64,000 bases of DNA from Methylocystis rosea SV97 (GTDB lineage Bacteria > Pseudomonadota > Alphaproteobacteria > Rhizobiales > Beijerinckiaceae): assembly GCF_000372845.1 (NCBI RefSeq), contig NZ_KB889963.1:1174146-1238145 (forward strand), given 5' to 3'. The notes below the pieces were generated by a model, which was not told where the DNA came from, did not search any database, and saw only the letters and a list, made by a program, of their open reading frames with translations. The position numbers and the translations under genes were made by a program. Of this stretch, positions 1 to 64,000 are shown piece by piece. Position 1 is the first letter of the stretch; each line of letters begins with the position of its first letter.

Positions 1-282
1 TGGCCCACTTGGACGCCGCCCAAGGAGATGATCGCGCGCCAGCCGGAGGCGCGCAAATATGCCGGCGGCATGCCGGGAGGTCTGGAGAATCCGCTCGGCG
101 CCCGCGTGCTGTATCTCTATAAAAACGGCGTCTACACGGTCTACACGATCTACAGCACCAGCGACCCCGATACGCTCGGGCAGGGCATCACGAGCGGCTG
201 TACTGGCCTCCTCAGTCAGGACATGCTCGACCTTTACGCCCGAACCCCGGTCAAGACCAAGGTGGTGATGCTGCCGGCGTAG
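1..282 (+). CDS. L,D-transpeptidase (YkuD family), C-terminal part only
   Basis: The reading frame is open from base 1 and ends at a TAG at 280-282, so the gene begins before the window. The visible 93 residues match the end of YkuD-type L,D-transpeptidases, which cross-link peptidoglycan in the periplasm: WTPPKEMI near the start, the strand GARVLYLYKNGVYTVYTIY, and the nucleophile motif TSGCT. The match is degenerate. The His-Gly of the usual 'IHGT' motif reads 'IYST', and the Arg that normally follows the Cys motif is Gly. The Cys itself is kept. The family assignment is good; whether this copy is active is uncertain. Confidence 0.75.
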   Translation, partial: WPTWTPPKEMIARQPEARKYAGGMPGGLENPLGARVLYLYKNGVYTVYTIYSTSDPDTLGQGITSGCTGLLSQDMLDLYARTPVKTKVVMLPA

Positions 283-559
283 GTAAGGGCCTGAGCTCCA
301 GTCCACCCGCCGGCGGCGCCGCGGCCCGCGCAAAGAACAGGGCCGCAACATTTTCAAGTTAAGATTGAATCACCGCTGCTTCTCAATGAGGTCCGAGTTT
401 CGCAGCAGGCCAAACGATCGCTCCCCTTACGAAGCGCCCGTTGCTAATTCGCTCCATTTCCCGCAGGGTCTCGCTCCTAACGGCGTTCCCTGCCGCTTTT
501 GAAGCACTCCAAGGCTTTTCGATATCACGACCGAACCCTTAGATCCCCAATATAGCGCA

Positions 560-1592
560 GTGCTCGCGCAGGCGATCGTGGACACTGTGCGCGACCCTTT
601 GCTGGTGCTTGACTGCCATTTCGGCGTAACCGCGGCGAGCCGATCTTTTCTCCATGTTTTTGAGGCGCGGCCCGAAGACGTCATCGGACGTTCCGTTTAT
701 GAAATCTTGCACGGCTGTTTCAAAATCCCGCGCCTGGTTTCGCTATTAAATAAGGTCTTGCCTGAGCACGCCGCCGCGGAAGACTTTGAAATCGACGCCG
801 TCTTTCCGCGCGTCGGGCGGCGCGCCCTGATTGTGAGCGCGCGAGAAGTCTTCTTTGTCGGCAACACTCACAAAGCTATTTTGCTCTCTTTCGCAGACGA
901 GACCGATCGGCGCAAAATTGAGAAAGAGAAAGAGTCCCTTCACAACGAAACCCGGAGGCTGCTTCGCGAGAAAGAAGTGCTGCTGCTGGAAATGCAGCAC
1001 CGCATTTTCAACAGTTTGCAAATCATTGCGAACATTCTCATGATGAAGACCCGCATCACGACGTCCGAAGAGGCGCGGCGCCATCTCGAGGAGGCCTATT
1101 CCCGCGTGATGTCGGTGGCGACGTTGCAGAGGCATATTGATACTGCCGGCCGATCGGAGCTGGTCGAAGTTGTTCCCTATCTGACGACGCTATGCGATGG
1201 TCTTTCGGCCTCGGTGATTGGCGAGGAGAAAAAGATATCCCTCAAATATGCCTTCGACCACGCCATGATTCCTCCGACGGAAGCGGTCAGTATCGGCTTG
1301 ATCGTGACGGAGACGGTTATCAACGCGGTGATATGCCTTTCCTGAGAATCGTCCCGAGGCGGAAATTCTCGTCAGATACGAGACCTCCGGGGCCGACTGG
1401 CGGCTCACGGTGTCGGATAACGGCGTCGGCAAGCAAAAAGAGAATGGCGTCGCGCCTCCCTCTGAGGGCCTAGGCAGCACGCTCGTGAAAGCGCTGACAC
1501 AACAAATCAAGGCGCAGATCGAAACAACAAGCGGTCCGAAAGGACTGACCGTGGCGATTAGTCATACGACTTTCAGTCCGCGTCTCGCATAG
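560..1592 (+). pseudogene. PAS-containing HisKA_2/HWE-like sensor histidine kinase, frameshifted
   Basis: The first frame opens with GTG 560 and encodes a PAS-like domain (VRDPLLVLD, about residues 10-120), a short coiled coil, and a phospho-acceptor helix with EMQHRIFNSLQIIANIL, the HisKA_2 H-box. It stops at 1345 in the middle of the ATPase N-box (VTETVINAV). The rest of the ATPase domain continues without interruption in the +1 frame from about 1332: YAFPENRPEAEILV, the G1 box SDNGVG and the G2 box EGLGSTLV, ending at 1592. A Lys codon seems to have lost two bases near 1331. This is either a real null allele or a sequencing error. No start codon lies upstream of 560 in the same frame. Kinases of this class often feed the PhyR-NepR-EcfG stress pathway, and a nepR gene lies just downstream on the other strand. 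Confidence 0.75.
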
Positions 1593-1648
1593 TTCAGTTC
1601 GGCGACCCGTGAGCATTCTCAGAACGGTTTGGCGCCGTCAGAGCTTAT

Positions 1649-1831
1649 TCAGGTTCGTCTGCTGGCGTGCAGCTCGACGAGCAGATCAGCTATTCCCTCG
1701 GGCAGCGGCTCCGTGAGGATTTTGTCGAACTTGGCTCGCAGAAGCTTGCCGACCTTCTCAAGAGCATCGGACTGCGCTTTCTGGGCGGAAGTGTCCAGCT
1801 TCCGCCTGTTGTCCGGCGGATTGTGGGGCAT
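1649..1831 (-). CDS. nepR: NepR-family anti-sigma factor (general stress response)
   Basis: This 60-residue protein has a disordered N-terminus and then the NepR core: KVGKLLRAKFDKILTEPLPE followed by a helix ending DLLVELHAS. It matches the family pattern 'LRxxFDxIxxEPxPxxxxDLLxxL'. NepR holds the sigma factor EcfG inactive until phosphorylated PhyR binds NepR. A good ribosome-binding site, AAGGAG, lies 8 bases before the ATG. An EcfG-type promoter lies upstream. No phyR or ecfG gene is in the window, so this may be a second NepR copy away from the core locus. The opposite-strand ORFs here have no recognisable content. Confidence 0.8.
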   Translation of the reverse strand: MPHNPPDNRRKLDTSAQKAQSDALEKVGKLLRAKFDKILTEPLPEGIADLLVELHASRRT

Positions 1832-1855
1832 GATGTATGCTCCTTGAAGGCAGGT

Positions 1856-1881
1856 AAACTCCTACCCACCAGGATTGTTCC
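1856..1881 (-). promoter_or_regulatory. Putative EcfG (sigma-EcfG) promoter of nepR
   Basis: On the minus strand GGAAC (1877-1881) is followed after 17 bases by GTTT (1856-1859). The alphaproteobacterial EcfG consensus is GGAAC-N16/17-CGTT, so only the C of CGTT differs (A here). The predicted start site lies a few bases before the AAGGAG ribosome-binding site at 1840-1845, giving a short leader. It fits auto-regulation of nepR by the sigma factor that it restrains. Confidence 0.65.
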
Positions 1882-2067
1882 TAAAAGGAAAATATTGAAA
1901 AAATCAAATGTTAGCAGTGACTGAAGTACAGGCTTGAATTTAAGGAACAGGATACGTTCGCCATCCGGTTAGGCATTCCCAAGGCGGATTAATCGGAAGC
2001 CCTTAACCTGAAGGCGATCTGCCCCCTCGGATCCGGCACAACTACCTTCCTCTATACAACGCCAATT
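1882..2067. other. Intergenic region, no gene seen
   Basis: This AT-richer stretch lies between the promoter of nepR and the 3' end of the amidohydrolase gene. A second GGAAC is present on the plus strand at 1944-1948, with GGTT about 19 bases further on. The -10 match is weaker than at nepR and no gene follows on the plus strand. Nothing else could be assigned. Confidence 0.4.
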
Positions 2068-2865
2068 CTAGGGCCGCAGAGACGACGCCGTTGTCAGCTC
2101 TTGATACGCCTGCGGCAGCAAACGCGCGAGCAGCGAACCCCACGCGCGCTGTTCGCTGTCGTTGGCGATCAGGTCCTGGCGGATCTCGACTTCGACGTGT
2201 AGCAGGCCGCGTCGCTCGCCATGCACCGGAATGGTGTAATCCGTCTCATCGGTCACGCTATAAGGCTCGTTATCGCCGACGACGAGTCCGTCTTCGCGCC
2301 TGAGCGAAGCGATCAGCAGATCGGCGAAACGCGCGTCGCGATTGTACAGCACGCCGGCATGCCAGGGCCGCGCCGCGCCCATGTAGACCGGCGTAAAACT
2401 ATGCATCGCGATCAACGCCGCCGGCCGGCCCTCCCGCCATCGCCGATCAAGCTCGGCTTTGATCCGATCATGATAGGGCTGAAAAATCTCGCGCAGCCGC
2501 GCGTCCTTCTGGCCTTCGCTCAAACCGACGTTTCCAGGGATCGGGGTAAACTCGCTGATTTCGGGGATGGATGTCTGTGACCCCGGCGCGCGGTTGCAGT
2601 CGATGACCAGGCGCGAATAGTTCTGCTGCACCAAAGTGGCGTCGAGCGCATCCGCGACGAAGCGCGAAACCGCGGCTATGCCGATGTCCCAGGCGATGTG
2701 GCGCGCCAATTCGCTTTCCGGAACGCCGAGCCGGCCGAGCGCGCGCGGGAGGGAATTGCCTGCGTGATCGACCACGATCAGCAGCGGCGAGCGGCCGTTT
2801 TCATTGTGCACCGTGATCGGCGCCGGTTCGTCGACCGCCAACAGTCTGTATGGCGTTCCAGTCAT
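2068..2865 (-). CDS. N-formylglutamate amidohydrolase-like protein
   Basis: The 265-residue product matches the FGase family of zinc hydrolases, which remove the formyl group of N-formylglutamate in histidine breakdown or act on related amides. Visible motifs are the early VDHAGNSLP block (metal ligands D and H), HIAWDIG, the Arg-rich LVIDCNRAPGS, IAMHSFTPVY and a late HVEVEIRQDL block. I chose ATG 2865 (MTGTPYRLL), preceded by GAAGAG. The frame extends 33 codons further, but that part has unlike composition. The gene is divergent from the transglutaminase gene that starts at 2987. No hut genes are nearby, so a role in histidine use is not supported by context. Confidence 0.8.
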   Translation of the reverse strand: MTGTPYRLLAVDEPAPITVHNENGRSPLLIVVDHAGNSLPRALGRLGVPESELARHIAWDIGIAAVSRFVADALDATLVQQNYSRLVIDCNRAPGSQTSIPEISEFTPIPGNVGLSEGQKDARLREIFQPYHDRIKAELDRRWREGRPAALIAMHSFTPVYMGAARPWHAGVLYNRDARFADLLIASLRREDGLVVGDNEPYSVTDETDYTIPVHGERRGLLHVEVEIRQDLIANDSEQRAWGSLLARLLPQAYQELTTASSLRP

Positions 2866-2986
2866 GGGCGTTCTCTTCGTTGGAGCGGCGACGGCGCAAA
2901 GCGATAAACGAGTCCTGTTCCTGGCGTGGAAATTGCCTGTTATCGGAACTTGCATTATCCGCAACTCGGATCAGCGCGGGACCGCA

Positions 2987-3889
2987 ATGCCGATTCTCAC
3001 CGTCCGACACGTCACGACTTACCATTATGCGCAGCCTGTCGCGTTCGGCGAGCACCGGATGATGCTGCGTCCGCGCGACGACGACGACCAAATCGTGCTC
3101 GAGTCCGAACTCGAAATTACGCCCGCGCCGAGCCAAATCTCCTGGACGCAGGATATTTTCGGCAATCATGTCGCGACGGCCCGTTTCGAGGAACGCGCCT
3201 CAGAGCTTCGCGTCGAAAGCACTATGCGTCTCCGTCACGCGCCAACCGACTTCAAAGAAGCCGATATTGAGGACTTTGCGCGGAGCCATCCGTTTGCCTA
3301 CGGCGAGGAAGAGAGCCGCGATCTCGCGCGCTTCCTCGCGCCACAGTCGCAGCATCCCCGGCTCGATCGCTGGGCCGCTACGTTCCTGCGTGAGGACGGC
3401 TCGGCCGACACCCACAAGCTTCTCGTCGATATGACGCAGACCATCAACCGGACCTTCAAGCATGTGGCGCGACATGAGAAGGGCGTGCAGGACCCGGTCC
3501 AGACTTTGGAGCTCGCGAGTGGAAGTTGTCGCGACCTTGCGACGCTGATGATCGCGGCGCTGCGCGCGCTTGGAATCGCCGCGCGATTCGTTTCCGGATA
3601 TCTGCATCTTGACGATCATGATGACGACGACGACATCGGGGGCAACACCCATGCCTGGGTCCAGGCCTACATCGCCGGCCCTGGCTGGGTTGACTTCGAT
3701 CCATCGAGCGGCATGTTCGGGAATCGGAACTTGGTGCGCATCGCGGTCGTGGATGAGCCAAGGAAAGCGATTCCGCTGCAAGGAACATGGATCGGGACGG
3801 CGTCCGACCATCTCGCCATGAAGGTCGCCGTCAAAGTCGCCGCTGCTGCGGACGCCGAATGCGGCGCTCTCATGAGCGCGGGAGGATAA
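2987..3889 (+). CDS. Transglutaminase-like cysteine protease/amidase 1
   Basis: The 300-residue protein has an N-terminal beta-sandwich domain of the bacterial transglutaminase family (LTVRHVTTYHYAQPVAFGEH) and a transglutaminase core. The core has Cys in ELASGSCRDLATLMIAAL, His in GNTHAWVQAYI and Asp in WVDFDPSSG, so a full Cys-His-Asp triad is present. An unusual acidic run, DDHDDDDDIGG, lies between the Cys and His motifs. ATG 2987 is the natural start for MPILTVRH; the frame is open further upstream but crosses the divergent gene. A second transglutaminase gene follows 51 bases later. These genes are often paired in proteobacteria; the substrate is unknown. Confidence 0.85.
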   Translation: MPILTVRHVTTYHYAQPVAFGEHRMMLRPRDDDDQIVLESELEITPAPSQISWTQDIFGNHVATARFEERASELRVESTMRLRHAPTDFKEADIEDFARSHPFAYGEEESRDLARFLAPQSQHPRLDRWAATFLREDGSADTHKLLVDMTQTINRTFKHVARHEKGVQDPVQTLELASGSCRDLATLMIAALRALGIAARFVSGYLHLDDHDDDDDIGGNTHAWVQAYIAGPGWVDFDPSSGMFGNRNLVRIAVVDEPRKAIPLQGTWIGTASDHLAMKVAVKVAAAADAECGALMSAGG

Positions 3890-3940
3890 TGCCCGACTGT
3901 TGCGACGGCTCCGCTTGTTCGAGCAGAGGAGGCTTTCCCG

Positions 3941-4771
3941 ATGAAGATTCGCGCCGGCTACGAAATCACCTATGACTGCCCGCAGCCGACGCCGATGATT
4001 CTGACGCTGAGCGTCCATCCGTCACGCCTCGCTGACGTGCTGACCGCGGATCGTATGCGCCTCGATCCGCCCATCCCCGCCAACACCTATCACGACAGTT
4101 TCGGCAATTTCTGCCACGTCATCCGCGCACCTGTGGGCCGGCTGACAATGTCCTCGGACTTTCTTGTGCAGGACAATGGCGAACCCGATCCAATCGCCGC
4201 GCAGGCCGAGCAGCATGCGCTCGAAGACCTGCCGGTGGAGGTTCTGATTTATCTGCTCGGCAGCCGCTATTGCGAGACCGATCGCCTGTCGGATTTGGCG
4301 TGGTCGCTTTTCGGTCAGGTTCCGAAGGGTTGGCCGCTGGCGCAGGCGATCTGTGACTATGTCCACGATCGCATCGGGTTCGATTACGACCATGCGAGCC
4401 CCACAAGAACGGCATGGGACGCCAATACGGATCGACGCGGCGTGTGCCGCGACTTCGCCCATCTCGCCGTCGCCTTATGCCGCTGCATGAATATTCCAGC
4501 GCGGTACTGCACCGGCTATCTTGGGGACATCGGCGTGCCGCCCGACGAATCCGCGATGGATTTCAGCGCCTGGTTCGAAGTCTATCTGGGTGGCCGCTGG
4601 CACACATTCGACGCCCGCCACAACACGCCGCGAATTGGGCGCATCCTGATTGCGCGCGGGCGAGATGCGACCGACGTCGCGATGGTGACCTCGTTTGGCC
4701 CGTGCACGCTTGCGAGCTTCAGGGTCATCGCCGAGGAGGTCACGGCGCCGGCGCCGGCGCTCCGGAATTGA
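3941..4771 (+). CDS. Transglutaminase-like protein 2
   Basis: The 276-residue protein has an N-terminal transglutaminase-associated domain and a core with the nucleophile block RGVCRDFAHLAVALCR and the Asp block WHTFDARHNTP. At the place of the catalytic His (normally 'HAW') the sequence reads DFSAWFEVYL, so Ser replaces His. The protein may use another residue or may not be a classical peptidase. An AGGAGG ribosome-binding site (3928-3933) lies shortly before the ATG. The gene follows transglutaminase 1 in the same direction, probably in one operon. Confidence 0.83.
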   Translation: MKIRAGYEITYDCPQPTPMILTLSVHPSRLADVLTADRMRLDPPIPANTYHDSFGNFCHVIRAPVGRLTMSSDFLVQDNGEPDPIAAQAEQHALEDLPVEVLIYLLGSRYCETDRLSDLAWSLFGQVPKGWPLAQAICDYVHDRIGFDYDHASPTRTAWDANTDRRGVCRDFAHLAVALCRCMNIPARYCTGYLGDIGVPPDESAMDFSAWFEVYLGGRWHTFDARHNTPRIGRILIARGRDATDVAMVTSFGPCTLASFRVIAEEVTAPAPALRN

Positions 4772-4835
4772 CATAAACGCATCTTTATATCTTTATTGCT
4801 TTCCTCGCCCACCCCTGCTATAGGCTCGCTCCGAG

Positions 4836-4990
4836 CCGCTGGCGTAATCCAGCGGCGCGTATTCGGTTGAGCCATTCGCTCGGCGTGTCGTCCCTGGCCA
4901 GCCGCAGGCCTGACCGGGAATCCAGAGCCGAGAAGACGCCGGCTTTGCTCGGATACCCCCTCGCTTCGCGATGCGAAGCGTCGGGAATGA
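4836..4990. repeat. Structured leader with dispersed-repeat character upstream of ahcY
   Basis: The 256-base gap before ahcY contains two perfect hairpins: a 7-bp stem at 4836-4855 and an 8-bp stem at 4962-4980 (CGCTTCGC / GCGAAGCG). Between them lies a text-like block (CTGGCCAGCCGCAGGCCTG, GGGAATCCAGAG, then GTCGGGAATGACAG) that resembles REP-type elements scattered through alphaproteobacterial genomes. It does not match the SAH or SAM riboswitch consensus that I know. I therefore call it a repeat rather than a riboswitch. Confidence 0.5.
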
Positions 4991-5027
4991 CAGCCGACGA
5001 GCCGCACGAGAAACAGAAGGATTTCGC

Positions 5028-6437
<1,410 letters not shown>

Positions 6438-6467
6438 ACGCAGTTCAGGTTTTCGTAGATTTGCGTG

Positions 6468-6500
6468 CGGCCTCGCTCCTTGCCTGGAGCGAGGCCGTCT
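6468..6500 (+). terminator. Intrinsic terminator of ahcY
   Basis: A perfect 12-bp stem, CGGCCTCGCTCC (6468-6479) with its complement at 6486-6497, encloses a 6-base loop and is followed by a short T-containing stretch. It lies 31 bases after the ahcY stop codon. Confidence 0.75.
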
Positions 6501-6774
6501 TGCGAGATGGCCCGGCTTATGGCCGAAACGCCGATTCCGTTTTGAGCAATTGCGCTTTAGATTGGGGTTGATTCGTGTGCGGCGCGGCGGGCCACCGACG
6601 GAGCCCTCCGTCTTCCTGTCGTCGGAGCCTATCCGCATCCTGCGCTCGGCAGGCTGCGTCCGCGTTTGCAAGAACCGTTTACGGCGTTGTTGTGATGAGC
6701 ACCCGCAATTGATCGTGGAGACCGGTTCTCATGACGCGCCTATTCGATCGCTTGCCAGCAGAGTCGTTCTCGCA
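6501..6774. repeat. Gap between ahcY and divL with dispersed-repeat remnants
   Basis: No gene is seen. A 6-bp hairpin (GACGGA-GCCC-TCCGTC) lies at 6597-6612. The last 25 bases (TTCTCGCAATGACGA, which is TCGTCATTGCGAGAA on the other strand) match the end of the widespread alphaproteobacterial 'CGTCATTGCGAG' repeat. The predicted divL start codon lies inside this repeat end. Confidence 0.5.
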
Positions 6775-9279
6775 ATGACGAGACGGCGGCGTGCGATCAA
6801 CCACTCTGGCGCTCCTCCCTTTGCCGGCGCTTCCCTCGGGTCTTTGCTTCTATGGCTCGAGGCGACGCCGGCCCGCGCGGCGGGTTTCCTCGAGGATCTG
6901 GCGATTGATCCGCAAATCGTCAGCTTTGCTTTTAGCGGCGGACTGGCGATTTTCGCCGCGGCCATCGTTGCGACGCATGTGCGCGAGCGCGCCGCCTGGC
7001 GTCGCCGCGAAGCCGCCTTGAGCGTCGAACTCGACGACGCCCGCGCCCAGCTCGGCCGGGCGAAAACCTTTCTCGCCTCCGAGCCGCAGATCTTCGTCGC
7101 CTGGACGGCGCCCGACGCCGAGCCCGATATTCATTCTTCATCGCTGATCATGACCGGGGCTGTCGCCGCGCCGCGCCGCATATTGGGCTTTGGCGCCTGG
7201 CTTGCGCCGAAAGACGCTCAGGCGCTCGAAAGCGCCGTCGACCGTCTGCGCAAGAGCGGCGAAAGCTTCCGCTTGGCGCTTGCCGGCGTCGCCGGTCGGC
7301 ATTTTGACGCCGACGGCCGAGCGGTTGGCGGCAGCGTCGTGTTGCGCATCCGTGAAGTCTCCGGCGATCGGTTGGAGCTGATCGGCCTTCGCGAGCGCTA
7401 CGCCTCGGCGCAATCGGAACTCTCCGGTCTGCGCGCGATGCTCCAGGCGCTGCCCGCGCCATTTTGGATACGCGACGACGCGGGCGAACTCGTCTTCGTC
7501 AACGACGCTTATGCGCAGGCGGTCGAAGCGAAGAATCCCGAGGACGCCCTCGCCCGCAAACTGGAGTTGCTCGACGAGTCGGCCCGCATCGCCGCCGAGG
7601 CGGCGCGCGCCAAGAACAGCGTCTGGCGCGAGCGCGTCAACGCCGTCGTGGCGGGCGAGCGTCATCGGCTCGACGTCACGCAGGCCTCCGCGTCGGGCGC
7701 CGCCGCCGCCCTCGCCATCGATCGTCATGAAGTAGAGACGGTGCGCGCCGATCTTGAGCAGCAGATGCAATCGCATGTGCGCACGCTCGATCAGCTGCCG
7801 ACGGCGGTCGCGAGCTTCGATCGCGCGCGGCGCCTCATTTACAGCAACGACGCTTACGCCAAGCTGTGGCAGCTTGACCCCAGGTTCCTTGAACAACGGC
7901 CGACCGACGGACAGATTCTCGACCGTCTCCGCGCCGAGCAGCGCGTGCCCGTCGAATCGGATTACAGGGCATGGAAGGAGCGGCTGTTCGAAGCCTATCG
8001 CTCGCCGGAGCCCATACGTCACACGTGGCATCTGCCGGATGGCCGCATCATCGACGTCGTCGCGCATCCGAACCCCAAAGGCGGCGTCACCTATCTTTAT
8101 GACGACACCACCAAGGCTTACGATCTCCAGACGCGGTTCAACGCGCTTGCCCGCATGCAGAGCGAAACGCTCGAGACGCTGCACGAGGGCGTGGCGGTTT
8201 TCGGTTCCGACGGGCGTTTGAAGTTCAGCAATCCCGCCTTCGCGTGTTTGTGGCGGCTCGACCCCGAGGAGCTCACGCAACGCCCGCGCTTCGACGCGCT
8301 CGCCGCGAGATGTCGCGCGCTGCACGCCACAGAGGAGACATGGGCGGAGTTGCAAGGCTTCGTCACCGGTCTCAATGAGCTGCGCGAAGGCTTCACCCGG
8401 CGCATCGAACGCAGCGATGGCGTCGTCTTGGACTGTACGGCGCAATCACTGCTCGACGGCGCGGCGCTCCTCACCTTCGTCGACGTTTCCGCCGACGTGA
8501 ATGTCGAGCGCGCATTGACTGACCGCAACAAGGCGCTGCTCGCCGCCGAAAAGCTGCGCAATGACTTCATCCATCACGTCAGTTACGAGTTGCGCTCGCC
8601 GCTCAACAACATCAACGGCTTCGTGCATCTCCTCGGAGAGGATTCAACCGGCCCGCTCAATCCGCGCCAGCGCGAATATCTTGGCTATGTCAACAAATCC
8701 TCCGCGGCGCTGCTCGCCATCGTCGACGATATTCTCGATCTGGCGACCATCGACGAAGACGCGCTGGAGCTTGAAGTATCCGAGGTCGACGTCGAGGCGA
8801 CGATGCGCGCCGCGATCGAAGGCGTGCAGGATCGACTCGCCGAAAATTCAATCGACGTGCAGATCGTCGCCATGGACGACGTCGGAACGTTCCGCGGCGA
8901 CGCCAAGCGCGTGCGCCAGATCCTGTTCAATCTTCTTTCGAACGCCATCGGATTTTCCCGTCCGGGGCAGACGGTGACGCTTGCCGTGTTGCGGCGCGAG
9001 ACCGAAATCGTCTTCAAAGTCACCGATCGCGGCCGTGGCATTTCGCCGGAAATTCTTGAACGCATCTTCGATCGCTTTGAGTCGCACACCGCCGGTTCCC
9101 GCCACCGCGGCGTCGGGCTCGGCCTTTCCATCGTGCGCGCCTTGATGGAGCTGCACGGCGGCAAAGTCTTCATCGATTCCGCCCCTGGCGAAGGCACGGC
9201 CGTAACCTGCATCTTTCCGGCGCATGCCGCGCATGAAGAGGCGCATCTCCTGGCGGCGAGCGCTGGAGGCGCGGAATGA
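6775..9279 (+). CDS. divL: DivL-type cell-cycle pseudokinase (PAS domains, HisKA, HATPase)
   Basis: The 834-residue protein has an N-terminal membrane segment (about residues 45-67), three PAS-like regions (about 215-300, 335-450, 460-575), a dimerisation helix and a full ATPase domain (N-box NLLSNAIGFS, G1 DRGRGI, G2 GVGLGLSIV). The H-box reads FIHHVSYELRSPLNNINGF: Tyr604 stands where kinases have the phospho-acceptor His. This is the hallmark of Caulobacter DivL, which controls CckA and thus CtrA. The gene order with tsaE downstream also fits known alphaproteobacterial divL loci. The start is uncertain: ATG 6775 lies at the end of a dispersed repeat and lacks a clear ribosome-binding site. 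The stop overlaps the next start (ATGA). Confidence 0.85.
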   Translation: MTRRRRAINHSGAPPFAGASLGSLLLWLEATPARAAGFLEDLAIDPQIVSFAFSGGLAIFAAAIVATHVRERAAWRRREAALSVELDDARAQLGRAKTFLASEPQIFVAWTAPDAEPDIHSSSLIMTGAVAAPRRILGFGAWLAPKDAQALESAVDRLRKSGESFRLALAGVAGRHFDADGRAVGGSVVLRIREVSGDRLELIGLRERYASAQSELSGLRAMLQALPAPFWIRDDAGELVFVNDAYAQAVEAKNPEDALARKLELLDESARIAAEAARAKNSVWRERVNAVVAGERHRLDVTQASASGAAAALAIDRHEVETVRADLEQQMQSHVRTLDQLPTAVASFDRARRLIYSNDAYAKLWQLDPRFLEQRPTDGQILDRLRAEQRVPVESDYRAWKERLFEAYRSPEPIRHTWHLPDGRIIDVVAHPNPKGGVTYLYDDTTKAYDLQTRFNALARMQSETLETLHEGVAVFGSDGRLKFSNPAFACLWRLDPEELTQRPRFDALAARCRALHATEETWAELQGFVTGLNELREGFTRRIERSDGVVLDCTAQSLLDGAALLTFVDVSADVNVERALTDRNKALLAAEKLRNDFIHHVSYELRSPLNNINGFVHLLGEDSTGPLNPRQREYLGYVNKSSAALLAIVDDILDLATIDEDALELEVSEVDVEATMRAAIEGVQDRLAENSIDVQIVAMDDVGTFRGDAKRVRQILFNLLSNAIGFSRPGQTVTLAVLRRETEIVFKVTDRGRGISPEILERIFDRFESHTAGSRHRGVGLGLSIVRALMELHGGKVFIDSAPGEGTAVTCIFPAHAAHEEAHLLAASAGGAE

Positions 9280-10826
9280 GCGAGGAGGCAGCGCCGAAAT
9301 CGGTCTGGCGCCTCGATGTCGCCAGCGAAGCCGAGACGATCGAACTCGCGCAGGAACTTTCGACGCTCGTTCGCAACGGCGACGCCGTCATGCTTTCGGG
9401 CGATCTCGGCGCCGGCAAGACCACGTTCGCACGCGCGATGATCCGCGCTTTGGTCGAAGACCCGCGGCTCGAGGCGCCGAGCCCGACCTTCACGCTGATG
9501 CAAGTCTACGAGGGCGCAGGCAATCGCGTCGTCCACGCCGACTTCTATCGGCTGGAGAACACGGCGGAGCTCGAGGGACTAGGCTGGGAGGAGGCGACCG
9601 ACGACGCGATCGTGCTCGTCGAATGGGCCGAACGTGCGCGCGAAGCGCTCTCGCCCGATCGTCTCGAAGTGCGACTGAGTTTCGTCGACGGCGACAATCG
9701 CGAGGCGCGTCGGTTCACCATTTCCGGCTATGGCGGCTTCGTTTCGCGCCTCGCGTCCTTCAAGGCGCTGCGCGAACTTCTGCGAAAGGCGGGCTGGGCG
9801 CACGCCAAGCGCCATTTCCTGCAGGGCGACGCTTCGACGCGCGCCTATGAGCGGCTTGAAAAGGAAAATGGACAGCGCGCGATCCTGATGATCTCGCCGG
9901 CGCGGCCGGACGGACCGCCGATCCGCTTCGGCAAATCCTATAGCGCGATCGCGCGCCTCGCCGAAAATGTCGTTCCTTTCGTCGCCATGTCTCAAGGGCT
10001 GCGCGGAGTGGGCCTTTCCGCGCCCGAAGTCTACGCCAAAGATGTCGACGCCGGCTTGCTGATCATCGAGGATCTTGGCGGCGAGGGCGTCGTCGACGGG
10101 AGCGGCCCGATCGTCGAGCGCTATCTCGAAGCGGCGGGCGCGCTCGCCTATCTTCATGCGCAGCGCCTGCCGGATGTGATCGCGGTCGAAGGCGACGGCG
10201 ATTACCACATCCCGCCCTATGACCTCGACGCATTGCTGATCGAAGTGGAATTGCTCGCCGACTGGTATCTCACGCGCCAGAAGGCGTCGGTCTCGTCCGG
10301 CGCCAAGGCCATCTTTCTCAATCTTTGGCGCCAGGCGCTCGTTGATGTCGCCGGCGCCGCGCCGACTTGGACGCCGACATGGACTCTGAGAGACTATCAC
10401 TCTCCCAATCTTTTGTGGCTGGCGCAGCGGAATGGTCTGGCGCGGATCGGCGTCCTCGATTTCCAGGACTGTGTGCTCGGCCATCCCGCCTATGACGTTG
10501 CGTCGCTGGGGCAGGACGCCCGCGTCGACGTGCCCGACGATTTGGAGTTGAAGCTCCTCGCCCATTACGCCAAACTGCGGCGCGACGCCGACGCCGCATT
10601 CGACATGGCCGCTTTCGCCAGGGCTTATGCGATCCTGGCGGCGCAGCGCGCGACAAAGATCCTGGGGATTTTCGCGCGGCTGGATCAGCGCGACGGCAAG
10701 CCGCAATATCTCGCGCATCTTCCGCGCGTTGAATCCTATCTCAAAAAGAGCCTCCGCCATCCGGCGCTGGCCGACATCAGGGCGTGGTATGAGGCCAACA
10801 TCCCCGGCTTGTTTCGCGACGCCTGA
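9276..10826 (+). CDS. Fused TsaE (t6A ATPase) and AmgK-like sugar kinase
   Basis: Residues 1-150 are TsaE, the ATPase that supports threonylcarbamoylation of tRNA A37: Walker A GDLGAGKTT at 42-50, then PSPTFTLMQVYEG and HADFYRLE. Residues from about 165 to 516 are an aminoglycoside-phosphotransferase fold with the catalytic block LRDYHSPNLLWL and metal block GVLDFQDCVLGHPAYD. This half resembles AmgK, the anomeric kinase for N-acetylmuramate and N-acetylglucosamine. The next gene encodes a MurU-like uridylyltransferase, which acts directly after AmgK in cell-wall recycling. The fusion is seen in other alphaproteobacteria. The start overlaps divL by four bases. Confidence 0.9.
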   Translation: MSEEAAPKSVWRLDVASEAETIELAQELSTLVRNGDAVMLSGDLGAGKTTFARAMIRALVEDPRLEAPSPTFTLMQVYEGAGNRVVHADFYRLENTAELEGLGWEEATDDAIVLVEWAERAREALSPDRLEVRLSFVDGDNREARRFTISGYGGFVSRLASFKALRELLRKAGWAHAKRHFLQGDASTRAYERLEKENGQRAILMISPARPDGPPIRFGKSYSAIARLAENVVPFVAMSQGLRGVGLSAPEVYAKDVDAGLLIIEDLGGEGVVDGSGPIVERYLEAAGALAYLHAQRLPDVIAVEGDGDYHIPPYDLDALLIEVELLADWYLTRQKASVSSGAKAIFLNLWRQALVDVAGAAPTWTPTWTLRDYHSPNLLWLAQRNGLARIGVLDFQDCVLGHPAYDVASLGQDARVDVPDDLELKLLAHYAKLRRDADAAFDMAAFARAYAILAAQRATKILGIFARLDQRDGKPQYLAHLPRVESYLKKSLRHPALADIRAWYEANIPGLFRDA

Positions 10827-11553
10827 GAAGCGAGCGCGCGCGCCTGCGCCGAGCGTCGCCATGGTGTTCGCCGCCGGACTTGGCGCGCGCATGCGGCCGA
10901 TCACTGAAAAGACGCCGAAGCCGCTTGTTTCCGTCGCCGGCCGCACGCTGATCGATCGGGCGCTCGATGAGTTCGAAAACGCGGGCGTCGAACTGGCCAT
11001 CGTCAACGTCCATCATCTCGCCGATCAGATTGAAACGCATCTCGCGAGCCGCGTCCGTCCGCGAGTCGTCATTTCTGACGAACGCACGCTGCTGCTGGAT
11101 CAAGGCGGCGGTATCAAGAAAGCGCTTCCCCTGATCGGAGACGCTCCATTTTTCGTTTGCAACACCGACGCGTTCTGGATCGACGCGGGACGCTCAAATG
11201 TTCTGGCGCTTGCGGACGCCTTCGACCCCGACATGATGGATGCGGCGCTGCTGCTCGCGCCGACATCGGGAAGCGTCGGAGTCGATTGGGACGGCGATTT
11301 CGATCTTGACGCTGAAGGGCGCATTATTCGCCGCGATGGGGCGAAACCTTATGTGTATACCGGCGTGGGCCTCATGAAGCCGCAGCTCTTCGCTGGCGTC
11401 GCGGATGACGTTTTCAAGCTCGCGCCCTTCTTTTTCGAGGCCGCGCGCAAGGGGCGGCTCTATGGCGTCGTCTCCAGCGGTCTTTGGCTTCACGTCGGCA
11501 CGGTCGCAGCGATTGCAGACGCCGAGCGTGCGATCGCCATGCGCCGGGGCTGA
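10789..11553 (+). CDS. murU: MurU-like N-acetylmuramate-1-phosphate uridylyltransferase
   Basis: This is a nucleotidyltransferase of the GT-A fold with the signature VFAAGLGARMRPITEKTPKPL and the product-site block FFVCNTDAFWID. With the upstream AmgK-like domain it would turn N-acetylmuramate into UDP-MurNAc, which bypasses de novo synthesis and confers fosfomycin tolerance in Pseudomonas. The start is not certain: ATG 10789 overlaps the previous gene by 38 bases and keeps the whole first strand, while ATG 10861 would begin inside it (MVFAAGLG). A plain sugar-nucleotide pyrophosphorylase is the alternative, but the AmgK neighbour favours MurU. Confidence 0.8.
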   Translation: MRPTSPACFATPEKRARAPAPSVAMVFAAGLGARMRPITEKTPKPLVSVAGRTLIDRALDEFENAGVELAIVNVHHLADQIETHLASRVRPRVVISDERTLLLDQGGGIKKALPLIGDAPFFVCNTDAFWIDAGRSNVLALADAFDPDMMDAALLLAPTSGSVGVDWDGDFDLDAEGRIIRRDGAKPYVYTGVGLMKPQLFAGVADDVFKLAPFFFEAARKGRLYGVVSSGLWLHVGTVAAIADAERAIAMRRG

Positions 11554-11558
11554 GCGCG

Positions 11559-14500
11559 ATGCTCGCTCGTCGCCGCAATCTTTTCACCATTGCGCCTGGC
11601 GCGCCGTTTCTGAAGACGTTCGTTTCGGCCCTGCTCGACGGCGAGATCGTTTCCGGCCTCTCGCGCGACACGCCGCCGCTGACGATGGCGCGCGCCACGA
11701 TTTATGTGCCGACGCAACGCGCCGCGCGGGCGCTCGCGGCCGAATTCGCACAGGCGCTGGATCGGCGCGCGACTCTGCTGCCGCGCATTCTGCCGCTTGG
11801 CGCTCTGGAGGAGCGCGAGAATGCCGCTCTGTTCGTCGGAGATTTTGACGTCGAGGCTGACGCGCCCCTCGCCGCGCCGATCGAAGAGCTGGAGCGACGC
11901 CTGCTGCTGTCGCAGCTGATCCTGCAATGGGCGCAAGCGATTGGGCGCGCGCTCATCTCGGTCGATGCAAGCGGTGCGCCCAGCCTGCATGAGAGCGAGC
12001 CGCTGCTCGTCGCATCGACGCCGTCGGCCGCCTATGCGCTGGCCGCCGAACTCGGCGCCCTCATCGACGAATTGCACATCGAAGATGTTTCGGTCGACGC
12101 GTTCGATACTTTGAGCGATGACGCCTACAACGATTTCTGGGCGATCACGACGAAATTTCTGCAGATCGCCTTGCGCGAATGGCCGCAAATCCTCGCGGAC
12201 CGCGGACGAATCGACGCCAGCGCTTACCAGAAACGCCTGATTGAGGCGCGGATCGCGGAACTCGCCCGCACGCCGCCAACCGCGCCGGTGATCGCGCTCG
12301 GCTCGACCGGCGCGCAGCCGACGACCGCGCGGCTGCTCGCCGCCATCGCCGGGCTCGAAAATGGCGCCGTGGTCCTGCCGGGCCTCGATCAGATCATGAG
12401 CGCGGACGCTTGGACGGGCGTGGGTCAGACCGAGAGAGGCGGAGAACCAGCCTTTACCCATCCGCAGATGATGTTGAAGCGCTTGCTCGCCGCCATGGGC
12501 GCGGCGCGCGACGAGCCGCGGGAACTCGCGCGCTTGACCCCGGCGCTCGACGCGCGCCGCGCGTTTGTCTCGCAAGCGATGGCGCCTGCTGACGCGACGT
12601 CGGCATGGCGCGCCTATCAGGCTGCGCAGAGCGGCGGCTTCGCACAGGCGCTCGACGGCGTCATGGCGCTGGAAGCGCCCGACGAGCGCCTTGAAGCTTT
12701 GGCGCTTGCGCTCTTCATGCGCGAGGCGCTGGAGACGCCCGGCCGAACGGCGGCGCTCGTCACGCCGGACCGGCTCATTGCGCGGCGCGTCGCCGCCGAG
12801 TTGCGACGCTTCGACATTGAGATCGACGATTCGGGCGGCATGCCGCTCGCAAGGACATCCATCGGCGCGCTGGCGCGGCTCGTCGCGACGATCGGATCGG
12901 ATCGCGCCGGCGCCGTGAACGTCGCCGCGCTGCTCGCCCATCCGCTGACCGCGCTCGGACTTTCGCGCGCGCATGTCGCATCGCTCGCGTCGCCAGTCGA
13001 GATTGGCGTGCTGCGGACATTCGCGCAGCCTGACGGCGGCTGGGCGGCGCGTGTGCCGCCGGCGCGCGAATTGGCGCGCGCGCCGCATGCGCATCCGGCG
13101 GCGCGCCGCATCAGCGACGACGAGTGGCGCGCGATCGAAGATGCGCTCACGCGTATTGACGACGCTTTCTCGCCCTTCGCCGCGCTGACGCCGACATCCT
13201 CGCTGTCGGACCGCGCGGGCGCGCACAGCAGCGCGCTTGAAGCGGTGATCGCCGGCGCCGACGACGCTGATGAAGATGGCGCGTCGACGCTGTTCGAACT
13301 TCTCGACCGGCTCGCGCACGCTGAGGCGCCGGCAGGCTTTGACGCGCAAAACTATGCGGCTTTGTTCGACCGTGTCGCCGCCGAGACGATGCTGCGCGGT
13401 CCACGACGCGCCCATCCGCGCCTGAAAATCCTCGGCCCTTTGGAAGCGCGGCTCATCGAGGCCGACCTCGTTCTGCTCGCCGGATTGGACGAAGGCGTAT
13501 GGCCGCCGCAGACGGACACCGGCGCCTTTCTCAACCGCTCGATGCGCGCGCAACTCGGCCTGATGGCGCCGGAGCGACGCATCGGTCAAAGCGCGCATGA
13601 CTTCATCATGGCTTTGGGCGCAGAGCGCGTCGTGCTGAGCCGCGCGATCAAGCGTAATGGCGCGCCGACCGTTCCTTCCCGCTTCATCGCGCGCCTATCG
13701 GCGCTCGCCGGCGACGCGTTCGACGACTGCAGGAAACGCGGCGACGCGATGCTCGCGATCGCCGAGGCGCTCGATCGTCCGGAAAAGACGATTGCGATCG
13801 AACGGCCGCAGCCGCGACCGCCCGCGGCGCTGCGCCCGCAACGCTTGAGCGTCACCCGCGTCGAGCGCTTGCGGCGCGATCCTTACGCCATCTTCGCCGA
13901 ATATATTCTCAAACTTGCGCCGCTGCCGCCGATCGGCGCGGAGGCCGGCGCGCGCGAAATCGGCGTCGCGATACATGAAGCGCTTGCGGCCTTCGTCGCG
14001 CGCCATCCGCGCGGCGCTCTTGCGCATGACGCCCGCGACGTTCTCCGCGATCTCGCGCGCGAGAAACTCGATGGCTTCATGACCGATCCGGCCTTCGTGA
14101 GTTTCCAATGGCCGCGCATCGAAGCGGGGCTCGATCATGCGTTCAGCTTCGAACAGGAGCGGCGCGCTTTGGACGGCGACATCCATGTCGAAACGCGCGG
14201 CGAGATCGCGCTCACGCTTATCGACGGAACGATCTTTCGCCTGACCGCGATCGCCGATCGCATCGAGGTGGACCGCGAGGGCCACGCATATGTCTTCGAC
14301 TACAAGACGGGCGCGCCGCCGTCCAAGAAACAGGTAAAGGCCGGCTGGTCGCCGCAGCTGACCTTGGAGGCGGCGATGATCGAAGCCGGGGCTTTCGAAA
14401 AAATCGGCCCGCGGCCGGTTTCCGGCGCCGCCTATATCGGATTGCGAAAGGGCGGCGAGACTCACTGGCTCGAATGGAAAGACACGCTCTTCGCCGACGT

Positions 14501-14666
14501 CGTCACGGCGCATCGCGCGCAGCTCGAAGAGCTGCTGTCGCAGTTTTCCAGTGAATTGACGCCCTATGCGTCGCGGCCGCATCCGGCTTTTATGAGCGAT
14601 ATCGGCGACTACGACCATCTGGCGCGCGTCAAGGAATGGATGCGCGGCGGCGGAGAGGCGGCATGA
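11559..14666 (+). CDS. addB: Double-strand break repair protein AddB
   Basis: The 1035-residue protein is the AddB subunit of the alphaproteobacterial AddAB helicase-nuclease, which resects DNA ends for RecA loading. The N-terminal part is an inactivated helicase-like scaffold (YVPTQRAARALAAEFAQAL). The last 270 residues are a RecB-type nuclease: LSVTRVERLRRDPYAIFAEY, GVAIHEALAAF, and the PD-(D/E)XK core IADRIEVD...YVFDYKTG. No iron-sulfur cysteines are seen, as is usual in this clade. I chose ATG 11559, five bases after the murU stop; the frame runs upstream into murU without reason. It overlaps addA by four bases. Confidence 0.92.
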   Translation: MLARRRNLFTIAPGAPFLKTFVSALLDGEIVSGLSRDTPPLTMARATIYVPTQRAARALAAEFAQALDRRATLLPRILPLGALEERENAALFVGDFDVEADAPLAAPIEELERRLLLSQLILQWAQAIGRALISVDASGAPSLHESEPLLVASTPSAAYALAAELGALIDELHIEDVSVDAFDTLSDDAYNDFWAITTKFLQIALREWPQILADRGRIDASAYQKRLIEARIAELARTPPTAPVIALGSTGAQPTTARLLAAIAGLENGAVVLPGLDQIMSADAWTGVGQTERGGEPAFTHPQMMLKRLLAAMGAARDEPRELARLTPALDARRAFVSQAMAPADATSAWRAYQAAQSGGFAQALDGVMALEAPDERLEALALALFMREALETPGRTAALVTPDRLIARRVAAELRRFDIEIDDSGGMPLARTSIGALARLVATIGSDRAGAVNVAALLAHPLTALGLSRAHVASLASPVEIGVLRTFAQPDGGWAARVPPARELARAPHAHPAARRISDDEWRAIEDALTRIDDAFSPFAALTPTSSLSDRAGAHSSALEAVIAGADDADEDGASTLFELLDRLAHAEAPAGFDAQNYAALFDRVAAETMLRGPRRAHPRLKILGPLEARLIEADLVLLAGLDEGVWPPQTDTGAFLNRSMRAQLGLMAPERRIGQSAHDFIMALGAERVVLSRAIKRNGAPTVPSRFIARLSALAGDAFDDCRKRGDAMLAIAEALDRPEKTIAIERPQPRPPAALRPQRLSVTRVERLRRDPYAIFAEYILKLAPLPPIGAEAGAREIGVAIHEALAAFVARHPRGALAHDARDVLRDLAREKLDGFMTDPAFVSFQWPRIEAGLDHAFSFEQERRALDGDIHVETRGEIALTLIDGTIFRLTAIADRIEVDREGHAYVFDYKTGAPPSKKQVKAGWSPQLTLEAAMIEAGAFEKIGPRPVSGAAYIGLRKGGETHWLEWKDTLFADVVTAHRAQLEELLSQFSSELTPYASRPHPAFMSDIGDYDHLARVKEWMRGGGEAA

Positions 14667-17600
14667 GCGAGCGTCCCGTCGGCGCCTTGACGATTCGACG
14701 CCAGCAAACGGCGTCAGATCCGTTCACGTCGGCCTGGGTTTCGGCGCATGCCGGGTCCGGGAAAACGCATGTGCTCGCACAGCGCGTTTTGCGGCTGCTG
14801 CTTGCCGGCGCGCGGCCGTCGCAGATTCTCTGCCTCACCTATACGAAGGCGGCCGCCGCCAATATGGGCTCGCGCGTTTTCGAGGCGCTCGCGCGCTGGG
14901 CGACGCTCGACGATGCGACGCTGGCCAATGAAATCGCTCAGATGGGCGCGACAGTCGAGTCGCGCATTGATCTTGACTTCGCCCGGCGGCTTTTCGCGCG
15001 CGCCGTCGAAACGCCCGGCGGCCTCAAGATCCAGACCATCCACGCCTTCTGCGAAAAGCTGCTGCATATCTTTCCTTTCGAAGCCAATGTTCCGGCATCC
15101 TTCCGCGTCGTCGACGACCTGGAGCGCGCCGAACTGATGGATGCGGCGCGCCGGCGCGCGCTCGACGCCGCCACGCAAGACAATGGATCGCTGCGAAAAG
15201 CGCTGGAGCTTGTCGCCCGCGAGACGACGGCTGCGGGATTCGACGCGCTCTGCGAAGAATTGCTGCATCACCGTCAAAAGATCGCGCGCATGCGCGAGCA
15301 GGACGATTACGAGGCGCGTGTCTTTGCCGCGCTTGGTTTGACGACAGATGAAACGCTGGCGCGCATCGACGCGGCGATCATCGAGGACGGCGAGCCGCTG
15401 TCCGCGTGGCCGACGCTCTCCAAAATGCTGCGCGGTGGTTCAATCAACGACGGCAAGCTCGCCGATTCACTCGACTCTGCTTTTGCGCTTGCGCCGCATC
15501 CAGACTGTATCGCGAGCTATCTCGCAGCCTTCTTCAAGAAAGACGGCGAGCCGCGCGGGATCGGCAAGACAAGAATCGTCACCAGCGGTCTCGCCAAATC
15601 CGAGCCACAGCTTCTTGCGCGCATGGAGGCTGAGCGCGACAGACTCGTCACGCTCATCGAAAAGCGCAAGGCCGCGGCCGCCGCCGAACGCTCGCTGGCG
15701 CTGCATGTTCTCGGCGACGCCATTCTTGGCGAATATGAGCATGCCAAAAGACGTCGGGGACTACTCGACTATGACGATCTGATCGAGGGGGCGCGCCGCC
15801 TGCTTCATCGTTCGAGCCCCTCCTGGGTGCTCTATAAGCTCGACGCGCAGATTGACCACATTTTGCTCGATGAGGCGCAGGATACGAGTCCGGCGCAGTG
15901 GGACATATTGGCGGCGATCGCTGACGAATTTTGCGCAGGCGTCAGCGCGCGCCAAGCGAGGGGCGGTCCGCCGCGCAGTTTTTTTGCGGTTGGCGACGAA
16001 AAGCAATCGATCTTTTCCTTTCAAGGCGCGGAGCCTGAAAGATTCGACGAGATGCGGCGCGAGTTTCGCCGAAGATTTGAAGGCGTCGAACGCCGTTTCG
16101 AAGAGGTGAGGCTCACGCAATCTTTCCGTTCTTCGCCCGGCGTGCTGCAAGCGGTCGACGACATTTTCGCGATTGAAGAGAATCGCCTCGGTCTGTGCTG
16201 CGATCCGCAGGAGCCGGCGCCAAGGCACGACGCTTGGAAATCCGACGTCGCGGCGCTCATCGAAATCTGGGAGCCGATCGGAGCGGAAAAAGCGCAGGAC
16301 CCAAGCGATTGGCGCCTGCCGCTCGACTATGTCGACGCGAGCGACCCCAATGAGCGTCTGGCGGAAAGAGTGGCGCGCAAGGTCAGGGCGCTGCTTGCGC
16401 CCGAGACCGGCGAATGCGTCGAAGACGGCGGCGCGCTGCGCCCTGTCGAACCCGGCGACATATTGGTTCTGGTGCGCAGGCGGGGTCCGCTCTTCGAGGC
16501 GATCATTCGCGCTCTGAAAAGCGAACATGTTCCCGTCGCCGGCGCCGACCGGCTCAACCTCGCCGACCACATCGCCGTCCATGATCTCGTCGCGCTTGGT
16601 CGCGCCGCGCTGTTGCCGCAAGACGATCTGACGCTGGCGAGCGTCCTGAAGTCGCCATTCTTTGGCTTCGACGACGACGATCTCATCGCGCTCGCGCCAA
16701 GCCGTCCCGCTTCACTGATCGAAGCGCTTGAGCAGTCCGAAGACGCGCGTTGCCGGGAGGCCGCGGCGCGGCTTCGACGCTTGCGACGCGATGCTGCGGC
16801 CATGGCGCCGTTCGATTTTTACAGCAGCGTTCTTGGGACTGACGGCGGACGCGCGAGGCTCATGGCGAGACTGGGCGGCGAAGCCGAGGACGCGATCGAC
16901 GAATTTTTAAAGCTCGCCGCCAGTTTCGAGCGCGAACAGCCGCCATCGCTGACCGCCTTCCTGGCGATGGCCGAGTCGCTCGATCTTTCCATCAAGCGCG
17001 ATATGGAATCTGCCGGCGGCGCCGTGCGGGTGATGACCGCTCATGCGGCGAAGGGTCTGGAAGCGAAGATCGTGTTTTTGCCGGACACCTGCGGGGCGTC
17101 CGCCGGCAAGCACGATCCGAAGCTCTATGCGCTCGGCGAGGATGGCGATGCGGTTCTCCTCTGGTCGATCGGCAAAGACAGCGACCCGATCGCCCTCGAC
17201 CAGGCGCGCGAGGCGCATCGGCGCGGCGAGCGCGAGGAAAGCCAGCGCCTGCTCTATGTCGCGCTGACGCGCGCGGAGGAGCGGCTTTACATTTGCGGCG
17301 CTCATGGCGTGAGCGGGCGCGCTGACGGCTGCTGGTACGACGCCATTCGCAACGCGCTCGAACCGAGCTGCGAGGCTGTGCCCGACCCCCTCGATGCGAC
17401 ATCGACGATTCTGCGCCGCGGCGCGGTTCCGTCGCGCTTCGACCTTCCGAGAAGAGCGCCGCAGGCCGCCGCCGTGGACGTTCCGGCCTTCGCCACGACC
17501 AAGGCGCGGCCCGAAGTCGCGCCGGCGCCCCCGCTGCGTCCCTCAAGCGCGCTCGCCGGCGCAGACCTCATCGCCATTGGCGCGGATGGAGTCGCTGCGC

Positions 17601-18112
17601 GTCGAGGCGAAGCGGAACGTCTGCTGCACGGCCGTCTCGTCCATGCGCTGCTGCAGCATCTGCCGGCCTGCGCGCCGGACCATCGGCAAAGCGCGGCGCG
17701 GCGCTTCCTTGCGGCGCGTGGCGGCTTTCTGGACGAGGATAGGCGAGAGGCGCTGGCGCAGTCGGCGCTCGCGGTTCTCGCCGATCCGCGTCTTGCGCCG
17801 CTCTTTAGCCCAGACTCGACTCCTGAAGTCGACATCGTCGCGACGCTCGAAAACGGCGCCGTCGTCGCGGGCCGCATCGACCGGCTCGCCGAAACGGCGA
17901 CCGAGGCGCTCATCGCCGAGTTCAAGACGGGACGGCCGCGCGCCAAGCTCGAAGACGCGCATTTGCGCCAGCTTGCGCTCTATCGCGCCGCGATCGCGCC
18001 GCTCTTTCCCGGCAAGCGGCTGCGCTGCTTTCTGATCTATACGCAGAACGCCAGCGTGCTCGAAGCCGATGAATCGGCGCTGGCCGATGCCCTCGCATGC
18101 GCCCTGACGTAG
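14663..18112 (+). CDS. addA: Double-strand break repair helicase AddA
   Basis: The 1149-residue protein is a UvrD-type helicase with a C-terminal RecB-type nuclease. Motif I is AHAGSGKTHVL (residues 29-35 for GxGKT), motif II ILLDEAQDTSPAQW, motif III VGDEKQSIFSFQGAEP, motif IV QSFRSSPGVL, motif V VMTAHAAKGLEAKIVFLPD and motif VI LLYVALTRAEERLYI. The nuclease core is VAGRIDRLAE and ALIAEFKTGRP. The start overlaps the addB stop (ATGA), so the subunits are translationally coupled. In many relatives trxA follows; here it is replaced by an opposite-strand permease. Confidence 0.95.
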   Translation: MSERPVGALTIRRQQTASDPFTSAWVSAHAGSGKTHVLAQRVLRLLLAGARPSQILCLTYTKAAAANMGSRVFEALARWATLDDATLANEIAQMGATVESRIDLDFARRLFARAVETPGGLKIQTIHAFCEKLLHIFPFEANVPASFRVVDDLERAELMDAARRRALDAATQDNGSLRKALELVARETTAAGFDALCEELLHHRQKIARMREQDDYEARVFAALGLTTDETLARIDAAIIEDGEPLSAWPTLSKMLRGGSINDGKLADSLDSAFALAPHPDCIASYLAAFFKKDGEPRGIGKTRIVTSGLAKSEPQLLARMEAERDRLVTLIEKRKAAAAAERSLALHVLGDAILGEYEHAKRRRGLLDYDDLIEGARRLLHRSSPSWVLYKLDAQIDHILLDEAQDTSPAQWDILAAIADEFCAGVSARQARGGPPRSFFAVGDEKQSIFSFQGAEPERFDEMRREFRRRFEGVERRFEEVRLTQSFRSSPGVLQAVDDIFAIEENRLGLCCDPQEPAPRHDAWKSDVAALIEIWEPIGAEKAQDPSDWRLPLDYVDASDPNERLAERVARKVRALLAPETGECVEDGGALRPVEPGDILVLVRRRGPLFEAIIRALKSEHVPVAGADRLNLADHIAVHDLVALGRAALLPQDDLTLASVLKSPFFGFDDDDLIALAPSRPASLIEALEQSEDARCREAAARLRRLRRDAAAMAPFDFYSSVLGTDGGRARLMARLGGEAEDAIDEFLKLAASFEREQPPSLTAFLAMAESLDLSIKRDMESAGGAVRVMTAHAAKGLEAKIVFLPDTCGASAGKHDPKLYALGEDGDAVLLWSIGKDSDPIALDQAREAHRRGEREESQRLLYVALTRAEERLYICGAHGVSGRADGCWYDAIRNALEPSCEAVPDPLDATSTILRRGAVPSRFDLPRRAPQAAAVDVPAFATTKARPEVAPAPPLRPSSALAGADLIAIGADGVAARRGEAERLLHGRLVHALLQHLPACAPDHRQSAARRFLAARGGFLDEDRREALAQSALAVLADPRLAPLFSPDSTPEVDIVATLENGAVVAGRIDRLAETATEALIAEFKTGRPRAKLEDAHLRQLALYRAAIAPLFPGKRLRCFLIYTQNASVLEADESALADALACALT

Positions 18113-18128
18113 TTCGCGCAGGCTGAGG

Positions 18129-19202
18129 CTAAGCCGGCTGATCGGGTCCGACGCGACGTCTCCAGAATTCCAGCAGCAACGGGCTGAGCGCCATAACGAT
18201 CGGGCCAAGGACGATGCCCGAAGCGCCGAACAACTGAAGGCCGCCCAGCATGGCGATGAACGCGGGCACCGTATGGAGCCGCATGCTGTCGCCGATGAGC
18301 AGCGGCCGAACCAGATTGTCGATGCTGGAGATCACGACGCCGCCCCACAGCCCGAGAATGATGGCTTCAACCCAGCGGTCCTCGATCAAAAGGTAAATCG
18401 TCGCCGGAATCCAAATGACGAAAGAGCCGAGCACTGGCACGATCGAGACAAGCCCCATGATCAACCCCCACAGCACCGGCGAATTGAAATCCAGCACCCA
18501 GAACATGAGTCCGCCAAGCAGGCCTTGCAGCGCCGACACCGCCAGCGTGCCAAAGAGGATTGCATTGATCGTATCGCGCACGCGCACGATGATCCTGCCT
18601 GTTTCGATGTTCGAGAAGGGCGACAATCGCGCGAGCGTCTGCAGCGCCACGGCGCGGTCGCGCAGGAAAAAGAAGAGGAGGTAGAAAGCGAGGAGAGTGG
18701 TGATGATCTGACCGGTAGACGCGCGCAGAAAGTTCGCCGTCATGTTGGTGACAAAGGCCCCCAGCTGCGAGAACGTCGCTTGCAGATCGAATCTGCGTGC
18801 GATCCAGCTTTGGAAGCGGCCGAGCCAAGGATGGGCGTCGAGCATTGTTTGCCAGTCGCCTTGCTGCACCGTTTTCTGAACGTAATCGACGCCAGCGGCG
18901 GCCTCGCTGACGAGCCGTTCGATCACGAGCAGCAGCGGTCCAACGATGACGAGCCCGACAATCAGCATGGAGACGGCGGCGGCAAGGGAGGGCGGCAAGT
19001 AGCGCTCCAGCACGCGATGCGGCGCAATGAACACAACCGCGAGCACGAGCGCCCAGGTGAGCGCCGGCAGAAATGGCGCAGAAATCAGAATCGCGGCGGA
19101 GAGAAACGCAAGCGTGACTGCAAGCCTGGCGAGGACAAAAACGTCTATTGAAAGGTTCTGATCCTGCTCGACGAGCGCCGCCGCTTCCAGCTCCTCGTTC
19201 AT
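18129..19202 (-). CDS. AI-2E family transporter (PerM/YdiK type)
   Basis: The 357-residue integral membrane protein has about eight hydrophobic segments. It begins with a pair near residues 25-65 (LAFLSAAILISAPFLPALTWALVLAVVFI), has a long central region, and ends with the family block SIVPVLGSFVIWIPATIYLL and GASGIVLGPIVMALSPLLLEFW. Members carry very different substrates; AI-2 export is shown only for TqsA, so the family name should not be read as a function. ATG 19202 follows an AGGGG site; a 44-codon upstream extension is not membrane-like and is rejected. It is convergent with addA. Confidence 0.85.
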   Translation of the reverse strand: MNEELEAAALVEQDQNLSIDVFVLARLAVTLAFLSAAILISAPFLPALTWALVLAVVFIAPHRVLERYLPPSLAAAVSMLIVGLVIVGPLLLVIERLVSEAAAGVDYVQKTVQQGDWQTMLDAHPWLGRFQSWIARRFDLQATFSQLGAFVTNMTANFLRASTGQIITTLLAFYLLFFFLRDRAVALQTLARLSPFSNIETGRIIVRVRDTINAILFGTLAVSALQGLLGGLMFWVLDFNSPVLWGLIMGLVSIVPVLGSFVIWIPATIYLLIEDRWVEAIILGLWGGVVISSIDNLVRPLLIGDSMRLHTVPAFIAMLGGLQLFGASGIVLGPIVMALSPLLLEFWRRRVGPDQPA

Positions 19203-19330
19203 GTCCGCCCCTGTCGCTGCGTTCCACCCTATAGACAGGGCGCGCCGCGGGCTTGGCAAGGAGGCCCGACATCTGCGCGGTCCAAGGCGGCCGCGTAAAT
19301 AACATTCATGAATTCGTTCGGCCGTTTCCG

Positions 19331-19364
19331 CCAAGAAAACGGGCGGCTTCGAGAAGCCGCCCGG
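19331..19364 (-). terminator. Intrinsic terminator of pnp
   Basis: On the minus strand a perfect 9-bp stem GGGCGGCTT (19354-19362) with its complement at 19341-19349 and a 4-base loop is followed by GTTTTCTT. It starts 11 bases after the pnp stop codon. Confidence 0.85.
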
Positions 19365-19372
19365 TAAAGGTC

Positions 19373-21523
19373 CTATTCTCCGCCGTTCGCCGCGACGGCT
19401 TCGGCCTTTTCCTTGGCCTCGAGGTCTTCGCCGGTCTCCTGATCGACGACGCGCATCGAGAGGCGGACCTTGCCGCGGTCGTCGAAGCCGAGGAGTTTGA
19501 CCTTCACGCGGTCGCCTTCCTTCACGACGTCGGTCGTCTTGTTCACGCGCTGCTTGGAGAGCTGCGAGATGTGAACGAGCCCGTCCTTGGCGCCGAAGAA
19601 GTTGACGAAGGCGCCAAAGTCCGCGGTTTTCACCACCGTACCCTCGTAGATCAAGCCGACCTCGGGATCAGAGGCGATGGACTTGATCCAGTTGATCGCC
19701 GCCTTGATGGAGTTGCCGTCCGAGGAGGCGACCTTCACCGTGCCGTCGTCCTCGATGTTGATCTTGGCGCCGGTCTTCTCGACGATCTCGCGGATGACCT
19801 TGCCGCCCGAGCCGATCACGTCGCGGATCTTGTCGGTGGGGATCTTCATCGTCTCGATGCGCGGCGCGAATTCGCCGAGTTCGGCGCGCGAACTCGTGAT
19901 CGCCTTCGCCATTTCGCCGAGAATATGCAGTCGGCCGTCCCTCGCCTGAGCGAGCGCGACCTTCATGATTTCCTCGGTGATGCCGGCGATCTTGATGTCC
20001 ATCTGCAGCGAGGTCACGCCATTGGACGTGCCCGCAACCTTGAAGTCCATGTCGCCGAGATGATCCTCGTCGCCCAGAATATCCGAGAGCACGGCGAAGC
20101 GTTCGCCTTCGAGGATGAGGCCCATGGCGATGCCGGCCGTCGGCGCCTTAATCGGCACGCCGGCGTCCATGAGCGCCAAAGACGTGCCGCAGACCGTCGC
20201 CATCGAGGACGAGCCATTCGACTCGGTGATCTCGGAGACGACGCGCAGCGTGTAGGGGAACTCAGCGACCGCCGGCAGCATCGGCCTGAGCGCGCGCCAG
20301 GCGAGCTTGCCATGGCCGATTTCGCGACGGCCGGGCGAACCCATGCGGCCGGTCTCGCCGACGCTGTAGGGGGGGAAGTTGTAATGGAGCAGGAAGCGCT
20401 CCTTGTAGGTGCCCTCGAGCGAATCGACATATTGCTCGTCTTCGCCCGTTCCGAGAGTCGCGACGACAAGCGCCTGAGTCTCGCCGCGGGTGAAGAGCGC
20501 CGAGCCATGCGTGCGCGGGAGAACGCCGACCTCGGCGACGATCGGGCGCACGGTCTTGACGTCGCGGCCGTCGATGCGGATGCCCGTGTCGAGAATGTTC
20601 CAGCGGACGACCTTGGCCTGAAGCTCCTTGAAGGCCGCGCCGACTTCTTCCTTGGTGAACTTGGCCTCGCCGCCTTCCGGGAAGAGCGCGGCGGTCACCT
20701 TCGCCTTCACGGCGTCGACGGCGGCGTAACGCTCCTGCTTGACGGTGTTCTTGTAGGCTTCGCGCAGTTCGGCTTCGGCGATCTGGGCGACGGCGTTCGC
20801 GACGTCCGTCGTGTCGGCGATGACGAGGTCGCGCGGGTCCTTCGCGGCGCGCTCGGCAAGGCGGATGATGGCGTCGATCACCGGCTGGAAGCCGCGGTGG
20901 CCCAGCATGACCGCTTCCAGCATGGTCTCCTCGGAGAGCTCCTTGGCTTCCGACTCGACCATCAGCACGGCGTCCTGCGTGCCGGCGACGATGAGATCGA
21001 GCTCGGAGAGCTTCATCTCCTCGATCGTCGGATTGAGTTTGAGCTGACCATTGATGCAGCCGACGCGCGCGCCGCCAACCGGTCCCATGAAAGGAACGCC
21101 GGAAAGCGTCAGCGCCGCTGACGCCGCGACCAGGGCGAGAATGTCGGGATCGTTTTCGAGGTCGTGCGAAAGAACGGTCGCGATGACCTGCGTATCATTG
21201 CGATATCCGTCGGGGAAGAGCGGGCGAATGGGGCGGTCGATGAGGCGGGAGATCAGCGTCTCGCGCTCCGAGGGACGGCCCTCGCGCTTGAAATAGCCTC
21301 CCGGGATGCGGCCGGCGGCGAAGGCTTTTTCCTGATAATTGACGGTGAGCGGGAAAAAGTCCTGGCTGGGTTTTGGCGCCTTGGCCGAAACGACGGTCGC
21401 GAGCACTGTCGTCTCGCCCCAACTCGCCATCACGGCGCCGTCGGCCTGGCGGGCGACCTTGCCGGTCTCGAGCACGAGCGTGCGCCCGGCCCAATCGAGT
21501 TCTTCGCGGTGAACTTGGAACAT
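19373..21523 (-). CDS. pnp: Polyribonucleotide nucleotidyltransferase (PNPase)
   Basis: The 716-residue enzyme is a phosphate-dependent 3'-5' exoribonuclease and part of RNA turnover. Two RNase PH domains are present (the second with GYCIN-like blocks replaced by [13 protein letters not shown] and TRGETQ), joined by an all-alpha linker. A KH domain ([21 protein letters not shown]) and an S1 domain ([20 protein letters not shown]) follow. The start MFQVHREEL is clear. The gene is downstream of rpsO on the same strand, the classic rpsO-pnp order, with a hairpin in the gap that may allow RNase III or PNPase self-control. Confidence 0.98.
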
Positions 21524-21680
21524 GCTGGTCTTTCTCTGATGAACCTGCGGTTCGTCATGAGCAAGACGGCGAGAAGCTGCGGCAGCGGTGTTTCGTAAAG
21601 CGTCGACGCAGCGTCCGGCGATCCTGCCATGACTTTACGCGTTGGTCGTGGCGAGCGTCCCTCTGGACGCCCATCTTGGG

Positions 21681-21708
21681 GAAAGCGGCGCATCGGCGCG
21701 CCGCTTTC
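21681..21708 (-). promoter_or_regulatory. Hairpin in the rpsO-pnp gap (attenuator or processing site)
   Basis: A perfect 11-bp stem (GAAAGCGGCGC with its complement at 21698-21708) encloses a 6-base loop, 10 bases after the rpsO stop codon. The flanks on the minus strand are C-rich, not a clean T-run, so read-through into pnp seems likely. In other bacteria this gap holds a weak terminator and an RNase III site. A small GAACC-TGC-GGTTC hairpin at 21541-21553 lies just before pnp. Confidence 0.55.
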
Positions 21709-21718
21709 GCTCAGCTGG

Positions 21719-21988
21719 TTAGCGGCGGATGCCGAGCCGCTCGATCAGGCTCTTGTAGCGCGGTTCGTCCCGCACCTTAACATAGTCAAGGAGCTGGCGG
21801 CGCTGGGAAACGAGCTTCAGGAGCCCGCGACGCGAGTGATTGTCTTTCGCATGGGTCTTGAAGTGTTCGGTCAGATTGGTGATTCTCTCGGTGAGAATCG
21901 CCACCTGCACCTCTGGCGAGCCCGTGTCGTTCGCCTTGGTGGAATATTCCTTGATGAGCGACTGCTTGCGCTCCGCCGTGATCGACAT
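21719..21988 (-). CDS. rpsO: 30S ribosomal protein S15
   Basis: The 89-residue protein is a full-length S15, which binds the central domain of 16S rRNA early in 30S assembly. It shows the family blocks [42 protein letters not shown] and [13 protein letters not shown]. It is the first gene of the rpsO-pnp unit. Confidence 0.98.
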
Positions 21989-22135
21989 CGGATTGTCCTT
22001 GTCTTTGGAGGTGATCCGCGCTCCGCGGCCAAGGCCGGGATGTCGTCCAGCAGGGTCGCGCGAAAACGGAGCCGCCCCGGCGGACCGGGGCGTGCCGAGG
22101 CGTTATAGCAGAAATGCAGGAGATGGATAGAGGTC

Positions 22136-22588
22136 TTACGCCTTCTCCAGCGCCTTCAGTCGCTGGCCCAGCCTGTTGATTTCCACTTCCGCGCGGACAA
22201 GCTCGGTCACGTCATATTGGACGCCGAGGTAGTAGATCACCGCGCCGCGACTATCGAGCAGCGGCGTGATATTGAGTTTATTGAAGAACAACTCGCCATT
22301 TTTCCGATAGTTGCGCAGCGTCACTTCAATGTGTTCATGCTTGCGCATGGCCTCCCGCAGCGGCGCGAGTCCCTCCTGATCCCGGTCATCGCCTTGCAGA
22401 AAACGGCAGTTGCGGCCGATGATATCGTCCTGGCCATAGCCGGTCATGCTTTCGAAGGCCTTGTTCGCATAGATGATCGGCGCGTCGGGTTGATCCGGGT
22501 CCGCCAGCGTGACGCCGTTGACGCATGAATCGAGAATCTGCGTCAAAATCTTCGGGATGATCCCATCATCTTTCTGAACGACGAACAT
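22136..22588 (-). CDS. Short LOV-domain blue-light photoreceptor
   Basis: The 150-residue protein is a single PAS/LOV domain with short helical ends. The flavin-binding signature GRNCRFLQG (residues 58-66) includes the photo-active Cys61, and Asn/Gln contacts follow in NYRKNGELFFNKLNITPL and YYLGVQYDVTE. A C-terminal helix (LVRAEVEINRLGQRLKALE) could form a coiled-coil dimer. No kinase or DNA-binding domain is attached, so it is a 'short LOV' protein whose signal must pass through a partner. The gene starts 12 bases after the SRPBCC gene, with which it likely forms an operon. Confidence 0.88.
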   Translation of the reverse strand: MFVVQKDDGIIPKILTQILDSCVNGVTLADPDQPDAPIIYANKAFESMTGYGQDDIIGRNCRFLQGDDRDQEGLAPLREAMRKHEHIEVTLRNYRKNGELFFNKLNITPLLDSRGAVIYYLGVQYDVTELVRAEVEINRLGQRLKALEKA

Positions 22589-22600
22589 TTTTCGCTGACC

Positions 22601-23128
22601 TCAGTTTGATCGTGACGCGCCGGCGGGTTGGGCTGAAGTCGCGCCGGTTTCGATAAGCGCCCGAAGGTTCTCGACGATCTGCTCTGCGCCGTCCTGCAAT
22701 GCGGCGCGAATCAATTTGACGAAGGGTCGCATCGAAAACTCGATCTCGCGCAATTCGAAGGTGAAAATCAGCGTGGTCCCTTGCGACTCGCACTCGAATT
22801 CGTAGGAGGACGAGAAGGGTTCGGAAATTCCTTCTATCGCGAAAAGGCGCGGGCGTTCGAGGTTCACGATCTCGAATGTGCTCTCGCTGCGTATGCCCCG
22901 CTCCATCGTGACTTGACGCGCCGTCGTCCCGACGCGCACGGGCGCGCTTCCATTCGGCTCCAACTCCACCACTTGCGGACACCATCGCTGATAATTCGCG
23001 AAAAAATCGCGGGCGACGAAGTCGAAAGCAAAATCGCGCGGCCGTGAAATCACGGTTCTTGCAACGCCGCCGACGGCTGGAGGACGGGGCGGGCTCAATC
23101 CTTTGAGGTTTACGTTAAGTCCCAACAT
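22601..23128 (-). CDS. SRPBCC (START-like) family protein
   Basis: The 175-residue protein has the layout of a polyketide-cyclase/START-like fold: an opening strand VARTVISRPRDFAFDFVARDFF, a central block of alternating strands (STFEIVNLERPRLFAIEGIS, SSSYEFECESQGTTLIFTFELRE) and a long C-terminal helix (LIRAALQDGAEQIVENLRALIE). Such proteins bind small hydrophobic ligands; the ligand here is unknown. An AAGGGCG site precedes the ATG. The LOV gene follows after 12 bases, so the two may work together. Confidence 0.75.
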   Translation of the reverse strand: MLGLNVNLKGLSPPRPPAVGGVARTVISRPRDFAFDFVARDFFANYQRWCPQVVELEPNGSAPVRVGTTARQVTMERGIRSESTFEIVNLERPRLFAIEGISEPFSSSYEFECESQGTTLIFTFELREIEFSMRPFVKLIRAALQDGAEQIVENLRALIETGATSAQPAGASRSN

Positions 23129-23349
23129 GCGACGCCCTTGCTGAAAGATGATGGGCTCCCTCAGACGAGCTAAGCGTTATCGAGCGACTGACAAGGGCGA
23201 TTCAGGCGACTTCCCCCGCGCCGTCAAAAAACGGCGGCAAATTGGCGAAGATTGAGGGTCCCTTGAGGCGTCTAGGGCGCCCATTACATAGACCGGGCCG
23301 CTTTGCCGCACGCCTGAAAACGGCCCATCCCAAACCAGCGAGGTCGGCG

Positions 23350-24159
23350 ATGAGCGCTCCGCCACATATCGAGAACCAGTTGTTTATCGCCGCATTCTGT
23401 CTTTTCGCGCTCCTGCTCGTCGTCGAAAAATTCCGTCCTTACAAGAAATTCGCGGGCGCTGGTCTGAAGGCGTCATTCTCCACCAACACTTCTGCTTTCC
23501 TGATCAACAACGTCATCATGAATGTCTTGTCCGTTTCCAGCCTGCTCGTCGTCGCTTCGAACTATTCGAACTATGGCCTGCTATCGAGCCTGCCCGACGC
23601 GCCGTCGAAATGGATTGCAAGCTTCGTGTTGTTCGATCTGGCGGTATATGCGTGGCATTATCTCGGGCATAGGTCGGAAGCGCTCTGGCTGTTTCATAAG
23701 ATCCATCACAGCGATAAGAGCTTTCACGTCACGACTGGGCTGCGTTTCCATGTCTTCGATCAGTTGCTGGAAGTCGTCGTGAAATGCATCTGCGCCATTG
23801 TCATCGGCGCGCCCGCGCATGTCGTGGTGGTATGCGAGGTTGTGCGCATGTTCTTCGTGCTGTTCCACCACGCCAACATCGCGATTCCCGGAGAGAAGAT
23901 TTTGTCCTATTTCATCATCACGCCGTCTCTGCACCGCGCCCATCACTCGACGCTGCGCAGCGAGCACGACGGCAATTATGGAATCGTCCTTTCGATCTGG
24001 GACATTCTCTTTCGCACGCGAAAGGTTCTGACGCCGAAATCCATCGGCCTCGAGCTGATCGAGGCGGAAAACTTCCTGCAGCTGTTCAGTTTGGCGTTTC
24101 TCACCGAGCGGCGGCTTGCGCGCGTCATGCATCTTGTTCCCCGAAAGCCGCTTCCTTAG
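23350..24159 (+). CDS. Sterol desaturase / fatty acid hydroxylase family protein
   Basis: The 269-residue membrane protein has hydrophobic segments near residues 10-25, 50-70, 85-105 and 145-165, and the His clusters of the di-iron membrane hydroxylases: HYLGHR, HKIHHSD, HH at the end of the fourth segment (FHHAN) and HRAHHS. Members insert oxygen or double bonds into sterols, carotenoids or fatty acids; the substrate cannot be told from sequence. ATG 23350 follows GAGG; 36 upstream codons are repeat-like and Arg-rich and are rejected. Confidence 0.85.
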   Translation: MSAPPHIENQLFIAAFCLFALLLVVEKFRPYKKFAGAGLKASFSTNTSAFLINNVIMNVLSVSSLLVVASNYSNYGLLSSLPDAPSKWIASFVLFDLAVYAWHYLGHRSEALWLFHKIHHSDKSFHVTTGLRFHVFDQLLEVVVKCICAIVIGAPAHVVVVCEVVRMFFVLFHHANIAIPGEKILSYFIITPSLHRAHHSTLRSEHDGNYGIVLSIWDILFRTRKVLTPKSIGLELIEAENFLQLFSLAFLTERRLARVMHLVPRKPLP

Positions 24160-24256
24160 GCCGTGTGCGCTGGTGCAAAGCGCGCGCGACTCGAACGGCT
24201 CACGATTGCGCCGATAGACGCCCGGGTCGCCTCGGCGCCGCGTGACGAGAGCCTTA

Positions 24257-24850
24257 ATGAACCGCATCGCCCGCTATTGTTTGCCGCTTGTCGTCGCGTG
24301 CGGCGTCGCGCCCGCCGCCGCTAAGGACATCTCCTCCGCTTACACAAAGCTGGACGTGCGCCGCGACTGCGCGCACCGGCCTGGAAAGGCGGTGGAGGAC
24401 TATGGCGACTGGCGCTGCAAGGGCTATGCGGGCATGCCCATGTGGCTCGGGGCAGGCGATCAGCGCATGTATGTCAGCTTCGGATCCAAGGCCAAGGACG
24501 AACCGGCGGCGGGACAGACGCTTGCGCCCTTCAACGACTTATATAAGGGCGTCGTCGAATGGCGGCTCGCCAATGGCAAGCCCTTCGCCACGATCATGCG
24601 CTGGAATGTGAAACGCGCCGCCGACATGGAGAACCGTGAGGTCCGAGGCCGCGCCTTGGTCGTCACGCGCCTGCCGCCGGGCGACGTCTGCCACCTCGGC
24701 TACGTCGATGCGCTCGCCAATCCAAACGCCAATGAACTGGCGCGCGAGATCGCCGACAGACACGCCCGCGATTTCGTCTGCGGCAAGGACACGCCGATCG
24801 TCCTCGGCACGATCACGCCAGGCGAGGATTTCTTCAGCACAAAGCCTTAG
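24257..24850 (+). CDS. Hypothetical secreted protein
   Basis: I do not recognise this family. The 197-residue product begins with a signal peptide (MNRIARYCLPLVVACGVAPAAA, likely cut before KDISS). The mature part has four Cys residues (RRDCAHR, DWRCKGY, GDVCHLG, DFVCGKD) that could form two disulfides, and a mixed fold rich in Gly, Asp and Arg. A GTG five codons upstream (24242) is possible; ATG 24257 gives the better signal peptide. The stop codon overlaps the stop of the convergent symporter gene (24847). Confidence 0.65.
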   Translation: MNRIARYCLPLVVACGVAPAAAKDISSAYTKLDVRRDCAHRPGKAVEDYGDWRCKGYAGMPMWLGAGDQRMYVSFGSKAKDEPAAGQTLAPFNDLYKGVVEWRLANGKPFATIMRWNVKRAADMENREVRGRALVVTRLPPGDVCHLGYVDALANPNANELAREIADRHARDFVCGKDTPIVLGTITPGEDFFSTKP

Positions 24851-26625
24851 GCGCCTTTGTCGGGCTGGAGCATTTGGGCGTCGCCGCGCAACATGCGGGT
24901 GATGAAGGCGCGCGCCGCGGGCTTGTCGCTTCTCGAGGTCAGTCCTGACAACAGTCCAAGCGCGCCGCCAAGCGTTATGCCCGCAAGCGCGCAGAGCGCA
25001 TAAATTTCGATACGACTGGGCGATCCCGCTACGGCCAAGGCGGTGAATAGGCCCACCGCGCCGCCGCACAGCGCGACGAGCGCTTCGCGATCGCCCGCCC
25101 GCGCCCAAAAGGCCAGGGCGAGAGGCGGCGCGAGGCAGGCGGCCGATACTGCGAGCGCCGCCGCCACGAGCGCGCCCGGCGTGAAGACTCCGGTGACGGC
25201 CGTCACGTAAGCAAGAGTTGACACGACCACGAGCGTGACGCGGTTGACGGCGAGACGCCGGCTCGTTAGGTCGATCTCGCCGCGCAGCCGATAGAGCGCG
25301 TCATGGCCAAAGGCTGTCGCGCAGGCCTGCAGGCCCGCCGTGGCGAGCGCCAGCCCGAGGGCGACAAGCGCCGAGGCGATAAGCCCCGAAGACGCCGCGC
25401 CGAGCTCCGCCGCCTGCGGCAGCGCGCCGAGCAGAAAGTCGCCGTCGATCGGTCGAATCTCCTCCGCGGCGAGCGGCGCGCCGGGCGCATATCCCTTTGC
25501 CGCGCAGGCGCGCTGAGCCTCCGACGGCCCGCGCACGTAATAGCCGCAAACGCTGAGAAGCCCACGTTCGCTCGCCTGATAGATTGCTTGCGGCAGACGT
25601 TCCGGCGGCTGTCCAGCCGTGGCCCGGGCGAGCGACAGCGCCGAAGCGGCGATGGCCGCCGCCGCCAGCAGCGCGATGACGACGCTCCAGAAGAGGGCGG
25701 AGATCCCGGCGCGCCGCGCGCTGCGCCCGTCGGCGGTCGCCACCGAGGCCGCGAGCACCGGCGCGAGCGTCGCGATCCCGAGCGCCACGGCGATCGTCGT
25801 GACGAATTCCACCGGCAGGCCCATCGGCGTCGGCGTCACCCCCCAGCTCTCCAGCAGTCTCGCGGCCTCCGCGGAGGCGCCGCCGCCAAAGATCAGACCG
25901 CTCGGCAGCGCGTCATGGAGACTGAGCGCGGCGATCGGCCAGCCAAAGCCCAGCGTCGCCACGCCAGCGGCGGCGGCCGCAGCCCACATGACGCCTGAAA
26001 GTCCGCCAGGACCGGCAATGATCAGGCTGGCCGCGGCGATCAAAAATGCCGCGAAGCCTCGGTTGGCGCCGGTGTGCTCGACAAGCGCATTCACCGCAAT
26101 CAGGCCGCCGGCGGCGGCAAGCAGCGTCGAAGACAGCGCCACCGCGCCGATGAAGCCGACGCGGGTCGCGGCGCTTGCAAAACGTGCGCAAAGAAGCTCG
26201 GAAATCGAAAAAACGCCGGTTTTGCGCAGCAGTGGGCCGACATAAAGACCCGCCGCGGCGAGACCGATGAAGACGCCGGCGACGGCGCCTACAGCCCAGC
26301 TGCCTCCCGCCAGCCGTGCGCCGAAAGGCAGCATCAGGGCGATCACGATGGCGGCGTTGGCGAAGCCTGCATAGGCGGCCGGCAGTCCGCGGCCGGCGGT
26401 GTAATAGACCGACGCGCGCATCGAATGCAGAAGGAAGCCGAGCGTAGCGAGGCCGAGGATGGTGAAATAGGGCGGCGCCGCGCCGACAAAGCGCTCCGGC
26501 GCGCCGACGCGGTCGAGAAGCGCCGCAAAGGCGTAAGCCAGCAGAAAGCTCGCGGCAACGAAGGCGATTCGGGCGTCAAGATTGGCTCTTTCGAGCGCCG
26601 CCTGCTCGGTCGACCGATCGCTCAT
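24847..26625 (-). CDS. Sodium:solute symporter family protein
   Basis: The 592-residue protein has about 13 hydrophobic segments and the layout of the SSS family, with the block YYTAGRGLPAAYAGFANAA near residue 70 that matches the 'YxAGRxxPaxxNGxA' entry of acetate/monocarboxylate-type members. Later blocks include GGLIAVNALVEHTG, GPGGLSGVMWAAAAAAG and LAPVLAASVATADG. The substrate is not known; a monocarboxylate is a guess. ATG 26625 follows GAGGG; the extra 20 codons upstream are not needed. It ends tail to tail with the secreted protein gene. Confidence 0.8.
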   Translation of the reverse strand: MSDRSTEQAALERANLDARIAFVAASFLLAYAFAALLDRVGAPERFVGAAPPYFTILGLATLGFLLHSMRASVYYTAGRGLPAAYAGFANAAIVIALMLPFGARLAGGSWAVGAVAGVFIGLAAAGLYVGPLLRKTGVFSISELLCARFASAATRVGFIGAVALSSTLLAAAGGLIAVNALVEHTGANRGFAAFLIAAASLIIAGPGGLSGVMWAAAAAAGVATLGFGWPIAALSLHDALPSGLIFGGGASAEAARLLESWGVTPTPMGLPVEFVTTIAVALGIATLAPVLAASVATADGRSARRAGISALFWSVVIALLAAAAIAASALSLARATAGQPPERLPQAIYQASERGLLSVCGYYVRGPSEAQRACAAKGYAPGAPLAAEEIRPIDGDFLLGALPQAAELGAASSGLIASALVALGLALATAGLQACATAFGHDALYRLRGEIDLTSRRLAVNRVTLVVVSTLAYVTAVTGVFTPGALVAAALAVSAACLAPPLALAFWARAGDREALVALCGGAVGLFTALAVAGSPSRIEIYALCALAGITLGGALGLLSGLTSRSDKPAARAFITRMLRGDAQMLQPDKGA

Positions 26626-26710
26626 CCTGGCCCTCGCTAAAACAGAAAACGCTGCGACTCTAGATGAGGACGTCTCGCCGGCCAAGATGGCGCGCGCGTC
26701 TTCGCCGCTA

Positions 26711-26758
26711 GAGCGCTTATCGATCAGATGGAATCATGTGATCGATAGGGAATCGCTC
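26711..26758. repeat. Palindromic dispersed repeat (GAGCG...TATCGATCA...CGCTC)
   Basis: Outer arms GAGCG and CGCTC flank a perfect 9-bp inner repeat, TATCGATCA (26718-26726) with its complement at 26739-26747. The sequence resembles the 'GATCAGAT...ATCTGATC' elements dispersed in Hyphomicrobiales. It lies between the divergent-upstream end of the symporter gene and the 3' end of exbB. Confidence 0.65.
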
Positions 26759-26819
26759 AAAACCGAAATGTTGGAGCAGTTTCTCATCGAAAAGTCGGTC
26801 AATTTTTTCGGAACCTGCT

Positions 26820-27437
26820 TTAAGCGATCGACGTCGCATAGGTCATGATATAGCGGCTTATTCTCTCTTTGAGACTGCCGAACGCCATGCCCATGCGGTT
26901 ATAGCCAATGGCGGCCGGAATCGCGGCGGCGAGCCCATAGGCCGTCGCGGCGAGCGCATCGGCGATGCCCGGGGCGACGACCGCAAGACTCGTGTCTTGA
27001 GTCTGCGCGATCCCCGAGAAGCTCGACATAATGCCCCAAACCGTGCCGAACAGGCCGACAAAGGGGCCCGCCGAGGCGACGATGGCCAGAACCGGGAGCC
27101 CGCCTTCGGCGTCGAGCATGAATTCGCGCGCGGCGCGGTTCATCTGCTGCAGGATTCGTTCGCGCTTTTGGTGAATGGATTCGTTGGGCAATTCAGCTTG
27201 CGACGCTTGGCGCGCGGCTTCGGCGATCGGCCAAAGGACGCCAATGTCGCCGCCGGCCCGCACGCGATCCAGCGCCTTGGAAAGACGCCGCAGAACAAAG
27301 ACTCCGTCGATGATGAGCACCCAGGTCCAGACCGCCGCGGCGAGAAGCAGCGCCATCACCAGTTTGCTGACGGGTCCGGCATAAATGAACATGCCGAGGG
27401 GCGACATCGGCGCAAGTGACATCGGCGCAAAATCCAT
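26820..27437 (-). CDS. exbB: ExbB/TolQ-type proton channel protein
   Basis: The 205-residue inner-membrane protein has three membrane segments (about residues 20-42, 118-142 and 155-180) and the MotA/TolQ/ExbB core AGPFVGLFGTVWGIMSSF and ADALAATAYGLAAAIPAAIGYN. It would use the proton gradient to energise TonB. The first residues hold a near-repeat (MSLAPMS) that comes from a 13-base direct repeat at 27407-27435. The TonB-like gene is 32 bases upstream on the same strand. No exbD is nearby, although ExbB normally needs ExbD. Confidence 0.88.
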   Translation of the reverse strand: MDFAPMSLAPMSPLGMFIYAGPVSKLVMALLLAAAVWTWVLIIDGVFVLRRLSKALDRVRAGGDIGVLWPIAEAARQASQAELPNESIHQKRERILQQMNRAAREFMLDAEGGLPVLAIVASAGPFVGLFGTVWGIMSSFSGIAQTQDTSLAVVAPGIADALAATAYGLAAAIPAAIGYNRMGMAFGSLKERISRYIMTYATSIA

Positions 27438-27469
27438 TGCAGCGCTCTCCTGAGCTCGCGGCGTTAAGC

Positions 27470-28291
27470 TTATTGAAACGTGATTCCCTGCCGCGCGAAC
27501 ACGGCTCCGCAGCTGCTTGGCCCGCGCGAAGAGGCGACGATTCGGCGCGCCAGCGCCGCATGCGCGGGGCTTCCGCCAGACGCGGAAATACCCGAGATGC
27601 CGCCGCCGGAATTCACATAGAAGGTGACATTGACCGTTCCGGGGCCAAGGCTCGTCACGGCGGGCGTATGTCCGCGAATTGAAGCGTAGATTTGAGCAAG
27701 ACAGGTCGCCTGCGAGGCGCCCGAAGCGTCGCCGCTGCCTCCTGGCAATCCGAAACGGCCGGCGACGCGCGCCGATCCCGATCCTACGCCGGAGCCTCCG
27801 GGTCGCCCGTAGCGCCGGGCGTTTTCAGCCGCGCCTCGTCCATCGGTTGCGGCCGCTCGGCGATCGCGGACGTTTTTCTCCGCTTTCTTCGGCTTCTCGA
27901 CCTTATCTTTCTTCTCGGCCTTTTCTTTTTTGGCGGGCGTCGGCGCCACATCGGGCTCCATGATCAGCGGCGGCGGCGGCTCGTCGGAGATGAGTTCGTC
28001 CATCCCTTCCTCGGTGAGGGAGGCCGTTTCAATCGGCAACGGATCGTCCAGCGAATCTCCTTCGGGCGCCGGATCTCCCGCCTCGAGCGAAACGCCTTCG
28101 GGGATGAGGTCTGCATTTATGCCGCCGAGGTCGACGACCAGAGATTGGGGCCAGTAAACGCCTGAAGCGAAGAACGCGAAAAATATCCCGACGACCGACG
28201 CGGTTGCGACGGGATGCAGCCAACGGGGCCTGAGCGGGGGTCGCTTTTCCAATTGCGCGCCCACGATCGAACTTTTTGTCGTCTTATTCAC
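27470..28291 (-). CDS. TonB-family energy transducer
   Basis: The 273-residue protein has one N-terminal membrane anchor (about residues 27-48), an acidic Pro-rich part, a Lys/Glu-rich run with PAKKEKAEKKDKVEKPKK, a Gly-rich spacer, and a C-terminal TonB-like domain (TVNVTFYVNSGGGISGISASGGS, then a helix AALARRIVASS). It should cross the periplasm to outer-membrane receptors. It is followed by exbB. No receptor gene is in the window, so its cargo is unknown. Confidence 0.8.
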   Translation of the reverse strand: MNKTTKSSIVGAQLEKRPPLRPRWLHPVATASVVGIFFAFFASGVYWPQSLVVDLGGINADLIPEGVSLEAGDPAPEGDSLDDPLPIETASLTEEGMDELISDEPPPPLIMEPDVAPTPAKKEKAEKKDKVEKPKKAEKNVRDRRAAATDGRGAAENARRYGRPGGSGVGSGSARVAGRFGLPGGSGDASGASQATCLAQIYASIRGHTPAVTSLGPGTVNVTFYVNSGGGISGISASGGSPAHAALARRIVASSRGPSSCGAVFARQGITFQ

Positions 28292-28464
28292 TTGCGAAGC
28301 GCTCCGCCGCCGATGCGCCTAAAATCGTTCGGCATCATAGGCGCGTGGAACAACGCGCTTCAAGCCGTGGCGGAGCGGGTGCGGCTTTGTGTGGCGCCTG
28401 GATCGCCGAGCGGCGCCGCCCTATCGTGATCGACACAGAGGCGGCTTTGGCGGATAAGGCGGCC

Positions 28465-29538
28465 ATGTTCCTCAGTCCAGATTCGCAGCCGCCCGCCGCC
28501 GCGGGCGGCGTCTCCACCGCCCTCGTCACCGAGGACGAGGCGGGGATGCGCCTCGACCGCTGGTTCAAGCGTCGTTATCCCGGGCTCGCTTTGTCCCATC
28601 TCGCCAAGATCTGCCGCAAAGGCGAAGTGCGGGTCGACGGCAAGCGCGTCGAAACCTCGACGCGGCTCGAAGAGGGGCAAAAGGTTCGGGTGCCGCCTTT
28701 GAAGATCGAGGCGCCCGCGGCGCCGGCGGTCAAGCGCGCCGACCCCAAGGACGCGCTGGCGCTGGCCGACATGACGCTCTTTGAGGACAAGGATTTGCTC
28801 GTCCTCAACAAGCCCTATGGGCTGGCGACGCAGGGCGGCTCAGGTCAGACGCACCATATTGACGGGATGCTGGAATCGCTCGCCAGGGGCGACACGCGGC
28901 CCGTGCTCGTGCATCGCCTCGACCGCGACACCTCCGGCGTGCTGCTCGTCGCCAAGAACCGGCGGATGGCCGCCGACCTCGGCGAGATTTTCCGCTCGCG
29001 GCAGGCCAAGAAGATCTATTGGGCGCTTGTCGAAGGCGTGCCGAAGCCGTCGCAGGGCCGGATCTCGCTCTATCTGGCGAAAGGCGCCGGCATGGAAAAA
29101 TCCAGAGGCGGCGCAAGAGACCTCGAGAAAATGCGCGTCGCCAAACATGGCGAGGCCGACGCGCAGCACTCGCTGACCTATTATGCGATCGTCGACAAGG
29201 TTGCGCCGCGCTGCGCCTGGCTGTCGATGAAGCCGCTCACCGGACGGACGCATCAGCTGCGCGCCCATGCGGAGGCGATCGGCCATCCGATTTTCGGCGA
29301 CCCCAAATATGGCCATCGCCCCGAGGACGAGGTCCGCCGTCGCGACCCTCTGCGCGCCGTGCCGGAGGGGCTCGAGCGCAAGCTTCACCTCCTCGCCCGC
29401 CGCCTTGTGTTGCCGCATCCGAGGGGCGGAATTCTGGACGTGACCGCGCCGCTGCCCGATCATATGCAGCAGAGCTGGGACCTTTTCGGCTTCGACGTGA
29501 AGCGTCATGACCCGATCGAGGACGCGCCAGACGCTTAA
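28465..29538 (+). CDS. RluC-type ribosomal large subunit pseudouridine synthase
   Basis: The 357-residue protein has an N-terminal S4 RNA-binding domain (GMRLDRWFKRRYPGLALSHL, then KGEVRVDGKRV) and a pseudouridine synthase domain with the catalytic Asp in VLVHRLDRDTSGVLLVAK. Later blocks are LTGRTHQLRAHAEAIGHPI and HLLARRLVLPHP. The best match is RluC (23S rRNA 955/2504/2580). ATG 28465 follows AAGG; 63 codons further upstream are open but overlap the divergent tonB region. A second such enzyme, RluD-like, is at the end of the window. ATP12 chaperone follows. Confidence 0.88.
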   Translation: MFLSPDSQPPAAAGGVSTALVTEDEAGMRLDRWFKRRYPGLALSHLAKICRKGEVRVDGKRVETSTRLEEGQKVRVPPLKIEAPAAPAVKRADPKDALALADMTLFEDKDLLVLNKPYGLATQGGSGQTHHIDGMLESLARGDTRPVLVHRLDRDTSGVLLVAKNRRMAADLGEIFRSRQAKKIYWALVEGVPKPSQGRISLYLAKGAGMEKSRGGARDLEKMRVAKHGEADAQHSLTYYAIVDKVAPRCAWLSMKPLTGRTHQLRAHAEAIGHPIFGDPKYGHRPEDEVRRRDPLRAVPEGLERKLHLLARRLVLPHPRGGILDVTAPLPDHMQQSWDLFGFDVKRHDPIEDAPDA

Positions 29539-29590
29539 AGGGGCCGGGAAAAGCCCGGCGGACGGCGTTTCCCTCAGGCAAGGATGATAA

Positions 29591-30403
29591 ATGTCAAAGG
29601 AGCCGACCGGCCTCGACGCCGATTTTTTCGTCTCCCCGGAGGAGCGCGATCCGGTGAAGGCCGCGCGCGAACCGGCGCGCCCCTTGCCGAAGCGCTTCTA
29701 CAAGGAGGCGGTCGCGGCGCCCGCCGAGGGCGGCTACGGGATTTTCCTGGACGGTCGGCCAGTCAACACGCCTGCAAAGCGTAGGCTGGTCGCGCCCTCA
29801 CAGCCGCTGGCGGAAGCGATCGCCGCCGAATGGGCGAACCAGGGCGAGACGATCGATCCGGCGACGATGCCGCTTACCAAGCTGATGAACACCGCGTTCG
29901 ACGGCGTGGCGGCGCAAATGGCCGAGGTCGAAGCCGAGATCGTCAAATATGCCGCCTCCGACCTCATCTGCTACCGCGCTGGAGAGCCAGAGAGCCTGGC
30001 GGCGGCGCAATCTTCGGCCTGGGACCCGCTCGTCGCCTTCGCGCGCGAGAGGCTTGGCGCCAAGCTCGCGCTCGCCGAAGGCGTCATGTTCATCGAACAG
30101 CCGCAGGCGGCGCTCGACGCTTTCGCGCGCGCCGTGCGCGATTATGTGGGCGAGGGCGCCGGCGCCCCGCTCAGGCTCGCGGCGCTGCACGTCATGACGA
30201 CGCTATCAGGCTCCGCGGTCCTTGCGCTTGCAGCCGCCCGACACGAAATAGACGCCGGCAAGGCCTGGGAGGCGGCCAACGTCGATGAAGACTGGCAGAT
30301 GCGCGCCTGGGGCGAAGACGCCGAAGCGATGGCCAGACGGTCCGCGCGCCTTCAGGAGTTCGAGGCCGCGGCGACCGTGTCGCGCCATTCCACTCCTAAC
30401 TGA
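29591..30403 (+). CDS. ATP12-family F1-ATPase assembly chaperone
   Basis: The 270-residue protein matches ATP12, the chaperone that binds the alpha subunit of F1 during ATP synthase assembly in mitochondria and alphaproteobacteria. Typical blocks are PKRFYKEAVAAPAEGGYGIF, LDGRPVNTPAKR, LAEAIAAEWANQGETIDP, PLTKLMNTAFDGV, YAASDLICYRA and WDPLVAFAR. It probably shares a transcript with the pseudouridine synthase gene 52 bases upstream. Confidence 0.92.
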   Translation: MSKEPTGLDADFFVSPEERDPVKAAREPARPLPKRFYKEAVAAPAEGGYGIFLDGRPVNTPAKRRLVAPSQPLAEAIAAEWANQGETIDPATMPLTKLMNTAFDGVAAQMAEVEAEIVKYAASDLICYRAGEPESLAAAQSSAWDPLVAFARERLGAKLALAEGVMFIEQPQAALDAFARAVRDYVGEGAGAPLRLAALHVMTTLSGSAVLALAAARHEIDAGKAWEAANVDEDWQMRAWGEDAEAMARRSARLQEFEAAATVSRHSTPN

Positions 30404-30587
30404 CTGAAGCGCAATATAGAGGCGCCTCGTCAAAAGGCTGCGGCCAATTTGCCGACGGGGCGCTTCCTCTCTTGCTTTGCACAATGGCCTTTGTTACGGA
30501 ACGCGCGGCCTGGAGTCGTTCTAAGGAATAACGCCAAGGAAACGCTCCCGCGACCGGCCCTCGCCCCGCCGAAGTCGGACCAGACTC

Positions 30588-30950
30588 ATGCCGCTGCTCG
30601 AACAATATCTGCCGCTGGTGATCTTCATCGCCCTATCGGCTGTGATTGCCGGCGCATTGCTCGTTGCGCCCTTCCTGCTTGCGTTCAAGGCGCCGGACCC
30701 CGAAAAGCTCTCCGCCTATGAATGCGGCTTCAATCCCTTCAATGACGCGCGCATGAAATTCGACGTGCGCTTCTATCTCGTCTCTCTGCTTTTCATCGTC
30801 TTCGATCTTGAAGTGGCCTTTCTCTTTCCCTGGGCGGTGGCCTTCAAGGAAGCGGGCGCCTTCGGCTTCTGGTCGATGATGGCCTTCCTTGGCGTGCTCA
30901 CCGTCGGCTTCGTCTACGAGTGGCGCAAGGGAGCTCTGGAATGGGACTGA
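30588..30950 (+). CDS. nuoA: NADH-quinone oxidoreductase subunit A
   Basis: The 120-residue membrane subunit has three hydrophobic segments and the signature [22 protein letters not shown], which includes the loop Cys that changes exposure between active and resting complex I. It is the first gene of the complete nuoA-N operon. Its stop codon overlaps the nuoB start by ten bases. Confidence 0.97.
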
Positions 30951-31531
30951 TCGAGAAGGAAGGCGTGCGCCAGACTCTGATCGCGCCGCAGCCCAAGGGA
31001 CTGATCGATCCGCGCACCGGCAAGCCTGTCGGCTCGGACGACCCGTTCTTTCTGCATCTCAACGACGAACTCGCCGACAAGGGATTTTTCGTCACCGCGA
31101 CGGACGACGTCATCAATTGGGCGCGCACCGGCTCGCTGATGTGGATGACGTTCGGTCTCGCCTGCTGCGCCGTCGAGATGATCCAGGCGGCGATGCCGCG
31201 CTATGATCTGGAGCGCTTCGGTTTTGCGCCGCGCGCAAGCCCGCGCCAGTCCGACTGCATCATTATCGCCGGCACGCTGACGAACAAAATGGCGCCGGCG
31301 ATGCGCAAGGTCTACGACCAGATGCCGGAGCCGCGCTACGTGATCTCAATGGGCTCCTGCGCCAACGGCGGCGGCTACTATCACTATTCCTATTCAGTGG
31401 TGCGCGGCTGCGATCGCATCATTCCGGTCGACATCTATGTGCCGGGATGCCCGCCTTCGGCGGAGGCGCTCGTCTACGGCATGCTGCTGTTGCAGAAGAA
31501 AATCCGGCGCACGGGCACGATCGAGCGCTAA
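30941..31531 (+). CDS. nuoB: NADH-quinone oxidoreductase subunit B
   Basis: The 196-residue protein carries cluster N2 of complex I. The ligands lie in LACCAVEM (tandem Cys), [10 protein letters not shown] and [15 protein letters not shown] 30941 (MGLIEKEGV) overlaps the end of nuoA; the frame is open seven codons more. A palindromic repeat separates it from nuoC. Confidence 0.98.
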
Positions 31532-31556
31532 CGACGCGAAACTGAGGAGTTGTCCG

Positions 31557-31665
31557 CCCTCGTCCTTCGAGACGCCCGTTCGCGCGGGCTCCTCAGGATG
31601 AGGTCGGGTCAAGCAATTCGCTCATCCTGAGGAGGCGGCGCAGCCGCCGTCTCGAAGGAAGAGGG
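31557..31665. repeat. Nested palindromic dispersed repeat inside the nuo operon
   Basis: Two nested inverted repeats fill the nuoB-nuoC gap. The outer arms are 17 bases, at 31557-31573 and 31649-31665, with one mismatch (GTCCTTCGAGAC core). The inner arms are a perfect 14 bases (CTCCTCAGGATGAG at 31589-31602 with its complement at 31621-31634). The core text 'CCTCAGGATGAGG' is common in Hyphomicrobiales repeats. Transcribed, it would fold into a long double hairpin inside the operon mRNA. Confidence 0.88.
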
Positions 31666-31691
31666 AATAGCGACAGGCCAAGGAATTTAGA

Positions 31692-32294
31692 ATGTCGGCT
31701 GAGTTGGAAGCTCTCGGCGCTAAAATCAGCGGCGCCTTGCTCGGCGCGGTGACGGATGTGAAGGTCGCCTATGGCGAACTTACGCTGACCGTCGTGCGCG
31801 AGCGTTGGCTCGAGGTCGCCGCCCATCTGCGCGACAGTCCCGACTGCCTCTTCGTGTGTTTCATCGACGTGACGGCGGCGGATTACCCGCAGCGGGCGGA
31901 GCGTTTCGAGGTCGTCGCGCATCTGCTCTCGCCCAAATACAACCGACGTATCCGCATCAAGACGCCGGCGTCGGAAGAAACGCCTGTCGCCTCGCTCGTC
32001 ACGCTCTATCCCGGCGCCGACTGGTTTGAGCGCGAGACTTACGATCTCTTCGGCGTGATCTTTTCCGGCCACCCCGATCTGCGCCGCATCATGACCGACT
32101 ACGGCTTCGACGGTCATCCGCTGCGCAAGGACTTCCCGATGACCGGCTTTGTCGAGGTGCGCTACGACGACGAGCAGAAGCGCGTCGTTTATGAGCCGGT
32201 GCGGCTCAGCCAGGAATACCGCAACTTCGAATTCCTCTCGCCGTGGGAAGGCGTGCATTACGACCTTCCCGGCGACGAGAAGGCGAGCAAGTGA
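31692..32294 (+). CDS. nuoC: NADH-quinone oxidoreductase subunit C
   Basis: The 200-residue hydrophilic subunit supports the quinone site of complex I. The family signature is near its centre: [20 protein letters not shown], followed by [16 protein letters not shown]. It is separate from nuoD, unlike the nuoCD fusion of enterobacteria. The palindromic repeat lies just upstream. Confidence 0.98.
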
Positions 32295-32304
32295 GCGCGT
32301 CGAG

Positions 32305-33525
32305 ATGAACGATCAAACCCCCGCGCCAGCGAAGCCCGAATCGCAGGGCCTGCGTAACTTCAACATCAACTTCGGCCCGCAGCATCCGGCGGCGCATGGC
32401 GTGCTGCGCCTGATCCTCGAGCTCGACGGCGAGGTCGTCGAGCGCGTCGACCCGCATGTGGGCTTCCTGCATCGCGGCACCGAAAAGCTGATGGAGTCGC
32501 GGACCTATCTGCAGAACGTGCCTTACTTCGATCGGCTCGACTATTGCGCGCCGATGAACCAGGAGCACGCCTTCTGCCTCGCCATCGAGCGTCTGCTCGG
32601 CGTCGAAGTTCCGCGCCGCGGTCAGCTCATTCGCGTGCTTTACGCCGAAATCGGCCGCCTCTTGTCGCATCTGCTCAACGTCACTTCGCAGGCGATGGAC
32701 GTCGGCGCGCTCACCCCGCCGTTGTGGGGCTATGAAGAGCGCGAGAAGCTGATGGTGTTCTACGAGCGCGCCTCGGGCGCGCGCATGCACGCCAATTATT
32801 TCCGGCCCGGCGGCGTCGCGCGCGACCTGCCCGACCAGCTCGTCGAGGATATCGGCGCCTTTTGCGATCCGTTCCTCAAGGTCGTCGAAGATCTCGATGA
32901 ACTCTTCATCGGCAACCGCATCTTCAAGCAGCGCAACGTCGACATCGGCGTCATCTCTCTCGAAGACGCCTGGAAATGGGGCTTCTCGGGGGTGATGGTG
33001 CGCGGCTCGGGCGCCGCCTGGGATCTGCGCAAAGCGCAGCCTTACGAATGCTACGAGGAGATGGAGTTCGACATCCCGGTCGGCAAGCATGGCGATTGCT
33101 ACGACCGCGCCGTGATCCGCATGGAGGAGATGCGGCAGTCGACCTCGATCATGAAACAATGCGTCGAAAAGCTGATGCGCGCCGAAAACCGCGGCCCGGT
33201 GATGGCGCCCAATCACAAGATCACGCCGCCCTCGCGCGGCGAGATGAAGCGCTCGATGGAAGCCTTGATCCATCACTTCAAGCTCTTCACCGAAGGCTTC
33301 CACGTGCCGGAGGGCGAAGTCTACGCCGCGGTCGAAGCGCCAAAGGGCGAATTCGGCGTCTATCTCGTCTCCGACGGCGGCGACAAGCCCTATCGCTGCA
33401 AGATTCGCGCGCCGGGCTTCGCGCATTTGTCCGCCATGGATTTTCTCTGCAAGAACCACATGCTCGCCGACGTCTCGGCGATTCTGGGTTCGCTCGACAT
33501 CGTGTTCGGGGAGGTCGATCGCTAA
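32305..33525 (+). CDS. nuoD: NADH-quinone oxidoreductase subunit D
   Basis: The 406-residue protein forms the quinone-binding cavity together with nuoB. It shows [43 protein letters not shown] and a C-terminus ending FGEVDR. ATG 32305 (MNDQTPAPA) lies ten bases after nuoC. The stop codon overlaps the nuoE start by one base (TAATG). Confidence 0.98.
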
Positions 33526-34139
33526 TGTCCGTCCGTCGTCTCGCCGAAAAACAGACTGAGAGCTTCGAATTCACGCCCGAAAACAAGGCGTGGCTTGAGA
33601 AGCAGATCGCCAAATATCCCGATGGCCGACAGGCCTCGATGGTCGTGCCGGCGCTGTGGCAGGCGCAAAAGCAGCATGACAATTGGTTGTCGCAGGCGGC
33701 GATCGAAAAAGTCGCGGACGCGCTCGGCATGGCGAAAATTCGCGTGCTCGAAATCGCGACCTTCTATTCGATGTTCAACCTCGAGCCCGTCGGCAAATAT
33801 TTCATCCAGCTTTGCGGCACGACGCCGTGCCTGCTTGCCGGCTCTGACGACCTTATCGCGGTGCTGCATCGCCGGGTCGGTCCTCAGCGGCGCGTGACTG
33901 ACGACGGGCTGTTTTCCTGGCTCGAGGTCGAATGCCTCGGCGCGTGCTGCAACGCGCCGATGGTGCAGATCAACGACGACTATTACGAGGATCTGACCGC
34001 CGAGAATTTCGAGAAGCTTCTCGACAATCTCGCCGCGGGTCGCCCGGTGAAGATCGGCTCGCAAATCGGGCGCGTCTCTTCGGAGCCGGTCGGCAAGCTG
34101 ACGAGTCTGACCTCGCTTTACGGCGACGGCGCGAAGTAG
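33525..34139 (+). CDS. nuoE: NADH-quinone oxidoreductase subunit E
   Basis: The 204-residue thioredoxin-like protein holds the binuclear cluster N1a. Ligands are in LCGTTPCLL and in [13 protein letters not shown]. The N-terminal helical part ([25 protein letters not shown]) is typical. A C-terminal tail of about 40 residues is as in other alphaproteobacteria. It starts inside the nuoD stop. Confidence 0.98.
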
Positions 34140-34159
34140 CGGAGGGAAGAGGAAAAACC

Positions 34160-35464
34160 ATGCTTTCCGACGCAGATCGTATCTTCACCAATCTTTATGG
34201 CCTGGGCGACAGATCGCTTGCGGGCGCGCGAAAGCGCGGCCAGTGGGACAACACCAAGGCGCTGCTCGACAAGGGTCGCGACTCGATCATCAATGAGATC
34301 AAGGCGTCGGGTCTGCGCGGGCGCGGCGGCGCCGGATTTTCGACGGGCCTCAAATGGTCCTTCATGCCGAAGGAAATTGATCCCAAGCGGCCGCATTATC
34401 TCGTCATCAACGCCGACGAGTCGGAGCCCGGCACGTGCAAGGATCGCGAGATCATGCGCAACGATCCGCATACGCTGGTCGAAGGCGCGCTCATCGCGAG
34501 CTTCGCCATGGGCGCGCATGCCTGTTACATTTACATTCGCGGCGAGTTCATCGCCGAGCGCATCGCGCTCCAGAAGGCCGTTGACGAAGCCTATGATGCG
34601 CGGCTGATCGGCAAGGACAACGTCCACGGATATCCGTTCGACCTCTACGTCCATCACGGCGCGGGCGCTTATATTTGCGGCGAGGAGACCGCGCTGCTCG
34701 AAAGCCTCGAGGGCAAGAAGGGCATGCCGCGCTTAAAGCCGCCGTTCCCGGCCAATGTCGGCCTCTATGGCTGCCCGACGACGGTCAATAACGTCGAGTC
34801 GATCGCTGTCGCGCCGACCATCCTGCGCCGCGGCGCAGCCTGGTTTTCCGGCATCGGCAGGCCCAACAACACGGGCACCAAGCTCTTTTCGATTTCCGGC
34901 CACGTCAATCGGCCGTGCAACGTCGAAGAGGCGATGTCGATCTCGTTCCGCGAATTGATCGAGACTCATTGCGGGGGCGTGCGCGGCGGCTGGGACAATC
35001 TGCTCGCGGTCATTCCCGGCGGCTCGTCGGTCCGCTGCGTGCCATCGCATGAGATCGTCGACTGCCCGATGGATTTCGACAGCCTCGTGGCGTTGAAGTC
35101 CGGCCTCGGCACGGCGGCGGTGATCGTCATGGACAAGTCGACCGACATCATCCGCGCCATCGCGCGCCTCGCCTATTTCTACAAGCACGAGAGCTGCGGC
35201 CAGTGCACGCCCTGCCGCGAGGGCACCGGCTGGATGTGGCGCGTCGTGCAGCGCATGGTCGAAGGCCGCGCGCATAAAAAAGAAATCGACATGCTGTTCG
35301 ATGTGTCAAAGCAGATCGAAGGCCACACGATCTGCGCGCTCGGCGACGCCGCGGCCTGGCCGATCCAGGGGCTCATCACGCATTTCCGCGACGTGATCGA
35401 ACATCGCATCGATCAATATGCGGCCAATCCGCATCCCGATCCGATCCGCGTGGCGGCCGAGTGA
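34160..35464 (+). CDS. nuoF: NADH-quinone oxidoreductase subunit F
   Basis: The 434-residue subunit binds FMN and NADH and holds cluster N3. The nucleotide motif is [16 protein letters not shown], with [15 protein letters not shown] after it. The cluster ligands are in [15 protein letters not shown] and a later [14 protein letters not shown] purine-rich ribosome-binding region precedes ATG 34160. Confidence 0.98.
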
Positions 35465-35498
35465 TGATCGAACCCATCGAGACTTCGGAGAGAGCGAA

Positions 35499-37559
35499 GT
35501 GACCAAGATTCTCGTCGATGGCGTCGAAGTGGACGTGCCCGGGGATTTCACCCTGCTGCAGGCGTGCGAGCAGGCCGGCGCCGAGATTCCGCGCTTTTGT
35601 TATCACGAGCGCCTGTCGATCGCCGGCAACTGCCGCATGTGCCTCGTCGAGGTGAAGGGCGGGCCGCCGAAGCCGCAGGCCTCCTGCGCCATGTCGGTGA
35701 AGGATCTGCGCCCCGGTCCGAATGGCGCGCCGCCGGAAGTCCTCACCAAGTCGCCGATGGTGAAGAAGGCGCGCGAAGGCGTGATGGAGTTCCTGCTGAT
35801 CAATCATCCGCTGGATTGCCCGATCTGCGATCAGGGCGGCGAATGCGATCTGCAGGATCAGGCGCTGGTCTTTGGCGTCGACAGCTCGCGTTTTCATGAA
35901 AATAAGCGCGCGGTCGAGGACAAATATATCGGCGTCCTGGTCAAGACCGAGATGAACCGCTGCATCCATTGCACGCGTTGCGTCCGCTTCACGGCGGAGG
36001 TCGCCGGCACGGGCGACATGGGCGCGATCGGCCGCGGCGAAGATATGGAGATCACCACCTATCTCGAAAGCGCGATGACCTCCGAACTGCAGGGCAATGT
36101 CGCGGATCTCTGTCCCGTCGGCGCGCTGCTGCCGAAGCCGCAAAGCTTCCGTGGGCGTCCTTGGGAATATCAGAAGACCGAGACAATCGACGTGATGGAT
36201 GCGCTTGGCTCGGCGATCCGCGTCGACTCGCGCGGCCGTGAAGTCATGCGCATTCTGCCGCGCATCAACGACCTCGTGAACGAGGAGTGGATTTCCGACA
36301 AGACGCGCCAGATCGTCGACGGTCTGAAGACGCAGCGCCTTGATCGCCCCTATATCCGCGAGAACGGCCGGCTGCGTCCGGCCTCCTGGCAGGAGGCGCT
36401 CGCCGCCGTCGCCGCCAAAACCAAGGCGACGTCCGCATCGCGCATTGGCGCGCTTGTCGGCGATCTCGCCGGGGTCGAAGAGACCTTCGCGCTGAAGCTT
36501 CTCGCGGAGCAGCTTGGAACGCCCAATCTCGATTGCCGCCAGGAGGGCGCCAAACTCGATCCGAAGTTCGGCCGGGCCTCTTATCTCTTCAACGCGACGG
36601 TCGCGGGAATCGAGCAGGCGGGCGCCGCGCTCATCATCGGCGCCAATCCGCGCAAGGAAGCGCCTGTTCTCAACGCGCGACTCCGCAAGCGCTGGCTCAG
36701 AGGCGACTTCAAGATCTCGCTTGTCGGCGAGCGCGCCGACCTCACCTACGACTACGACTATCTCGGGGCCGGGCCGGAATCGCTTCTGCAGTTCATCCGC
36801 TCCGCAAAGCCGACTGAGAAGCTGCTGATCATCGTCGGGCAGGGCGCTCTGGCGCGCGACGACGGCGAGGCGGCGCTCACGCTCGCCGCTCAGGCCGCGC
36901 AAAGGCTCGGCGGTCTCGGCGACGGCTGGAACGGCTTCTCGGTCCTGCATACGGCCGCCGCGCGCGTCGGCGCGCTCGATCTCGGCTTCACGCCGGGCGC
37001 CGGCGGGTTGGATGCGCGCGCCATGGCGAAGGCCGGCGCGCTGGATCTCATCTTCAACCTCGGCGCCGACGAAATCGCCATCGAACCCGGCGCCTTCGTG
37101 GTTTACATCGGCACGCATGGCGATCGCGGCGCGCATCGCGCCGACGTGATCCTGCCCGGCGCCGCCTATACGGAAAAGTCCGGGCTTTACGTCAATACGG
37201 AAGGCCGCGTGCAGCGCGCCTTCCGCGTGGTGTTTCCCCCGGGGGAAGCGCGCGAGGACTGGGCGGTGCTGCGTGCGCTTTCCGGCGCGCTCGGAGCTCC
37301 GCTGCCCTTCGATTCGCTTGCGGCATTGCGCCGGCTGCTCGTCGAATCCCACCCGCACTTCGCGGAACTGGATGAGATTGCGCTGGGCGATCACGCGCAG
37401 GTCGTCGCTCTCGCCAACCATCCGGCCGTGGCGATGAAGGATTCCTTCGCGCCGGCGATCCAAAACTTCTTCTTCACAAATCCGATCGCCCGCGCCTCGG
37501 CGGTCATGGCGGAATGTTCGGCGCTGGCGCAGGGCCGGCTTGCTCAGGCGGCGGAATAG
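35499..37559 (+). CDS. nuoG: NADH-quinone oxidoreductase subunit G
   Basis: The 686-residue iron-sulfur subunit carries clusters N1b, N4 and N5. The ferredoxin part has [22 protein letters not shown], the His-Cys part [16 protein letters not shown], and the ferredoxin part [10 protein letters not shown]. The rest is a molybdopterin-oxidoreductase-like fold without cofactor. GTG 35499 ([13 protein letters not shown]) follows a CGGAGAG site; the ORF extends upstream but out of family. The N7 cluster motif of E. coli was not seen. Confidence 0.96.
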
Positions 37560-37570
37560 GAGCTTTGGAC

Positions 37571-38620
37571 GTGAGCGACGGTTGGGCGAGCGCCATTTCG
37601 GATTTCTTCATCGCGTATCCGCTTGTTCTCGCGCTCGTGAAGAGCGTTTTGCTGGCGGTCGCGTTGCTCATCTATGTGGCCTATGTGATCCTCGCCGACC
37701 GCAAGATCTGGGCGGCGGTGCAGTTGCGCCGCGGACCGAATGTCGTCGGACCCTGGGGTCTGCTGCAGAGCTTCGCGGACTTCCTCAAGTTCGCGCTCAA
37801 GGAGCCGGTGATCCCGGACGTCGCCAACAAGGGCGTTTTCCTGTTCGCGCCCTTCATCATGGCGACGCTCTCGATCGCCGCCTGGGCCGTCATTCCTGTC
37901 GCCGACGGCTGGGCGGTCGGCGACATCAATGTCGGGATCCTTTACATTTTCGCGCTGTCGTCGCTGGGCGTCTATGGCGTCATCATGGGCGGTTGGGCGT
38001 CGAACTCGAAATATCCGTTTCTGTCCGCGCTCCGCTCGGCGGCGCAGATGGTCTCCTACGAAGTCTCGATCGGCTTCGTCATCATCACGGTGCTGCTCTG
38101 CGCCGGTTCGCTCAATCTGACCGACATCGTCAACGCGCAGGATACGTCCTACGGCATGGCCGGCTGGTATTGGCTGCGCCTGTTCCCGATGTTCGTCGTC
38201 TTCTTCGTTTCGGCGCTCGCCGAGACCAATCGTCCGCCGTTCGATCTCGTGGAGGCGGAGTCTGAGCTCGTCGCCGGCTTCATGATCGAATATTCCGCGA
38301 CGCCCTACGTTCTGTTCATGCTCGCCGAATATGTGGCGATCGTCACCATGTGCGCGCTGCTGACGATCCTGTTCTTCGGCGGCTGGCTGCCGCCGATCAA
38401 AATCGCGCCGTTCACCTATGTGCCGGGCGTGATCTGGTTCACGCTGAAGGTGAGCTTCTTCTTCTTCTTCTTCGCCATGGTGAAGGCTTTCGTGCCGCGC
38501 TATCGCTACGATCAGCTGATGCGTTTGGGCTGGAAAGTCTTTCTGCCGATCTCCCTCGCCATGGTCGTCATCGTCGCCGCCGTGCTGCAGTTCTGGCCGG
38601 CGGGACCGGCAGGCAGTTGA
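37571..38620 (+). CDS. nuoH: NADH-quinone oxidoreductase subunit H
   Basis: The 349-residue membrane subunit links the quinone cavity to the proton path. It has about eight membrane segments and the blocks [56 protein letters not shown] and [18 protein letters not shown] 37571 has AGGAG eight bases upstream; the frame is open into nuoG. Confidence 0.97.
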
Positions 38621-38627
38621 GGCCGTC

Positions 38628-39116
38628 ATGAAACTCGATCAAGCCGCCAAGTCGCTCTTCCTCACCGAGTTCGTCGGCGCATTTCTGCTGTCGATGCGCT
38701 ACTTCTTCAAGCCGAAGGCGACGATCAACTATCCGCACGAAAAGAATCCGCAGTCGCCGCGCTACCGCGGCGAGCATGCGCTGCGCCGCTACCCCAATGG
38801 CGAGGAGCGGTGCATCGCCTGCAAGCTGTGCGAGGCGATCTGTCCTGCGCAGGCGATCACCATCGAAGCCGGACCGCGCCGTAACGACGGCACCCGCCGC
38901 ACGACGCGCTACGACATCGACATGGTCAAATGCATCTATTGCGGCTACTGCCAGGAGGCTTGCCCGGTCGACGCCATCGTCGAGGGGCCCAATTCGGAAT
39001 TCTCGGTCGAGACGCGCGAGGAGCTCTACTACAACAAGGAGCGTCTGCTCGATAACGGCGACCGCTGGGAGCGCGAGATCGCGCGCAACATCGCGATGGA
39101 CGCGCAGTACAGGTAA
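38628..39116 (+). CDS. nuoI: NADH-quinone oxidoreductase subunit I
   Basis: The 162-residue protein has two [4Fe-4S] ferredoxin motifs, [16 protein letters not shown] and [16 protein letters not shown], which hold clusters N6a and N6b on the way to N2. An N-terminal helix ([18 protein letters not shown]) lies on the membrane. It starts seven bases after nuoH. Confidence 0.98.
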
Positions 39117-39168
39117 CACGAAGAGACGCGAACGAACACGCCGCATCGGCGCAGTAAGGACGAAGAAC

Positions 39169-39771
39169 GTGCAGGCCGTATTTTTCTACCTATTCGCCAC
39201 GATCATGATCGCCTCGGCCGGCGTCGTGATCTTCGCGCGCAATCCGGTGCACTCGGTGCTCTTTCTCATCCTCGCCTTCTGCAATGGCGCGGGGCTGTTT
39301 CTGCTCGCCGGCGCGGAGTTCCTGGCGATGATCCTGATCGTCGTCTATGTCGGCGCGGTCGCGGTGCTGTTCCTGTTCGTCGTCATGATGCTCGACGTCG
39401 ATTTCGCCGAGCTGAAGCAGGGGTTCGCCAAATATCTTCCGGTCGGCGTCGGGGTTGGCGTCGTCGTCCTTGCGGAATTGGGTTTCGTGGCGCTCGGCTG
39501 GAGTTCGGCGCCTTCGGCGGCAGACGCCGCCGCCAATCCGATCATTCCGCAAATGAGCAACACCGCGGCGCTCGGCCAAATCCTCTATACGAAATATGTG
39601 ATCTTCTTTCAGGCGTCCGCGCTTGTGCTGCTCACCGCCATGATCGGCGCCATCGTGCTGACGCTGCATCACAAGCCCAACATCAAGCGGCAGAAGATCG
39701 CCGAGCAGAACGCGCGCACGCGCGAAAATGTGATCGAGATCAAGAAAGTTCCGTTTCGGACCGGCGTCTAA
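39169..39771 (+). CDS. nuoJ: NADH-quinone oxidoreductase subunit J
   Basis: The 200-residue membrane subunit has five hydrophobic segments, with [31 protein letters not shown] and [26 protein letters not shown] as family blocks. GTG 39169 (VQAVFFYLF) is the start that fits; the reading frame is open into nuoI but not in a related sequence. A hydrophilic tail of about 35 residues follows the last segment. Confidence 0.96.
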
Positions 39772-39781
39772 CGAGGACATC

Positions 39782-40093
39782 ATGCTGACCATCGGCCTTA
39801 CGCATTACCTCGTCGTCGCGGCGGTCCTGTTCACGCTCGGCGTCGCCGGCATCATCCTCAACCGCAAGAACATCATCGTCATTCTCATGTCGGTTGAGCT
39901 GATCCTGCTTGCGGTCAATCTGAACTTCGTCGCCTTCTCGCAGTCGCTTGCCGATTTGACGGGTCAGGTGTTCGCGCTCTTCGTGCTCACCGTGGCGGCG
40001 GCGGAGGCGGCGATCGGCCTCGCGATTCTCGTTACCTTCTATCGCAACCGCGGCACGATCGCCGTCGAAGACATCAATTCCTTGAAGGGCTGA
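39782..40093 (+). CDS. nuoK: NADH-quinone oxidoreductase subunit K
   Basis: The 103-residue subunit has three membrane helices with the conserved Glu residues of the proton path in [17 protein letters not shown] and [12 protein letters not shown]. It is of typical length and lies ten bases after nuoJ. Confidence 0.98.
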
Positions 40094-40101
40094 CCCCAGC
40101 G

Positions 40102-42150
40102 ATGATTTACGCCATCGTCTTTCTTCCGCTTGTCGGCTTTCTGATCGCAGGCGCGCTCGGACCTTGGATCGGGGTGCGCGCCTCGGAGCTGGTCACGACG
40201 GGCTTCTTGATGATCTGCGCCGTGTTGTCGTGGATCGTCTTCTTCGACGTCGCGCTCGGCCACGATCACGGCTATGCGCCGATCATCGGCAATTGGATGA
40301 CCGTGGGCGACCTCAAGGTCGACTGGGCGCTGCGGGTCGACACGCTGACGGCGGTGATGCTCGTCGTCGTCAACACGGTGTCGAGCCTCGTGCATCTCTA
40401 TTCCATCGGCTACATGCACGAGGATCCGGATCGCCCGCGCTTCTTCGCTTATTTGTCGCTGTTCACTTTCGCCATGCTGATGCTGGTGACGGCCGACAAT
40501 CTCGTGCAGATGTTCTTTGGCTGGGAGGGCGTCGGACTCGCGTCCTACCTGCTCATCGGCTTCTGGTATCAAAAGCCCTCGGCGAACGCCGCCGCGATCA
40601 AGGCCTTTGTCGTCAACCGCGTCGGCGATTTTGGCTTCGCGCTCGGGATTTTCCTCGTCTTCCAGCTGACGAAGTCGCTGGGCTTTGAAGAGGTCTTCGC
40701 CGCCGTCCCGGGGCTTGCCGGCAAGACGATCCATGTCTTCGGCATGGATGTCGACGCGTTGACGCTCGCCACTTTCCTGCTGTTCATCGGCGCGATGGGC
40801 AAGTCGGCGCAATTCCTGCTGCACACCTGGCTGCCGGATGCGATGGAGGGCCCGACGCCCGTCTCGGCGCTCATTCACGCCGCGACGATGGTGACCGCCG
40901 GCGTCTTCATGGTGGCGCGCCTTTCGCCGATTTTCGAATATGCGCCCGCGACTCTCGAATTCGTGACGCTGGTCGGGGCGGTCACGGCCATTTTCGCCGC
41001 GACGGTCGGCCTCGTGCAAAACGACATCAAGCGCGTCATCGCCTATTCGACCTGCTCGCAGCTCGGCTATATGTTCGTTGCGGAAGGCGTCGGCGCTTAT
41101 AGCATCGGCGTCTATCATCTTTTCACCCACGCCTTCTTCAAGGCGCTGCTCTTCCTGGGCGCGGGCTCCGTGATTCATGCCATGCATCACGAGCAGGACA
41201 TGCGCAACATGGGCGGGTTGCGTAAGGACATTCCCTTCACCTTCGCGATGATGATCATCGGCACGCTCGCGCTCACGGGCTTCCCGTTCACCGCCGGTTT
41301 CTATTCCAAGGACGCGATCATCGAAGCAGCCTACGCCGCGGGCGAACATCATCACGTCGCGATGTTCGCCTTTGTCGCGACCGTGGTCGCCGCCGGCCTG
41401 ACTTCATTTTATTCCTGGCGGCTGGTGTTCATGACCTTCTTTGGAGCCCGTAAGGACCATGCCGTTCAGACGGACCATGCGGATGAGGAGCCGACGGCGG
41501 CGGAATTAGTCCATGCGGATGGTGATCAAACGCATCAGGATCATTCGCACGACCATGGCCATGGCCACGACCATGGCCATCACGCGCCGCACGAGTCGCC
41601 GATTGTCATGCTGGCGCCGCTGGCGGTGCTCGGTCTCGGCGCTCTCGGCGCGGGCATCGTCTTCGGCAAATACTTCATCGGCCATGATTACGATGAATTC
41701 TGGAAAGGCGCTCTCTTCACCGGCCGCGACAATCACATCATCCATCAGTTCCATGACGTGGCGCTCGGCGTCGGTCTTGCGCCGACCGTGGTGATGGCTT
41801 TGGGTTTCGCCGTTGCGCTCTATTTCTATGTGCTGAAGCCGGGAACCGCGCAGGCGCTGGCGAGGACCTTCCCGCGGCTTTACCGGTTCCTGCTCAACAA
41901 ATGGTATTTCGACGAGCTCTACGACTTCCTGTTCGTTCGGCCCGCCTTCGCTCTTGGCCGACTGTTTTGGAAGGGCGGCGACGGCGCGATTATCGATGGC
42001 CTCGGGCCTGACGGGGTGGCGGCGCGAGTCGCCGATGGCGCCAGGCTCGCCGTGCGCTTGCAGACTGGCTACGTCTATCACTACGCCTTCGCCATGCTCA
42101 TCGGCGTCGCGGCGGTCGTCACTTACTTCATCGCCGGGGGGCTGCGCTGA
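40102..42150 (+). CDS. nuoL: NADH-quinone oxidoreductase subunit L
   Basis: The 682-residue antiporter-like subunit has the lateral helix of complex I. It shows [45 protein letters not shown] and [23 protein letters not shown] hydrophilic insert near residues 450-500 is rich in His and Asp (about a dozen His in the stretch [15 protein letters not shown]). The insert lies in a loop between membrane helices and could bind metal or be neutral. The stop overlaps the nuoM ATG by one base. Confidence 0.97.
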
Positions 42151-43658
42151 TGTTTGGTTTCGGCATTCTCTCCGGCGTCACCTTTCTGCCGCTGGTCGGC
42201 GTCGCCTTCCTGCTGACGCAGAAGGGCGATGATGAAGCGAGCCTGCGCAATATCCGATGGGCGACGCTGGCGACGACGCTCGCGACCTTCGCGTTGTCGC
42301 TTGTCATCTGGTCCGGCTTCGACACGACAAGCGCGGCGTTTCAGTTCGTCGAGCAGAAAAACTGGCTCGGATCGGGCCTCGTCTACAAGATGGGCGTCGA
42401 TGGCTTTTCGATGCCCTTCGTTCTGCTGACGACCTTCCTGATGCCCTTCGCCATTCTCTCCTCCTGGGACTCGATCCAGAAGCGCGTGAAGGAATATATG
42501 ATCGCCTTCCTCGTGCTTGAGACGCTGATGATCGGCGTCTTCTGCGCGCTCGACATCGTGCTGTTCTATCTCTTCTTCGAGGGCGGCCTCATCCCGATGT
42601 TTCTCATCATCGGAATCTGGGGCGGCAAGCGGCGCGTCTACGCGAGCTTCAAATTCTTTCTCTACACGCTTGTCGGCTCGCTCCTCATGCTGGTCGCGAT
42701 CCTCGCCATGTATGGCAAGGCCGGCACGACCGACATCACCGTGCTGCTGCATACCGACTTCCCCAAGGAGATGCAGACCTGGCTGTGGCTCGCCTTCTTC
42801 GCCTCCTTCGCGGTGAAGGTGCCGATGTGGCCGGTGCACACCTGGCTGCCTGACGCGCATGTCGAGGCGCCGACGGCCGGCTCCGTCATCCTTGCGGCGA
42901 TTCTGCTGAAGATGGGCGGCTACGGCTTCATCCGCTTCTCACTGCCGATGTTTCCCGACGCTTCGACCAATTTCGCGCCGCTCATCTACGCGCTGTCCGT
43001 GATCGCGATCGTCTACACCTCGCTCGTCGCGCTCGTTCAGGAAGACATCAAGAAGCTCATCGCCTATTCGTCCGTCGCGCATATGGGCTTCGTCACGATG
43101 GGCCTCTTCACGCTCAATGCTCAAGGCATGCAGGGCGCCATCTTCCAGATGATTTCGCACGGTTTAGTCTCCGGCGCGCTGTTCCTTTGCGTCGGCGTGA
43201 TCTACGACCGCATGCATACGCGCGAGATCTCCGCCTATGGCGGCCTCGTCAACCGCATGCCGATCTACGCCTTCGTGTTCATGCTGTTCACCATGGCGAA
43301 TGTCGGCCTGCCGGGAACGACGGGCTTCATCGGCGAGTTCCTGTCGCTGACCGGCGCCTTCCAGGCGAATAGCTGGGTCGCGCTGATCGCGACGAGCGGC
43401 GTCGTTCTGTCTGCAGCTTACGCCCTCTATCTCTACCGCCGCGTGATCTTCGGGGTCTTGGACAAGGCCAGCCTCAAGAACATCGCCGATCTGACGCCGC
43501 GCGAGATTGCGATCTTCACGCCGCTTGTCCTGCTCACGATTTACTACGGCGTGCAGCCGCAGGCCATTCTGAGCGCGACGCAGGCGTCGGTCGACAATCT
43601 CATCCAGACCCATACGGCGCTCATCGACGCGATTAAGCTCGCGGCGGCTGGCCAATGA
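42150..43658 (+). CDS. nuoM: NADH-quinone oxidoreductase subunit M
   Basis: The 502-residue antiporter-like subunit has about 14 membrane helices and the blocks [44 protein letters not shown] and [20 protein letters not shown]. Lys and Glu residues of the proton channel are in place. Confidence 0.98.
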
Positions 43659-43671
43659 CGGATCGCTGACG

Positions 43672-45105
43672 ATGCCCTTCTTCGTTCAACTCGCGCATCA
43701 TTTTCTTCCTGAGACCATTCTCGCCGTCGGCGTGATGGTTCTCATCCTGATCGGCGCATGGCGCGGCGAGCGCGGTTTTGGCCTCGTCGACGAAATGGCC
43801 GTCGGCATTCTGGGCCTCGCCTTGGTCGCGATTGCTCTGTCGAGCACGCCCGACACAAGCATCTTCGACGGCGCCTATATCGACGACGGGTTCTCGCGCT
43901 TCATGAAAGCGCTGACGCTCATCGGCGCGATCGTGTCGATTCTGCTGTCCGTCGACTGGCTGCAACGCAACGGGCTGGAAAAATTCGAGTATCCGGTGCT
44001 CATCATGCTCTCGACGCTGGGCATGTTGCTGCTGATTTCGGCCGATAACCTCATCGCGCTCTATCTCGGCCTCGAGCTGATGTCGCTGGCGCTCTATGTC
44101 ATGGCCGCCTTCGCGCGCGACGACGGGCGATCGTCGGAGGCCGGGCTGAAATATTTCGTCCTCGGCGCGCTCTCTTCCGGCATGATGCTTTACGGCGCGT
44201 CGCTGCTCTACGGCTTCTCCGGAACGGTGTCTTTCGCCGGGATCGCGGCGGTTGTTTCGACCTCCGCGCCGATTGGCGTGATCTTCGGGCTGGTCTTCGT
44301 CCTGGCCGCGCTCGCCTTCAAAATGTCGGCGGCGCCGTTCCATATGTGGACGCCCGACGTCTATCAGGGCGCGCCGACGCCGGTCACCGCGTTCTTCGCT
44401 TCAGCCGCCAAAATGGCGGCGGTGGCGATCACCGTGCGCATTGTCATTACCGCCTTTCCCGGCGTGAAAGACCAATGGCGCCAGATCATCATCTTCATTG
44501 CCATCGCTTCGATGCTGCTGGGCTCTTTCGCCGCCATCGGACAGGAGAACATCAAGCGGCTGATGGCCTATTCCTCGATCGGCCATATGGGCTTTGCGCT
44601 GATCGGACTGGCTGCCGGCGACGAGGCGGGCGTGCGCGGCGTCGCGATCTACCTCACGATCTATCTGATCATGACGCTCGGGACCTTCGCCGCCATTCTC
44701 GCGATGCGCGTCGAAGGCAGATATGTCGAGAACGTCTCCGACCTCGCCGGCCTGTCGCGCACCAATAGCTGGATGGCCTTCTTCCTGGCGATGCTGATGT
44801 TCTCGCTTGCCGGCGTTCCGCCGCTCGCGGGCTTTTTCGCCAAATATTACGTGCTCCTCGCCGCGGTCGACGCTGGCCTCTTCGGCCTCGCGGTCATCGG
44901 CGTCCTGGCGAGCGCGGTCGCCGCCTATTATTATCTGCGGGTCGTCAAGGTCATGTATTTTGATGAACCGGCGCCGGCCTTCGACCGAGCGCCGATGGCG
45001 CTGCGCGCGGTGCTTGGCGCCTCCACGCTGGCGCTGCTTGGCTTTTGGGTCTATCCCTCCCCAGTCATGGATGCGGCGGCGGCGGCGGCGAAGTCGCTTT
45101 TCTAG
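43672..45105 (+). CDS. nuoN: NADH-quinone oxidoreductase subunit N
   Basis: The 477-residue subunit is the third antiporter-like protein of the membrane arm. It shows LGLELMSLALYVMAAF, LGALSSGMMLYGASLLYG, FKMSAAPFHMWTPDVYQGAPTP and IGQENIKRLMAYSSIGHMGF. It closes the nuo operon; birA follows after 15 bases and is probably on the same transcript. Confidence 0.98.
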   Translation: MPFFVQLAHHFLPETILAVGVMVLILIGAWRGERGFGLVDEMAVGILGLALVAIALSSTPDTSIFDGAYIDDGFSRFMKALTLIGAIVSILLSVDWLQRNGLEKFEYPVLIMLSTLGMLLLISADNLIALYLGLELMSLALYVMAAFARDDGRSSEAGLKYFVLGALSSGMMLYGASLLYGFSGTVSFAGIAAVVSTSAPIGVIFGLVFVLAALAFKMSAAPFHMWTPDVYQGAPTPVTAFFASAAKMAAVAITVRIVITAFPGVKDQWRQIIIFIAIASMLLGSFAAIGQENIKRLMAYSSIGHMGFALIGLAAGDEAGVRGVAIYLTIYLIMTLGTFAAILAMRVEGRYVENVSDLAGLSRTNSWMAFFLAMLMFSLAGVPPLAGFFAKYYVLLAAVDAGLFGLAVIGVLASAVAAYYYLRVVKVMYFDEPAPAFDRAPMALRAVLGASTLALLGFWVYPSPVMDAAAAAAKSLF

Positions 45106-45120
45106 GGAGGTAATTCGCGC

Positions 45121-45924
45121 GTGGAGTTGGGATCATTGGCGCGCGCCCACGGCGTGCGCCTCCTCGCGCTGGAGAGCGTCGATTCGACCAATGACGAAGC
45201 CCGACGTCTGATCGAGGCGGGCGAGCGAGGACCTTTATGGGTGGTCGCCGCGCGGCAGACGCGCGGGCATGGCCGTCTCGGACGCGACTGGATTTCGCCT
45301 CCGGGCAATCTTCATGCGAGCCTTGTTCTTGGCGATTTCGGCGACGCCGCCGTCGCGCCGCAGCTCGGCTTCGTGGCGGGCGTCGCGGCCATGCGCGGCT
45401 TGCGCGCCGCGACAGGCGGCGCCGGCCGCTTCGCGCTGAAATGGCCCAATGATCTTCTGCTCGAGGGCGCCAAGCTCGGCGGGATTCTGCTTGAGAATGT
45501 CGGCGTGCCGACAGGCGATGCGCGCGCGCCGCGCGCCTTCGTCGCGATCATCGGCCTTGGCGTCAACTGCGCCGAGGCGCCGCGCGATCTGCCCTTTGAA
45601 GCACGCGCGCTGGCGTCGATCGGGACGAACGCGCCAGACGCTGCGACGCTCTTCACGCATCTGTCCGACGCGCTCGTCGACACGCTTGATCTTTGGCGGG
45701 GCGGCGAAGGCTTCGCCCGCATCCGAGACGCTTGGCTGGCGGACGCCGCCTACCTCGGCGCCCAAATCCGCGTTGAGCTGCCGCGCGAGACCGTCGAGGG
45801 GCGCCTCGCGACCATCGACGCGATCGGCCGGCTCGTATTGGCGACGCGAGACGGCGAGCGTGTCATCGAGGCGGGCGACGTGTCGCTCGGCCCGCGACAG
45901 ACTACGGCGGGAGGCGTCGCATGA
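45121..45924 (+). CDS. birA: Biotin--[acetyl-CoA-carboxylase] ligase
   Basis: The 267-residue enzyme attaches biotin to the carrier subunit of acetyl-CoA carboxylase and other carboxylases. It shows the biotin/AMP loop TRGHGRLGRDW (usual form GRGR), LKWPNDLLLEGAKLGGIL and a C-terminal beta-barrel (GRLVLATRDGERVIEAGDVS). There is no N-terminal DNA-binding domain, so it is not a repressor. GTG 45121 follows GGGAGGT. It overlaps the RNase J gene by four bases. Confidence 0.95.
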   Translation: MELGSLARAHGVRLLALESVDSTNDEARRLIEAGERGPLWVVAARQTRGHGRLGRDWISPPGNLHASLVLGDFGDAAVAPQLGFVAGVAAMRGLRAATGGAGRFALKWPNDLLLEGAKLGGILLENVGVPTGDARAPRAFVAIIGLGVNCAEAPRDLPFEARALASIGTNAPDAATLFTHLSDALVDTLDLWRGGEGFARIRDAWLADAAYLGAQIRVELPRETVEGRLATIDAIGRLVLATRDGERVIEAGDVSLGPRQTTAGGVA

Positions 45925-47591
45925 CGACGCCGGACGCAGACCTCGTCTTCGTGCCGCTCGGCGGCTTGGGCGAAATCGGCATGAACATGGCGCTCTACGG
46001 CTACGGGCCGCCGAAAGCGCGCAAATGGCTGATGGTCGACTGCGGCCTGGGCTTTCCGGGGCCGGAGGCTCCCGGCGTCGACCTCGTCTTCGCCGACATC
46101 GCCTTCGTCGAGAAGATCGCGCGCGATCTCGTCGGCATTTGCATCACCCATGCGCATGAGGATCATATCGGCGGGCTCGCGACCTTATGGCCGCGGCTCA
46201 AATGCAGGGTGTTCGCCACCCCCTTTGCGGCGGGCCTCTTGGAAGTGCGGCGGTTGAACGAACCTGGCGCGCCGAAGATCGACATTTCCCTGACGCATGC
46301 CGGCGCAAAGCTCGATCTCGATCCATTCGAGGTCGAATATGTCGCGGTCGCGCATTCGATTCCGGAAGCGAATGCGCTCGCGATCCGCACGCCGCTCGGC
46401 CTGCTGCTCCACACCGGCGACTGGAAGATTGATCCGCAGCCCGGCGTTGGAACGCGCATCGACGAGGCGAGGCTCCGCGCGCTTGGCGACGAGGGCGTCA
46501 CGGCGCTCATCTGCGACTCGACCAACATCCTGCGCGAGGGCGACAGTTTTTCGGAGGCCGATGTCGCGCGCACGTTGCGCACGCTGATCGCCGAAGCGCC
46601 GGGCCGGGTGCTGGTCACGACCTTCGCGTCCAATATTGCGCGGCTGCGCGGCATCGGCGAAGCGGCGCAGGCCTGCGGGCGCACCGTCGTCGTGGCGGGG
46701 AGGGCGATGGATCGCGCCATCCAGGTCGCGCGAGACTGCGGCTATCTCGACGGGCTGCCCGGATTTCACGCGCCGGAATTGCTGCCGACCTTGCCGCGCG
46801 ACAAGACCGTCGTCATCGCGACCGGAAGCCAGGGCGAGTACCGCGCCGCCATGGCCCGGGCGGCGGTGAACGAACATCCGGCGATCAAGCTTGTCGCGGG
46901 CGATCGGGTGATCTTCTCTTCGCGCGTGATACCGGGAAATGCGCGCGACGTCTTTCGCGTCATCAACGCTCTATGCGACATCGGCGTCGAGGTCATCACC
47001 GATCACGACCACCTCGTGCATTGTTCAGGCCATCCGCGTCGCGGCGAAGTCACGCAAATGTACGAATGGATCCGGCCGCAGATCGCCGTGCCGGCGCATG
47101 GCGAAGCGCATCATCTCACGGCGCATGCAGCCTTCGCCAAGTCACATGGCGTGTCTCAGGTCGTCTCGGCGCGTAATGGCGATATCGTACGGTTGGCGCC
47201 GGGCGCGCCGGGCATCATCGGGAAGGCCCCACACGGCCGTCTGATGAAGGATGGCGACGTCGTCCTGACCGAAGACGACGGGGCCGTGCGTGACCGCTTG
47301 CGCCTCTCTGTCACCGGCGTCATTTCCATCGCGCTGGCGGTCGACCGCAAGGGCGAGCTCGTCGGCGATCCGGACGTCGTCTTCGCTGGGGTGCCGAAAC
47401 GCGGCAAATTCGGCGAGGAGATGGGCGAAGTCATTGACGAGGCGCTCTTTGCGGCTTTCGAGGGACTGTCGCGTCCGCGGCGCCGCGACGCCGACGCCGT
47501 TTCAAAGGCGATCGAGCGCGCCGTACGCGGCGCCGTATCGTCCGTCTGGGGCAAGAAGCCCACCGTGCATGTGATGGTCGTGGCCACCTGA
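45921..47591 (+). CDS. Ribonuclease J
   Basis: The 556-residue enzyme is a metallo-beta-lactamase fold RNase with 5'-3' exonuclease and endonuclease activity that matures rRNA and mRNA. The metal motif is THAHEDHIGGLATLWP, with HSIPEANALAI and HTGDWKID following. The beta-CASP part has TFASNIARLRGIGEAA and a late ATGSQGEYRAAMARAA. The C-terminal part ends as in alphaproteobacterial RNase J. It is coupled to birA through an ATGA overlap. Confidence 0.96.
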   Translation: MTTPDADLVFVPLGGLGEIGMNMALYGYGPPKARKWLMVDCGLGFPGPEAPGVDLVFADIAFVEKIARDLVGICITHAHEDHIGGLATLWPRLKCRVFATPFAAGLLEVRRLNEPGAPKIDISLTHAGAKLDLDPFEVEYVAVAHSIPEANALAIRTPLGLLLHTGDWKIDPQPGVGTRIDEARLRALGDEGVTALICDSTNILREGDSFSEADVARTLRTLIAEAPGRVLVTTFASNIARLRGIGEAAQACGRTVVVAGRAMDRAIQVARDCGYLDGLPGFHAPELLPTLPRDKTVVIATGSQGEYRAAMARAAVNEHPAIKLVAGDRVIFSSRVIPGNARDVFRVINALCDIGVEVITDHDHLVHCSGHPRRGEVTQMYEWIRPQIAVPAHGEAHHLTAHAAFAKSHGVSQVVSARNGDIVRLAPGAPGIIGKAPHGRLMKDGDVVLTEDDGAVRDRLRLSVTGVISIALAVDRKGELVGDPDVVFAGVPKRGKFGEEMGEVIDEALFAAFEGLSRPRRRDADAVSKAIERAVRGAVSSVWGKKPTVHVMVVAT

Positions 47592-47605
47592 GCGGCGGCG
47601 CGCTC

Positions 47606-47621
47606 AGGCGGATCGCCTTTT
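47606..47621 (+). terminator. Possible terminator after the RNase J gene
   Basis: A 5-bp hairpin AGGCG-GAT-CGCCT is followed by TTT(T) and lies 14 bases after the stop codon. It is short, and it touches the 3' end of the opposite small gene. Weak candidate. Confidence 0.4.
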
Positions 47622-47928
47622 AGAAGGCGTAAAATTTTTGGGTCTTGCCGTCCGTCGTCGTGATGGTGAATCCGCTGACGTAAAAGCACTCAAGCGCGCC
47701 GGGCAGCTTGAACTTGTCGCCCTTCTTCATGGCCTTTCCGTAGACCTTCGAGGAGGTCGGCGCGGCGCATTCGCCGCCGTCGATCGCCACGGCTTTAACC
47801 GCGACCTTGTCCTTCTTGACCTTGCATTCGACTTCGCCGTCGAACTTCTTATTGCAGTCGAAGGCCTCCTCCGCGTGAGCAAAGGCTGGCGATAAAATCA
47901 GCGCTAAGAGAGGCAGGAACTTTTTCAT
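47620..47928 (-). CDS. Hypothetical small secreted protein
   Basis: I do not recognise this family. The 102-residue product has a strong signal peptide (MKKFLPLLALILSPAFAHA). The mature part of about 83 residues is Lys-rich and has four Cys (FDCNKK, VECKVKK, GGECAAP, LECFYV), which suggests two disulfides in the periplasm. The gene stands alone, convergent with the RNase J gene. The 223-base gap behind it (47929-48151) has no visible gene. Confidence 0.7.
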   Translation of the reverse strand: MKKFLPLLALILSPAFAHAEEAFDCNKKFDGEVECKVKKDKVAVKAVAIDGGECAAPTSSKVYGKAMKKGDKFKLPGALECFYVSGFTITTTDGKTQKFYAF

Positions 47929-48151
47929 TATTTACTCCATCATCGCTGAGCAGGCGCACATGCGTCAGGCAGCGCCTGCGCGAAGCTGTCGCCCCGGTTG
48001 ACCCAGCCAGCAGGTCGGGAGTTTTCCCAATCACAGAAGCATAAAACCTATGTGACAGTGTTCTCGGTTTCGCGTTCGCAAAGCCGTCACCCTTCTTTTC
48101 AGTCGCGGCGCCGGCGCCAGGCGGATACGCTGCACCTGGAGCGAATCGCGC

Positions 48152-49297
48152 ATGGACCATAGGCCTGCCTATTATGAATTCTTCGCCGGCGGCGGCATGG
48201 CCCGCGCCGGTCTCGGCGACGGCTGGCGCTGCCTTTTCGCCAATGACTTCGATCGCAAAAAGGCGGAGAGCTACCGCGCCAATTGGGGCGGCGAGGCGCT
48301 GCACGTCGGCGACGTGCGCGAGTTATCCACAGGGCAGTTGCCAGGCCGCGCCGATCTCGTCTGGGCGTCCTTCCCCTGTCAGGACCTGTCGCTCGCCGGC
48401 GCCGGCGCGGGACTGAAGGGCGAAAGATCCGGGACGTTCTGGCCGTTCTGGGATTTGATGAAGGGGCTCCGCAATGAGGGCCGTGCGCCGTCGGTCATCG
48501 TGCTCGAAAACGTCTGCGGCGCGCTGACCTCGCATGGCGGCAAGGATTTTACTAAAATCTGCGAGGCGCTGGCGAAAGAGGGCTACAGGTTTGGCGCGCT
48601 GGTCATCGACGCGGCGCTGTTCGTGCCGCAGTCCCGCCCGCGGCTGTTCATCATCGCCGCGCGCGAGGATGTCGCGGTTCCTTCTGCGTTGATGAGGAAG
48701 AGTGCAAACGCGCCGTTTCACACCCGCGCGCTTGTCGCGGCGCATGAACGCCTGCCGAAGCGGCAACGCGACAACTGGCTCTGGTGGAATTTGCCGGCGC
48801 CGCCGCTGCGCAATACAGCGCTGATCGACGCGATTGAAGACGCTCCGACGGATGTGGCGTGGCATAGCGTAAGCGAGACAAATGCGCTCATCGCCATGAT
48901 GAGCGACGTCAATCTCGCGAAAATCGTCGAGGCGAAACGCGCCGGGCGCAAAATGGTCGGAACGCTTTATCGTCGCACGCGCTATCACTCCGGCGAAAAA
49001 ATCCAGCGCGCCGAGGCGCGCTTTGACGAGATCGCCGGTTGCTTGCGCACGCCGGCCGGCGGCTCGAGCCGGCAATATGTGCTGGTGGTCAATAAGGGCA
49101 AGGTGCGTTCGCGGCTGATGTCCGCGCGCGAGACCGCGCGGCTGATGGGCCTGCCGGAAGATTATTTGCTCCCCGCGACCTATGGCGACGCCTATCATCT
49201 GACTGGCGACGGCGTCGTCGTTCCGGTCGTGCGCCATCTCGCGGCGAGCCTGTTAGGGCCGTTGCTGAATACATGCGCCGTACAGGAGGCGGCTTGA
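48152..49297 (+). CDS. DNA (cytosine-5) methyltransferase
   Basis: The 381-residue enzyme has the ordered motifs of C5 methylases: motif I YYEFFAGGGMARAGLG, motif IV ASFPCQDLSLAG with the catalytic Cys, motif VI IVLENVCG, motif VIII QSRPRLFIIAARE, and motif X near the C-terminus (SARETARLMGLPEDYLLP). The variable target-recognition region lies around residues 230-310. The specificity cannot be read. A Vsr endonuclease gene follows 145 bases downstream. No restriction enzyme gene is nearby, so it looks like an orphan methylase of the Dcm type. Confidence 0.92.
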   Translation: MDHRPAYYEFFAGGGMARAGLGDGWRCLFANDFDRKKAESYRANWGGEALHVGDVRELSTGQLPGRADLVWASFPCQDLSLAGAGAGLKGERSGTFWPFWDLMKGLRNEGRAPSVIVLENVCGALTSHGGKDFTKICEALAKEGYRFGALVIDAALFVPQSRPRLFIIAAREDVAVPSALMRKSANAPFHTRALVAAHERLPKRQRDNWLWWNLPAPPLRNTALIDAIEDAPTDVAWHSVSETNALIAMMSDVNLAKIVEAKRAGRKMVGTLYRRTRYHSGEKIQRAEARFDEIAGCLRTPAGGSSRQYVLVVNKGKVRSRLMSARETARLMGLPEDYLLPATYGDAYHLTGDGVVVPVVRHLAASLLGPLLNTCAVQEAA

Positions 49298-49298
49298 G

Positions 49299-49440
49299 CC
49301 CCCTCCCTAACCCTCCCCCGCTGCGCGGAAGAGGGAACCATCCCGATCAGCGCTGCCGCGCGAGCCCCAACCTTTATGACGGGCGGTCTCTGCCCCCTCT
49401 CCCGCAAGCGAAGCGCAGCGGGGGAGGGCTGGGGAGGGGG
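49299..49440. repeat. Long inverted repeat between the methylase and vsr genes
   Basis: The arms are about 28 bases (49299-49326 and 49414-49440) and match with two mismatches; the core is CCCTCCCCCGCTGCGC on the left and its complement on the right. They enclose about 88 bases. The last bases of the right arm, GGGGAGGGGG, lie just before the vsr start codon and could serve as its ribosome-binding site. Confidence 0.85.
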
Positions 49441-49442
49441 CA

Positions 49443-49856
49443 TTGCGCGTGACCGTCAAAGAAACACCCGCCCAACGCTCCGCCATCATGCGGGCGGTGA
49501 AGGGGCGCGACACCGCTCCTGAAATCGCCGTGCGGACGATGTTGAGGCGTTTCGCGCCGGGCTATCGGCTGCATCGCAAAGACGTTCCCGGCAATCCGGA
49601 TATCGCCTTCATCGGCCGCAAGCTGGCGATCTTCGTCCATGGCTGCTTCTGGCACGGGCATGAGTGCCCTCGCGGCGCGCGCAGCCCTAAGGCCAACGCC
49701 GACTATTGGCGCACCAAGATCGCGCGAAACGTCGCGCGCGACGCGGCGCATCAGGCGGCGCTCGCGGCGATCGGCTGGCGCGCGGTCACGGTCTGGGAAT
49801 GCGAGCTGAAGGATAAATCCGGCGTGGAGAAGAAGCTGCGCGAATTTCTGGGGTAG
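49443..49856 (+). CDS. vsr: Very short patch repair (Vsr) endonuclease
   Basis: The 137-residue enzyme nicks T:G mismatches that arise when 5-methylcytosine deaminates, so it protects the sites of the upstream methylase. Motifs are MRAVKGRDTAPEIAVRTMLR, GYRLHRKDVPGNPDIAF with the catalytic Asp, and IFVHGCFWHGHECPRGARSPK with zinc-type Cys/His residues. The start is TTG 49443 or GTG 49449; there is no ATG. The purine-rich end of the repeat provides the only ribosome-binding site. Confidence 0.93.
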   Translation: MRVTVKETPAQRSAIMRAVKGRDTAPEIAVRTMLRRFAPGYRLHRKDVPGNPDIAFIGRKLAIFVHGCFWHGHECPRGARSPKANADYWRTKIARNVARDAAHQAALAAIGWRAVTVWECELKDKSGVEKKLREFLG

Positions 49857-49862
49857 GGGGCG

Positions 49863-49978
49863 CATACCTCCCCCTTGCGGGGAGGTCGCGCCGCAAAGCG
49901 GCGCGGGTGGGGGAGCTTTTCACCCCACCTGGTTCGCCACGCGAACCACCCTCCCCGTCGAGGGGAGGGATACGCCCC
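49863..49978. repeat. Cluster of short hairpins (GC-rich dispersed repeat)
   Basis: At least three perfect stems follow each other: ACCTCCCC/GGGGAGGT (49865-49885), CGCGCCGC/GCGGCGCG (49887-49905) and CCCTCCCC/GGGGAGGG (49949-49969). The block lies between the convergent vsr and efp genes. It resembles a dispersed repeat of the same style as the one before vsr and may also end transcription from both sides. Confidence 0.7.
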
Positions 49979-49979
49979 C

Positions 49980-50549
49980 TCAATCCTTGGCGCGCTCGAC
50001 ATAGGCGCCGTCCTCGGTCTGGATCACGACGCGCGTGCCCGGCTGAATATGCGGCGGGACCATCACGCGCGCGCCATTGGCGAGCTTCGCCGGCTTATAG
50101 GATGAGGATGCGGTCTGGCCTTTCATCGCCGGCTCTGTCTCCATGATCTCCAGCGTCACGCGCGGCGGCAACTGAATGCCAACGGCGACGCCGTTGAACA
50201 TCGACAGGATGCAGACCATGCCCTCCTGCAGCCACTGCGCCTGATCGCCGATCACATCGGTGGGCACGATGATCTGCTCATAGCTCGCCTGATTCATGAA
50301 GTGATAGCCGTCGCCGTCATTGTAGAGATAGCTGAAATCCTGATCCTCGACGAAGGCGCGCTCGACCTGTTCGGTCGTCTTGTAGCGGTCCGAAGTTTTG
50401 ACGCCGTCCGAGAGGCGGCGCATGTCGATCTGCGTCGTCGGCGTGCCCTTGCCGGGGAAAAAACTTTCGGCGGTCAGGACGACGTAAAGCTGCCCGTCAT
50501 CTCTCTCGATGATATTGCCTTTGCGAATCGAACTGGCGATGACTTTCAC
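49980..50549 (-). CDS. efp: Elongation factor P
   Basis: The 189-residue protein has three beta-barrel domains and mimics tRNA. It relieves ribosome stalling at proline runs. Lys34 in [13 protein letters not shown] is the residue that EpmA modifies. The second domain has [20 protein letters not shown] and the third GRVT-like [18 protein letters not shown]. Its upstream divergent neighbour is epmA, which supports Lys34 modification in this organism. Confidence 0.97.
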
Positions 50550-50645
50550 GTCCGTATCCCTTATTGCCGGCCTGGTTTATGAACGGCGGTCAGACCATAT
50601 TTCGGGCGCGCCGGCAATCCGGGGCCCCGCCTCGCGGGAGACCTT

Positions 50646-51689
50646 ATGACGCGCGCGTCGCCTTGGTGGGCTCGGGATGTTTATGCCGACCGCAAGCCCT
50701 TTCTCAAGGCGCGGGCGGCGATCGCCGCCGCCACCCGCCGCTTCTTCGCCGCGGAAGGCTTCGCCGAGGTCGAAACGGCCGCGCTTCAGCTATCCGGCGG
50801 CAATGAAACGCATCTTTCGGCCTTCGCGACGGAGTTGATCGGCTCGGCCGGCGAGCGGAGCCGGTTTTATCTCCATACTTCGCCGGAATTTTCCTGCAAG
50901 AAGCTGCTCGCGGCGGGCGAGGAGCGGATTTTCACCCTTGCGCATGTGTTCCGCAATCGTGAGCGCTCCGCCCTGCACCATCCGGAATTCACCATGCTGG
51001 AGTGGTATCGCGCTGAGGCGCCGACGCTGCGGCTGATGGAGGATTGCGCTGGACTGCTGGCGAGCGCGGCGCGGGCGGCGGGCGCGACGGATTTCGCCAG
51101 GATGGGCAGCGTTTGCGATCCCTTCGAAGAACCGCAGATCATCAGCGTCTGCGACGCCTTTGCGACCCACGCCAGCATTGATTTGGAACCGCTGCTCAAT
51201 GACCGTGACGGACTCGCGCGCGCCGCCGCGCGGGACGGCATACGCGTCGTCGAGGACGACAACTGGTCGGATCTGTTCAGCAAGATCATGTCCGAAAAGA
51301 TCGAGCCTATGCTCGGTCGCGAGCGGCCGACGATCCTGACGGATTATCCGGTGAGCGAGGCGGCGCTGGCCCGCGCCAACGCCGATGATCCGCACTTCGC
51401 CGATCGCTTCGAACTCTATGTCTGCGGCGTCGAGCTCGCCAACGGCTTCGCCGAACTGACCGACGCGGCGGAGCAACGCCGGCGCTTCGAGGCGCAGATG
51501 CAGGAGAAGCGCCGCATCTACGGCGAGACCTATCCGATCGACGAGGATTTTCTCGCCGCTCTGGCTGAGATGCCGCCGGCCTGCGGCGTCGCGCTGGGCT
51601 TCGACCGGCTGGTGATGCTCGCGACGGGAGCGGCGCGCATCGAGCAGGTGCTGTGGACGCCAGTGGCCGAGCGCGGCACGGCGCCCTAG
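50646..51689 (+). CDS. epmA: EF-P--(R)-beta-lysine ligase
   Basis: The 347-residue enzyme is a truncated class II lysyl-tRNA synthetase without the anticodon domain. It attaches lysine or beta-lysine to EF-P. Motif 2 lies in FTLAHVFRNRERSALHHPEF, with YLHTSPEFSCKKLLAAG before it, and motif 3 in GVALGFDRLVMLATGA. Length fits EpmA/PoxA. It is divergent from efp, with a 96-base shared promoter region. The aminomutase EpmB is not in the window. Confidence 0.95.
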   Translation: MTRASPWWARDVYADRKPFLKARAAIAAATRRFFAAEGFAEVETAALQLSGGNETHLSAFATELIGSAGERSRFYLHTSPEFSCKKLLAAGEERIFTLAHVFRNRERSALHHPEFTMLEWYRAEAPTLRLMEDCAGLLASAARAAGATDFARMGSVCDPFEEPQIISVCDAFATHASIDLEPLLNDRDGLARAAARDGIRVVEDDNWSDLFSKIMSEKIEPMLGRERPTILTDYPVSEAALARANADDPHFADRFELYVCGVELANGFAELTDAAEQRRRFEAQMQEKRRIYGETYPIDEDFLAALAEMPPACGVALGFDRLVMLATGAARIEQVLWTPVAERGTAP

Positions 51690-51823
51690 TTCTCATTCGA
51701 ATAAACGACGCGACGCTGGCGCAAACGTCCTACGCTGGCAATGACGTCCATATTTGGCGCCATTTGGCGGCGAACGCGAGCGATGCGCGCTCGCACGCCG
51801 CGCATGATTTCATGGAGGGCGCG

Positions 51824-53299
51824 ATGGGCCTTAAATTATTGCTGAAATCTATCGTGGCGATCGCCGTGACGATCGCGACAGCCGCCATGGCGCAGCAGAG
51901 CGAAGCGCCCGCAGCGCCGGCCACGCCCGTCTCCACCTTCGACGACAAGCTCGTGAAAATTGGCGAGCAGGCGCCTGGCTTCGGCGGGATGTATTTCGAC
52001 GAGAAGGGCGCGCTGCAGGTCTATATGAAAAACGCCCCCGAACTACGCAGCGCGGACGCGATGAAATCTGCGCGGTCGCAGGTCACGTCGGCCATCGCCA
52101 GCGTGCTCGGCGCGGATTTCCTGGCGCAAAACGCCGCCGCCAAAGGCCGCGCTCAAGAACCGAACATCATCAAAGGCGACTACGACGTCGTCGAACTCGC
52201 CAAATGGAAGAAAAGCTTCAGCCCGGCGCTCGACGGCCAGGAGATCGTCTTCGTCGATCTCGACGAACGCCGCAATCGCGTGACCATCGGCGTCGTCGGC
52301 GATCCGTCGCGACAAAGATTCGAAGCTCTGGCGAAATCGCTCGGCGTTCCGTTCGAAGCGCTGATCATCGAAGAAACGCAGCCGATCCGTTTTCACGCCT
52401 CGTTGCGCGATAAACGTCGGCCGGTGCCCGCCGGCGTTCAGATCGAAATCGACACCGGCGTTTTCGCCTTTAAGCTCTGCACGCTGGGCTTCAATGTCGT
52501 GCGCAACGGACGCGACGGCTTCGTGACTAATTCTCACTGCACCAAGAATCGCGGCGTCAGCAATGACGACGATTTTCATCAGCCGAACGATCCGCTGCTT
52601 TCCGGCAATAAGATCGGCGATGAGGATAGCGATCCGCGATACTTCACCGGCGGCGTGTGCCCATCGGGCAAGAAATGCCGCTTCAGCGACAGCGCCTACG
52701 CCGATTATCGCATCGACCGCGGGCGCTTCGAAATCGCGCGAACGACGAACAATACCGGCTCGCTGACGATCAACGGCTCTCCGAGCACATTTCTGATCGT
52801 CAGCGAGACGCCGGACTCCGTGGTGGGCATGAGGCTCAACAAGGTCGGCCGCACGACGGGCTGGGCCTTCGGCGACGTGCGCGCGACCTGCATCGACGTC
52901 AATGTCGCGGACACCGACGTCAGGCTGCTGTGCCAGAGCCGCGTCGGCCGGGTGAGCGGGACGAACAAGCTGACGGACAATGGCGACAGCGGCTCGCCCG
53001 TCTTCTCCATCCTGCCGACCGGCAGTCAGGCGAGCCTGCACGGCATTTTGTGGGGAGGACCGGACGATGGCAGCTCCTTTGTCTTCAGCCCGATGAGCAT
53101 GATCGAGCAAGAGCTCGGAGATCTCACCACCTTCACCGCGCCACGGCCTCCGCCGCCCCCGCCGCCAGAGCCGACGCCGCGGGAGCAGTGCCTGCGGGAA
53201 TGCAACGCCGAGCGGGACGCCTGTCTCGCCGATGGCGGCCTGGGGTCGCAGTGCATCCCCGCCTGGCGGCGCTGCCGGGAGCAATGCCCGGCGCGGTAG
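51824..53299 (+). CDS. Secreted trypsin-like serine protease with Cys-rich tail
   Basis: The 491-residue protein has a signal peptide (LKLLLKSIVAIAVTIATAAMA). After a propeptide-like region of about 170 residues comes a chymotrypsin-fold domain with the triad His238 (VTNSHCTKN), Asp294 (YADYRID) and Ser389 (NGDSGSPVF). A Pro-rich linker (PPPPPPPEPTP) leads to a tail of 39 residues with six Cys (453-491), a pattern of possible three disulfides. ATG 51824 follows GGAGGGCGCG; 57 upstream codons are not part of the signal. The substrate is unknown. Confidence 0.85.
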   Translation: MGLKLLLKSIVAIAVTIATAAMAQQSEAPAAPATPVSTFDDKLVKIGEQAPGFGGMYFDEKGALQVYMKNAPELRSADAMKSARSQVTSAIASVLGADFLAQNAAAKGRAQEPNIIKGDYDVVELAKWKKSFSPALDGQEIVFVDLDERRNRVTIGVVGDPSRQRFEALAKSLGVPFEALIIEETQPIRFHASLRDKRRPVPAGVQIEIDTGVFAFKLCTLGFNVVRNGRDGFVTNSHCTKNRGVSNDDDFHQPNDPLLSGNKIGDEDSDPRYFTGGVCPSGKKCRFSDSAYADYRIDRGRFEIARTTNNTGSLTINGSPSTFLIVSETPDSVVGMRLNKVGRTTGWAFGDVRATCIDVNVADTDVRLLCQSRVGRVSGTNKLTDNGDSGSPVFSILPTGSQASLHGILWGGPDDGSSFVFSPMSMIEQELGDLTTFTAPRPPPPPPPEPTPREQCLRECNAERDACLADGGLGSQCIPAWRRCREQCPAR

Positions 53300-53380
53300 C
53301 CCGCGGTTCGGGCGGCGTCTGGCCCTGGGCGGGATCGCCCAGGCCGGCTCCGCTTCCAAATTCCCCCGCCTTGAGGTATG

Positions 53381-53439
53381 AGACGCTGCATCGCAACAAC
53401 AGCCAGCGTCTCTAGTTCCCGGCCGCTCTCGAGCGGCCG
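53381..53439 (+). promoter_or_regulatory. Two hairpins in the leader of typA
   Basis: An 8-bp stem, AGACGCTG (53381-53388) with its complement at 53404-53411, is followed by a perfect 8-bp stem CGGCCGCT (53420-53427) with its complement at 53432-53439. The second hairpin precedes a short T-run (53451-53455). Another 8-bp hairpin at 53324-53343 lies nearer to the protease stop. They could end the protease transcript or form a structured typA leader. Confidence 0.45.
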
Positions 53440-53474
53440 CAGAGGCGGCTGTTTTACCTGGCCGGCCTTTGAAC

Positions 53475-55295
53475 ATGCAGCTGCGCAACATCGCCATCAT
53501 CGCCCACGTCGACCATGGCAAGACCACGCTCGTCGACCGCCTGCTCCAGCAGTCGGGCGCGTTCCGCGAGAACCAGCGCGTCGCCGAACGCGTGATGGAT
53601 TCGAACGACCTCGAAAAAGAGCGCGGCATCACCATCATGGCGAAGGCCACGTCCATCACCTGGAAAGACGTGCGCATCAACATCGTCGACACGCCCGGCC
53701 ACGCTGATTTCGGCGGCGAGGTGGAGCGCATCCTGTCGATGGTCGATGGCGCCATCGTGCTCGTCGACGCCGCCGAAGGCCCGATGCCGCAGACGAAATT
53801 CGTCGTCGGCAAGGCGCTCAAGATTGGCCTGAAGCCGATCGTCTGCGTCAACAAGGTCGACAAGCCCGACGCCCGCGTCTCGGAAGTCGTCAACGAGGTG
53901 TTCGATCTCTTCGCCGCGCTCGACGCGACCGACGAGCAGCTCGACTTTCCGATCATATACGGCTCCGCCAAGCAGGGTTGGATGGCCGAGGAGCCGACCG
54001 GCCCGCAGGACGGCATGGCGCCGCTCTTCGATCTCGTCGTCAAACATGTGCCGGCGCCCACCGTCGAGGACGGTGGCTTCCGCATGCTCGGCACGCTGCT
54101 CGAGGCCAATCCCTATCTCGGCCGCATCATCACCGGCCGCGTCTTCGCCGGCAGCGTGAAGCCCAATCAGGCGGTGAAGGTGCTCGACCGCACCGGCAAG
54201 ATCGTCGAGCAGGGCCGCGTGTCGAAAATTCTCGCCTTCCGCGGCATCGAGCGCCAGCCGATCGACGAGGCGGAGGCCGGCGACATCGTCGCCATCGCCG
54301 GCCTTGAAAAATTCAACGTCGCCGACACGCTCTGCGCGCTGGAAGTCAACGAGCCGCTGCAGGCGCAGCCGATCGATCCGCCGACGCTCTCCATGACCTT
54401 CCTCGTCAATGACAGCCCGCTCGCGGGCACGGAAGGCGACAAGGTGACGAGCCGCATGATCCGCGCGCGCCTCTTCAAGGAGGCCGAAGGCAATGTCGCG
54501 CTGCGCGTCGAGGACGCGCCGGCAGGCGACGCCTATATCGTCTCGGGCCGCGGCGAATTGCAGCTCGGCATTCTGATCGAGACCATGCGCCGCGAGGGCT
54601 TCGAGCTTGGCGTCTCGCGCCCCAAGGTCGTCTTCAAGAAGGATGAGAACGGCGAGATCCTCGAGCCGATCGAAGAGGTCGTCATCGACGTCGACGAGGA
54701 GCATAGCGGCGTCGTCGTGCAGAAGATGAACGAGCGCAAGGCCGAGATGATCGAGATGCGCCCGTCGGGCGGCAATCGCCTGCGTCTCGTCTTCCATGCG
54801 CCGACGCGCGGCCTCATCGGCTATCAGGGCGAACTTCTCACCGACACGCGCGGCACGGCGATCATGAACCGCCTGTTCCATGAATATGCGCCCTACAAGG
54901 GCGAGATTCAGGGCCGCCGCAACGGCGTGCTGATCAGCAATGATTCCGGCGAGGCCGTCGCCTACGCCATGTGGAAGCTGGAAGATCGCGGCCCGATGAT
55001 GATCGAGCCGGGCTGGAAGGTATACAAGGGCATGATCGTCGGCGAGCATACGCGCGACAATGATCTCGAGATCAATGTGCTCAAGGGCAAGCAGCTCACC
55101 AACATCCGCACCCAATCGAAGGACGAGGCGGTGCGCCTGACGCCGCCGATCCAGATGACGCTGGAGAAGGCGCTGGCCTATATCGAGGACGACGAGAGGG
55201 TGGAAGTGACGCCGAAGTCGATCCGCCTGCGCAAGGTGTTTCTCGACCCCAACGACCGCAAGAAGGCGAAGGGCAAGGCCGCGCTGGTGGAGTGA
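53475..55295 (+). CDS. typA: Translational GTPase TypA/BipA
   Basis: The 606-residue ribosome-associated GTPase aids 50S assembly and stress growth. G-domain motifs are [38 protein letters not shown], and [11 protein letters not shown]. Two EF-G-like domains and the BipA-specific C-terminal domain ([26 protein letters not shown]) follow. ATG 53475 (MQLRNIAII) is chosen; a TTG two codons upstream is possible. It ends ten bases before the convergent SIR2 gene. Confidence 0.97.
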
Positions 55296-55305
55296 GGGGG
55301 CTCAG

Positions 55306-58300
55306 TCAGTCTTCTGCGTTGGTATGATCGGGAACCTCGATTTCGAAGTCGAGGTAATTCTTGATCAGACCAATATCTCCGATTTCGGTCCAAGCGCGCC
55401 GAGCTTCATCGCGCAAGGACGCGCGCTTAGCTTCGTCAACTTCGGTTAGGCTGGCGCAAAACGCCCGCCAACCTGGCGCCGCCAGTTTGGTTGGATGGCT
55501 CGCTTCGAGCTCTAGTATTTTGTTGACCGCTTCAGGCAGACGAGAGCGGTCGCCCCGAAAAGCGGCGATTTGCGCAAGGCGCAAGTGGCTGTGGGCGATG
55601 CCCCATTGCTCGCCAAGCGACTCATATGACTGCAACACCTGAGTAAAAGTTCTTTCGGAGCGAGTGGCGTCTCGTCTCATTTCGACTTGCCCGATCGAAT
55701 AGTTCGCGTTTGTCTCAAGCAGTCTTGTGGCAATCTTCCGGGAGATATCGCGCGCCTCCCGGAGATAGGTTTGGGCGGCGTCCAGATCGTCGCGTCTTAG
55801 CGCCAGATCGCCCAGTGATTGAAGCGCATTCGTCCTCCCAATCCGATCGCCGATCTGGAGGCCGATATCGCGCGCCTCCTGGAGATAAGTTTGGGCCGTA
55901 TCCAGATCGTCGCGTCTTAGCGCCAGATCGCCCAGCGATCTAAGCGTATTCGCCTGCCCGAGCCGGTCGCCAATCTTATGGTAGATGTCGCGCGCGTCTT
56001 CGAGAGAGGTTTGAGCGGCGTCCAGATTGTTGCGTCTTAGCGCCAGATCGCCCAGCGATCTAAGCGTATTCGCCTGCCCGAGCCGGTCGCCAATCTTATG
56101 GTAGATGTCGTGCGCGTCTTCGAGAGAGGTTTGAGCGGCGTCCAGATTGTTGCGTCTTAGCGCCAGATCGCCCAGCCTTCGAACCGTATTCGCCTGCCCG
56201 AGCCGGTCGCCAATCTTATTGTAGATGTCGCGCGCCTCTTCGAAAGAGTTTTGAGCGGCGTCCAGATCGTCGCGTCTGAGCGCCAGATCGCCAAGCAAAC
56301 TATGCGTGTTTGCCTGCCCGAGCCGGTCGCCGGTCTGGAGAAAGATGTCGCGCGCCTCTTCGAGAAGAGTGTGGGCGGTATTCATATCTTCGCGACAAAG
56401 CGCCAGAGAGCCCGCGGCATGAAATGCGTGAGCAACTGCGTTCTTGGACTCATTCGCATTGCGCCGTTGCAGCACCGACGCCAGCTTAAGAAACGTCGAC
56501 GGGTCAAAGCGCCGCTCCCCCATGGAAAGCTGTCGGGCTGACTCAATCGCTTGCCGAACCTCTCGAATCGGCTGATCGCGAGCAGCTTGGAGGAGGACCG
56601 GCGTAAAATTTCGTAGATGCGGCAGTAGTTCGGCCTCTGCCGCCGGCCACTTTGCCGTTCCGAAATACTTACCTTTTCCAGTTAGTTTTATTATCGCCCT
56701 TACAACTCTTTGAAGCTCCTCTCCTTTTAGCGGCCTTTCGATGCTCACGGCTTCACGTAGTGGATTAAGCAGCTTGATCGCGCCGTCCGCTCGGGGCGCG
56801 ACGAGCCGCAGACGGCGTAGAACTTCGTTGGCCGCGTCCGATTCGGTCGCTTTGATCCGGCGATCTTCTTGGCCGAGAAAGGCTTTCAACCCGCCTGCAG
56901 GGATGCCATCGGGGAGGAAGCCAAGAACGGCTAGGAGCCGCTTGGCTATTACAGTCATATGCCGGGAAGTGAGCGAAACGCGTAACGACGCCACGACCGA
57001 GTTGTGGCGATTTTCTTGTGCGCCCGGCTGGCGTAACAACTCGGCTTTCTCCTGTTCCCATCGCCTGAGCATTGGACCGAGCGTAAGATCGCTATCCACA
57101 CGGCTTGCCATGATCGTGAGCGAAAGCGCGTGACCGTCGAGTGCGATCAAGAGCGATTCGAGGTGCTGGTCGTCTTTCTGAACGTTCGTCGCGATCTTGC
57201 AAAAAAGATCGCGGCTTTCATTGAGAGCTAGCGGCGGTAAATCATCAATCTTTTCCCAATCCGCGAGAGCGGGCAGGCTTTCACGACTGGTGACAACAAA
57301 GGAGACGCCGGTCGTGTCTCTCAGCAAACCTAAAATGCGCCTGGCCTCGGGCTCATTGGCTTCGATCAAACCTTCAACATTGTCCAAGATTGCGAAGGTC
57401 GATTCCTGTCCACATGAGTAGCGAATGGCCGCAAGAGTGGCGCTCTGTGTCGGTTCCGGACTCAGTCCGAGTTCAGCGGCAAAAAGAATGAGTATATCAA
57501 GAGGGTCCGTGCGATTTTCGAGATTGACGAACACGCGTCTTTCGCCAAACTTTTTGATTAGCCTCTCATCATAACTCGCGGCGACCGCAACCGTTGATTT
57601 TCCCATACCCGGCCCACCGGTGATGAGGCATGGACGGCCTTCTGTCGCGGCTGTGACGACCCTGTTGATTTCGTCGCGACGTCCGACCGGATGCGGATTG
57701 GGGATTGCCAAATCGATGCGGTTGACTTTGGTCGCTGAGGTTTGAGGTTCCGAGTTTTCGGGAGCTAAACTTCGGAGGAATTCCGGCAGTTTTTCGTGCT
57801 TTGGCCCATAAGGAACTAAAGTGACGTTGTCTGGCCAGTCCGGCGTTTCCACCTCGTCGTCGGTGACTAATGCAAAGTGTTTCTTGTCTAACCCGCCCCA
57901 CGACGAACCGAACCAATTTAACAGACGCCCGACATTTTGATCCGCAAGGCCACTCGCAGAGCAGCCTATGAAGATAAGCGTATCGGCGAAGGCGGCTTGC
58001 TGCTGAAGAAATTGCGTACGATCACTACGTCCCACCCGATCGTAATCAGCCGTCGAAAAGATTACGGACTCTGGGTCATCCCAATATCCATGGATATGCC
58101 AAACATTCTGGGATTTTCCCGTCAAAATTTCGGCGACCGAGTCGGGATTACGCCAGGTCTTGGGCTGCACCCCTTTCTTCGTGCAAAGCAGGCCATCGTA
58201 ATTGGTTGTCGCGAGACGGCAGTTCAGTGCGATAATTGCGTCGAGTAGAGCGGGTTCACTCGCCTGTAGCTCGCCGACATTTTTCATCAGCCAAGCGCGA

Positions 58301-58572
58301 TAGCTATTGTTCGAGAAGCCTCCCAATTTTCTTTGAGCCATATCGGCTGAGGTGAGCCAAGCGTCAGGATCTTTCCGCTTCAGTCCCTGTCGGCAATGTT
58401 CGCTCCAATCTTCTCCAGGTTCTTTGGGAGCCGAATCGATCGCACTCTCAATGAGGCTTTTCCAGCCGGGCGCGGCTCCCCCAGTGACGGCCCTGCTTAC
58501 CCCTGCGCCGCAAACGATTAGAGCTTTCGCGCCAGATATAACGGTTCTGAGTGCTTCAATAGAATCAGACAT
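55306..58572 (-). CDS. SIR2-STAND ATPase-TPR protein (NLR-like predicted anti-phage defence)
   Basis: The 1088-residue protein has three parts. Residues 1-270 are a SIR2-like NAD-binding domain: CGAGVS (21-26), ATTNYD (121-126), WHIHGYWDD with His161, and FIGCS (201-205). Residues about 290-540 are a STAND/NB-ARC-type ATPase: Walker A GGPGMGKST (319-327), Walker B FAILDN (393-398), VVTSRES (426-432) and an ARC-like LPPLALNESRDLF. From about residue 710 a TPR array of 40-residue units extends to about 1025. The layout matches bacterial NLR-like defence proteins, whose sensor repeats detect phage and whose SIR2 domain destroys NAD. ATG 58572 follows AAGG; a TTG at 58593 is less likely. The base composition looks less GC-rich than the neighbours. 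It stands alone between two household genes. Confidence 0.88.
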   Translation of the reverse strand: MSDSIEALRTVISGAKALIVCGAGVSRAVTGGAAPGWKSLIESAIDSAPKEPGEDWSEHCRQGLKRKDPDAWLTSADMAQRKLGGFSNNSYRAWLMKNVGELQASEPALLDAIIALNCRLATTNYDGLLCTKKGVQPKTWRNPDSVAEILTGKSQNVWHIHGYWDDPESVIFSTADYDRVGRSDRTQFLQQQAAFADTLIFIGCSASGLADQNVGRLLNWFGSSWGGLDKKHFALVTDDEVETPDWPDNVTLVPYGPKHEKLPEFLRSLAPENSEPQTSATKVNRIDLAIPNPHPVGRRDEINRVVTAATEGRPCLITGGPGMGKSTVAVAASYDERLIKKFGERRVFVNLENRTDPLDILILFAAELGLSPEPTQSATLAAIRYSCGQESTFAILDNVEGLIEANEPEARRILGLLRDTTGVSFVVTSRESLPALADWEKIDDLPPLALNESRDLFCKIATNVQKDDQHLESLLIALDGHALSLTIMASRVDSDLTLGPMLRRWEQEKAELLRQPGAQENRHNSVVASLRVSLTSRHMTVIAKRLLAVLGFLPDGIPAGGLKAFLGQEDRRIKATESDAANEVLRRLRLVAPRADGAIKLLNPLREAVSIERPLKGEELQRVVRAIIKLTGKGKYFGTAKWPAAEAELLPHLRNFTPVLLQAARDQPIREVRQAIESARQLSMGERRFDPSTFLKLASVLQRRNANESKNAVAHAFHAAGSLALCREDMNTAHTLLEEARDIFLQTGDRLGQANTHSLLGDLALRRDDLDAAQNSFEEARDIYNKIGDRLGQANTVRRLGDLALRRNNLDAAQTSLEDAHDIYHKIGDRLGQANTLRSLGDLALRRNNLDAAQTSLEDARDIYHKIGDRLGQANTLRSLGDLALRRDDLDTAQTYLQEARDIGLQIGDRIGRTNALQSLGDLALRRDDLDAAQTYLREARDISRKIATRLLETNANYSIGQVEMRRDATRSERTFTQVLQSYESLGEQWGIAHSHLRLAQIAAFRGDRSRLPEAVNKILELEASHPTKLAAPGWRAFCASLTEVDEAKRASLRDEARRAWTEIGDIGLIKNYLDFEIEVPDHTNAED
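55723..56442 (-). repeat. Six 120-bp in-frame tandem repeats coding TPR units
   Basis: The SIR2-STAND gene holds six units of exactly 120 bases (40 codons) with the theme LGDLALRRDDLDAAQTSLEEA...DIYxKIGDRLGQAN. Bases 55921-56040 and 56041-56160 differ at one position only (C at 55991, T at 56111). Other units are more diverged. Two degenerate TPR-like units follow toward the C-terminus. The near-identity points to a recent duplication. Confidence 0.92.
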
Positions 58573-58574
58573 CA

Positions 58575-58606
58575 ACGGCCTTAACTTTTGCAAAAAGTTG
58601 GGCCGT
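58575..58606 (-). promoter_or_regulatory. Hairpin covering the ribosome-binding site of the SIR2-STAND gene
   Basis: ACGGCC (58575-58580) pairs with GGCCGT (58601-58606), and inside it AACTTTT (58583-58589) pairs with AAAAGTT (58593-58599). The hairpin ends two bases before the ATG. The AAGG Shine-Dalgarno sequence (58579-58582 on the minus strand) is partly in the stem. A TTGACT motif (58619-58624, minus strand) is a -35 candidate; its -10 would fall inside the palindrome. It may be an RNA hairpin or an operator. Confidence 0.55.
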
Positions 58607-58659
58607 CTTTTTCATGTTAGTCAAGTAACTTTTTGGAAGGACGAGGTCGCGCTGTGAGC

Positions 58660-58695
58660 CAAGTGGATGCCCGCGACAAGCGCGGGCATTACGGC
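58660..58695. repeat. Short palindromic dispersed repeat
   Basis: ATGCCCGCG (58667-58675) and CGCGGGCAT (58681-58689) form a perfect 9-bp stem with a 5-base loop, in the context GTGGATGCCCGCGACAAGCG. This text is a common dispersed repeat in alphaproteobacteria. It lies between the SIR2-STAND gene and the RNase T2 gene. Confidence 0.7.
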
Positions 58696-58744
58696 GTACT
58701 GAGCGAGAGCCGGATGCTCGGGTCCAAAGCTTTCCTAGCCCCGC

Positions 58745-59761
58745 CTACTGCAACCCCACTGCATCGACCACCCCGCTTGGGCAGCCGGGGTCCGTCGCCG
58801 GCGCGGCGGCGATGAGATCGGCGAGTTTGCTGTCCGGTTTGACGTCGCCCACCAATCCGATGGTCATCTCGACGATGAGATTGCGGCCGCCGTCTCGCTT
58901 GCAGCTGACGCGCACGCGATCCGCGGCGCCGTCGCCGAACGTCTCATTGAACGCCGCCTTGAGTTGGTCGCGCGTGACTTCCTCGCCGATATGCGCCGCG
59001 AAAAGCCCCTGAACCTTGGAGCTGTTCAGCTGAGATATCAGCGCGAGCATCCGTGAAAAATAGATTTCCGCCGCGCTTCCCGGAAAGCACGTGCCATGTT
59101 TGATCCACTCATGCCGTTCGAGCAGCGACATCGTTCCCGGCATGACTTCTGAAAGCGCATGCCTTGTCGCGTCGGAGAGTTCGGGCTCGGGCAGGCCGTT
59201 CCATCTGTTGTCCTTATCGGCGGCGACGATGTGGCGATCGACGTTGCAATATTGTTTTTTGGGCCAGAGCCCATGCAGCGTGAAATGCGTCGCGTCGAAC
59301 CGGTCGGGTCTTTGCGTTTCGCATTCCGTCTTGTCGGGCTTGCCTTCGCAAAAGGCCGGCTGCCAGCTCACGGCGAGGATGTAATCCGGCTTTTGCGCCG
59401 CGGGGCCGCCGTCAGGCTCTTGCCCGCCGGAGGCTTCTTCGCCGCCGCTCCCCGGCTGGCCGCCGCCCTCAGCGAGCGTCGCCTCGCCGCATCCGACCGC
59501 GACCCACCGGCGCCCCGGCTGAGCGTCGGGGACATCGATGAGATAATGCGTCGCATTCGGCTTGTTCTTGGCGAAAATGGAATAATGCCCATTCGGCTCG
59601 ACGCTGACATTGCCCGGATTGGCGCCGGTTCTGATCGATTGAAGCGCGGGACAGGACTGACGGGCGACGAAAGTTCCCGATGCAGGCGTATCCGCCGTCG
59701 CGCCTGAGGCGACGAGCGACAATGACGAGCAAAGCAAGAAGGGACGAGCAAATTTGCGCAA
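58745..59761 (-). CDS. Ribonuclease T2 family protein, secreted
   Basis: The 338-residue protein has a signal peptide (KFARPFLLCSSLSLVASGATA), an N-terminal region of about 100 residues with a Gly-rich spacer, and an RNase T2 domain. Both active-site blocks are present: CAS1 FTLHGLWPKK and CAS2 HEWIKHGTCFPG, each with its catalytic His. Such enzymes cut RNA with little base preference through a 2',3'-cyclic intermediate in the periplasm. Six or more Cys in the mature part could form disulfides. It lies upstream of the SIR2-STAND gene in the same direction, 172 bases from its start. Confidence 0.9.
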   Translation of the reverse strand: MRKFARPFLLCSSLSLVASGATADTPASGTFVARQSCPALQSIRTGANPGNVSVEPNGHYSIFAKNKPNATHYLIDVPDAQPGRRWVAVGCGEATLAEGGGQPGSGGEEASGGQEPDGGPAAQKPDYILAVSWQPAFCEGKPDKTECETQRPDRFDATHFTLHGLWPKKQYCNVDRHIVAADKDNRWNGLPEPELSDATRHALSEVMPGTMSLLERHEWIKHGTCFPGSAAEIYFSRMLALISQLNSSKVQGLFAAHIGEEVTRDQLKAAFNETFGDGAADRVRVSCKRDGGRNLIVEMTIGLVGDVKPDSKLADLIAAAPATDPGCPSGVVDAVGLQ

Positions 59762-59965
59762 GGCGACGCCTCCAATAATAAAAACCCGCTGAATGGTAGC
59801 GCTGGGCGGCGTGCCTGAGCAAGCAGCGTCTGCTTGCGCGACTGTTCCGACTTCCGCGACGGCGACATCTCAGGAAGATGAAACTCCTGCCGCTCTCCTC
59901 AGTTGTATTCAGGCGTAATTCCAGAGAGCTCGTTCAACTCAAGTTCGCAGAAACAATAGTTCCGC

Positions 59966-60538
59966 CTAGCGGAAGAGATGCGCAATGGCTTGAAAGCCAT
60001 TGTCCGCTCCGATGCGAAGTGACGCTCCCAGAATTGCGCCAATGTAAGCAGCGATCGGGCTCAGGCCTATTACGGCGACGACAAATCCAGTGCCTGCGCC
60101 GATCAAAAGATCGTTGCCGCCTAAAGCGCCAATTCCTCCGCCGAAGACGCTGCAAAGGACGGCAACGACGGCTGTCGCCATCAGCGCGTGGAAACCGGCC
60201 AACACGCCTGCTCCCTTTACAATTTCCGTCGCTCCGGCGACGACCATTGCAGCAACGATTGCAGCTCGCGTTGTGTCAGGCAGATCGAGGCTGTCGGTCC
60301 GAAAAACAAACGCGATCGCGGCCATCAAACCGGCGGCCCACAAATCCTCTTTGGCGATATCCTGGGATAAACTCGGCACGCCGTATTTGGCGCTCACAAT
60401 CGAAAATCCAGCCGCTCCGCAAATCGCCCCCACAGACGGCGCGTCGGAAACGCCTGCTCCAGCCGCCGCGTAGGCGCATGCTATCGCGGCGATGATCGCC
60501 AGACCAATCCGCTTTGCCGCAGAATCTCGATCAACCAT
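59966..60538 (-). CDS. Membrane protein, possibly a divergent A24 prepilin-peptidase-like protein
   Basis: The 190-residue product has about five or six hydrophobic segments. Two Asp-containing motifs recall type IV prepilin peptidases: FRTDSLDLPDTTR (usual form 'IDLRxxxIPN') and GALGGNDLLIGAG (usual form 'GGGDxKL'). Both are imperfect, so the assignment is tentative and peptidase activity is not claimed. I chose ATG 60538 (MVDRDSAAKRIG); a GTG at 60616 is possible but overlaps rluD. The 204 bases behind it (59762-59965) hold nothing I can name. Confidence 0.5.
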   Translation of the reverse strand: MVDRDSAAKRIGLAIIAAIACAYAAAGAGVSDAPSVGAICGAAGFSIVSAKYGVPSLSQDIAKEDLWAAGLMAAIAFVFRTDSLDLPDTTRAAIVAAMVVAGATEIVKGAGVLAGFHALMATAVVAVLCSVFGGGIGALGGNDLLIGAGTGFVVAVIGLSPIAAYIGAILGASLRIGADNGFQAIAHLFR

Positions 60539-60605
60539 ATGCGCCGTGTGTTTTCGACAACGGATCACGCGCTCCCCAAAAAATAGCCCGAACGATAATG
60601 ACGCG

Positions 60606-61628
60606 TCACTGCTCACGCAACGCTTCCCTTAACTCGGCCAAATCCTCCGGCAGTTCGCTTTCAAACATCATTTCCTCTTTCGTCACCGGATGCTCGAACC
60701 CGAGCGTCGCGGCGTGCAGCGCCTGGCGGTCCAAACGCTCGACGATCTCGCGCGCGGCGGGCGTCAGTTTCGCGACCTTGGTTTTAAATCCCGCGCCATA
60801 AGTTTTGTCGCCGATCAGCGGATGGCCGATATGCGCCATATGCACGCGGATCTGATGCGTGCGGCCGGTCTCCAGCTGGCACCGCATGAGCGCCGCGACG
60901 CCGTAATCTTCGACCTTCTCCCAATGCGTGATCGCTTCGCGGCCGCGCGCTTCCGGCACCACCGCCATCTTTTCGCGCTGCGTCGAATGGCGGCCGAGCG
61001 GCGCGTCGACCGTTCCATGCGCGCGGTCGGGAACGCCCCAGACGAAGGCGAAATATTCGCGCGTCAGCGACAGTTTGCGGCCGTGGTCGGCGAAGAGGCG
61101 CGAGAGGCCATGATGCGCGGCGTCGGTCTTGGCGACGACCAACAGGCCGCTCGTATTCTTGTCGATGCGATGCACGATGCCGGGCTTCTTCACCCCGCCG
61201 ACGCCGGAAAGGCTGTCGCCGCAATGCGCGATCAGCGCATTGACCAGCGTGCCGCTCTCATGCGCGCTCGCCGGATGCACGACGAGGCCGGCCGGCTTGT
61301 CGATGACGAGGAGATGTTCGTCCTCATAGACGATGGCGAGCGCGATATCTTCGCCCTGCGGCTCGGCCGGAGTCGCCGGCGGCACGTCGAGCGTGACGTG
61401 ATCTCCGGCGCCGAGCTTCTTGGCCGGATCGCGCGCCGTCTCGCCGGCAAGGGTCGCGCGGTTGTCCTCGATCAGCCCTTTGATGCGGCTGCGCGACAGA
61501 TGCGCGGCGACGATCTCCGGCTGTTCGGCGAGAAAGCGGTCGAGCCGGGCGCCGGCATGCTGCGGCGCAACGAGAAATTCGAAGCGCTCGGCGGATGCGT
61601 CAATTTGAGGCAGAGCCTTGACTGTCAT
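60606..61628 (-). CDS. rluD: RluD-type ribosomal large subunit pseudouridine synthase
   Basis: The 340-residue enzyme has an S4 domain (ARLDRFLAEQPEIVAAHLSRSR) and a synthase domain with the catalytic Asp in GIVHRIDKNTSGLLVVAKTD, then LETGRTHQIRVHMAHIGHPL and LHAATLGFEHPV. It fits RluD, which makes the helix 69 pseudouridines at 1911, 1915 and 1917 of 23S rRNA. ATG 61628 (MTVKALPQI) is preferred to 61661. It is divergent from the flavoprotein gene. Confidence 0.92.
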   Translation of the reverse strand: MTVKALPQIDASAERFEFLVAPQHAGARLDRFLAEQPEIVAAHLSRSRIKGLIEDNRATLAGETARDPAKKLGAGDHVTLDVPPATPAEPQGEDIALAIVYEDEHLLVIDKPAGLVVHPASAHESGTLVNALIAHCGDSLSGVGGVKKPGIVHRIDKNTSGLLVVAKTDAAHHGLSRLFADHGRKLSLTREYFAFVWGVPDRAHGTVDAPLGRHSTQREKMAVVPEARGREAITHWEKVEDYGVAALMRCQLETGRTHQIRVHMAHIGHPLIGDKTYGAGFKTKVAKLTPAAREIVERLDRQALHAATLGFEHPVTKEEMMFESELPEDLAELREALREQ

Positions 61629-61704
61629 TTCAGCTTTTTTTCCGCGCGCCGACGCGCACATGATATGAGAGCCACCGAAACGCGGGCGTGGCGCGAGCGG
61701 AGGC

Positions 61705-63081
61705 GTGAACCTTCGCCATTATGCGCACCGAAAAACGCCGCCCAAGGGAGGCTCTTCCATTAGCGACGCCGAGGCTCCGTTCTGCGCCGTCATCGGCGCG
61801 GGCCCCGCCGGCCTTTTCGCCGCCGATGCGCTCGCGCGCGCCGGCGCGCGCGTCGTTATCTATGAGCACAAAGCGAGCCCCGCGCGCAAATTCCTGATGG
61901 CGGGGCGGGGCGGGCTCAACATCACCCATAGCGAAGGCCTGGAGCGCTTCATCTCCCGCTATGGCGCGGCGGCCGCGAGAATTGCGCCGTTCATCCGCGC
62001 CTGGACGCCGCAGGCGCTGCGCGACTTCTGCGCCGAGCTTGGCGAGACGACCTTCGTCGGCTCCAGCGGCCGGGTTTTTCCGGCAAGTTTCAAGGCCTCG
62101 CCGCTGCTGCGCGCCTGGCTGCGGCGGCTGTCGCGGCTTGGCGTCACGATCGTGACCCGCCATGACTTCGCGGGTTTCGCCGAATCGGGCGCGCTGCGCC
62201 TGATCGGCCCGGATGGCGAATTCACCCGCAAGGTCGACGCCCTGGTCCTGGCGCTCGGCGGCGCGTCCTGGCCGCGGCTCGGCTCCGACGGCGCCTGGGC
62301 GGCGCGGCTTGGCGCGCAGGGCGTGCGCGTTACGCCGCTCGCCGCCGCCAACAGCGGCGCCCTGATCGAGTGGAGCGCGATCTTTCGCGACGATTTCGAA
62401 GGCCAGCCGATCAAGACGGCGTTGCTGCGCCATGGCGCGTCTACGGCGCGCGGCGATGTCGTCGTCACGCGCGCCGGACTCGAAGGCGGCCCGGTTTACG
62501 CGCTCTCCTCGCAGCTGCGCGACGTCACGCAAAAACACGGCCCGACGACGCTGTCGATCGATCTGCGGCCCGACACCAGCCTCGAATGCCTGACGCGCAA
62601 GCTGTCGCGTCGCCCGCAGAAACAGTCGCATGCAAATTTTCTGCGCAAGGCCGGGTTCTCGAAAGTCGAGATCGGGCTCTTGCGCGAGGGGCGCGGGGAG
62701 GGCCTGCCGCGCGATGCGGAAACGCTCGCCGGGCTCATCAAGAATGCGCCGCTCACCGTCACGGGCGTCGGCGGTCTTGAGCGCGCCATCTCGACCGCCG
62801 GCGGCGTCTCCTTCGACGAGCTCGACGAAAATTTGATGCTCAAGAAGCTGCCGGGCGTTTTTGTCGCCGGCGAGATGCTCGACTATGACGCGCCGACCGG
62901 CGGCTACCTGTTGCAGGCGGCCTTCGCCACCGGACTGGCGGCCGGCCGCGGCGCCGCCCGCTATCTCGGCCTTTCGCAGGATCAATCGATCGCGCCGTCC
63001 GCGCCCGATCAGACGGGCTTATCGCCCCGCCAGTCGCCAAATGGGCGCGATCCGGAAGCGTCGAACAAATACAGCCTGTAG
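61705..63081 (+). CDS. YhiN/HI0933-like flavoprotein (NAD(P)/FAD-dependent)
   Basis: The 458-residue protein has the dinucleotide motif VIGAGPAGLFAADALARAG, the family block PARKFLMAGRGGLNITHSE and the closing block FVAGEMLDYDAPTGGYLLQAAFATGLAAG. It matches the TIGR03862 subgroup of HI0933-like flavoproteins; no substrate is established. The start is GTG 61705; the first 25 residues look poorly conserved, so a later start is possible. Its last 73 bases overlap the 3' end of the DUF411 gene on the other strand. Confidence 0.87.
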   Translation: MNLRHYAHRKTPPKGGSSISDAEAPFCAVIGAGPAGLFAADALARAGARVVIYEHKASPARKFLMAGRGGLNITHSEGLERFISRYGAAAARIAPFIRAWTPQALRDFCAELGETTFVGSSGRVFPASFKASPLLRAWLRRLSRLGVTIVTRHDFAGFAESGALRLIGPDGEFTRKVDALVLALGGASWPRLGSDGAWAARLGAQGVRVTPLAAANSGALIEWSAIFRDDFEGQPIKTALLRHGASTARGDVVVTRAGLEGGPVYALSSQLRDVTQKHGPTTLSIDLRPDTSLECLTRKLSRRPQKQSHANFLRKAGFSKVEIGLLREGRGEGLPRDAETLAGLIKNAPLTVTGVGGLERAISTAGGVSFDELDENLMLKKLPGVFVAGEMLDYDAPTGGYLLQAAFATGLAAGRGAARYLGLSQDQSIAPSAPDQTGLSPRQSPNGRDPEASNKYSL

Positions 63082-63479
63082 ACCTCCGCTGCGCCGCCCT
63101 CCATGCCCGGCGATCCGGCCGGCATGCCGGGGGCGGCGAGGCCGACGGCTTTCGGCCGCTCCTTCAAGAGCCGCGCGACCGCCTGCGGGGGAACATGGCC
63201 CTCGACGATGTAGCCGTCGATCTCGGCCGTGTGGCAGGAGGACAGCGGCTCAGGCACGCCGAGGCGCTTCTTCACCGATGGCATATCGGCTTCGACGATC
63301 TCCTCGACGACATAGCCGGCCTGGCGCATGCGCGCGCTCCACGCGCCGCAGCATCCGCAGGTCGGGCTCTTATGCATCACGACCTTCGTCGCGCCTTCGG
63401 CGCGCGCCCATCCGGGGATAAGCGCCGCGACGGCGGCGAGCCGCAGCGTCTCGCGTCGGGTGAAGGGGTTATTCGCCAT
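63009..63479 (-). CDS. DUF411 family protein with Tat-type signal
   Basis: The 156-residue protein has a twin-arginine-like signal (FTRRETLRLAAVAALIPGWARA), then a DUF411 domain with the Cys cluster SPTCGCCGAW, and later SSCHTAEIDGYIVEGHVP. DUF411 proteins are thought to bind copper and often sit near copper-resistance genes, but none is in view here. ATG 63479 is chosen because it gives the clean signal; the frame is open 41 codons further upstream. The gene ends inside the flavoprotein gene. Confidence 0.88.
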   Translation of the reverse strand: MANNPFTRRETLRLAAVAALIPGWARAEGATKVVMHKSPTCGCCGAWSARMRQAGYVVEEIVEADMPSVKKRLGVPEPLSSCHTAEIDGYIVEGHVPPQAVARLLKERPKAVGLAAPGMPAGSPGMEGGAAEVYRLYLFDASGSRPFGDWRGDKPV

Positions 63480-63646
63480 GAGCGTCGGTCCTTGTCTCGC
63501 GCGCTCCATGCGCGCCCGTTCGGAAGGCGGGCGCATCGTCGGAACGGCATTCGCGCGAAGTCGCTTGCGGTAGTATGTCGTTGTCGCCGGCAAAAGCGGC
63601 AAGACGTCGCCCGAACGAACCCAGCGCTTACCATCGGAAGGGGTGC

Positions 63647-64000
63647 ATGAGCCAATCCGCCGCCAGCCCGCAAAACGCCGACGACCTGCTCAGCGAATTC
63701 TCGCTTCTTGGCGGCCCCCTTCAGAGGCTGGGAAGGCGACTCGGCCTCGTCCGTCCGGGGCCGAATACGCTCCCCCTGGGGATCGCCCTCGGGCTGGTCC
63801 CCTGGATCGTCCTCGTCGCCTTGGCGGCGCTTGAAGGCGATCGCGGAAAGTTCTTTACGCTCTCGGTCATCGGCGGGCACATTCGGTTGCTGGCGGTCAT
63901 TCCGCTGCTGTTCTTTTGCGAAACCACGTTTGATCGGCAAGCGAGGGAGTTTCTCTCGACCCTTCTGCGTTCCGGCGTGGCGTCGAGAACTACTCTACCA
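63647..64000 (+). CDS. Hypothetical membrane protein, 5' part
   Basis: ATG 63647 follows GGAAGGGG, and the frame is open to the end of the window (118 codons). The product begins with a polar stretch (MSQSAASPQNADDLLSEFSL) and then two hydrophobic segments (LPLGIALGLVPWIVLVALAAL and IRLLAVIPLLFF). No family was recognised from this part. It is divergent from the DUF411 gene and continues beyond the window. Confidence 0.7.
   Translation, partial: MSQSAASPQNADDLLSEFSLLGGPLQRLGRRLGLVRPGPNTLPLGIALGLVPWIVLVALAALEGDRGKFFTLSVIGGHIRLLAVIPLLFFCETTFDRQAREFLSTLLRSGVASRTTLP

Follow-up and report, generated by a model that had tools for sequence, protein, structure and literature searches.

The SIR2-STAND-TPR protein of Methylocystis, a methane-eating bacterium, is predicted to be an NLR-like immune receptor encoded by a single gene and directed at phages or other mobile DNA, a reading to which we give a probability of roughly three in four. 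The protein contains a SIR2_2 domain with active-site residues, a STAND ATPase with a Walker A motif and a TPR array, and its gene is an accessory gene that sits at a variable site. It is built like the immune receptors of plants and fungi and probably destroys the NAD of the cell on sensing an invader.

The first-pass annotation had placed all three parts in one protein of 1088 residues, and this is borne out on the minus strand of the window, by which we mean the whole 64,000-nucleotide stretch analysed (Table 1). The plus strand over the same interval contains many stops, and a TTG at 58593 is a possible alternative start. A chance reading frame is ruled out, as three domains score above curated Pfam cut-offs and frames of 3.3 to 3.8 kb are open in three species. 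At an E-value of 0.001 the protein is the single match in its own genome, and a promoter scan of the gene found no sigma-70-like site.

Table 1. Positions in the window of the SIR2-STAND-TPR gene, its parts and the edges of its site
Feature	Position	Strand	Basis
Whole gene, 1088 aa	55306..58572	-	ATG at 58572, stop 55306-55308
SIR2_2 domain, residues 1-275, predicted NADase effector	57748..58572	-	Pfam SIR2_2, structure model
GAGVS motif, residues 22-26	58495..58509	-	Sequence, alignment
TTNYD motif, residues 122-126	58195..58209	-	Sequence, alignment
HIHG motif, residues 159-162, presumed catalytic H161	58087..58098	-	Sequence, alignment
GCS motif, residues 203-205	57958..57966	-	Sequence; G203 nearly invariant in alignment
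STAND ATPase and following helical region, residues 283-690	56503..57726	-	AAA_22, seven-row alignment, model
Walker A GGPGMGKS, residues 319-326 (K325)	57595..57618	-	G319, G322, G324, K325 invariant in 7/7 rows
Walker B-like region, residues 393-400 (D397, N398, E400)	57373..57396	-	L, D, N, E invariant in 7/7 rows
TPR region, residues 709-988	55609..56448	-	TPR_12, 40-residue scan, helix pairs in model
Five near-identical 40-residue TPR units, residues 749-948	55729..56328	-	Repeat scan, allele comparison
C-terminal helical tail, residues 989-1088	55309..55608	-	Descent differs between alleles
typA/bipA, conserved edge of variable site	53469..55295	+	Pfam BipA_C
RNase T2 family gene, other site edge in close relatives	58745..59761	-	Pfam Ribonuclease_T2, synteny

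Effector, ATPase and repeat array

In the whole protein, SIR2_2 (PF13289) scores 52.6 bits against a cut-off of 24.5, and residues 1 to 275 taken separately match with an E-value of 8.5e-15. All four SIR2 motifs named by the annotation are present, and G22, G24, S26, T122, N124, D126, H161, G162 and G203 are nearly invariant (at least 90%) in an alignment of 12 rows, 2 of them fragments. Large parts of the SIR2 region had pLDDT values below 60 in the full-length model and were set aside, and the domain was modelled again alone; the best of five models reached a pLDDT of 84.6 and a pTM of 0.85, with the other four at 59 to 72. This isolated model of residues 1 to 275 takes the SIR2 fold, a point on which the annotation could have failed. 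Foldseek places FAM118B first (1.2e-10), followed by the KomBC complex (2.6e-9), ThsA (6.4e-9) and DSR2 (6.8e-9), while the sequence profile against the PDB gives KomC, ThsA, FAM118B and DSR2 as top matches and a weak match to the 869-aa 9jap (1.1e-11); the NADase names of these relatives are those of the PDB titles. KomC, ThsA and DSR2 have roles in defence. They share the SIR2 domain with the Methylocystis protein in both profile and fold, and are not known to have a STAND-TPR part like its own. The fold and the GAGxS, TTNxD and HG motifs that mark SIR2_2 defence NADases are all found here, and cleavage of NAD on activation, another mark of the group, is predicted. For human FAM118B, the source is PMC12700824.

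The central region carries AAA_22 (33.8 bits, cut-off 27), and in the full-length model the ATPase has block pLDDT values of 76 to 94 over residues 301 to 490, which are lower beyond. Both Walker motifs had been described as intact. Walker A is, but the word is slightly generous for Walker B, which reads ILDNVE, because a single acid (D397) is followed by asparagine; LDN is shared by 7/7 aligned rows. With its P-loop ATPase bearing Walker A and B, helical region and repeats, the protein has a STAND/NLR-like layout. The sequence LNPLREA lies, by eye, where we would presume the MHD motif of plant and animal NB-ARC proteins, and His is absent there in all seven aligned rows. A structure search with the full model returned the solved STAND-TPR protein 6mfv first (3.3e-14) and, lower down, the plant NLR resistosome 6j6i (ZAR1; 1.1e-7), Apaf-1 (1.9e-7) and, at 2.5e-7, a filament of Avs5. 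Overall these superpose poorly (TMq 0.18-0.30), and numerous matches in between cover only the TPRs. The earlier description of the ATPase as NB-ARC-like thus holds for the NLR-type structural matches but not for a plant-type NB-ARC by Pfam, where PF00931 remains below its cut-off (E 0.18, 11.5 bits against 23.5). Weak likeness of this part to SHV beta-lactamase (E 0.12-0.3; NCBIfam E 0.033) is taken as chance.

The regular 40-residue TPR array is confirmed by TPR_12 (105.6 bits in the whole protein, cut-off 30.1), by a 40-residue scan, from which the units were picked by hand, and by helix pairs in the model. At the DNA level it appears as a 120-bp unit in 5.3 copies with 86% matches (55731-56365). 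Three Methylocystis alleles, from the window, G004 and G015, were compared; all are from different species, and they have 5, 9 and 9 near-identical units in proteins of 1088, 1250 and 1250 aa, with repeat self-identities at a 40-residue shift of 87, 91 and 89%, respectively. The alleles are mosaic (0/1000 permutations), and judged from these sequences the sensor part looks variable in length and recombined between related species. Throughout the protein dN is lower than dS, so positive selection is not indicated in any part. Hypervariability of the ligand face gave no significant result: variable TPR positions, assigned by position rather than by coordinates, are not significantly enriched at the seven canonical ligand positions (p = 0.18).

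The variable site downstream of typA

Downstream of typA, the gene occupies a site where close Methylocystis relatives have nothing. Matches to typA, partial in some cases, were present in 37/39 genus genomes; G012 and G027 had paralogue-level matches only and were for that reason left out, giving a survey of 37. In 11 of these the far flank was not found, owing to a contig end or a different arrangement of genes. Among the 26 genomes with that flank in view, the window counted, typA is followed by a gap of no more than 364 bases in 12. Ten have at least 2.7 kb there, three with the SIR2-STAND-TPR gene and three with restriction-modification genes. The link to defence comes from the latter, since the corresponding site carries them in three other species; the restriction enzyme of G022 is assigned only by likeness to that of G009 (identity of 80 and 60% over two aligned stretches), and neither genome yielded the RNase T2 flank. 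Within the 64-kb window, no defence gene was seen directly beside the SIR2-STAND-TPR gene. The neighbourhood survey proposed by the annotation points to a variable site with restriction-modification genes at the matching place.

Conservation as a core gene with order-wide synteny, which would have spoken against a defence role, is rejected: the gene occurs in 3/37 genus genomes, and the combination of SIR2 and ATPase in 1/397 sampled genomes of the order and 5/298 of the family, where one of the five is split into two pieces at contig ends and another has an interrupted frame. The GC content of the gene is 54-59% compared with 62-67% for typA; the RNase T2 side is also lowish (59-61%), and low GC thus extends beyond the gene. 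Three empty sites (G018, G016 and G013) contain a differing intergenic stretch of about 190 bases and so revealed no clean boundary of an insertion. Carriage by phages is unsupported, as neither a search of 50,697 phage records nor a viral-contig scan, whose reach was close relatives only, matched the protein.

Relatives and competing readings

In a tree of the ATPase, built with G592 left out, the protein belongs to a small clade with varied N-termini: SIR2, helix-turn-helix or some other domain. Two close relatives carry a helix-turn-helix-like N-terminus, and three distant ones that were checked are DNA-binding regulators with Trans_reg_C, presumably MalT/AfsR-like, that are alike in the ATPase core and have TPRs in two cases, but differ in their DNA-binding N-terminus and form a separate group. 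Since such proteins share it, the ATPase-TPR frame is not specific to defence. Together with the likeness of the TPRs to those of the cell-polarity protein LGN/GPSM2, these relatives favor a STAND signalling protein outside immunity, e.g., a metabolic or peptide sensor whose SIR2 domain makes a signal or modifies proteins. This is unlikely given an accessory gene whose site also takes restriction-modification genes and a SIR2 domain closest to defence NADases. Other relatives, the SIR2-NACHT proteins of Azotobacter and of Agrobacterium plasmids, are 28-30% identical in SIR2 and also have a STAND-type ATPase, but it is a NACHT ATPase, and the Azotobacter one has HEAT repeats; mcrC lies near the relative on the Agrobacterium plasmid.

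The order of SIR2, STAND and TPR is already present in Avs5, according to PMC12931631, so order alone is not new. Avs5 (AVAST type 5; SIR2-nSTAND3-TPR/Sel1/PPR) is described there as a single protein with an N-terminal SIR2_2, a central STAND ATPase and C-terminal helical repeats, and has GAGxS, TTNxD and Walker A in common with our protein, which has HG where PaAvs5-1 has NG, although HG also occurs in about half of Avs5 homologs. The same paper gives a mutual identity of only 18-21% for three tested homologs. With such diversity, the shared order and the Avs5 filament among the structural matches, a diverged Avs5 could be argued for, but we consider it quite improbable. SIR2_2 and C-terminal TPR-type repeats are found, but nSTAND3 (PF20720) is not, its match being insignificant (E 0.013, 15.7 bits against 27.2) and limited to 32 residues around the P-loop, and assignment to Avs5 was set aside. 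In addition, the SIR2 profile meets KomC, ThsA, FAM118B and DSR2 first, the ATPase clusters with helix-turn-helix and other proteins in a tree that includes no Avs5 sequence, and none of nine PADLOC matches up to E 1 is named Avs5, though that library may lack such a model. The annotation's suggestion of a poorly described subtype thus fails for domain order; what differs from Avs5 is the type of ATPase, not nSTAND3 by Pfam, and the behavior of the TPRs, which are regular 40-residue units of nearly identical sequence.

Some fungal NLRs combine NB-ARC or NACHT with TPR, ANK or WD repeats of 'high internal conservation', defined as 85% identity or more across 100 or more residues (PMC4986451). 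The Methylocystis protein resembles them in repeat identity, allele-dependent repeat number and signs of recombination. It differs in being bacterial, in its SIR2 effector ('sirtuin' does not appear in the main text of PMC4986451), in variable positions that are not significantly placed on the concave ligand face and in alleles that lie between species rather than within one. A self/non-self or competition gene like the heterokaryon incompatibility NLRs of fungi, or one that wards off plasmids or gene transfer agents, would suit the mosaic alleles and differing repeat numbers and has a parallel in the Caulobacter NLR-like system controlling gene transfer agents (PMC13236601), but is the least probable alternative, since the neighbors examined show neither a partner or immunity gene nor a function in transfer.

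Proposed mechanism and implications

As an immune receptor, the resting protein would be closed and inactive until a protein of the invader binds the TPR array. ATP binding may then allow the ATPase to assemble into an oligomer, which would bring the SIR2 domains together to cleave NAD and stop the infected cell. What is sensed could shift as the number of TPRs changes and alleles recombine. More tentatively, at somewhat less than even odds, the protein may correspond in bacteria to the rapidly evolving NLRs of fungi, belonging to a small STAND-TPR family apart from Avs5 that swaps its N-terminus (SIR2, nuclease-like or helix-turn-helix) and renews its sensor through TPR number and allele recombination at the typA defence site.

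If this is true, the phages recognised would differ among closely related Methylocystis strains according to their repeat arrays. The wider question is how bacterial NLR-like receptors keep pace with changing phages. The natural alleles, found at a single site in close relatives, have the same effector and ATPase but differ in the sensor array, and the effect of repeat number and content on specificity is testable by comparing them. The clade joins an ATPase-repeat frame to differing N-terminal domains and so informs how such receptors are assembled.

Domain architecture, fold, and ATPase clade

The SIR2-STAND-TPR gene is single in its own genome (no second match at E 0.001), and its product passes the curated Pfam cut-offs for SIR2_2 (E 6.9e-14), AAA_22 (E 5e-8), and TPR_12 (E 1.5e-30), so that the first-pass annotation was right to place a SIR2 domain, a STAND ATPase, and TPRs in one protein. 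The ATPase falls below the Pfam cut-offs of both NB-ARC (11.5 bits vs 23.5) and nSTAND3 (15.7 bits vs 27.2). Modelled alone from 12 aligned rows, the SIR2 domain reached a pLDDT of 84.6 and a pTM of 0.85 in the best model, the remaining four lying at 59-72 pLDDT. The expected SIR2 fold was recovered in this prediction, with human FAM118B (1.2e-10), the KomBC complex (2.6e-9), ThsA (6.4e-9), and DSR2 (6.8e-9) as the nearest solved structures and TM-scores by query of 0.57-0.69 among the 50 matches listed. A SIR2 sequence profile leads to the same group, with KomC on top (9.7e-48). The full-length model (mean pLDDT 73.6, pTM 0.44) is confident at ATPase residues 301-490 (blocks of 76-94) and over most of the TPR region, while much of its SIR2 domain is of low confidence. 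Its top Foldseek match is 6mfv, a solved STAND protein with TPRs (3.3e-14), followed by the TPRs of LGN and, lower down, a plant NLR resistosome, Apaf-1, and an Avs5 filament (ranks 27, 29, and 32). The model as a whole superposes poorly on its matches, which is to be expected when a multi-domain model has low pTM.

Seven ATPase domains group in one clade, supported at 99/98 and separate from nine rows regarded as DNA-binding regulators, of which three were checked in Pfam, all with Trans_reg_C, and six were called by eye; a protein from genome G090 attaches to the clade on a long branch. Four members carry SIR2 (window, G004, G015, and G519; support 96/92). The N-termini of G745 and G875 have a helix-turn-helix-like segment, judged by eye and similarity, with HTH_3 at no better than E 0.014 in G875 and no Pfam HTH match in G745. 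The N-terminus of G551, which has no Pfam match, is related in PADLOC to PDC-M54A (4e-9), LmuA (3.7e-8), and HamA (7e-5), and may be a nuclease. At E < 1e-200, the ATPase profile finds full-length matches in 3 of 397 genomes of the order (window genome, G745, and G875), all themselves rows of that profile.

Coordinates of the genes and loci discussed
Feature	Location	Strand	Remarks
SIR2-STAND-TPR gene	window 55306-58572	minus	1088 residues, ATG at 58572
Variable cargo downstream of typA in Methylocystis	window 55295-58745		same place in loci L076, L083, L100, L075, L072, L079
Open frame, RNase T2-RluA interval	window 59966-60616	minus	216 aa
GDSGSP protein adjoining typA	window 51653-53299	plus	trypsin-like by eye
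G519 SIR2-STAND-TPR gene	L120 8517-11718	plus	three overlapping frames
G551 protein, same ATPase-TPR frame, other N-terminus	L121 8163-11147	plus	PADLOC
G745 helix-turn-helix-like STAND protein	L122 8704-11649	plus	about ten nearly identical 40-residue TPRs by eye
SIR2-NACHT protein, Azotobacter plasmid	L030 6001-9186
SIR2-NACHT protein, Agrobacterium plasmid	L032 4115-8862

A sparse gene at a variable site

A match to the protein is present in 6 of 61 genomes, its own included. Full-length matches occur in 3 of 37 genomes of the genus (window genome, G004, and G015), and three others (G038, G044, and G045) match in the TPRs alone at 17-27 bits. SIR2 and ATPase are matched together in 5 of 298 genomes of the family sample, namely these three, G592, whose gene is in two pieces that each lie at a contig end, and G519, whose frame, spread over three, is broken through either gene decay or sequencing errors; the match in G643 is restricted to residues 14-313. 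Both domains were matched only in the window genome in the order (1/397) and phylum (1/398) samples, further matches being to a single domain each, which is not the distribution of a core gene. The search of 50,697 phage records gave zero matches, that of viral contigs gave no confirmed match, and 17 of 72,556 plasmid records match, with none covering 80% of the query. Plasmid SIR2-NACHT proteins were also seen: that of Azotobacter carries HEAT repeats, and that of Agrobacterium has its SIR2 part split in two around an IS3 transposase gene, with mcrC nearby.

The gene has typA on one side and an RNase T2 gene on the other; this site was inspected in 37 of 39 genus genomes (window and 36 others). 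The far flank, taken as RNase T2 or, if that was not found, RluA, was in view in 26 and missing in 11 owing to contig ends or a different gene order. Twelve of the 26 have at most 364 bases between flank matches, four have 837-1206, and ten have at least 2.7 kb, three of which hold the SIR2-STAND-TPR gene. The site of G026 holds Vsr, a C5 methyltransferase, an IS1595-type transposase, and an Eco29kI-type restriction enzyme, and in G009 and G022, where RNase T2 was not found, an MmeI-like type IIG enzyme occupies the typA-RluA interval (assigned by similarity in G022). Among the genes at this site in G021 is one that weakly matches AbiEi (2.3e-5), and the genes of G002, G030, and G454 include none that is defence-like by eye. 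The site is thus empty or holds restriction-modification genes, a weak AbiEi match, the SIR2-STAND-TPR gene, or other genes. This neighbourhood favours the proposed link to defence, for which the site shared with restriction-modification genes is the strongest contextual argument. The GC content of the gene is 54-59%, against 62-67% on the typA side, 59-61% in RNase T2 and the following kilobase, and 64-70% farther out.

Two neighbouring frames were also observed. The 216-aa frame, which lacks a Pfam or PADLOC match and has no tblastn match in 20 other genus loci, is perhaps a second strain-specific insert or no gene at all. For the GDSGSP protein, Pfam offers only a sub-threshold Nal1_C match.

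Repeat number and mosaic alleles

The window allele is 1088 residues long and those of G004 and G015 are each 1250. The regular 40-residue TPRs described earlier are confirmed, with 5, 9, and 9 near-identical units, respectively, in a profile scan omitting low-scoring end units (8, 13, and 13 in the raw scan, some doubtful). At a shift of 40, the three alleles are 87%, 91%, and 89% identical to themselves over a stretch of 100 residues, which in each case falls under the definition of high internal conservation in fungal NLRs (PMC4986451). Elsewhere, TPRs are near-identical over 100 residues in G745 (85%), a further candidate for repeat-number change, and in a G592 piece (90%), and they are not in G875 (32%), G551 (30%), or a G519 piece (49%).

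Silent divergence is uneven along the alleles. Between window and G004, the dS of the SIR2 part is 0.135, within the range of most flanking genes (0.08-0.22; the GDSGSP protein gene lies above the others measured, at 0.26-0.32), while against G015 it is 0.44. At the C-terminus, G004 and G015 differ by 0.05 and the window allele is about 1.0 from each. Site patterns, treated as independent, change once and sharply (maximum chi-square 183.7, reached in 0 of 1000 permutations); with residues 749-948 omitted, the change is placed after residue 744, and so lies in or adjoins the TPR array. The three Methylocystis alleles are therefore mosaics. A simple arms race is disfavoured, as every part has a dN lower than its dS, and the variable TPR positions show no significant enrichment at the seven sites that usually contact ligand (mean entropy 1.09 vs 0.88, p = 0.18).

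Relation to Avs5

In Avs5, SIR2 active-site and ATP-binding residues are required, NAD is hydrolysed once a phage protein is sensed, and the repeat domain is reported to be essential for activation (PMC12931631). By analogy, the TPR array would sense an invader protein, the ATPase would then assemble, and SIR2 would then cleave NAD. This is probably the working mode; the protein anatomy is observed here, and each mechanistic step is one that we infer. The order SIR2-STAND-TPR, once thought a possible poorly described subtype, is already known from Avs5, although the window ATPase is below the nSTAND3 cut-off. In titles and abstract openings of the open-access papers searched, matches for prokaryotic NLR repeats with high internal conservation were all on fungi, and none of the matches listed describes this ATPase clade, a description elsewhere being possible. 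As far as our searches go, what is new is a separate ATPase clade with differing N-terminal domains, and bacterial alleles whose near-identical TPR arrays are variable in number and mosaic.
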